From a virus: DNA of 26,439 nucleotides. Where the stretch lies: positions 1-26,439 of the IMG/VR virus record IMGVR_UViG_3300028590_000077; one strand, given 5' to 3'. A program made the position numbers and the translations under genes. The notes under the pieces were generated by a model. That model ran no database searches. It was not told the origin of the DNA and saw only the letters and a list, made by a program, of their open reading frames with translations. This document shows, one piece after another, positions 1 to 26,439 of the stretch; position 1 is the first letter of the stretch, and every line of letters begins with the position of its first letter.

Positions 1-1327
1 GATCATCAGCCGGGGGGGCGGCGGGGGGTGTCGTGGTGGTGGTGTCGGCCGCCACGGTCGCGATGGCCGATGCTGGAGCAGGACCCCGAATTGCAGCCGC
101 CAGGTCTTCGGCATACTCGCGCGCGGTGCGGCGAGGCAACGGCGCGCTGGGCGTTTCCTCGGTATCGGTACGACCACGCATCGCGCCGCCGGCAGCACCG
201 GGACCGGCGCCGCCGATGAAGCCCAGCACCGCATTGCCGAAGGAGTCGGCCAGGGGATTGAGGTCCGTGCCTGCGCCCTGATTGATGCCGGTTTGCGTGG
301 CGATGCCCTCGGCCGTCTCCTGTGCAGATTCCTCCAGGCCGGACAGGGCACCACCACCGAGGATGCGCGCGGCCAATGGTCGGGATGCGAGGACGGTGGA
401 CGCGGGGTGGATGATTTTGGACGTGGCCGCGCCACCCAGCGCGGAAATCGGCGCCGTCAGGGTGAATGCCCACTCCTCTGCGCGTCGCTTCGTCTCGGCC
501 AGCGCCTCGCCCTCGGAGACGCCGCTGGCGAGCAGGTCGCGGTATACGGCCGATTGCTCGCCGAGATTGCCTTGGGCGTACAGGTCGTCGATGGTCTGGC
601 CGGCCTGTTCGATCGCCGCACCGCCGCCCTGCGCACCACCTGCTGCTGCACCAGCGACTGCACTGCCGCCGGACAAGTACGTCGCCGCCAGCACCGGAGC
701 CAGGGAACCCATCACATCAACGCCGTTGGCGACGAAGCCGCGCACGCTTGGGTCTTCGCCCAGCGTCCAGGTGGACGGATCCAAGAGTTCGCCGCCGATC
801 TCGTTGTCGCGTCGAAGTTGCTGATAGCCGGCGCTAGTGCGTTCCCGCTGCCGGGCACCAACGCCGGAAATCGCGTCAGCCAGCGCGCCGAACGGGTTGC
901 CTGCCGTCTGGTCACTTCCCGTCAGCGCCGTCAGTGGCTCGCCGACGACGGTGTTGTAGCCCGCCTGCCACAGACCGCCCACACCTCGGAAAGCGCTGCC
1001 CAAGCCTTCCCACTCGGCAGCACCGAAGGTCCGCAGGTCATCCAGCAGCGAAGGCGGATTCAGCGCGGCGGCGTAGCGTTCGCCAGCCGCCTCAGCCTCA
1101 GCCCGGCGTTGCGCGGACTCCCTGCGCCGTGCCAGCTCCACCGCGTCGGTGGTGATGTCGGCGCGGGGCACAGCCGGCGCCGGAGCGACAAACGCATCGC
1201 CCAGGCCAACGGAGCGCATGGCGTTGCGCAGGTCTGGAGCGCTGGGGGCGTCCGGCAATTCGGCGAACGGATCGTCTGCCTGCGCGTCACGGCGGCGGTT
1301 GGGGAGATCGGCGAAGGGGTTGTCCAT
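1..1327 (-). CDS. Large internal virion (DNA ejection) protein, T7 gp16-like position; C-terminus off window
   Basis: The frame is open from an ATG at 1327 to the left edge, giving 442 codons with no stop, so the gene is cut by the window. The ATG shares one base with the stop of the upstream gene (TGATG), which fixes the start and suggests translational coupling. The N-terminus carries a doubled motif, NPFADLP (residues 3-9) and DPFAELP (19-25). Residues about 65-90 are charged and helical. Residues about 205-243 form a Gly/Ala-rich hydrophobic stretch that looks like a glycine zipper. No catalytic motif is visible in the part present. By position it is the last of a run of ejection-type proteins, where T7-like and related podoviruses place their largest internal protein, often with a lytic transglycosylase or other enzymatic domain. 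The membrane-inserting role is inference. Confidence 0.7.
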   Translation of the reverse strand, partial: MDNPFADLPNRRRDAQADDPFAELPDAPSAPDLRNAMRSVGLGDAFVAPAPAVPRADITTDAVELARRRESAQRRAEAEAAGERYAAALNPPSLLDDLRTFGAAEWEGLGSAFRGVGGLWQAGYNTVVGEPLTALTGSDQTAGNPFGALADAISGVGARQRERTSAGYQQLRRDNEIGGELLDPSTWTLGEDPSVRGFVANGVDVMGSLAPVLAATYLSGGSAVAGAAAGGAQGGGAAIEQAGQTIDDLYAQGNLGEQSAVYRDLLASGVSEGEALAETKRRAEEWAFTLTAPISALGGAATSKIIHPASTVLASRPLAARILGGGALSGLEESAQETAEGIATQTGINQGAGTDLNPLADSFGNAVLGFIGGAGPGAAGGAMRGRTDTEETPSAPLPRRTAREYAEDLAAAIRGPAPASAIATVAADTTTTTPPAAPPADD

Positions 1328-2337
1328 CAACGGTCCAGGACAGAGGGGTCAATGCCCATGCGGCCGAGCATCTGCCGGACCGCCTCGGGATCCTTGCCGG
1401 CCGCGATCGCATTGCGGGCCTGCTGGATGCGCGTCTGCTGCGTCACGGGTGTGGCAGCGGGCCTAGCCTCCTGCGGGGCCGGCGCCGCGGGGCGTGAGCC
1501 GCTGGACGGGGCTTCCACGAAACGCACGGACTTGCCGCCGGGGCTGGTGACGGTCGTGACCTGCGGGCGCACCGTGCCGGCGTAACGCACCAGCGCCTCC
1601 TCACCGTTGCGCACCTGCGGGTTTTGCTCGCGCCATGCCTGGAACCGATCGAACGCATCAGGATTGACCACGCCGTCGCGCCCACCCAGCGCAGCCACCA
1701 GCGCGGCATTCGTCGGGGCAGTGAAGGCGCCACCACCGGAGCCGCCGCTGCCGCCTGGCTGGCGCTTGCGTGCGGCATCGCGATAGTTCTCCGCGCTTGC
1801 GTAGTCGCGTGCCGCTGCGGACCGGCCGGTGGTGTAGTCCTTCCAGGCCGATGCCTCGTCCTTGCGAATCCGGGACTGGCCGATGGCCGTGGCGCCACGC
1901 GGATCGCCGCCCGGTACAAAGCGGTTGCCGAGCAGGATGTCACCTTCGACCTTCGCCAACTCCTGCGGCCCACTGGCGTACCCCATGGCGATCGCGTTGG
2001 CGAGACCCCAGTCTCCGCTCTTGGCGGCCTCCACCACGGCCAGCCGCTGCCGGGCCTCCTGATCGCGCTGGCGCCCCAGCATCGAGGCCGCGTAGTCCGA
2101 ACCCGACTTGGCCCAAGCGTTTTTCGCCAGCACGTCAGCCTCGGCGGGCGAGTGGCCGGCGGCGATGTAGGCGTCGGAGAGCTTTTCCAGCCCCTCGACC
2201 TCCATCCGGTCGCGTTTCAGCGTGGCCTCTTTCTGGCCGAGCGTGAGATTGGCGGACAGCCGGTCGCGGTACGCCTTGTCGCGCGCACTGCCCATGCTGC
2301 CAAAGGCTTCGCCCAAGCGCTCCCAACCGGTCGGCAT
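1327..2337 (-). CDS. Internal virion protein, T7 gp15-like position
   Basis: 336 aa. I start it at the ATG at 2337, one base after the stop of the upstream gene (TGACATG), instead of 17 codons upstream. The N-terminal two thirds is helical and rich in Ala, Arg, Asp and Glu. A Gly/Ser linker (QPGGSGGSGGG) lies near residues 193-203. A Pro/Ala-rich segment follows, and the last 35 residues are helical. There is no signal peptide, membrane segment or recognisable enzyme motif. It sits between a gp14-like protein and the large partial protein at the left edge, and all three are translationally coupled. The ejection-protein role rests on gene order and composition, not on a family motif. Confidence 0.6.
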   Translation of the reverse strand: MPTGWERLGEAFGSMGSARDKAYRDRLSANLTLGQKEATLKRDRMEVEGLEKLSDAYIAAGHSPAEADVLAKNAWAKSGSDYAASMLGRQRDQEARQRLAVVEAAKSGDWGLANAIAMGYASGPQELAKVEGDILLGNRFVPGGDPRGATAIGQSRIRKDEASAWKDYTTGRSAAARDYASAENYRDAARKRQPGGSGGSGGGAFTAPTNAALVAALGGRDGVVNPDAFDRFQAWREQNPQVRNGEEALVRYAGTVRPQVTTVTSPGGKSVRFVEAPSSGSRPAAPAPQEARPAATPVTQQTRIQQARNAIAAGKDPEAVRQMLGRMGIDPSVLDR

Positions 2338-2338
2338 G

Positions 2339-2911
2339 TCAGTACCCTCCGCTCGTGCCGTAGGACTGCGCGGCTTGCGAGAACGCATCCAACCACGGGT
2401 CGCGGCGGATGTTCCCCAGGCGCAGTCGATTCAGGTAGTCGTCCGACTGGAAGCCACTGCGCACGTTGTCCAAGTCGCCGGCCAAGCGCGAGAACGTGAT
2501 GCCCTCGGCCATGCGCTGGTTTGCCGGTGCGTCGATGCGGCTGTAGAGCTTGGCGGTCGTGGCGCCGTAGTCGTCGATGCGCTGCTCCGCGTTTGCGGCG
2601 TCTTGCGTGAAGCGGTCCGACAGCGCACCCACCTGGCCCAGACCACGATTGGCCGAACCCTTGGAGCGTTGGAGTTGTTCTGTGTACTGCTGCAGGGCGT
2701 CGGACTCGTATTGGTCAGCGTTCGACCCTTCCTGCTCCATGAGGGTCTTGTTGATGAGCGCATCGGCATCCCGCTGGCGCTGGGACGACGCGACGATCTG
2801 CCGCGCCAGTTCGGCATCCTGGCGCTTGGCCGTCTGCTCGGTGTTGTAGTAGCTGGCGCCCGCGCCGACGGCGGCGATGACAGCCGGAATCCATACGCCT
2901 TCCGTGCCCAT
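2339..2911 (-). CDS. Internal virion protein with N-terminal hydrophobic segment, T7 gp14-like
   Basis: 190 aa. The ATG at 2911 overlaps the stop of the upstream gene by one base (TGATG), so the GTG one codon earlier is less likely. The protein begins with a short hydrophobic segment (IPAVIAAVGAGASYY, about residues 7-21). A long, polar, Gln/Asp/Arg-rich helical region follows, without Pro until about residue 125. T7 gp14 and its relatives have this design: a small ejection protein with a membrane-active N-terminus and a helical body, thought to line the outer-membrane pore. That function is transferred by analogy. It could instead be an unrelated minor virion protein. Confidence 0.6.
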   Translation of the reverse strand: MGTEGVWIPAVIAAVGAGASYYNTEQTAKRQDAELARQIVASSQRQRDADALINKTLMEQEGSNADQYESDALQQYTEQLQRSKGSANRGLGQVGALSDRFTQDAANAEQRIDDYGATTAKLYSRIDAPANQRMAEGITFSRLAGDLDNVRSGFQSDDYLNRLRLGNIRRDPWLDAFSQAAQSYGTSGGY

Positions 2912-3516
2912 CACTGTTCTCCCAGGGACCAGAACGGCCCATAGTTGTTCGTGTACGCCCGGTCGGCGCGGCGCTTGGCCTGCTCCTCCTCGGACCGTTT
3001 CTTGGCCGTCATCACGCTGCCGAACAGGTCACCCAGCGAATCGACACGGCTGGCCGACTGCGCGCTTTCCAGATTGCTCCGGAGCGCTGCGGCGGCTTGG
3101 GTGGACGCCGCACTGGCATTGAGGCCGGATTGAGCCAGCGCCATCAGGTTCGCGCGCGAGCCTTCGTCGGACTGCCGCAGGTTCGCCACGGCGGCCTGCG
3201 CCTGGCGTTCCGACTCCAGGACGCCCTTGGAATACTCCTCGCCCAGGCGCCGGTTGGCGTCCACCGCGGCGCTGCCGCCCGTCAGACCGGATCGGGCCAG
3301 GGCGAATTTCAGCTCGCGATCCGCGACACCCTTCTGCCGGTCGGCCTCCTGCATGTAGAGGTCGCGCTGGGCAGAGCCGAAATCGGCGTACTGCTTCTGA
3401 CGATCCGGGCTGTCGTAGATCTGATTGATTCGACGTGTGGTCTGGGCGATTTGTGCCTGGCGCCTGGCCTCGGCCGCCTGTGCTTCGCGCTGTGCGCCGC
3501 CTCCGCTGCTTCCCAT
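2911..3516 (-). CDS. Helical virion protein, probable DNA ejection component
   Basis: 201 aa, beginning MGSSGGGAQ and then almost wholly helical and rich in Ala, Gln, Arg and Glu. Coiled-coil potential is high at about residues 8-70 and 95-180. No hydrophobic membrane segment is seen. The start lies 3 bases after the stop of the acetyltransferase-like gene. Its stop overlaps the next start. Low-complexity helical proteins of about 200 aa at this position are typical of podovirus ejection proteins such as the P22 gp7/gp20 group. The similarity is in composition and order only, so the role is inferred. Confidence 0.55.
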   Translation of the reverse strand: MGSSGGGAQREAQAAEARRQAQIAQTTRRINQIYDSPDRQKQYADFGSAQRDLYMQEADRQKGVADRELKFALARSGLTGGSAAVDANRRLGEEYSKGVLESERQAQAAVANLRQSDEGSRANLMALAQSGLNASAASTQAAAALRSNLESAQSASRVDSLGDLFGSVMTAKKRSEEEQAKRRADRAYTNNYGPFWSLGEQ

Positions 3517-3519
3517 GTC

Positions 3520-4011
3520 TCAGTCCTCCTTTACTCGGGCGAAGCAGGCAACGTCCTGCCCTTGCCGGCCGAACTTGCGCCAGATGCCTTCGGGCTGCAT
3601 TCCCAACCCCTCCACGTACCAGCGACAGGCGGCCTCGCGGCTCGCCAGCGCGTTCGTCTGCAACCGGCGGACGCCGTTATCCAGCAATTCATCCATCAGC
3701 CAGCGGCAGCCCTTGGTGATGCTGCGCCAGTGCTTGTCCCAAGCTTCGTCCGTTCCGACCATCCAGGACTGCAAGATGCCGTCACCCACTGATTCCCAGC
3801 CGCCGCAAACCAGCGGGTAGCCCTTCGCGTCAACGAGGGTGAACTGCGGGCCGGTCTTGTTGAGGAAGAAGTTGGGAATGCGATCGGAGTGCAGCTCGAA
3901 GAAAGCGTCCAGTTGCTCCAGCTCGTCGGCGCGCATCCGGTCGCACAGGTAGATGATGTCCTGTGGCCGGAGCTTGACGACATTGGTGGGTGGCTTGGAA
4001 ACGCGAATCAT
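3520..4011 (-). CDS. GNAT-like internal virion protein, T7 gp13-like
   Basis: 163 aa from the ATG at 4011, which overlaps the stop of the upstream nozzle gene by 4 bases (ATGA). The C-terminal half resembles an acetyltransferase fold. A long helix after HWRSITKGCRWLMDELL leads to a strand with QTNALASREAACRWYVEGLGM, the usual place where GNAT enzymes have an N/S-rich strand and then a helix. A final strand follows. T7 gp13 and related core proteins have this shape, commonly without clear catalytic use. I do not see a classical R/Q-x-x-G-x-G/A acetyl-CoA loop, so activity is doubtful. Gene order (nozzle, gp13-like, helical proteins, gp14-like) supports a structural or ejection role. Confidence 0.6.
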   Translation of the reverse strand: MIRVSKPPTNVVKLRPQDIIYLCDRMRADELEQLDAFFELHSDRIPNFFLNKTGPQFTLVDAKGYPLVCGGWESVGDGILQSWMVGTDEAWDKHWRSITKGCRWLMDELLDNGVRRLQTNALASREAACRWYVEGLGMQPEGIWRKFGRQGQDVACFARVKED

Positions 4012-5837
4012 GCGGCCGTCCGGAAGTCTTGCAGGTACAAATTCAGCGCATCCCACCCGGTCCGCTGGGTATCGCTGCCGGTATAGGTCAGGCGAACGGA
4101 AAGTGTGGGAGCCGCCAGCGGCATCATCAGAATCTGGCCCGGAACGCTGTCCGCCACGATCTCCCAGGGCGTGGTCCAGTACGAATCATTCGTCTGGTCG
4201 TAGCCGAACTCGATGGATGCAATGCCGGTCCCCACGATGTCGAAACCGATGAGCTGCTTTGTAACCCCCATGGCCCCGAAATCAAGGTAAGGCCACTCGA
4301 TGACCCACTCGAACGGCTGCCGCACCCGGCCTGCTTCGGTCGCGGCCAACATCTCGTCGCTTTCGCGCGTGATGTCCACCACGGATACCTCGTCGCCGTG
4401 GCGCAGGTACAGGTCACTTCCTCGGATGGTCCAGTCGTCAATGACCCACGGGAACACGTATCGGCTCCAGGCGCCGATCTTCCCCAACTGGTTCATCGTG
4501 TAGACGAACGCCTCGTCGCCGAAGAACAGCCAGTATTGGCCCTGCGCCGGGTAATACAGGCCCATCGGCTCGTAGTTGTTTTCGGCGAGCTTGGCCTGAA
4601 TCAGGGGGTCAATCGGCATACCGATGTCGCCGGCCTGCAGGTTGGTCGAACCGCCGGCAACGCCCACGGTTCGGACGCCGAGCTGGGTCAGGAAGAACAG
4701 GTCGTTGGATACCGGCGCGACCGCGTGGTGGTATTCGGACCCAACCGGGAAGGCGTCCCGCAACTGCATCAGTTCCGGGTTCTCGTTGACCTGCCAGACC
4801 TGCATACCCTGCGAGTTCCACGGCACCACGTCACCGCGGTACAGGCCCAGTGCCTTTGCCGGGTTGGCGCCGTACTGCTGCAAACCGCTCGGCAGGTATC
4901 CCGCATCATCCACGGACGACCAGTCAAGCGGGTTGGCGGTCGCGGAGAACGCCACGATGTCGTCATCCGTCGCGAACACCTTGCTGGCCGCGATCAGGAC
5001 GTAGGGACTATTGGGGCACTTGGCATCAATCACGCGCCGGCTTACGCACTCCCAGCTGATTGTGCCGTCGGCCACGAACCCGCCTACGGTAATCGGCCAG
5101 TTCGGCTCGGTGGCGCCGCTGCGCATGATGGGGCGGGCCTGCCACACGACTCGGTTGGCGATGACGCCTTCCCAGATGACCTCGTTGTCGATGACCTGGA
5201 CGCCCGTCGTGTTCGGCCAGGTCGGCTCCACGTTGTCGGAGTAGCCCGTCTCCGGCTGCACAGCTTTGAAGATCAGTCCATCGGGCGGCCCCGGATACTG
5301 GTAGTCCCAGGTAAAGCTGTCGCCGTTGACGGGGAAATTCTGCCCGTTGCGATACAAGCCGATGGCGCCGCGGACGAACGCCGCGTTGGCCGGCGCGACG
5401 CCGCGCACGCGCGAGGCGTGGATGGCGCCACCGCTGCCGTTGTTGACGTTGTTGCCGTCGGCGTGGACCGGCAATTCGTTGTCGTCTTCGTCATACCAGT
5501 AGAGCTGCACCATGCCGCCGGCATTGCCGGTGCTGGACGCTCCTTGGTGAATCATGGCCTGCGCGTTGATGACCTGGCCGGCCATCACTGGCTTTCGGGA
5601 ATTGCTCTTGGCGGCGCGGAACCCGTAGGTTCCCGGCGACAGTTCGAGCGCCCAGTTGCCCTGATACACGCCATTGTGCGTGACGGTCAGGCCGGCTTCG
5701 GCCGTCCAGCCGGTCAAGTCGCCGGTCTCGAATCCGGCATTCTCCACCACCGCGTCGGCAGCCTGCTCGACCGTGCGAGGCCGCACGAGCGAACCGGGCG
5801 GATACAGTTTCCCAGGTTCCCACAGAGGCGTCGCCAT
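4008..5837 (-). CDS. Tail nozzle-type protein (T7 gp12 / P22 gp10-like) with carbohydrate-binding-like insert
   Basis: 609 aa. The ATG at 5837 overlaps the stop of the preceding gene (TGATG). Residues about 31-183 look like a jelly-roll carbohydrate-binding module: NAGFETGDLTGW near the start, several aromatic beta strands, then SFTWDYQYP. Two tandem short modules follow at about 187-225 and 229-267, each with an x-EP-x-WP core (VEPTWP, SGATEPNWP) and ending in a W-E strand. Residues 278-609 are beta-rich with repeats such as IAASKVFATDDDIVAFSAT and NPLDWSSVDDAGYLPS, the pattern of gp12/gp10 nozzle propellers. The protein should form the tube below the adaptor and contact the host surface. 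The nozzle assignment follows from family pattern and position. The sugar-binding role is inference. Confidence 0.75.
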   Translation of the reverse strand: MATPLWEPGKLYPPGSLVRPRTVEQAADAVVENAGFETGDLTGWTAEAGLTVTHNGVYQGNWALELSPGTYGFRAAKSNSRKPVMAGQVINAQAMIHQGASSTGNAGGMVQLYWYDEDDNELPVHADGNNVNNGSGGAIHASRVRGVAPANAAFVRGAIGLYRNGQNFPVNGDSFTWDYQYPGPPDGLIFKAVQPETGYSDNVEPTWPNTTGVQVIDNEVIWEGVIANRVVWQARPIMRSGATEPNWPITVGGFVADGTISWECVSRRVIDAKCPNSPYVLIAASKVFATDDDIVAFSATANPLDWSSVDDAGYLPSGLQQYGANPAKALGLYRGDVVPWNSQGMQVWQVNENPELMQLRDAFPVGSEYHHAVAPVSNDLFFLTQLGVRTVGVAGGSTNLQAGDIGMPIDPLIQAKLAENNYEPMGLYYPAQGQYWLFFGDEAFVYTMNQLGKIGAWSRYVFPWVIDDWTIRGSDLYLRHGDEVSVVDITRESDEMLAATEAGRVRQPFEWVIEWPYLDFGAMGVTKQLIGFDIVGTGIASIEFGYDQTNDSYWTTPWEIVADSVPGQILMMPLAAPTLSVRLTYTGSDTQRTGWDALNLYLQDFRTAA

Positions 5838-6652
5838 CAGAGCGCCCCTCCGCTTACGCCGTTCGGATACTTCCAGCTATAGCGGTCCTCAATCTCCGGC
5901 GGTACGGTCGTGCCGGGGTTGGGCTGCGGCGTGGTGTTCGGTGGCGGCGCGGCGCCGTCGGTGTCCTCGGCGACCGTCTCGCCTTCGGCGGTCGGCCAGC
6001 GCGGTTCCGTCGCGCCACTACGCGGGCTGGCGCCATAGGTCTCGATGCACAGGTACTCGAACCCGTTGTACGTGGTCGGTTCCACCACGTCGCCGATGGC
6101 ACGCGCGATGTTGGGCGCCCAGGTCGCGCCAGGCTGGCCGATTCGGTTGGCCCGATACGTGAACCCATTGGGAACCGTCGGAATGACGACCTGCCCCACC
6201 TGATACACCGTGTTCGGTTGCCAGGTACTGGCCGTCACTGCCCAGTAGTGGAAGATGTCCCCGGTATTCCATTCGGCCACCACGTACAGGTAGCCCAGGA
6301 ACGGCTCGGCGAAGTGGATGCGGGTGAGCAGTGGCTGGAAGTCCGGCGACATGTCCGGATGCGTCAGGATCTCCAGTCGGTATTCCGGGTACGCCTCCAG
6401 GTCGATTTGATGGTCCGAGAAGACCACCAGCCTGTCCTTGTGGGTGGTCAGACCGATCGTTCCGGCCGGCAAACTGAAGACGTTTGACTCGGTGGCCCGC
6501 GAGTGCAGCATGGTTCCAGGCCGCGGCCGGGCAGCACCCGACACCGTGATGTAGGCGTTGAGCAGGTCGCGCAGGGTGTCCGGACGCGGACCGCCCTTGG
6601 TCCGCATCAGGTTGATGCCGGCGCGGCCGGTGGTGAGCGCCTGCGTGCGCAT
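5837..6652 (-). CDS. Nozzle-associated tail protein; N-terminal part of a split nozzle
   Basis: 271 aa from the ATG at 6652, which overlaps the stop of the adaptor gene (TGATG). The start eight codons earlier has no such coupling. The first part (INLMRTKGG, then LVNAY-like LRDLLNAYITVSGAARPRPG, then LVVFSDHQIDL and FLGYLYVVAEWNTGDIFHYW) resembles the opening of nozzle propeller proteins that normally continue into one long chain. Residues about 145-240 contain two short beta modules: WQPNTVYQVGQVV with NGFTYRANRIG, and NGFEYLCIETYG with SGATEPRWP. The last 40 residues are Pro/Thr-rich. The same modules occur in the next protein. I infer that the two genes together make the nozzle. A separate minor tail protein is the alternative. 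Confidence 0.6.
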   Translation of the reverse strand: MRTQALTTGRAGINLMRTKGGPRPDTLRDLLNAYITVSGAARPRPGTMLHSRATESNVFSLPAGTIGLTTHKDRLVVFSDHQIDLEAYPEYRLEILTHPDMSPDFQPLLTRIHFAEPFLGYLYVVAEWNTGDIFHYWAVTASTWQPNTVYQVGQVVIPTVPNGFTYRANRIGQPGATWAPNIARAIGDVVEPTTYNGFEYLCIETYGASPRSGATEPRWPTAEGETVAEDTDGAAPPPNTTPQPNPGTTVPPEIEDRYSWKYPNGVSGGAL

Positions 6653-7905
6653 CAGCCGCCTTCCTTCGGAATCCAAAGCGGCGGCGCGGGCGGCAGCCAG
6701 GTATCGCCGCCGGGGATGTACCGGCGCGTCATGTGGGAACCGCTCACCAGGTTCTTGATGTAGACCTGCGCGTCGTTCTGGTAGTTACGGGCGTCTGGCG
6801 CGCCGTAGTGCGCCTTGGCGCGTGCCAGCGCGAACAGGAACACCGCCTCATCATCGATGGTGCATTGGTCGCCGTCGGCCTCGAACGGCTCCAGGCCGAA
6901 ATGCCCCTTGATGCGCAAGCGCAGATTGGCGTCATCCGGCGCCGGCCACACCTCGATGCACTGCCGGATCTCGTAGCGCTGCGGCCAGCCCTGCACATTC
7001 GGCCAGGTATAGGACTCAGGGGGAATGCCGCAGACGAGCGGACGCCACCAGTCATCCCCGTCGCTGATACCCACCCAGGTGATCATCCGCGGGTCAAGGC
7101 GCTTGGTGCATTCGTCCGCGTTGGCGTCCAGGTCGTAGAAGCGTTGGCCCGGTTCCATGTTCCAGGTGTAGAACCGCTCGGTGCGCAGGACCGTGTACTG
7201 GCGATAGAGGCTGCGCTGGGCACCCTGCAAGAAGCTGTTGAGCAGCGGCACCATGCCCGGCGGTGGGTTCGCAGTCATCGCAGAGAAGCCCAGGCGTACC
7301 ATCATTTCCGTGCGCAACTGCGCCAGCGTGCGCGAGGGGTTCGGATCGTCGCACTGGCAGTTGTAGTTGATCGCCGGGGGCGCCTCGTCAACCCACACCT
7401 CAACCAACCATTCAGATTGTTCCGCGAAGGGAACCGCTTGGGTCTCAAAATCTGCGTTGTCGCCGGTCGCGTACACGAACGACACCCCGTCTATGTCGTC
7501 CACTAGGGGGCGCAATTCGATCTGTTCTGGCGTCCAGACGTTGATCTGGTCTGACGTGACGGGGTTGCCGCTGCCAGGGGGGGCCAAATTGGGGAATTCG
7601 GCGTACACGGTCGGATCGCCGGTTACGTCCGATCCGCTCCATGCCGAGGCTAGGTAATCCCATCCTTCGTTGAGGCTGCTGGCCGCGTAGGCGGAATTGG
7701 TGATCCGGAATCGCGGAGGATTGCCCGCCCACGTACCCACCGGCCAACCAAACCGAACATTGACGTAGAACTCAGGATCACCGCCGGTGTTATCGACCAG
7801 CAGTCGGCTGTCAGCCTGCCAGGTGAAGCCGCCACCTCCCGAGACCTCCATGGTGCCCGGAATGTCGCCGTCATCTTCTGCCTGCGGGATTGTTTTCCAG
7901 ACCAT
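6652..7905 (-). CDS. Head-tail adaptor (P22 gp4 / T7 gp11-like) with ~190-residue N-terminal extension
   Basis: 417 aa with a good ribosome site (AGGAG) before the ATG at 7905. Residues about 192-417 resemble podovirus adaptor proteins: TLAQLRTEMMVRLGF, then GMVPLLNSFLQGAQRSLY, FYTWNMEPGQRFYDL and a C-terminal helix with AVFLFALARAKAHYG. That portion alone is close to the usual full length of such adaptors (about 160-220 aa). Residues 1-190 are extra. They are acidic, aromatic-rich and beta-type, with no motif I recognise, ending at a CQC pair (182-185). The gene follows a terminator and opens the tail part of the operon. The adaptor call is good. The nature of the extension is unknown. Confidence 0.72.
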   Translation of the reverse strand: MVWKTIPQAEDDGDIPGTMEVSGGGGFTWQADSRLLVDNTGGDPEFYVNVRFGWPVGTWAGNPPRFRITNSAYAASSLNEGWDYLASAWSGSDVTGDPTVYAEFPNLAPPGSGNPVTSDQINVWTPEQIELRPLVDDIDGVSFVYATGDNADFETQAVPFAEQSEWLVEVWVDEAPPAINYNCQCDDPNPSRTLAQLRTEMMVRLGFSAMTANPPPGMVPLLNSFLQGAQRSLYRQYTVLRTERFYTWNMEPGQRFYDLDANADECTKRLDPRMITWVGISDGDDWWRPLVCGIPPESYTWPNVQGWPQRYEIRQCIEVWPAPDDANLRLRIKGHFGLEPFEADGDQCTIDDEAVFLFALARAKAHYGAPDARNYQNDAQVYIKNLVSGSHMTRRYIPGGDTWLPPAPPLWIPKEGG

Positions 7906-7916
7906 CGCGCGCTCCT

Positions 7917-7955
7917 AAAAGAAAGGCGCCCAAGCAATCCGTCGCCAGGGCGCCT
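7917..7955 (-). terminator. Rho-independent terminator after the capsid genes
   Basis: On the minus strand AGGCGCCC (7955-7948) and GGGCGCCT (7931-7924) form an 8-bp perfect GC-rich stem with a 16-base loop. A tail of TTCTTTT follows at once (7923-7917). It ends just before the AGGAG ribosome site of the adaptor gene. It would reduce transcription from the head genes into the tail genes unless there is antitermination or a second promoter. Confidence 0.8.
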
Positions 7956-7976
7956 CGTTCGTCAAACTCGTCCGGG

Positions 7977-8528
7977 TTACGCCGCGTGGCGACGTACCGT
8001 CTCCGTCGCCGGAGCGCGTTCCTTGTTCTGGGAAGCGGGAGCGTCGGTACCGGGGCGGCCAGATCGCGCAACACCGGTCAGCGGCTGCAACTTGTCGCCT
8101 TCCAGGCCATACACGGGGCGGACCACATCAAAGTTCTTGCGGTCGTACTTGCGCTGCAGGCGCAGGAACTCGGTGTCGATGTCGAAACCGGCCACCTTCA
8201 CCGGATACTCGGACACCACTAGCACGTTCTCCGGCTTGTGGATGTAGCGCAGGGCCGGCAGCTCGTGCCGGTAGACCGTCTTGGGAATCTTGCAGGCCGG
8301 GTCGCGGGTGATCATCACCTTGACCTCGACCAGTTCGATGACATCGCCGGGGCTGGTTTCGGAAATCGGACCCATCGAGTCGAAACCGACGCCCCCGAAA
8401 TAGTTGGCCGCGTTGGCATCGCTGCCTCGGTCCGGCGTTGCCTCGGGGGAATCCGAGGCCGCCGACTGCTGGGCGGCCTCGGTGACGGTGACTGCGCTAT
8501 CAGTCGGCTCACTTTTTGCGCGGGACAT
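7977..8528 (-). CDS. Unknown protein of the capsid gene cluster
   Basis: 183 aa, starting at the ATG at 8528, 9 bases after the decoration-type gene. Residues 1-40 are Ser/Thr/Ala/Glu-rich and probably disordered. The middle (about 60-150) has regular short strands such as DVIELVEVKVMITRDPACK and ENVLVVSEYPVKVAGFDI. The C-terminus is polar. I do not recognise the family. Its place between the decoration-type protein and the terminator suggests a capsid-associated or head-completion role. No enzyme motif is visible. Confidence 0.65.
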   Translation of the reverse strand: MSRAKSEPTDSAVTVTEAAQQSAASDSPEATPDRGSDANAANYFGGVGFDSMGPISETSPGDVIELVEVKVMITRDPACKIPKTVYRHELPALRYIHKPENVLVVSEYPVKVAGFDIDTEFLRLQRKYDRKNFDVVRPVYGLEGDKLQPLTGVARSGRPGTDAPASQNKERAPATETVRRHAA

Positions 8529-8537
8529 GTCGGATCC

Positions 8538-8777
8538 TCAGTTCTGGAGCAGGAACACCGGGCTGCCACTGGCGACCTTGAGATAACGCGGCAGCGAGTC
8601 CACGTTGAGGTAGCCAGTCGCCGGCACGGTGGCGAAGGTGGTGAAGGTGGTGCCGTCCGCCGAACCCTGGAGGGTCGCGTCGGTGGCGGTGGGCTTGGTC
8701 ACCACGGCCGAACCTCCGGGGAGGAACGGCGACGTGGTGAGTTCGACGGCGGTGGTGCCGATTTGCAGGGTGCGCAT
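8538..8777 (-). CDS. Small beta-rich protein, probable capsid decoration protein
   Basis: 79 aa, following the major capsid gene by 11 bases. It is Thr/Ser/Gly/Val-rich with alternating polar and apolar residues (LQIGTTAVEL, TTFTTFATVPATGYLNVD), which points to an all-beta domain. It has no Cys and no signal. Small beta proteins immediately downstream of the capsid gene are commonly decoration or cement proteins on tailed-phage heads. The role rests on position, size and fold character. Confidence 0.6.
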   Translation of the reverse strand: MRTLQIGTTAVELTTSPFLPGGSAVVTKPTATDATLQGSADGTTFTTFATVPATGYLNVDSLPRYLKVASGSPVFLLQN

Positions 8778-8788
8778 CAGGGCGGTCC

Positions 8789-9841
8789 TCAGTAGATGCT
8801 CAGCACAGCGTTGGAATTGCGCTGGTTGCAGGTCATGCGGTACGCACCGGTAATCGCCCAGTAATGGACGTAGCGGTCATACACGCGCGGCGGGCGACGG
8901 CGCTTCATCCAGGCACCGGACACGGGCTTGAAGAACAGCGACCGGGTGTTGAGGAAGTAGGCGCGCTTGGACCACGGGTGGTCCTGCGGACCCACGATGT
9001 CGTCCAGGGCATCCATGGTCGGATCCCAGACCACTTCCACGTTGTGGAAGTACAGCCCCGACGTGGACGCATCCTGCGACACGCCGCCCTTGCCCGGCAC
9101 GGTGATCCACCGCGAATTGATGGCCTGCGCGTCCTTGCGGTAGGCGTCGATGAAGTCCTGACCGGCGATGATCAGGTCCGGGAACATGTTGCCGTAGCGG
9201 CTGCACGCACGCCACGACTGCTCCATTTCATCGACCAGCGTGCCCGCGGTCGTGGTCGGAATTGCCAGGTTCGTGTTATTGCGCCACCAGTTCGCCGTGC
9301 TGGCGTCGATGCCGCCCACGATGCCGGTGTTCGGCGTGGTCGAAATCAGGTGGTCCAGACCGGGACATGCCTTGGCCGACTGGGTGCCGTCCAGGTGCAT
9401 TTCCTTGTCCAGGTTCTCCTGCGCGCCCAGTTTCAGAGTCTCGAAGGACTCTTTCAGGCGGTTGGTGAGCTGGACCTTCTCGGCCTTGCTGGCCGTGGCC
9501 TCTTCATCGTCGGTGATGATGATGCCGTTGGCGCGCAGGGTGTCTTCGTCGAAGCCGAAGCCGTCGTGGAAGTTGAAGTGACGGTACTTGGCCTGTCGAA
9601 CGGTGTCCTTCTCGTTGAAGGTCACTTGGTCGGCGCCGAAGTAGTTCTGGTAGTTCGAGTCGTTGGTGAAGCGAACCTGCTCCACTTCGTACTCGTTGCC
9701 GACCACGGTCTCCTTCTTCTTGGCGATGAGCGCCGAGTAGAGGGGGTGTCGGGTGTTGATCTGGTCGATCGGGTCGTTCTTGAGGAAGTAGTCCAACTGA
9801 TAGTTGGAACCGACCGCAAGCTGGTTCTGGGTAAAGGGCAT
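8789..9841 (-). CDS. Major capsid protein
   Basis: 350 aa. The ATG at 9841 has GAGG 11 bases upstream. It opens with a conserved-looking capsid N-arm region (NQLAVGSNYQLDYFLKNDPI), then HPLYSALIAKKK and a strand KETVVGNEYEVEQVRF. Further on it has FHDGFGFDEDTLRANGI, a long helix (about 115-150) and MFPDLIIAGQDFIDAYRKDA, typical of HK97-fold capsid proteins of podoviruses. Length fits that class. The neighbours are a scaffold-type gene upstream (with two inserted genes between) and a small decoration-type gene downstream. It lies behind a 163-base untranslated leader, unlike most genes here, which are tightly packed. Confidence 0.85.
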   Translation of the reverse strand: MPFTQNQLAVGSNYQLDYFLKNDPIDQINTRHPLYSALIAKKKETVVGNEYEVEQVRFTNDSNYQNYFGADQVTFNEKDTVRQAKYRHFNFHDGFGFDEDTLRANGIIITDDEEATASKAEKVQLTNRLKESFETLKLGAQENLDKEMHLDGTQSAKACPGLDHLISTTPNTGIVGGIDASTANWWRNNTNLAIPTTTAGTLVDEMEQSWRACSRYGNMFPDLIIAGQDFIDAYRKDAQAINSRWITVPGKGGVSQDASTSGLYFHNVEVVWDPTMDALDDIVGPQDHPWSKRAYFLNTRSLFFKPVSGAWMKRRRPPRVYDRYVHYWAITGAYRMTCNQRNSNAVLSIY

Positions 9842-10004
9842 CGTCGTGGCCTCAGAAAAGACAGGAAAAAAGCTCTGTCCGCTCCGAGGGGTGCGATGCC
9901 TCGTATACGCACTACCGGCGGCGATCTCCGGCTACGCCATTAGCGGGGACGAAGGCGATGGATTGCCTGCGTTGCGGGGGACTATCAGCCCCCGGAAATG
10001 GAAA
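9842..10004 (-). promoter_or_regulatory. 163-base leader of the major capsid gene with two hairpins
   Basis: This is the longest non-coding stretch in the structural region. Two hairpins are visible in the leftward RNA. One has a 6-bp GC stem (9975-9980 with 9989-9994) and no T-run after it. The other has a stem at 9859-9864 paired with 9875-9880 and a T-rich loop, followed by TTTTCT, ending about 14 bases before the capsid ATG. The second resembles a weak terminator or an RNA stability or translation-control element. I see no convincing -35/-10 pair, though a late promoter here would make sense. Confidence 0.4.
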
Positions 10005-10649
10005 TCAAGTGTTGATCCACGCCAGCAGCTCAGCCGGCGCCAGGAGGGGGAATCCGCGGATGCGACTCTGGCCCGTGGTCGCAAAACGAATGTCCACGCC
10101 AGGGGTGACCATTTCCTCGCATTGGGTGGGCAAGTGCTTGAGGTTTCCTGACCTCCCTTCGCCGTACCAGTACGGATCCTCGGTCGCGTCCACGCCCAGC
10201 ACGGCAATGCGTGTGGCGCCCATCAGCATCGCCAGCTGAATCGCGCCGCGGCCGCTGTTGCCGACGTGGATGACGCTGGGGTGCGTGGAAGCGCCACGGG
10301 CGAACCGGCGCTGGAGCAGGTGGCATCCCGTGAAGTCGGCGCGCATGTTCGGATTGGCCGCCTCCGGTCCGACATCCCGGTCCACGGCCACGAAGTATTT
10401 GCAGCCCTCGCGCGGGTGCTGGAACCGTTCCTGATTGACGGGCGACGGATCCAGGGTGAACCAGTAGTCCGGCGTCCAGGCGAGGCCCGTAATCGCCCCG
10501 TTCACGGCGATCACCGGCACGCCAGGATGAGAGGTGATGCCGGCGGCGCTGGGGCCGGAGGCCAGCACGACCATGCGGTCATGCCGCTCCGAGACCGGCT
10601 CGAACTGGCGCGACAGCACGCGATGGTCGCGAATCAGGGTGCGCGCCAT
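10005..10649 (-). CDS. MptE/DUF115-like Rossmann protein inserted in the head module
   Basis: 214 aa from the ATG at 10649, whose first 16 bases overlap the end of the methyltransferase gene. A Rossmann-type start is clear: MVVLASGPSAAGI at about residues 26-38, then VPVIAVNGAI and PDYWFTLDP. This is the GPS motif and following strands of the MptE-like/DUF115 group (6-hydroxymethylpterin diphosphokinase-like, also found in glycan-modifying proteins and in several phage head regions). A second conserved stretch, HVGNSGRGAIQLAMLMGATRI, precedes VLGVDAT. Substrate is unknown. A sugar- or nucleotide-dependent modification enzyme, or a non-catalytic derivative, is possible. Its place between scaffold and capsid genes is unusual for an enzyme. 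Confidence 0.65.
   Translation of the reverse strand: MARTLIRDHRVLSRQFEPVSERHDRMVVLASGPSAAGITSHPGVPVIAVNGAITGLAWTPDYWFTLDPSPVNQERFQHPREGCKYFVAVDRDVGPEAANPNMRADFTGCHLLQRRFARGASTHPSVIHVGNSGRGAIQLAMLMGATRIAVLGVDATEDPYWYGEGRSGNLKHLPTQCEEMVTPGVDIRFATTGQSRIRGFPLLAPAELLAWINT
10621..10636 (-). repeat. 16-bp direct repeat, copy at the methyltransferase stop
   Basis: On the minus strand this copy reads TGATTCGCGACCATCG. Its TGA is the stop codon of the methyltransferase gene, and the remainder encodes IRDHR in the next protein. The partner copy at 11205-11220 differs at one base. Confidence 0.85.
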
Positions 10650-11221
10650 TGCCAACAGGGTGACCCTCCTGCGTTCTGGATGCGGATGGCATGGCCCCAG
10701 CAGCGTGCCATCGCCGCCTCCCATTCGGCGGCAGGGCGCCGACTGATGTGCAGGTCGATGCCGCCGAACACGGATGGCCGCTCGCTGGCCGAGACCGTCA
10801 GCGTCTTGCCCGCCACCCGGCGCAGTTCGCGCAGGGCTGGCTCCACATCAGCAGGCAGCAGGTGCTCCAGCACGTCGAAGCAGGTGACGTGACCGAACGC
10901 GCCGTCCTCGAAGGGCAGAGCATGGGCCTCGGCGTACACCACGCGCCCCTCCTGCAACAGGCTCTCGACGACTTCGGTCCCTTGGACGGGCGAAAAGCCG
11001 GCGGCGATCGCCATGTCCAAGGTTTCGCCACGGCCGGTCGAAACGTCCAGCAGGCTTCCACCCAGGGGCGCCAGGGACGCCAGGATGGATTCCACACTCG
11101 CACGTCGGCGCGCGCCCATGGCGTAAGTGGGCGACTCGTAGGCCGCCCGGTAAACCGCAATCTCGCCCTCCCGGCTCAGAGGACGAGGCGGCTTACGTTT
11201 GAACCGATGGTCCCGAATCAC
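10634..11221 (-). CDS. Class I SAM-dependent methyltransferase
   Basis: 195 aa from a GTG at 11221 that overlaps the scaffold stop by 4 bases (GTGA). Longer frames upstream would run through the scaffold gene. The SAM-binding motif I is GGSLLDVSTGRGE (about residues 54-66), with motif II acid in VQGTEVVE. A later DGAFGHVTCFDVLEHL is the standard post-II/motif IV region of small Methyltransf_11-type enzymes. No target-recognition domain or NPPY/DPPY motif is present, so a DNA base methylase is unlikely. A small molecule, protein or glycan is more probable. It overlaps the MptE-like gene by 16 bases, and a 16-bp direct repeat brackets the gene. Confidence 0.75.
   Translation of the reverse strand: MIRDHRFKRKPPRPLSREGEIAVYRAAYESPTYAMGARRRASVESILASLAPLGGSLLDVSTGRGETLDMAIAAGFSPVQGTEVVESLLQEGRVVYAEAHALPFEDGAFGHVTCFDVLEHLLPADVEPALRELRRVAGKTLTVSASERPSVFGGIDLHISRRPAAEWEAAMARCWGHAIRIQNAGGSPCWQWRAP
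11205..11220 (-). repeat. 16-bp direct repeat, copy at the scaffold stop
   Basis: On the minus strand this copy reads TGATTCGGGACCATCG, with its TGA being the scaffold stop. It encodes IRDHR at the beginning of the methyltransferase. It matches the copy at 10621-10636 in 15 of 16 bases, 584 bp apart and in the same orientation. Confidence 0.85.
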
Positions 11222-12378
11222 GCCGTGATACCGCGCGCAGCGGCAGCCAGGCCCAGTTCCAGAGCGTCCTCTGCCGAACTGGCGACGCGACCCATGCCGG
11301 ATCCACCGCCGGCCTGCCGAATGGGTACATGGCCGACAGCTGGGCGGCGCGTGCCGGCGGGAGCCTGCGGTGCCGGGGCGGCAGTCTTGAGATACGCCAG
11401 CTCGGTCTCCACGACCCATCGGCTCGGCGGCAACTGTTGGATGCGTTCGCGGTGTCCTGCCAGCACAGCATCCATGCGAGCCTGATAGTTCGTCGGGTCT
11501 TCGGCTTTCAGGCGGGCCTCCAGGAGATTCAACCCGTCCATCGCCTCGGTCACCTGCTCCTGGAACTGCGCTTGCTCGGCGTTCTGTTCGCTTTGGACGC
11601 GCGCCTGCTGCTCACGGTGGCGACGCTGGGCCGTGTCTTCGTTGCGACGCGCGGCCAGCTCCTCGGCTTGCGCACGCGGCATTCCGTCTTCCACTGCCTC
11701 CCGCAGGTCGGCGTGGTCGGCAAGCAGATCCTGACCGCGCCGCGGCTTACCGAGTTTGTCGGCCAGCCAGTCCAGCTCCTTCTCCATGACTTCGTAGGCG
11801 TTGGTCATCGCAGCAAGGTCGCCCTTGTTGACGGCGTGCAGGTAGGCCAGCACGCTCGTTACCTGCTTAGGCTGGGCGCCGGTTTCCTCAAAGGACTGGA
11901 CGATCTGCTCGCCTCGCTCAGCGCGGGCCTTGAGCGATTGCGCCTGCTTTTCCAACTCGGGCACCTTGTCGGCCTGCGTGCGCAGTTCCAGGAAGCGGGC
12001 ACGGGCGCGTTCGTTTTTCACCCCCAGCTCGGTCGCCTCCTCCTCGGCGGACTTGACCGGTTTGTCGGCGGATTCCGCCGGCTTGTCCTTGCCCTGGCCG
12101 GCATCCGCAGCAGCGTCCTTTGCAGGATCCGCTCCGACCTCCTTGCCGGCGGCCGCATCGGTTTCACCTTCTCCCGGCTGGCCGCCTTCGTCGTCCGTTG
12201 CGCCGTCGTCAGCCGGCGCTTCGCCGGCCTGTTCCAAGCCCGCGTCCAGCGCAGCGAGCGCGCCGTCCAGGCCGTTGTCGGTGGTGTCGTTGCCCGCATC
12301 TACCGTCGCGGCGTCCTGCAAAGCGGCATTCGGGTCCGGGGTATCGGCGTTCGCGCCGGGGTTCTTGTTCGGGTCCAT
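11218..12378 (-). CDS. Scaffolding protein
   Basis: 386 aa. The first 115 residues are extremely rich in Asp, Ala, Glu and Gly and are probably disordered. Residues about 115-320 are charged and helical with coiled-coil character (ERARARFLELRTQADKVPEL and following). The C-terminal 40 residues contain a basic patch (GTRRPAVGHVPIRQ) and a final short helix, as expected of a scaffold tail that binds capsid protein. It lies directly after the portal gene and before the capsid gene, the normal podovirus order apart from two inserted genes. Acting inside the procapsid and being released before packaging is family knowledge. The call rests on composition and position. Confidence 0.75.
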   Translation of the reverse strand: MDPNKNPGANADTPDPNAALQDAATVDAGNDTTDNGLDGALAALDAGLEQAGEAPADDGATDDEGGQPGEGETDAAAGKEVGADPAKDAAADAGQGKDKPAESADKPVKSAEEEATELGVKNERARARFLELRTQADKVPELEKQAQSLKARAERGEQIVQSFEETGAQPKQVTSVLAYLHAVNKGDLAAMTNAYEVMEKELDWLADKLGKPRRGQDLLADHADLREAVEDGMPRAQAEELAARRNEDTAQRRHREQQARVQSEQNAEQAQFQEQVTEAMDGLNLLEARLKAEDPTNYQARMDAVLAGHRERIQQLPPSRWVVETELAYLKTAAPAPQAPAGTRRPAVGHVPIRQAGGGSGMGRVASSAEDALELGLAAAARGITA

Positions 12379-12405
12379 GGTGGGGTCGGCTCCAGGTGGT
12401 GAGGG

Positions 12406-14628
12406 TTAGGCCGCCATGCCTTGCGACGGGGCGGGTTCTTGCGGTTGTGATGGGTCGGCTGCGCCGGGCTGGCCCGGCTGGGGCAGCGCACCCTCGTTTT
12501 GCGGGATGAAGCGCAGCACGTCGGCATGACCGCCGGCCCGCTGCAGGGTTTCCTCGGCGATGGCTTCCAGCTTGTCGGCCACCTCGCTCTCGGCGGCACC
12601 GCGCATCTTTCCGATCATCGGCACCATGCGTTCGAGAACCGGCAGGACAGCGGCCCAGGCTTCGCGGTCGGCTTCGGTGGACGGCTTGCCCGAGGAGCCG
12701 GCGCGAATGTCCACATCCACCAGGTTCTCCAGGTCTTCCACGCTGTTGATGGGCGGCCACACCGCATCCTCGCCAGCCAGCTCCAGTACGTCTTCCGGCT
12801 CCAGGACCTGCACGGCGATCTGCGCCGAGCCGTTGGCGATGTCGGTGAGCCAGTCTTCCAACTGGTCGCGCATCTGGTTCGAGCGCGCCATGAAGCCGCC
12901 CTGCTGGATCTTGGCCTCGGTCGCGGTCTGGGCTTGCTTGATGCTGCCCTGGAGCGCCTGCTGCACGCCCCAGATGTCGTCCATGTCGCGGCGGATCGGC
13001 TCGGTCGTGTAGAGCGCGCCATCGATAGCGGCCTGCGGCTTGGGCGCGAACAGCTTGTTGAAGTCGGCGCCGGGCGTGGTGGATTTCAGGCCCACGTACT
13101 CCTGCGTCTGCGACTGCGTGAGCTTCTTGGCGTTGTCCGGGTCGATCTCCGTCTCGTCGAACAGCACGGCAGGCTTGGAGCGGCGGCGATGCTCGGCAAA
13201 CTGCGAGCGCGTGCGGTTGTACTCGTTGTTGAGCTTCCAGCTACGGAAGGTCAGGGACTGCGGCGCACGCTTGCCGTCCACCTCGATGAAGGCCAGCGGG
13301 TAGTACGGATAGAACCGGGTCAGGGCCACATTGGGCGGCTGGGGGTCGGTCAGGTAGCAATCCATCCCCTCGGCCAGGGTGAACACGTTGCCGCTGTCCA
13401 GGGACCACACTTCCCACAGGCAGAGGAAATCCGAATCGCTGGCCTTGTGGGTGGGCGAATCGCCGACGACGAAGCGGTCTGCTTCCTCCCCCTCCACGGC
13501 GCGCTCGGGCGCCAGCACGGCGTCCGGGCCGGCATCCTTGCGCTGGCAGTAACGTGTGGCCGTGCGCAGCTTCTCCAGCGGAACGTCCGGGTATTTGGCC
13601 GCCGTGTCCGAAATGGTCATGAACACGCGCTCGGCGGCCCATTCGGCGTCCGTGATTTGCAGGATCTCCACACCGGGCGCCACTTGCAGGTTCTCGGAGG
13701 TGACCACATCGATCGCCATGCCGCGGGCCACGATGCGCTCGACCTTGCCGGTCAGAGTCCGCATCTGTTGTTCCAACTGGAGGGCGAGCAGGTCAGCCTC
13801 GGCGCACTTGTCGTTGTCCAGTTGTTCCTTGAGGCGAGCGACCTTGCGGAGGTTGTCCTGGAGGTCGTTGATTTGCTGCTGGATGAGCGGGTCTCGCTGG
13901 CTGCGCTCCTGCCACGACAGTTTCAGCCAGCCGATGGAGTTGGTCAGGGCAGAGCGCACCGCACGTCGCGCCTGGCGTTTCAGCTTTCCCTTCTTCCACA
14001 GCTTGCCGATGACGATCTCCAGGGTCTGCGCGAACAGTTGCAGCTCCGTGCGACGCTTCCGGCGGGCCTCGGCGCGTGCCTGATATGCCTTGGCCGCGGC
14101 CTCGTACTCGCCCACCTGCTGGCGGTACTCAGCCGCCTTGCGCGCAAGGTCATAGCCCAGCTGCTGCGCGGTGCCCTCCACGCCCTGCGTCAGCAGTTGG
14201 TCCGGCCCGACATCGGCCAGTAGTGCGGCGGGGTTGGCAATGAACTGCTCCAGGCCCGGCGGCGGCTGAGGAGCAACGGGCGGCTGCTCCTTCGGTGCCT
14301 GCACGCGCTGCGCCGGCACCACGTCCACCTGCGGGTTCTGGGCGTAGATGAAGGACGTGGTGATGTCGATGTTCGTGCCGATGAGGTTCACATCAACCTC
14401 GAACCCGCTCTCGCCGGCCGCGTAGCGACGGTCCCGTGCAATCTGCTTGCGGAATCCTTCGTCGAAGGAGCGCGCGGCCTTGATGGTCTCCAGCCACTGG
14501 GAAACCTGCTTGGTTTCAGCCAGCTTCCTCTTCTTCGTGGCTTCGTCAGCTTCGTCGCCCAGGCTGGCAGCAACCATGCCTTCTTCCAGCGCTTCCATTG
14601 CGCCTGCGTCCATGTTGGTCGGGTCCAT
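12406..14628 (-). CDS. Portal protein, P22-like size
   Basis: 740 aa. I place the start at the ATG at 14628, seven bases after GGAGA. An ATG eight codons earlier (14652) overlaps the terminase stop (TGATG) and cannot be excluded. Features include QWLETIKAARSFDEGFRKQI near the start and a VDVNLIGTNIDITTSFIYAQ segment as in podovirus portals. An Ala/Arg/Gln-rich helical insertion lies at about residues 140-210, followed by a long helical region to about 310. Then come a wing/clip region with LCLWEVWSLDSGNVF and LTRFYPYYPLAFIEVDG, and a C-terminal helical domain with a Pro/Gln-rich tail. The length is near that of P22 gp1 (725 aa). It would form the dodecameric DNA channel at the packaging vertex. 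Confidence 0.85.
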   Translation of the reverse strand: MDPTNMDAGAMEALEEGMVAASLGDEADEATKKRKLAETKQVSQWLETIKAARSFDEGFRKQIARDRRYAAGESGFEVDVNLIGTNIDITTSFIYAQNPQVDVVPAQRVQAPKEQPPVAPQPPPGLEQFIANPAALLADVGPDQLLTQGVEGTAQQLGYDLARKAAEYRQQVGEYEAAAKAYQARAEARRKRRTELQLFAQTLEIVIGKLWKKGKLKRQARRAVRSALTNSIGWLKLSWQERSQRDPLIQQQINDLQDNLRKVARLKEQLDNDKCAEADLLALQLEQQMRTLTGKVERIVARGMAIDVVTSENLQVAPGVEILQITDAEWAAERVFMTISDTAAKYPDVPLEKLRTATRYCQRKDAGPDAVLAPERAVEGEEADRFVVGDSPTHKASDSDFLCLWEVWSLDSGNVFTLAEGMDCYLTDPQPPNVALTRFYPYYPLAFIEVDGKRAPQSLTFRSWKLNNEYNRTRSQFAEHRRRSKPAVLFDETEIDPDNAKKLTQSQTQEYVGLKSTTPGADFNKLFAPKPQAAIDGALYTTEPIRRDMDDIWGVQQALQGSIKQAQTATEAKIQQGGFMARSNQMRDQLEDWLTDIANGSAQIAVQVLEPEDVLELAGEDAVWPPINSVEDLENLVDVDIRAGSSGKPSTEADREAWAAVLPVLERMVPMIGKMRGAAESEVADKLEAIAEETLQRAGGHADVLRFIPQNEGALPQPGQPGAADPSQPQEPAPSQGMAA

Positions 14629-14651
14629 TTCTCGGTCTCCAGGTGCGGGCA

Positions 14652-16268
14652 TCAGCGGTAGTAGCTGGCCGGTACGGTCTGTTCAGTGGGATCCGACGAA
14701 TGCAGCCATTCGACGGTGAAGGGTTTGACGCCGGCAGCCTTGCTGGGGTCCGGCGGTTTGCGGGCGGCGAACATCTTGTCCATGCCACGGCCTGCGAATC
14801 CGCAGGTGTCCACGGCGTCGTCCCAGCGGCCGGCGGGGAATGCCACGAGCTGGTCAATGACGCGGGCGGCCCAGGGTGTTCCTTTGGGGAAATGGACCAT
14901 GCCGCGCATGGCACGGTCCCGGAATGAGTTGGACTTGGCGATCTTGTCCTTGTCGTCGGGCAGCAGCACGTACTCGGTACGCACGCCATCGCCGCGGCGT
15001 GCCAGTTCCTGCAGCCGCTTGTTGCGCGCCGGCCCCACGGCGTTCTCGTCCTTGCCTCGCCCACCGAACCACTTGATGGGCTTCCACTCCTGCATCAAGC
15101 GGACTTGCTCGTCCACTGTGTTCTCGGTGTTCTCCTGGCCGTACCACCAGTCCAGCGCCCACAGGTGGCCGTCGGGGTCTTCGCCCCAGATGGCGTGTTC
15201 GGTGAAGTCGGCCTGCGTGTCCTCGGTGACAGCCCAGTCCGAGGAGCCGTAGATGTTCAGGTGCTTCGGGAGATCCGTCGGGCCATACAGCTCAAACCAG
15301 TCGCGGCGGAAGCGCGTGCCGCTGTCCGGCTTTGGGAGCTGCTGGTACAGGCTGTTCCAGTTGCGGGAGTTGTGGCCGCCCTGCGCCTCGCGCTCGGCCT
15401 TCCACACCTCCGGGCTGAACCACTCTGACCACAGCCATTCCCCCGGAAGTCGGCCCAGCACATCGTTCTCTCGCGCCTCGGCGGGCAGGCAGATGACGTG
15501 CCAGGTGCCGCCGTCGCGTCCCTTCACGATGCCGGACTCGCCATTCCACCCTTCCGGGAGGATGCGGCCCATCGGGTCATCCTCGTGCCAGCGCGTGGCG
15601 ATCAGGACGCGGCGTGCGTGCTTGGGCTTGAGGCGCGTGCGCACGTCCGCCTTCCAGAACTCCCAGGTCTTGTCGCGCATCACTTCCGAGTCAGCGTCTT
15701 CTTTGCCCTTGATGAGGTCATCGCCGATCGCGATGTCCCCGCGGCGACCAGTGACGCCAGCACCGACACCCACGGCGAAGTAGAACCCGCCGCTTTCGGT
15801 GGTCCACTCCCCTTTCGCCCGGCTGTCCTCGGACAGGGCGCAGTTGGGGAACAGGGCGAGGTGGGCAGCCGAGCGAACCAGGTTGCGCACCTTGCCGCCG
15901 AAATGGTCGGCCAGAGTCTGGTTGTAGCTGGAGGAAATAACGCCGCGCCGGGCGTACCGGCCCATGTACCAGGCCGGAAAGCGAACGGTGGCGTAGGTGG
16001 ACTTGGCCGCGCCTGGCGGCATCATCACCATCAGGTTGATGACCGGCTCACCCCACAGCGAATCACCATCGGCGAGCGCCTGGAGCGCATTACACAGCAG
16101 GATGTGGTGCGCCTTCGGGTACTCCGGCTCTACCGCGTCAGGCGTGCCGGTGCCGGCCTCGAAATCGGCGATGTACCGGTTGTACTCGACGAAGGATTCG
16201 CGCGCACGGCGCCGTCGCAGCAGTTCCGCTGCGGCTTGCTGGCGATCCATGGCGCACCCGTCGGCCAT
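14652..16268 (-). CDS. terL: Terminase large subunit (packaging ATPase/nuclease)
   Basis: 538 aa from the ATG at 16268, which shares a base with the stop of the gene upstream (TGATG). An internal ATG six codons later and a TTG 25 codons earlier are weaker. The Walker A-type loop is MMPPGAAKST (about residues 82-91) and the Walker B region is DIAIGDDLI (about 178-186). The coupling motif IATRWHEDD falls near 223-231. The RNase H-type nuclease begins at IYGSSDWAV (Asp about 344), followed by WALDWWYG and a late Asp in DDAVDTCG. These are the standard elements of tailed-phage TerL. It packages DNA into the procapsid with TerS and the portal, and the gene is coupled to its neighbours. Confidence 0.93.
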   Translation of the reverse strand: MADGCAMDRQQAAAELLRRRRARESFVEYNRYIADFEAGTGTPDAVEPEYPKAHHILLCNALQALADGDSLWGEPVINLMVMMPPGAAKSTYATVRFPAWYMGRYARRGVISSSYNQTLADHFGGKVRNLVRSAAHLALFPNCALSEDSRAKGEWTTESGGFYFAVGVGAGVTGRRGDIAIGDDLIKGKEDADSEVMRDKTWEFWKADVRTRLKPKHARRVLIATRWHEDDPMGRILPEGWNGESGIVKGRDGGTWHVICLPAEARENDVLGRLPGEWLWSEWFSPEVWKAEREAQGGHNSRNWNSLYQQLPKPDSGTRFRRDWFELYGPTDLPKHLNIYGSSDWAVTEDTQADFTEHAIWGEDPDGHLWALDWWYGQENTENTVDEQVRLMQEWKPIKWFGGRGKDENAVGPARNKRLQELARRGDGVRTEYVLLPDDKDKIAKSNSFRDRAMRGMVHFPKGTPWAARVIDQLVAFPAGRWDDAVDTCGFAGRGMDKMFAARKPPDPSKAAGVKPFTVEWLHSSDPTEQTVPASYYR

Positions 16269-16633
16269 CAGCAGGTCAGCGCAAACGGACTTGGGCCAAA
16301 ACCGAAAGACCAGTCTTGGCGGCCGGGGAGCACTGGGCCACAAGGGCCGCCATGGATTCTGCTCCCGTCTCCCGGCCTGGCTTGCTCCTGCCTCGCAAGA
16401 GAGTCTTCCCGCCTACGCATTGCCGCCAGATTCCTCTCTGCGCACGCATCCGACCAAACCGCCTGACCGGGGCGCCTCGGGTCTTGGCCCAAGTACCCTG
16501 GAGCGCTTGGCGTCACCTTGGTGAAAACCGTCTCTAGGTGTTCCTTGATGGCCTTCCACTGCTCGGGAGTCGGGGTGTCTGTGGTCAGCTCGCCGAATCC
16601 GTTGAGCCAGTAACAGAACTGTTCGGGGGTCAT
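16268..16633 (-). CDS. Small conserved phage protein (MTPEQFCYWLNGF type)
   Basis: 121 aa from the ATG at 16633. The first 45 residues (MTPEQFCYWLNGFGEL, then EQWKAIKEHLETVFTKVTP) match a small phage protein widely found near packaging or lysis genes, whose function is not known to me. Known members are usually shorter. Here the remaining 75 residues are Arg/Gly/Pro-rich, resemble nothing I know, and may be a frame extension after an ancient frameshift. The stop overlaps the terL start (TGATG), so the reading frame is probably translated to its end for coupling. The tRNA gene lies just upstream. Confidence 0.7.
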   Translation of the reverse strand: MTPEQFCYWLNGFGELTTDTPTPEQWKAIKEHLETVFTKVTPSAPGYLGQDPRRPGQAVWSDACAERNLAAMRRREDSLARQEQARPGDGSRIHGGPCGPVLPGRQDWSFGFGPSPFALTC

Positions 16634-16651
16634 TGGTTGGTCTCGTGGAGT

Positions 16652-16727
16652 TGGCAAGGACGGAGGGAGTCGAACCCACAACACGCGGCTTTGGAGGCCG
16701 CTGCTCTGCCAGTTGAGCTACGCCCTT
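16652..16727 (-). tRNA. tRNA-Trp (anticodon CCA)
   Basis: A 76-base cloverleaf on the minus strand. The acceptor AAGGGCG (16727-16721) pairs with CGTCCTT with one G-T pair. There is a D-arm GCTC/GAGC and a 5-bp anticodon stem GCGGC/GCCGC around the loop CTCCAAA, so the anticodon is CCA. The T-loop is TTCGACT. The discriminator G and the CCA end are encoded. The T-stem (GTGGG with CCCTC) has a T-T mismatch at its second pair, a departure from bacterial tRNA-Trp. It sits inside the leftward phage operon between two small genes, so it is phage cargo and not an attachment-site relic. Confidence 0.9.
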
Positions 16728-16742
16728 GCAGGAAGATGGACA

Positions 16743-16871
16743 TCACGCACCCACCAGGAGCGCGCGGAGGAGGGACAGCCATTGGTCGGCGGTCAGGTAG
16801 CCAGCCACCAGGAGGACAGCGCCGATGCCGGCAATCCACTGCAGCGTGCGATTGCGGGGGATGTCAGCCAT
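16743..16871 (-). CDS. 42-residue single-pass membrane protein
   Basis: Starts at an ATG overlapping the end of the upstream gene by 8 bases (ATGGCTGA). After a basic N-terminus (MADIPRNRTLQW) comes one hydrophobic segment, IAGIGAVLLVAGYL, then a short amphipathic tail. It resembles small phage membrane proteins, including minimal holins, but no holin family is recognised and no endolysin is nearby in the window. The overlaps on the upstream side argue that it is a real gene. Confidence 0.55.
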   Translation of the reverse strand: MADIPRNRTLQWIAGIGAVLLVAGYLTADQWLSLLRALLVGA

Positions 16872-17085
16872 GGTGATTCACCCATGCAACAGTCGCCGGA
16901 GCCGGCAGGCCGTCCAGGGCCGCTATGAACGCATCGATGCGCGCCAGTTGTTCCTCTCGCGGGGGAAGGTGCGCGTAGAACCCGTCGCGAACCTCAGCGA
17001 TGATTGTCTTTCGGCGCTGATCCAGGAGACGGCGTACCTCAGTTTCCGTTACCCATGGCCGGCGGTTCGGTGTGGTCTCAGCCAT
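16864..17085 (-). CDS. Unknown 73-residue protein
   Basis: Soluble and helical, with a basic stretch (TETEVRRLLDQRRKTIIAE) and PPREEQLARIDAFIAALDG. There are no Cys residues and no signal. It overlaps its upstream neighbour by 8 bases (ATGGCTGA) and its downstream neighbour by the same 8 bases, so the three small genes form a tight translational chain behind terS. I do not recognise the family. Confidence 0.6.
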   Translation of the reverse strand: MAETTPNRRPWVTETEVRRLLDQRRKTIIAEVRDGFYAHLPPREEQLARIDAFIAALDGLPAPATVAWVNHHG

Positions 17086-17323
17086 GACGCCTCTCCCCTT
17101 CGCGTGCGGCTGGCGACAGCTTGTCGGCCAGTCGCGAGGCGCCGAACCTCACCCACAACCAAGTCAGCCTGATGTAGGCGTACAGGACGTTTAGACCGAT
17201 GGGCGCAGCAACAACACGCCGCTGTTCCCACTCGTACCAGCACCGGCCCAGCCACCAGGGCGCACAGATGCCCTCAGCGAGGTATCGCATCCCCAAAAGG
17301 CGGTTGAAGACGCCATCACCCAT
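17078..17323 (-). CDS. Unknown 81-residue Trp/Arg-rich, possibly membrane-associated protein
   Basis: Starts at an ATG overlapping the terS end by 8 bases (ATGGGTGA). It is rich in Trp, Tyr, Leu and Arg. The central segment PIGLNVLYAYIRLTWLWVRF is hydrophobic and flanked by Arg, suggesting an amphipathic or membrane-peripheral helix. There is no signal peptide or known motif. Its place directly after terS and the chain of overlapping starts support it as a gene. Function is unknown. Confidence 0.6.
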   Translation of the reverse strand: MGDGVFNRLLGMRYLAEGICAPWWLGRCWYEWEQRRVVAAPIGLNVLYAYIRLTWLWVRFGASRLADKLSPAAREGERRHG

Positions 17324-17864
17324 TCGATGCTCCAGTGACCGCCATTGCGGCCAGTTCGTCGTCAGAGAAGTCCTGCGCTCTGCGCACTTGCAAGGGGTTG
17401 TTCGGGTCGCCCTTCACCGTGACGGCGTTGCCGTAGACCTTCGGTTTGAGCTTGGCGGCGACCCACTTCCGGGCATCCACGCGGAGTTTGTTGCGGGCCA
17501 CGGCGGTTGAGTCGAACACCACCTCCAGCTCCGCCTCGTCATCCTTGGCCGCGGTCGGATGCTTGGCGGCCCTGACCATCGTGCATTCCTCGTCGGCGAT
17601 GGTGACGATCTCGTCGGCCAGGGTGTCGGCCTGCTCCTCGCGTGCGCGCGCGTACTGGTCGCGAAACTCGGGCTTGCTGTCCAGCCAGCGGAACACCGTC
17701 GCCTTGTCCGGCATGGACTCGTCCCGGCAGATGGACCGGAGTGATTCGCCGTCGGCAATCCGCTCGCAGATGGTGTCGGCCACCTTGGCGGTGTACGTGC
17801 TGGGCCGGCCTGGCTTCGGGTTGGTGGGCGCCTTCTTGGCTGCCTTGGGGTTCCGCTGCGCCAT
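17316..17864 (-). CDS. terS: Terminase small subunit
   Basis: 182 aa. After a basic Lys/Pro-rich arm (residues 1-22) comes a helix-turn-helix DNA-binding domain: ICERIADGESLRSICRDE, then MPDKATVFRWLDSKPEFRDQ at about 51-70. A helical oligomerisation segment rich in Glu, Ala and Asp (about 70-105) follows, with a C-terminal part that contains RVDARKWVAAKLKPKVYG. This is the layout of Sf6-type small terminases. It would recognise the pac or cos site and load TerL. The ATG lies three bases after the upstream stop. Five small features (four genes and a tRNA) separate it from terL, while in most phages the two are adjacent. Confidence 0.87.
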   Translation of the reverse strand: MAQRNPKAAKKAPTNPKPGRPSTYTAKVADTICERIADGESLRSICRDESMPDKATVFRWLDSKPEFRDQYARAREEQADTLADEIVTIADEECTMVRAAKHPTAAKDDEAELEVVFDSTAVARNKLRVDARKWVAAKLKPKVYGNAVTVKGDPNNPLQVRRAQDFSDDELAAMAVTGASNG

Positions 17865-17867
17865 GGG

Positions 17868-18209
17868 TCAGCGGCCTCCCTGTTCCTCGTGCGCTACGGC
17901 CACGGCAGATGCCGCACCTTGAGCTGCCAGCAGGGCGTCGAACAACAACCCGCTCATGCCGATCTCGCCGATGCGCCACCCTCGCGGATGGACCCACATG
18001 GCGAATCGGTGGTGGAAATGCCCGCTCCCAGGGCCAAAGGTGTCACCGAGTCCCATAGCGGCGGGAATCGGCCGGCGCAGAGGCGCCAAACCCCTCACGG
18101 GCTGCGCGGAGTTGGGCGACACTCCCGGCTTGTCGGCGCTGTATTCAGGGCGCCCAGCGCTGGCGCCTTCATCGCAAGTTGGGATGCGGGGGGCATTCAT
18201 GCCCCGCAT
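17868..18209 (-). CDS. Unknown protein upstream of terS; start uncertain
   Basis: The frame is open for 113 codons from 18209, but the real start may be the ATG at 18056 (62 aa) or 18002 (44 aa). None has a clear ribosome site. The last 60 residues look most protein-like (HRFAMWVHPRGWRIGEIGMSGLLFDALLAAQ), while residues 1-50 are Pro/Ala/Arg-rich and could be non-coding leader. It has no known motif. Its stop is three bases before terS, so it is probably the first gene of the packaging block. Confidence 0.45.
   Translation of the reverse strand: MRGMNAPRIPTCDEGASAGRPEYSADKPGVSPNSAQPVRGLAPLRRPIPAAMGLGDTFGPGSGHFHHRFAMWVHPRGWRIGEIGMSGLLFDALLAAQGAASAVAVAHEEQGGR
18184..18209. repeat. GC-rich inverted repeat before the packaging block
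   Basis: ATGCGGGG (18184-18191) pairs with CCCCGCAT (18202-18209) in an 8-bp stem with a 10-base loop. No T-run follows on either strand, so it is not a standard terminator. It lies in the 18.06-18.23 kb stretch between the replication genes and terS, where a late promoter or packaging-related site could be. Confidence 0.5.
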
Positions 18210-18231
18210 TGAGCGATACGCCAGTTGGAAA

Positions 18232-18603
18232 TCAAGGGGCCAGTGGACGCCCGTTCAATGCGAACTCGATGTCTTCCAGCAGGTCCGGGTATTCGGGCAG
18301 CCGGGGGCGGCGTCCGGCGCAGTACAACCCGACGAGCCATCGCTGATTCCGGGTGACCAGGGATTGCGTGGTGGAGCTGTCCTCGGCCAGGACAAACACC
18401 CGGCCATCCTCATCCACCAGGACAAAACTGCCGCATCCGAGTGAGTTGCGGTTCTTCTTGATGCGGAAGGCGACCCGGCGCACGGCCACGTCGATTCCCT
18501 CGGTGGGCACGGAACCCACCTCTTTCATGGCTTTGCCGACGTAGTGCTGGGGCGATGCTCCGGGGGTGCGACGGCGGCGTGGAATGTGGGGTGTGGTACT
18601 CAT
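18232..18603 (-). CDS. Unknown 123-residue protein coupled to the helicase
   Basis: The ATG overlaps the helicase stop by 4 bases (ATGA). The N-terminal 20 residues are basic (PHIPRRRRTPG). The body has beta-type stretches such as CGSFVLVDEDGRVFVLAED, then RNQRWLVGLYCAG. It has two Cys (residues 57 and 95). No family is recognised. Coupling to the helicase suggests a replication-related accessory role, but nothing in the sequence shows it. Confidence 0.65.
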   Translation of the reverse strand: MSTTPHIPRRRRTPGASPQHYVGKAMKEVGSVPTEGIDVAVRRVAFRIKKNRNSLGCGSFVLVDEDGRVFVLAEDSSTTQSLVTRNQRWLVGLYCAGRRPRLPEYPDLLEDIEFALNGRPLAP

Positions 18604-20105
18604 CGGAAATCCTCCGGGTCAGGGTTATAGCTGCCAACACCGCCAGGGCGACGGTAGGTCTTTTTCTGCGGCTGGTTCTTTCCCCTGAACTGGAAGGAAC
18701 GGGCCGGTGGACCTGCATGGCTTTCAACCTCCTCCTCGGGGATTCGTTCGTCTCCCCAGTCGTCAATCCGCATGATGTCGAACCGTCCGCGCTGCTGGAC
18801 GACCGTGCCCGTCCGCACGTTCCGCCCCTTGCCGACGATGAACTCCACGACGCCGGGCCGGTCTTTCGCGTCGTAGGCGTCCCAGCGATGCATCAGGATC
18901 ACCACGTCGGCGGCTTCCTCAATAGCTCCCGAACCGCGCAGGTCCACCATCGTCGGCCGGCGTGCCTTGCCCTGCTCCGTCTTGGCGGCGCCGCGATTGA
19001 GCTGGGCCAGAATGACGATGGGGCAACCCAGCTCCTTCGCCAGCGCTTTCAGGTCTCGCAGGGCTTGTCCCCGCTCGATGACCTCCCCTTGCCGGCCGGG
19101 TAGAGCCATTTCGTGCAGGTGGTCCACCACAATGAGGCGGACTGGCTTTTGCAGGTGTAGGCGCCGGGCGCGAGCCGCAATCTGCCGGGAATTGAGCTGC
19201 GGCGAGTCGTCGATGTGGAGGTCGATGTCCCGCAGGCGGGAAACGGCTACCGTGACCTTGGCGAAGTTCTCGCTGTCCTCCTCGCTCGGCGCCATCATCC
19301 AGTCATGGGGGATTTCCCCTACCGCCGCCATGTCGCGGTTCACCACGGCGTCGGTACCCATTTCCATCGAAAACAGGAGCGTTCGCTGGCCGCGCAAGGC
19401 AGAGAATCGAGCCAGTTGGAATGCCGCAACGGACTTGCCGATATTCGACCGGGCGGCCAGCACAATCGCTTCACTGTCCTGCAGTCCGTAGAGCGCTTCG
19501 TTCAGGCCCAGCCAGGGAGTCGGCATCCCCCGGCCAATGGTCCCGCACGCTTTCCCGTTGAAGTTGGGCCACCACCGATCCACCGCCTCTCGGTAGGTGA
19601 TTGGGCCGCATTTGGGGCCGATGGCGAACCTCGCCATGTCGGTTTGTGCCTGGCTGAGGATGTCCGCGGCGCTGGACCCGCGAGTCTCAAACGCCTTGTT
19701 CACCAGCGCAGTGCCGATGTCGATGATCTGCCGGAGCTTCGACTTCTCCAACACGATCTCGGCATAGGCCACGACGTTCGCCGAGGAGAACGCATTGGCC
19801 TGTAGGTCCACGAGGTATGCGCCTCCATCGACCTCGCGCGCCTGCCCTTGCGCTGCGAACCAGTCCCCCAGCGTCACGGCATCGGCCGGCTTCTGCTTTT
19901 CGACGAGTTGCTGAATCCCGGCGTAGATCAGCTTGTGGCGCCGGTCGTAGAAGTCATCGTCGTCGAGGATCTCCACGATGTCCGGCAATCGCTCCGGAGC
20001 AACCATCAGGGCGCCGAGGACGTACTGCTCTGCCTCAATATTGGCCGGCGCGCGACGCAGCTCGTACAGCTGCTCTTCGCGAAGGGCGCGTGCTTCCAGG
20101 TTCAT
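18600..20105 (-). CDS. Replicative DNA helicase, DnaB family
   Basis: 501 aa. The N-terminal domain is recognisable (PANIEAEQYVLGALM, then DDDFYDRRHKLIYAGI), as is the RecA-type C-terminal domain. The Walker A loop is AARSNIGKS (about 217-225), somewhat changed from the usual ARPSMGKT. LFSMEMG is present. The Walker B region is LIVVDHLHEM (Asp 328). AQLNRG (about 367-372) and DLRGSGAIEEAADVVI (about 388-402) follow. Normal length for DnaB is about 460-470, and the extra C-terminal 40 residues are basic and Pro/Gln-rich. It should be loaded at the phage origin by the initiator encoded just upstream, whose stop overlaps this ATG by 4 bases (ATGA). Confidence 0.92.
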   Translation of the reverse strand: MNLEARALREEQLYELRRAPANIEAEQYVLGALMVAPERLPDIVEILDDDDFYDRRHKLIYAGIQQLVEKQKPADAVTLGDWFAAQGQAREVDGGAYLVDLQANAFSSANVVAYAEIVLEKSKLRQIIDIGTALVNKAFETRGSSAADILSQAQTDMARFAIGPKCGPITYREAVDRWWPNFNGKACGTIGRGMPTPWLGLNEALYGLQDSEAIVLAARSNIGKSVAAFQLARFSALRGQRTLLFSMEMGTDAVVNRDMAAVGEIPHDWMMAPSEEDSENFAKVTVAVSRLRDIDLHIDDSPQLNSRQIAARARRLHLQKPVRLIVVDHLHEMALPGRQGEVIERGQALRDLKALAKELGCPIVILAQLNRGAAKTEQGKARRPTMVDLRGSGAIEEAADVVILMHRWDAYDAKDRPGVVEFIVGKGRNVRTGTVVQQRGRFDIMRIDDWGDERIPEEEVESHAGPPARSFQFRGKNQPQKKTYRRPGGVGSYNPDPEDFR

Positions 20106-21055
20106 CGGTGGTACTGCCCTTCAATGATTTTCGTGAAGTTGGACTTCTTGACGATCCAGTCCAGCGACAGGGAGGTGAACGGGCCACGAGCGCCATTCGT
20201 CTCGCCCATCAGGAACTTGGACTCACGGATGTAGACCAACAGGTCGCGCCAGGACTCCACATTCTGGCGATCTGGCTGCTCACGCCACCGCTGGGCCAGA
20301 TGCTTGTAGCGCGCCTCATCCGAGTTCCACGTCTGCGGCTGGGGGAACTCGGGCATCAACTCCCGCCACAGCGCCAAAATGGCCTTGTGCGGGCATGGGG
20401 GGATGCGTTCCGCAGGAACGTTCCCCTCCTCCCCGTTAGGGGAGGTAAGTTCTAAAGGAGACGGAGTAGGAGAAGGTGTAGGAGACGGAGAAGGAGCAGG
20501 AGCGGGGGATGATGTTGATTGCGGGGTTACATTATCTTGTTGTGTCGAACCACCATCTTGTAGATGGTTTTTCTTATCTTGTAGATGCTCTACAAGATAG
20601 CTTCCGCCCCTCTCCTGGACCGAAAGTGGCGGCTTTCGCTTCTGTTCCGAGCGCCATTCCGCCAGCTTCCGCTCCACCAGTTCCGGGTCCTTGAAGTCGC
20701 GGGTGAGCTGCCCCCGCTTGGCGCGCTCGCTTCGTTGGGGTGCCGCCGCCGCGTAGGGATTGTGGATGGCCCAGTCGTGCATCCGGTACTCCCCTTCCCG
20801 ATCCCCGTCCAGCCAGCGCAGGTCAACCAGCGTGGAGACGAACTTTCCGGCATCCCCGCGCCAGCCGCTGGAGATTTCCAGGTCCTCGTTGGTGAGGCCG
20901 GCGAGATCACCATCAGGGCGCTGGCTGGCGGTGAACAAGAACAACTGCACGAGATTCCAGCCCGCCACGTCGCCCAGGCGGCGGCACAGCTTCACCGTCT
21001 TCGGATGCGTTGGCAGGCCCGTGTTGATGCGGGCGTCGGACGTACTGGCTGCCAA
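20102..21055 (-). CDS. Phage replication initiator (lambda O-like role), TTG start
   Basis: 317 aa from a TTG at 21055, two bases after the preceding stop and eight bases after GGAG. Earlier starts would run through the neighbouring gene. The opening INTGLPTHPKTVKLCRRLG, then WNLVQLFLFTASQRPDGDL, is typical of a phage replication protein family with a winged-helix N-terminus. Residues about 165-200 contain heptad repeats HLQDKKN, HLQDGGS and TQQDNVT, which encode DNA iterons. A Pro/Ser/Thr linker follows. The C-terminal 90 residues have LWRELMPEFPQPQTWNS and WRDLLVYIRESKFLMGE, resembling the helicase-loader-interacting end of such initiators. It overlaps the helicase gene and carries a likely origin within its coding region. 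Confidence 0.8.
   Translation of the reverse strand: MAASTSDARINTGLPTHPKTVKLCRRLGDVAGWNLVQLFLFTASQRPDGDLAGLTNEDLEISSGWRGDAGKFVSTLVDLRWLDGDREGEYRMHDWAIHNPYAAAAPQRSERAKRGQLTRDFKDPELVERKLAEWRSEQKRKPPLSVQERGGSYLVEHLQDKKNHLQDGGSTQQDNVTPQSTSSPAPAPSPSPTPSPTPSPLELTSPNGEEGNVPAERIPPCPHKAILALWRELMPEFPQPQTWNSDEARYKHLAQRWREQPDRQNVESWRDLLVYIRESKFLMGETNGARGPFTSLSLDWIVKKSNFTKIIEGQYHR
20406..20445. repeat. Two adjacent short hairpins inside the replication gene
   Basis: CGTTCC/GGAACG (20406-20411 with 20415-20420, 3-base loop) is followed by CCTCCCC/GGGGAGG (20428-20434 with 20439-20445, 4-base loop). Both are perfect. They lie about 90 bases from the iterons. Confidence 0.6.
20457..20504. repeat. Four 12-bp purine-rich tandem repeats inside the replication gene
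   Basis: The plus strand reads GGAGACGGAGTA, GGAGAAGGTGTA, GGAGACGGAGAA and GGAGCAGGAGCG in succession. On the coding strand these give a Pro/Ser/Thr/Ala linker. Strand asymmetry is strong (almost no C or T on the plus strand). The repeats may simply encode a flexible linker or be part of the origin. Confidence 0.7.
20533..20599. other. Iteron array, probable replication origin
   Basis: ATCTTGT begins at 20534, 20555 and 20576, exactly 21 bp apart (two helical turns). The second and third copies are the same for 12 bases (ATCTTGTAGATG). A fourth, inverted copy (20590-20599) forms a perfect 10-bp inverted repeat with the third (20575-20584). The stretch is AT-richer than its surroundings. Lambda-like phages keep their origin, with iterons bound by the initiator, inside the initiator gene. 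Origin function is inferred from that parallel. Confidence 0.65.
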
Positions 21056-21057
21056 GG

Positions 21058-21414
21058 TCAGCGCTCCGGAGCCAGCTCGTGCAGGATGAGGGTGGCGAAG
21101 ACGTACAGGTGGTCGCGCGTCACCCAGGACTTTTCGCCCAGTTGGCGAACCCAAGTCAGGGCGTCGATCGCGTCCTCGCACCAGAAGTCGTACACGAAAC
21201 CGGGGTGGCTCGGGTCGTACACCGAGACGCCGATGCGCCCGTCAGGTAGGTGATCGTCAATGCTCACCAGAACCGGGCGCGGTGAGGAGCGTGGAATATC
21301 CATCCGTGGCGCCATGCCCACAGCCATCGGAAGCTCTGCCGAAGGCGCAGCAGCCACCGGCCGCTTGCGACGGAACGGTAGGATCTTGGCGAAGAAACTC
21401 TTGGTGGTACTCAT
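21058..21414 (-). CDS. Unknown 118-residue protein of the replication operon
   Basis: The ATG at 21414 follows AAAGGAAC. The N-terminus is basic (KSFFAKILPFRRKRP). A Pro/Ala/Met-rich link leads to a compact C-terminal half from about residue 48: PVLVSIDDHLPDGRIGVSVY, then DFWCEDAIDALTWVRQLG. It has one Cys and no membrane segment. I do not recognise it. It sits between the CII-like regulator and the replication initiator, whose TTG start it probably drives by coupling. Confidence 0.65.
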   Translation of the reverse strand: MSTTKSFFAKILPFRRKRPVAAAPSAELPMAVGMAPRMDIPRSSPRPVLVSIDDHLPDGRIGVSVYDPSHPGFVYDFWCEDAIDALTWVRQLGEKSWVTRDHLYVFATLILHELAPER

Positions 21415-21431
21415 TGGGTAAGTTCCTTTGG

Positions 21432-21866
21432 TTAGAGTTCGCCCACGCGGAGGCCAGCAGCCTCCATCCGCGCGAGCAGGTCGGGGTTCTTGAGCAGAAG
21501 GTTCAGGTCGTTGGCAGTGCGCTCTGCTTCGCGCGCCGCCTCCTCGGCCTTTTTGCGGAGGTGGGACAGCTGGGCCAGTTGGGCGACAGGTTCGGCCTCG
21601 TATCCACACAGGCGGGAGAACGTCTTGAACCCGTCGTGGTCATCCAACTCGAACGCGCGGCGAAACAGGCGGACGGTCTGGCGCAGGCTCAGCTTGTCGC
21701 GCTTGTCGTCGTCCAGGCAGTGGCTCAGCCAGCGACCGGCCTTGTCGGGATCGTCGCGATACTCAGGGCGCAGGAATACACCGGCCTCCTGCAGTCCGCC
21801 GAGCGCGTCTGCGGTCTGGTGCAGCGCGTTCTCGGGGGATTCGATTCGGGGGTTGTTGCGGGCCAT
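21432..21866 (-). CDS. CII (CP76)-like phage regulator
   Basis: 144 aa from the ATG at 21866. Another ATG lies seven codons upstream (21887), and neither has a strong ribosome site. The N-terminal region has NALHQTADALGG, then DKAGRWLSHCLDDDKRDKLSLRQTVRLFRRA and FSRLCGYE. This follows the pattern of the CP76/CII phage regulatory family: a Leu-rich helix pair, an Asn/Asp-rich link, LTL-type helix, then a GY end. The C-terminal 55 residues are a charged helix (KKAEEAAREAERTANDLNLL), likely coiled-coil for oligomerisation. The gene is second after cro and behind a terminator, as cII is in lambda. The lysogeny-promoting role is inferred. Confidence 0.6.
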   Translation of the reverse strand: MARNNPRIESPENALHQTADALGGLQEAGVFLRPEYRDDPDKAGRWLSHCLDDDKRDKLSLRQTVRLFRRAFELDDHDGFKTFSRLCGYEAEPVAQLAQLSHLRKKAEEAAREAERTANDLNLLLKNPDLLARMEAAGLRVGEL

Positions 21867-21915
21867 TTGGGTCTCGTCACATTTCATGGGACTTCGTGGG
21901 ACACCCCACCGGGGT

Positions 21916-21942
21916 AAAAAAAACCGGTCCACAGCGAACCGG
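21916..21942 (-). terminator. Rho-independent terminator in tR1 position
   Basis: On the minus strand CCGGT (21942-21938) pairs with ACCGG (21928-21924) around a 9-base loop, followed by eight consecutive T (21923-21916). It sits between the cro-like gene and the cII-like gene. Lambda tR1 lies at the same place and requires antitermination to be read through. Confidence 0.78.
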
Positions 21943-21947
21943 ATTTC

Positions 21948-22070
21948 CTATGCGAAGCACCGCAGTACAAAAGGCACTACTTCGTTTCCGTCGGCAGGAA
22001 CACAAACGCGACCGCTGCGCCGACTGCCATTCCAGGCAGAAGAAGTCGCAGGGGCCGAAACTCGATTCAC
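21948..22070 (-). CDS. Possible 40-residue ORF downstream of cro
   Basis: A GTG overlaps the cro stop by 4 bases (GTGA), and the frame ends six bases before the terminator stem. The peptide is polar, with VCVPADGNEVVPFVLRCFA at its end. There is no family match and no independent ribosome site. It may be a chance frame in the cro 3' leader. Confidence 0.25.
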   Translation of the reverse strand: MNRVSAPATSSAWNGSRRSGRVCVPADGNEVVPFVLRCFA

Positions 22071-22288
22071 GCAACCTTCCCCTTCGGCACCGCCGACTTC
22101 TTAAGGCGGCCCGACTTGCCGAACGCCGCGGGCTTCAGCTCGTAGCGGATCGCCAACTCGTGGTTTCGGGGAATGGGCTTGTCGTCGGGCCACATGTAGA
22201 TCGCCGAGCGCGACTTAAGCCCCAAGGCAGCCCGTAGCGGTTCGACACCGCCGAACAGGGACACGGCCTGCTCTTTCGATAGGGACAT
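22067..22288 (-). CDS. cro: Cro-like repressor (P22-Cro family)
   Basis: 73 aa from the ATG at 22288. Earlier in-frame codons would fall in the promoter. It contains a helix-turn-helix, SLFGGVEPLRAALGLKSRSA (about residues 10-29), then IYMWPDDKPIPRNHELAIRYEL, the W-P-x-x-x-I-P signature of P22-Cro/YdaS-type regulators. The C-terminal 20 residues are basic. It is divergent from cI, with an 87-bp gap that holds two operators. It should repress cI and early transcription from the shared operators and is the first gene of the leftward operon. Confidence 0.82.
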   Translation of the reverse strand: MSLSKEQAVSLFGGVEPLRAALGLKSRSAIYMWPDDKPIPRNHELAIRYELKPAAFGKSGRLKKSAVPKGKVA

Positions 22289-22316
22289 GGGTTTCCAGGC
22301 GTTGGGAGGTGCCGGG

Positions 22317-22346
22317 ATTCTCAACCCATTGAGCAGGTAGTGTCAA
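22317..22346 (-). promoter_or_regulatory. Leftward early promoter (PR-like) for cro and replication genes
   Basis: On the minus strand TTGACA (22346-22341) is a perfect -35. GAGAAT (22322-22317) is a 4-of-6 -10 with an 18-base spacer. One operator overlaps the -35 and another covers the spacer and -10, so repressor binding would block it. The start would lie near 22310, about 20 bases before the cro ATG. Confidence 0.65.
22321..22335. promoter_or_regulatory. Repressor operator, cro-proximal
   Basis: TCAACCCATTGA followed by GCA. The outer TCAA/TTGA arms match the other three operators; the centre is imperfect. Its centre is 22 bp from that of the next operator, about two helical turns, which allows cooperative dimers. 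Confidence 0.62.
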
Positions 22347-22357
22347 TGCATTGAGCA
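22343..22357. promoter_or_regulatory. Repressor operator, cI-proximal, perfect 12-bp palindrome
   Basis: TCAATGCATTGA followed by GCA is a perfect palindrome in the cI-cro gap, overlapping the -35 of the leftward promoter. Confidence 0.72.
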
Positions 22358-22375
22358 ATTCATTTTGTAAATTGG

Positions 22376-23119
22376 ATGACCATGAATGTAAATACGCTTG
22401 CAGAACGCGCTCGTCTGGCTCGTCGCCGGCCTGGCTTCCCCAGCCAGGACGCGGCAGCCAAGGCGATCGGCTGCTCCCGCGGCACGGTAGGCATGTGGGA
22501 ATCGGGAGGTGCGTCGTCCATCGGCGAATACCTGTACGACGCGGCCAGGGTCTACAAGGTGCGGCCGGACTGGCTGCGCAACGGCGAGGAGCCCGACGGC
22601 TACCCGTGGGAACCCGAGGACGGGCGCCGGGTGCCGGTACGCGCCTACGAGGTCCGCGCGGTCGAGGGCGAGGAAGGCGTTGAGCCAGGCATGGAGGCGA
22701 TGGTGGAGGAAGTGGACGTGCTGCTGTCCGGTGGCCCAGGGACAGTCATCCCCGACTTCGTGGAGACGAAGTACCGGATGCCCTTCCAGATCAACTGGTT
22801 CAACCGGTTCCAGGCCAAGCCCGAGAACGTCAAGCTCATGCGGGTGAACGGCGACAGCATGGAGCGGACCGTGTTCGACGGCGACCGCGTGGCAGTCCAC
22901 CTGGCCGACCGCCGGGTGGTGGATGGGCGCGTGTACGCCATCATCGCGGGTGAAGCGAAGGTCAAACGCCTGTTCAGAATGCGGGACGGGGGATTGCGCA
23001 TCGTCAGCGACAACCCCGACAAGACCCTCTACCCCGACGAGATCGTGCCACCGAACGAGCTGGATTCGGTGTACGTCATCGGTCGTGTCATCGACAAGTC
23101 AGGCTCGGGCGGCCTCTAA
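22376..23119 (+). CDS. cI: CI/LexA-type phage repressor (helix-turn-helix plus S24 peptidase domain)
   Basis: 247 aa. The N-terminal helix-turn-helix is SQDAAAKAIGCSRGTVGMWE (about residues 23-42). The C-terminal S24 domain has VNGDSMERTVFDGDRVAV with the nucleophile Ser at about 161, and GEAKVKRLF with Lys at about 197. I see no Ala-Gly or Cys-Gly dipeptide in the linker (about 75-130), where LexA and lambda CI cleave, so RecA-driven self-cleavage is uncertain. The ATG at 22376 has a second ATG two codons on and no visible ribosome site, which allows a leaderless message as with lambda PRM. It should hold the early promoters silent by binding the four TCAAT-type operators. Confidence 0.88.
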   Translation: MTMNVNTLAERARLARRRPGFPSQDAAAKAIGCSRGTVGMWESGGASSIGEYLYDAARVYKVRPDWLRNGEEPDGYPWEPEDGRRVPVRAYEVRAVEGEEGVEPGMEAMVEEVDVLLSGGPGTVIPDFVETKYRMPFQINWFNRFQAKPENVKLMRVNGDSMERTVFDGDRVAVHLADRRVVDGRVYAIIAGEAKVKRLFRMRDGGLRIVSDNPDKTLYPDEIVPPNELDSVYVIGRVIDKSGSGGL

Positions 23120-23394
23120 TCGCATTCCCCGCCGGAAACGGCGGCCTGCGCAGTCGCGTAGTCGTCGCCGGCATCGCGCACGTCCCTGACCTCCCGGCCA
23201 CAGTCATCATCGTGGCCGGACTCGCGCGTGCAATTCAGCAGTTCCACGGCCGCGTCAAACAGCTCTGCTTTCGCGTCATCGGCCTCCACGCAGTCCGGGT
23301 GACTGTTCCCTGAGAACCAGGCGCCGCCGTACTGTGCGCTCCCCGCGACGGGAGCCGAAATCAGCACCGCCGCTGCCAAGACCTTCCATTTCAT
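23116..23394 (-). CDS. Small secreted Cys-containing protein, candidate lysogenic-conversion gene
   Basis: 92 aa from the ATG at 23394, which has GGAGG eight bases upstream. Earlier starts would enter the operator region. A typical Sec signal is present: MKWK, hydrophobic VLAAAVLISAPVAG, and a likely cleavage after GSA (about residue 19). The mature part (about 73 residues) is very acidic, rich in Asp, Ala and Glu, and has four Cys that could form two disulfides in the periplasm. The stop overlaps the cI stop tail-to-tail by 4 bases with no terminator between. An operator lies 45 bp upstream. The family is not recognised. It occupies the lambda rexAB position, where lysogenic-conversion or exclusion genes are common. 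Confidence 0.7.
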   Translation of the reverse strand: MKWKVLAAAVLISAPVAGSAQYGGAWFSGNSHPDCVEADDAKAELFDAAVELLNCTRESGHDDDCGREVRDVRDAGDDYATAQAAVSGGECD

Positions 23395-23435
23395 GAGCTT
23401 GCCCTCCTTTGAAGGGCGAAGCCTACCCTCATCCC

Positions 23436-23450
23436 TGCTCAATAGATTGA
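23436..23450. promoter_or_regulatory. Repressor operator before the secreted-protein gene
   Basis: TGC followed by TCAATAGATTGA, palindromic except at the centre. It matches the cI-cro operators in the opposite orientation of the TGC/GCA flank. A TTGACG at 23466-23461 on the minus strand could be the -35 of a leftward promoter, with the operator over its -10 region (TATTGA, weak). Confidence 0.7.
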
Positions 23451-23512
23451 CGGCAGCTATCGTCAACGCACTGTCAATCGAAAGATTCCATTGAGCGTGA
23501 AATGTAAATATG

Positions 23513-23544
23513 TTGACATCAAATGCTCAATTGATTGACATTAT
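23513..23544 (+). promoter_or_regulatory. Rightward early promoter (PL-like)
   Basis: A perfect -35 TTGACA (23513-23518) stands upstream of an operator. The -10 is poor: CATTAT at 20 bases or TGACAT at 17 bases. The message would start about 30 bases before the first rightward gene. Confidence 0.45.
23524..23538. promoter_or_regulatory. Repressor operator before the rightward operon
   Basis: TGC followed by TCAATTGATTGA, palindromic apart from the central pair. It lies between the -35 and the likely -10 of the rightward promoter. The rest of 23395-23580 holds no gene, but it has further half-sites (TGTCAAT at 23472, CATTGAGC at 23489). Confidence 0.72.
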
Positions 23545-23580
23545 GCCCACGCCGCCAAGCGGCTTTCATGGAGTGGGCAC

Positions 23581-24450
23581 ATGCACGACCGAAGCACAGG
23601 AATGGCCGCTTTCGACGAAGCGGCACCACGCGATGAAATCTACATCGCGACCGAACCCAACGAAATCCAACTGGTCCGCGAAATGCGTGACCTCACCGCC
23701 GTAGACCAGCAGCGGATCCTCCGTTTCGCCATGGCGCTTGTGCGCGGGAACTGGCCGCAACCGTTGGACGCCACGGTGAAGATGTCGATGGATGACTTCC
23801 GGGCGCTCTGCGACACGATGCCAGGCCCGATGATGAAGTCGCATTTTCCCTGCGTCATTTCCTCCGAGGCCATCGCCGGGAAGACCGTCCATTTCCTTCG
23901 CGGGCGCGGTGCGGATATGCGCTACGACATCGTAGACAGCGACCGCTTTCTTGCCGAAATGATGGATAGCACCGACTCCAATGAGTACATGGGGCCTTGT
24001 ATCAAGCCGGGGGAAGAAGGCTATCCGGTTTGGGATAACACACTCGGCCCGATATGCCTGTCTGACGATTCCCTGCTGTACGTGGACTGGCACGCCGCAC
24101 AAGAAATCCTCCCCGGCATGGGCGATGAGTTCTACGACGAACCCGCCGACGTTGACAGCCGCATCCTGCCCACGCTCCAAGCGCAACAGGTCCTCCAGGA
24201 AACCCCCGAGCGTCTGTTCCATGTCGTGGACGCCGACGAAACCGGATTGAAGGCCGATACCTTCGGCGCATCCGAGTTCATCGCCGCGATGGCGGCGCGC
24301 GGGTTCAAGTGCCTCGGCCCGGTTCGACGCGCCCGTCTGCGCTACGAGTTGCAAGGGCTTCCGGCCTTCGACGGCTTGTACGGCCCGATGTACTCGCGCA
24401 CGGGCATTCGCTACGAAACCCAGCGCGCCCACGCGCGCATGTCCTCCTAA
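23581..24450 (+). CDS. Unknown 289-residue early protein
   Basis: The ATG at 23581 follows GGAG at suitable spacing. It is acidic and mixed alpha/beta, with clear segments such as IYIATEPNEIQLVREMRDL, then DQQRILRFAMALVRG, then SDDSLLYVDWHAAQEILPGM. It ends in a basic tail (RYETQRAHARMSS). There is no signal, membrane helix or motif I recognise. It is the first gene of the rightward operon, under the PL-like promoter and operator, where temperate phages keep genes for host takeover, recombination or counter-defence. Function is unknown. Confidence 0.75.
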   Translation: MHDRSTGMAAFDEAAPRDEIYIATEPNEIQLVREMRDLTAVDQQRILRFAMALVRGNWPQPLDATVKMSMDDFRALCDTMPGPMMKSHFPCVISSEAIAGKTVHFLRGRGADMRYDIVDSDRFLAEMMDSTDSNEYMGPCIKPGEEGYPVWDNTLGPICLSDDSLLYVDWHAAQEILPGMGDEFYDEPADVDSRILPTLQAQQVLQETPERLFHVVDADETGLKADTFGASEFIAAMAARGFKCLGPVRRARLRYELQGLPAFDGLYGPMYSRTGIRYETQRAHARMSS

Positions 24451-24541
24451 CCCTCTACCCGCAACTGGCTCCCCCTGCCAGGGCGCGCGACCGGCCGCCC
24501 CCTCCGGCGCGCGCTGCGGACCTTCTACAAGGAATCCAGCC
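24451..24541 (+). other. Intergenic gap with GC-rich inverted repeat
   Basis: GCGCGCG (24483-24489) can pair with CGCGCGC (24508-24514) across an 18-base loop. No T-run follows. AAGGA lies before the next ATG. This may be an mRNA processing or stability structure. Confidence 0.35.
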
Positions 24542-24778
24542 ATGTCCCTCATCAAGAACAGCCCTACGCCGGAAAGCCTCGTCCGTACGTCCGTGCTGAC
24601 GCAAGAGCAGCACAACAACCTCAGCAAAGCGCACGCCATCGTCGCTCTCATCAATGACGCCGTTGGATTGGGAAGTTCCCAGCACAACGCCATCTGCGGT
24701 GCCGCTTGGGCGGCGGAGGACTTGCTGGACGAACTTCTTGCCAACCACATCATCGCGCCGACCGACGCTCCCAACTAA
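24542..24778 (+). CDS. Unknown 78-residue early protein
   Basis: The ATG follows AAGGAATCC. The protein is helical, with LTQEQHNNLSKAHAIVALIN (about residues 19-38) and NAICGAAWAAEDLLDELLA (about 49-67), a shape common in small helix-bundle proteins. It has one Cys and no signal. The next gene begins 10 bases after its stop, with GGAG between. The family is not recognised. Confidence 0.7.
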   Translation: MSLIKNSPTPESLVRTSVLTQEQHNNLSKAHAIVALINDAVGLGSSQHNAICGAAWAAEDLLDELLANHIIAPTDAPN

Positions 24779-24788
24779 GGAGATTCCC

Positions 24789-25502
24789 ATGAATGACCGT
24801 ACCGGCTCGGCGTCCGCCGAACTGACCAGCATCACCGACAGCGCTGCTGCTGCTGCTGCGGATGCATCCTCCACCCAGGCCGACACCGCCATTCGCCGGA
24901 TGCGTATGACGGACCTGAGCTTCCACAAGTCAAACGCCAATCTGCGCGAGACCCCTAACGCCACTTGGGGCGCGGGGTGGTGGAACCCGGACCGCACCAA
25001 GAGCGAATACTGGGCCGACAACGTGAAGGCCGGCCATGGCTACTTCGATGAGGTCGCCGCGCTTGCTCGGTTCGACGAGGTTGACGCCTTCAAGGCGATC
25101 CACCATGCCATCACCTCCAGCAGGTGGAAGGCTGGCGGTCCAGGCCACGAGGAAGGTTTCGCGGAAGCGGTGGCCCGCGCGGCCGTGCTTGGTCTCGCAG
25201 CCTTGCGTGCTGGCTGGCACCCGTTCCACGAATCCGAGTACGCCAAGACGAGTGACGGTACCCACATCCGCGCCGCCGGCCTGCCCGAAGTCGAAACCAC
25301 GCTGGATTCGCGCAAATCGGACGAACGTGTGTTCAGCGCGCGCATCTACACCGGCAAGGAACACAGTCAGGTGTGGATGGACCTTGATACCGCCGACGAC
25401 ATTCTGAACCGCTGCATCGGTCAAGGTTCCGAAGAGGCGGACATGCTGTACGCCGCCTCTGCGCTGCTTGTGCGGGCCAAGTCCATTCTGGGAGAAGCCT
25501 GA
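24789..25502 (+). CDS. Unknown 237-residue early protein with N-terminal poly-Ala tract
   Basis: The ATG follows AAGGAGATTCCC. Residues 1-38 are Ser/Thr/Ala-rich with six Ala at 19-24 encoded by (GCT)5GCG. The folded part begins near residue 40 (MRMTDLSFHKSNANL). It continues with TWGAGWWNPDRTKSEYWADN and VDAFKAIHHAITSSRWKAGG, then a helix FAEAVARAAVLGLAALRAGW and a final helix with MLYAASALLVRAKSILGEA. No catalytic motif is recognised. The stop shares a base with the next start. An N-terminal pattern like this recurs in the next two proteins. Confidence 0.75.
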   Translation: MNDRTGSASAELTSITDSAAAAAADASSTQADTAIRRMRMTDLSFHKSNANLRETPNATWGAGWWNPDRTKSEYWADNVKAGHGYFDEVAALARFDEVDAFKAIHHAITSSRWKAGGPGHEEGFAEAVARAAVLGLAALRAGWHPFHESEYAKTSDGTHIRAAGLPEVETTLDSRKSDERVFSARIYTGKEHSQVWMDLDTADDILNRCIGQGSEEADMLYAASALLVRAKSILGEA

Positions 25503-25900
25503 TGGACACCACCCGCGCCCACGACACCGAATCTGCCCTCTCGCCCGTTGAGGCGGCAGCCGCAGCGGACAGCTACAGCGCAGTTACGCCGGAGAACTTC
25601 CCTCACACCTGTGGCCTGGAGTTCTTCGACACGAAGAACATCATCACCATTGCGATCAAGCGCGGGGAGGTTGGCTGCAGAACGTTTGCCGCCATGGCCG
25701 CCTCGACCGCCCTGAAAGCCCAAGCAGTCCAGCGACTCATCGCCATGCATGGCCCGTTCGATGAGGAAGAGGACTTCCTCAACTGCACCGATGGTCGGCT
25801 GTCCGATGCTGCAATCAGTGCCGTTGATTTCCTGCTCGGCGTTTCTTCGATGTTCCACGAATTCGCCCGCCAGACGGACAAGTACGGCCCTGGTATCTGA
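25502..25900 (+). CDS. Unknown 132-residue early protein with N-terminal poly-Ala tract
   Basis: The ATG overlaps the preceding stop by one base (TGATG). The first 25 residues are polar and contain PVEAAAAADSYS, with five Ala at 18-22. The remainder is mixed, with GLEFFDTKNIITIAIKRGEV and helices with AAMAASTALKAQAVQRLIAM and ISAVDFLLGVSSMFHEFARQ. It has three Cys. No motif is recognised. It is coupled to its upstream neighbour and is followed after 12 bases, with GGAG, by the next gene. Confidence 0.72.
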   Translation: MDTTRAHDTESALSPVEAAAAADSYSAVTPENFPHTCGLEFFDTKNIITIAIKRGEVGCRTFAAMAASTALKAQAVQRLIAMHGPFDEEEDFLNCTDGRLSDAAISAVDFLLGVSSMFHEFARQTDKYGPGI

Positions 25901-25912
25901 GGAGAACAAGCG

Positions 25913-26353
25913 ATGGATACGATCCGAAATACAACCCCGCCTTCGGCGGAAGAGCTGGTGGATTCCGCATTTGCCGCGGCCGCCGCGGCCGAAACGAACC
26001 ATGACACTACTGACCCGGACGAGCGCCCGTCCACACTCGAAGATGCCGACGACGCGAGCCGCTACGAGGAAAAGCGCTGGTTCCACACCGATGCCCCATC
26101 GGACAAGCAATGGGCCGCGCTTCGACATCAGTTTAGTCGCGCCGAGCGGGCGTCGGTCGCGCTCATTGGCGTCGCCGAACTGCTGAAAAACCACCGGCTT
26201 GCCAAGGATTCCGCGCTGGAGCATGGCGTCGCCTGTCACTCCTTCAATGACTTTCAGGAGGGATGTCTCGCGGATGCCGAGAGCATCCTGCTCTGGGTTG
26301 TCCACGACACCATCGCAGCATTGAAGAACGCGACTTACGGAGAGCGTCCGTGA
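25913..26353 (+). CDS. Unknown 146-residue early protein with N-terminal poly-Ala tract
   Basis: The ATG follows GAGGAGAACAAGCG. The N-terminal 45 residues are polar and acidic with EELVDSAFAAAAAAETN, giving six Ala at 21-26, here encoded by mixed GCC/GCG codons. A helical body follows: SDKQWAALRHQFSRAERASV, then VALIGVAELLKNHRLA, then DAESILLWVVHDTIAALKN. Family and function are unknown. The stop overlaps the next gene by 4 bases (GTGA). Confidence 0.72.
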   Translation: MDTIRNTTPPSAEELVDSAFAAAAAAETNHDTTDPDERPSTLEDADDASRYEEKRWFHTDAPSDKQWAALRHQFSRAERASVALIGVAELLKNHRLAKDSALEHGVACHSFNDFQEGCLADAESILLWVVHDTIAALKNATYGERP

Positions 26354-26439
26354 CAGGTGCGGCCTTCACCCTCTGGCGCCGCTCCATGGACGGACCCGAG
26401 TTGCAGCTGTTCGTCGTCGGTGAGGACGGCCACAACGTC
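26350..26439 (+). CDS. Start of a further rightward early gene, cut by the window edge
   Basis: A GTG overlaps the preceding stop (GTGA), and the frame stays open for 30 codons to the edge, beginning MTGAAFTLWRRSMDG and continuing with ELQLFVVGEDG. Too little is present to name it. The overlap matches the spacing style of the operon. Confidence 0.5.
   Translation, partial: MTGAAFTLWRRSMDGPELQLFVVGEDGHNV

Follow-up and report, generated by a model that had tools for sequence, protein, structure and literature searches.

A segment in the middle of a phage replication initiator gene is probably (we put the chance at roughly 0.88) a replication origin of the lambda/P22 type, lying in the linker-coding part of the gene and built on a new iteron of its own. 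The window analysed here is the whole of IMG/VR virus record IMGVR_UViG_3300028590_000077 (26,439 nt), and a sequence-only reading of it had proposed a probable phage origin at an iteron array in this gene, a reading that the present analysis supports. Repeats and codon choice revealed that selection in the window's initiator gene acts on the DNA and not only on the protein. The features concerned are as follows.

18600–20105, minus strand: gene for a replicative helicase of the DnaB family, overlapping the initiator gene at its end (Pfam DnaB_C 5e-54, DnaB N 1e-29)
20102–21055, minus strand: O-like initiator gene with TTG start, about 317 aa, comprising N-domain, linker and C-domain (PHROG replication-protein matches at 5e-20 and weaker)
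20678–21055, minus strand: N-terminal domain, presumed DNA-binding, phrog_9474 (45–59% identity to relatives)
20105–20422, minus strand: C-terminal DnaD/O-like domain, presumed to recruit the helicase (phrog_22470, 5810, 10469 and 345, plus alignment)
20534–20540, plus strand: iteron copy 1, partial, ATCTTGT
20555–20565, plus strand: iteron copy 2, ATCTTGTAGAT, within a 17-bp dyad at 20552–20568
20576–20586, plus strand: iteron copy 3, ATCTTGTAGAT
20588–20598, minus strand: iteron copy 4, inverted, ATCTTGTAGAG on the minus strand
20575–20599: perfect 11-bp inverted repeat formed by copies 3 and 4, loop TGC
20457–20602: region of A/T-wobble codons spanning iterons and tract, the presumed unwinding region (37 of 48 linker codons end in A or T, 7.6 expected)
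20457–20505: tract of 6-bp period, 86% purine on the plus strand, encoding PAPAPSPSPTPSPTPS
20428–20445: perfect 7-bp hairpin CCTCCCC-GTTA-GGGGAGG, loop GTTA
20406–20420: perfect 6-bp hairpin CGTTCC-GCA-GGAACG, loop GCA

The identification of the gene as a replication initiator is borne out by its O-like and DnaD-like PHROG matches and by the adjoining dnaB. The N-domain matches phrog_9474, the C-domain phrog_22470, 5810, 10469 (DnaD-like helicase loader) and 345 (O-like), and the order of N-domain, linker, O/DnaD-like C-domain and then dnaB is that of P22. Translation probably starts at the TTG at 21055, because relatives begin M-(S/A)-T-DAR. An AF2 model of the N-domain, which in an origin of this type would be expected to have a DNA-binding winged-helix fold, is helical (pLDDT 80.5), and its best match in BFVD is a phage replisome organiser (E 4.5e-9); a PDB fold search with this model gave no match at E<0.001, and sequence and fold comparison with solved structures yielded nothing usable for the N-domain or the C-domain. 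Elsewhere in the record, a tRNA-Trp (CCA) gene lies on the minus strand at 16652–16727, between phage terminase genes.

The iteron array occupies the middle of the gene, where the linker joining the N- and C-domains is encoded. ATCTTGT starts on the plus strand at 20534, 20555 and 20576, and both this exact 21-bp phasing and the heptads encoded by the direct copies (HLQDKKN, HLQDGGS and TQQDNVT) are as the sequence-only reading had described them. The inverted copy, ACAAGAT, is at 20592. It had been said to form a perfect 10-bp inverted repeat with the third copy; the pairing is indeed perfect, but the arms, TATCTTGTAGA and TCTACAAGATA, are 11 bp each. The iteron itself has a dyad form, with copies 2 and 3 both reading ATCT-TGT-AGAT (11 bp, matching ATCT-NNN-AGAT) and copy 2 extending to the 7-bp dyad ACCATCT-TGT-AGATGGT; copy 4 keeps the dyad with one mismatch, while copy 1 is without the second half and matches the other iterons over 7 bp only. 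The stretch is AT-richer than its surroundings, as had been noticed, with a GC content of 0.366 at 20530–20600 (gene 0.611, record 0.648), and the 95-mer from 20509 ties for the lowest GC in the record.

A DNA site with a function other than an origin, such as an operator for a repressor or autoregulator, a site for partition or a structure formed by the initiator mRNA, could equally well account for dyads and hairpins, but we consider it improbable. The 10-mer ATCTTGTAGA is found in the whole record at 20555, 20576 and 20589 (minus strand) only, and the likely repressor operators differ from it: TGCTCAATNNATTGACA occurs at four sites (0.28 expected by chance) around 22319–22357 and 23436–23540, flanking a cI-type repressor gene at 22376–23119. 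Identity of the iterons with operators of the cI-cro region was rejected, since the sites there are TGCTCAATNNATTGACA and the iteron 10-mer is absent. Moreover, the position of the array matches that of the lambda and P22 origins, its score in the repeat test described below is similar to theirs, and a mid-gene operator in so many relatives, differing by lineage, would be odd.

Still less probable is that the repeats are a feature of the protein, with HLQD heptads spread by tandem duplication through a disordered linker and no role for the DNA. The 21-bp unit does correspond to seven codons and is followed by a run of dipeptides such as slippage would produce; however, the inverted copy encodes SYLVE, not HLQD, despite being an exact 11-bp complement, and codon choice in the window iterons is extreme. 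The excess of A/T at wobble positions is found both in the iterons (18 of 23 codons) and in the tract (13 of 16), whereas the rest of the gene is close to expectation (50 of 258, 46.5 expected), and rare codons cluster in the iterons (CTA 2%, CTT 3%, ACA 4%, GTA 6%). Relatives also argue against a protein origin, as their repeats are unrelated and out of frame or consist of one site found in two frames, and synonymous substitutions are scarce in iteron codons. That the repeats arose by chance, given that copy 1 is short and that AT-rich DNA is expected to contain more repeats, has a negligible probability and is statistically refuted: the gene has 17 pairs of 8-mer repeats against a mean of 3.1 and a maximum of 16 in 20,000 synonymous recodings with phage codon usage (0 as high), none of 5000 synonymous recodings that kept the protein and followed phage codon usage contained an inverted repeat of 11 bp or longer, and within-gene shuffling of synonymous codons, which keeps the gene's own AT-rich codons, gave a mean of 2.5 and a maximum of 8 pairs in 400 permutations.

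We collected about 130 initiator relatives. No close relative of the window phage was found, and a look-up with the full protein or DnaB gave no initiator relative that could be confirmed among viral or genome contigs, and one distant helicase. Alignment of the N-domain was needed to reach relatives and yielded 47 loci from Stenotrophomonas, Comamonadaceae and viral contigs, which share 45–62% with the window over the N-domain only; alignment of the C-domain added 80 further loci, and nine phage records were included. Several unrelated C-domains occur among the N-domain relatives, but a linker followed by an SP-type tract is present in every one with a full-length gene. Because the same N-domain and linker are joined to several unrelated C-terminal domains (L133 to L180), recognition of the origin and recruitment of the helicase appear to be modules that can be exchanged.

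The main iteron of the N-domain relatives is TGCYANTAGCA, found 68 times in linkers and once elsewhere when up to one mismatch is allowed and near-identical loci are included. Its commonest spacing is 21 bp, and its matches fall in two reading frames (41 and 27). Some relatives carry TGCTACAAGCA, which has CTACAAG in common with the window's ATCTACAAGAT. Viral contigs were also scanned for paired CTACAAGAT, but the matches were set aside, as their contexts were chance-like and none encoded an initiator relative. Three 11-bp copies of the ATCTACAAGAT type plus an inverted copy were observed at L062 1118–1148 and L068 10056–10086, between unrelated podovirus-like genes.

The repeat test was extended to 96 dereplicated genes, the window included, from loci that are not independent in ancestry. 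Among the 95 relatives, 61 were significant at p<=0.05, 37 of them at the minimum p; the other 34 were not significant, at least partly because the test needs exact 8-mers. Lambda O, P22 18, HK75 O and the initiators of phi_D3 and fLi-Aba02 were all positive at p<=1/401. The window dnaB and six other window genes were far from significant, and of 62 downstream genes none reached p<=1/401 and 3 reached p<=0.05, about the chance level. Xanthomonas phage Rb1, whose DnaB has the highest identity among the phage matches listed (40%), has an initiator gene upstream of DnaB (L262 1518–2465) with no repeat signal; such an origin is therefore not universal among these genes, and the Rb1 origin may be located elsewhere or be of a different type.

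The repeats of the relatives are concentrated in the same part of the linker. In the 60 nt before the tract (48 genes), we counted 101 out-of-frame direct repeats against 4.2 expected and 71 inverted repeats against 5.2, and for 46 C-domain relatives without a tract the counts were 140 and 138 against 6.1 and 5.8 expected, in two adjacent 60-nt bins 61–180 nt before the C-domain. Hairpins are in excess in the repeat-rich part of the linker and just after it, and across the family the frequency of A/T at wobble positions is raised in the iterons and the tract (z up to 10.4), an excess that stops close to the C-domain. The proposal that the iterons are selected as DNA is thus strengthened, because relatives carry a site in two frames and out-of-frame repeats in the same linker. 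Conservation of iteron bases at synonymous positions, suggested earlier as a check, was examined in family clades rather than on the window's own iterons, and the result was favourable in three of them: synonymous differences per same-residue codon pair were 0.18, 0.00 and 0.11 in the iteron block against 0.42, 0.22 and 0.48 in the N-domain, and random codon sets matched such conservation in 2, 0 and 0 of 20,000 draws. In clade B the synonymous drop starts ahead of the chosen block, and its edge is not sharp.

Next to the iterons lie the tract and the hairpins. Both perfect hairpins within 20406–20445 reported by the sequence-only reading are real. Its four 12-bp purine repeats at 20457–20504 are the DNA encoding the PAPAPSPSPTPSPTPS run, which has a 6-bp periodicity and is 86% purine on the plus strand. 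The tract has a GC content of 61% although its wobble positions are A/T; the iteron region is a GC minimum of the record. A tract of 6-bp period directly after the iterons was found in the window and in other linkers, in 48 of the 96 dereplicated initiator genes in all, and many of its hexamers are near A-N-R-G-R-K on one or the other strand. GC hairpins follow the tract in the window and at the same place in relatives, and a CPPDGE or TPPxGG peptide that recurs in many unrelated initiators may be hairpin read-through. The dipeptides of the tract vary by lineage (SP, QE, DT, TE, TG, EK, DS).

The hexanucleotide tract beside the iterons in half of the genes is possibly new with respect to the open-licence PMC literature. 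A tentative generalization, which we regard as more doubtful than not, is that O-type initiators have as their linker a DNA module of three parts that is translated as well, made up of iterons, a purine/pyrimidine-biased hexanucleotide tract acting as an unwinding or initiator-loading element, and a GC hairpin. What is kept in the recurring tract would be the DNA rather than the peptide, because the dipeptides that it encodes are unrelated (SP, QE, DT, TE, TG, EK). A role of the tract as a DNA element is offered as a suggestion only, as hydrophilic linkers also yield purine-rich codons.

For the origin itself, we propose a mechanism modelled on lambda/P22-type relatives. The N-domain, probably as a dimer, would bind the dyad iterons, of which the three direct copies, 21 bp apart, would present one face of the helix, with one inverted copy in addition. 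The bound complex may then strain and open the stretch at 20457–20602, with its weak wobble pairs and strong purine/pyrimidine bias, after which the C-domain would recruit the phage DnaB-type helicase encoded by the next gene.

From sequence alone, the analysis locates a putative origin in an uncultured phage, and its controls retrieve the known lambda and P22 origins. The same permutation of synonymous codons could serve to find origins across many phage records in which an initiator gene lies upstream of a DnaB helicase gene. A constraint on the DNA, with each lineage having its own iterons, is a possible reason for the repetitive and fast-diverging middle of these proteins.

The likeness to lambda drawn by the sequence-only reading, an origin inside gene O, holds and extends to P22; lambda O and P22 18 were positive in the same test as the window gene. 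Lambdoid phages have their origin midway in gene O, with inverted repeats as iterons, and a plasmid derived from phage P27 no longer gave transformants once two iterons had been altered synonymously (PMC7466680). In lambda (NC_001416), the annotated iterons at 39034–39118 have spacings of 20, 24 and 23; a purine-rich AT tract comes after them, and beyond it an inverted repeat. Lambda and the window thus have in common inverted-repeat iterons in the middle of the initiator gene (20–24 bp apart in lambda) and, in the direction of the gene, the order of iterons, biased tract (AT/purine-rich in lambda, AT-wobble/purine-biased in the window) and inverted repeat or hairpins. However, lambda has four direct 18-bp iterons where the window has three direct and one inverted 11-bp site, its loader gene P contrasts with the phage's own DnaB helicase in the window, and the window tract, unlike that of lambda, is AT-rich at wobble positions only.

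Other phages show related arrangements. In Pseudomonas phage MD8, repeats have been reported inside the O-like gene (PMC8508860), which belongs to a lambda-like O/P pair, whereas the window pairs an O-like initiator with DnaB. Bacillus phage SPP1 has oriL in gene 38 (PMC6316719); likened by description, it shares with the window direct repeats inside the initiator gene, and its AT-rich unwinding region there would correspond to the presumed one of the window, but SPP1 differs in that gp39 serves as a separate loader and that there is a second origin, oriR. P22 and phage L carry different iterons inside gene 18, with a DnaB-type helicase gene adjoining (PMC8022706). Like the window, P22 (gene 18 and gene 12) and phage L (gene 18) have an O-like initiator gene that contains iterons within its coding sequence and is succeeded by a DnaB-type helicase gene, although the iteron sequence and N-domain of the window differ from theirs and there is no close sequence likeness. 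The window is a further case of the known lambda/P22 arrangement, with its own iteron sequence.
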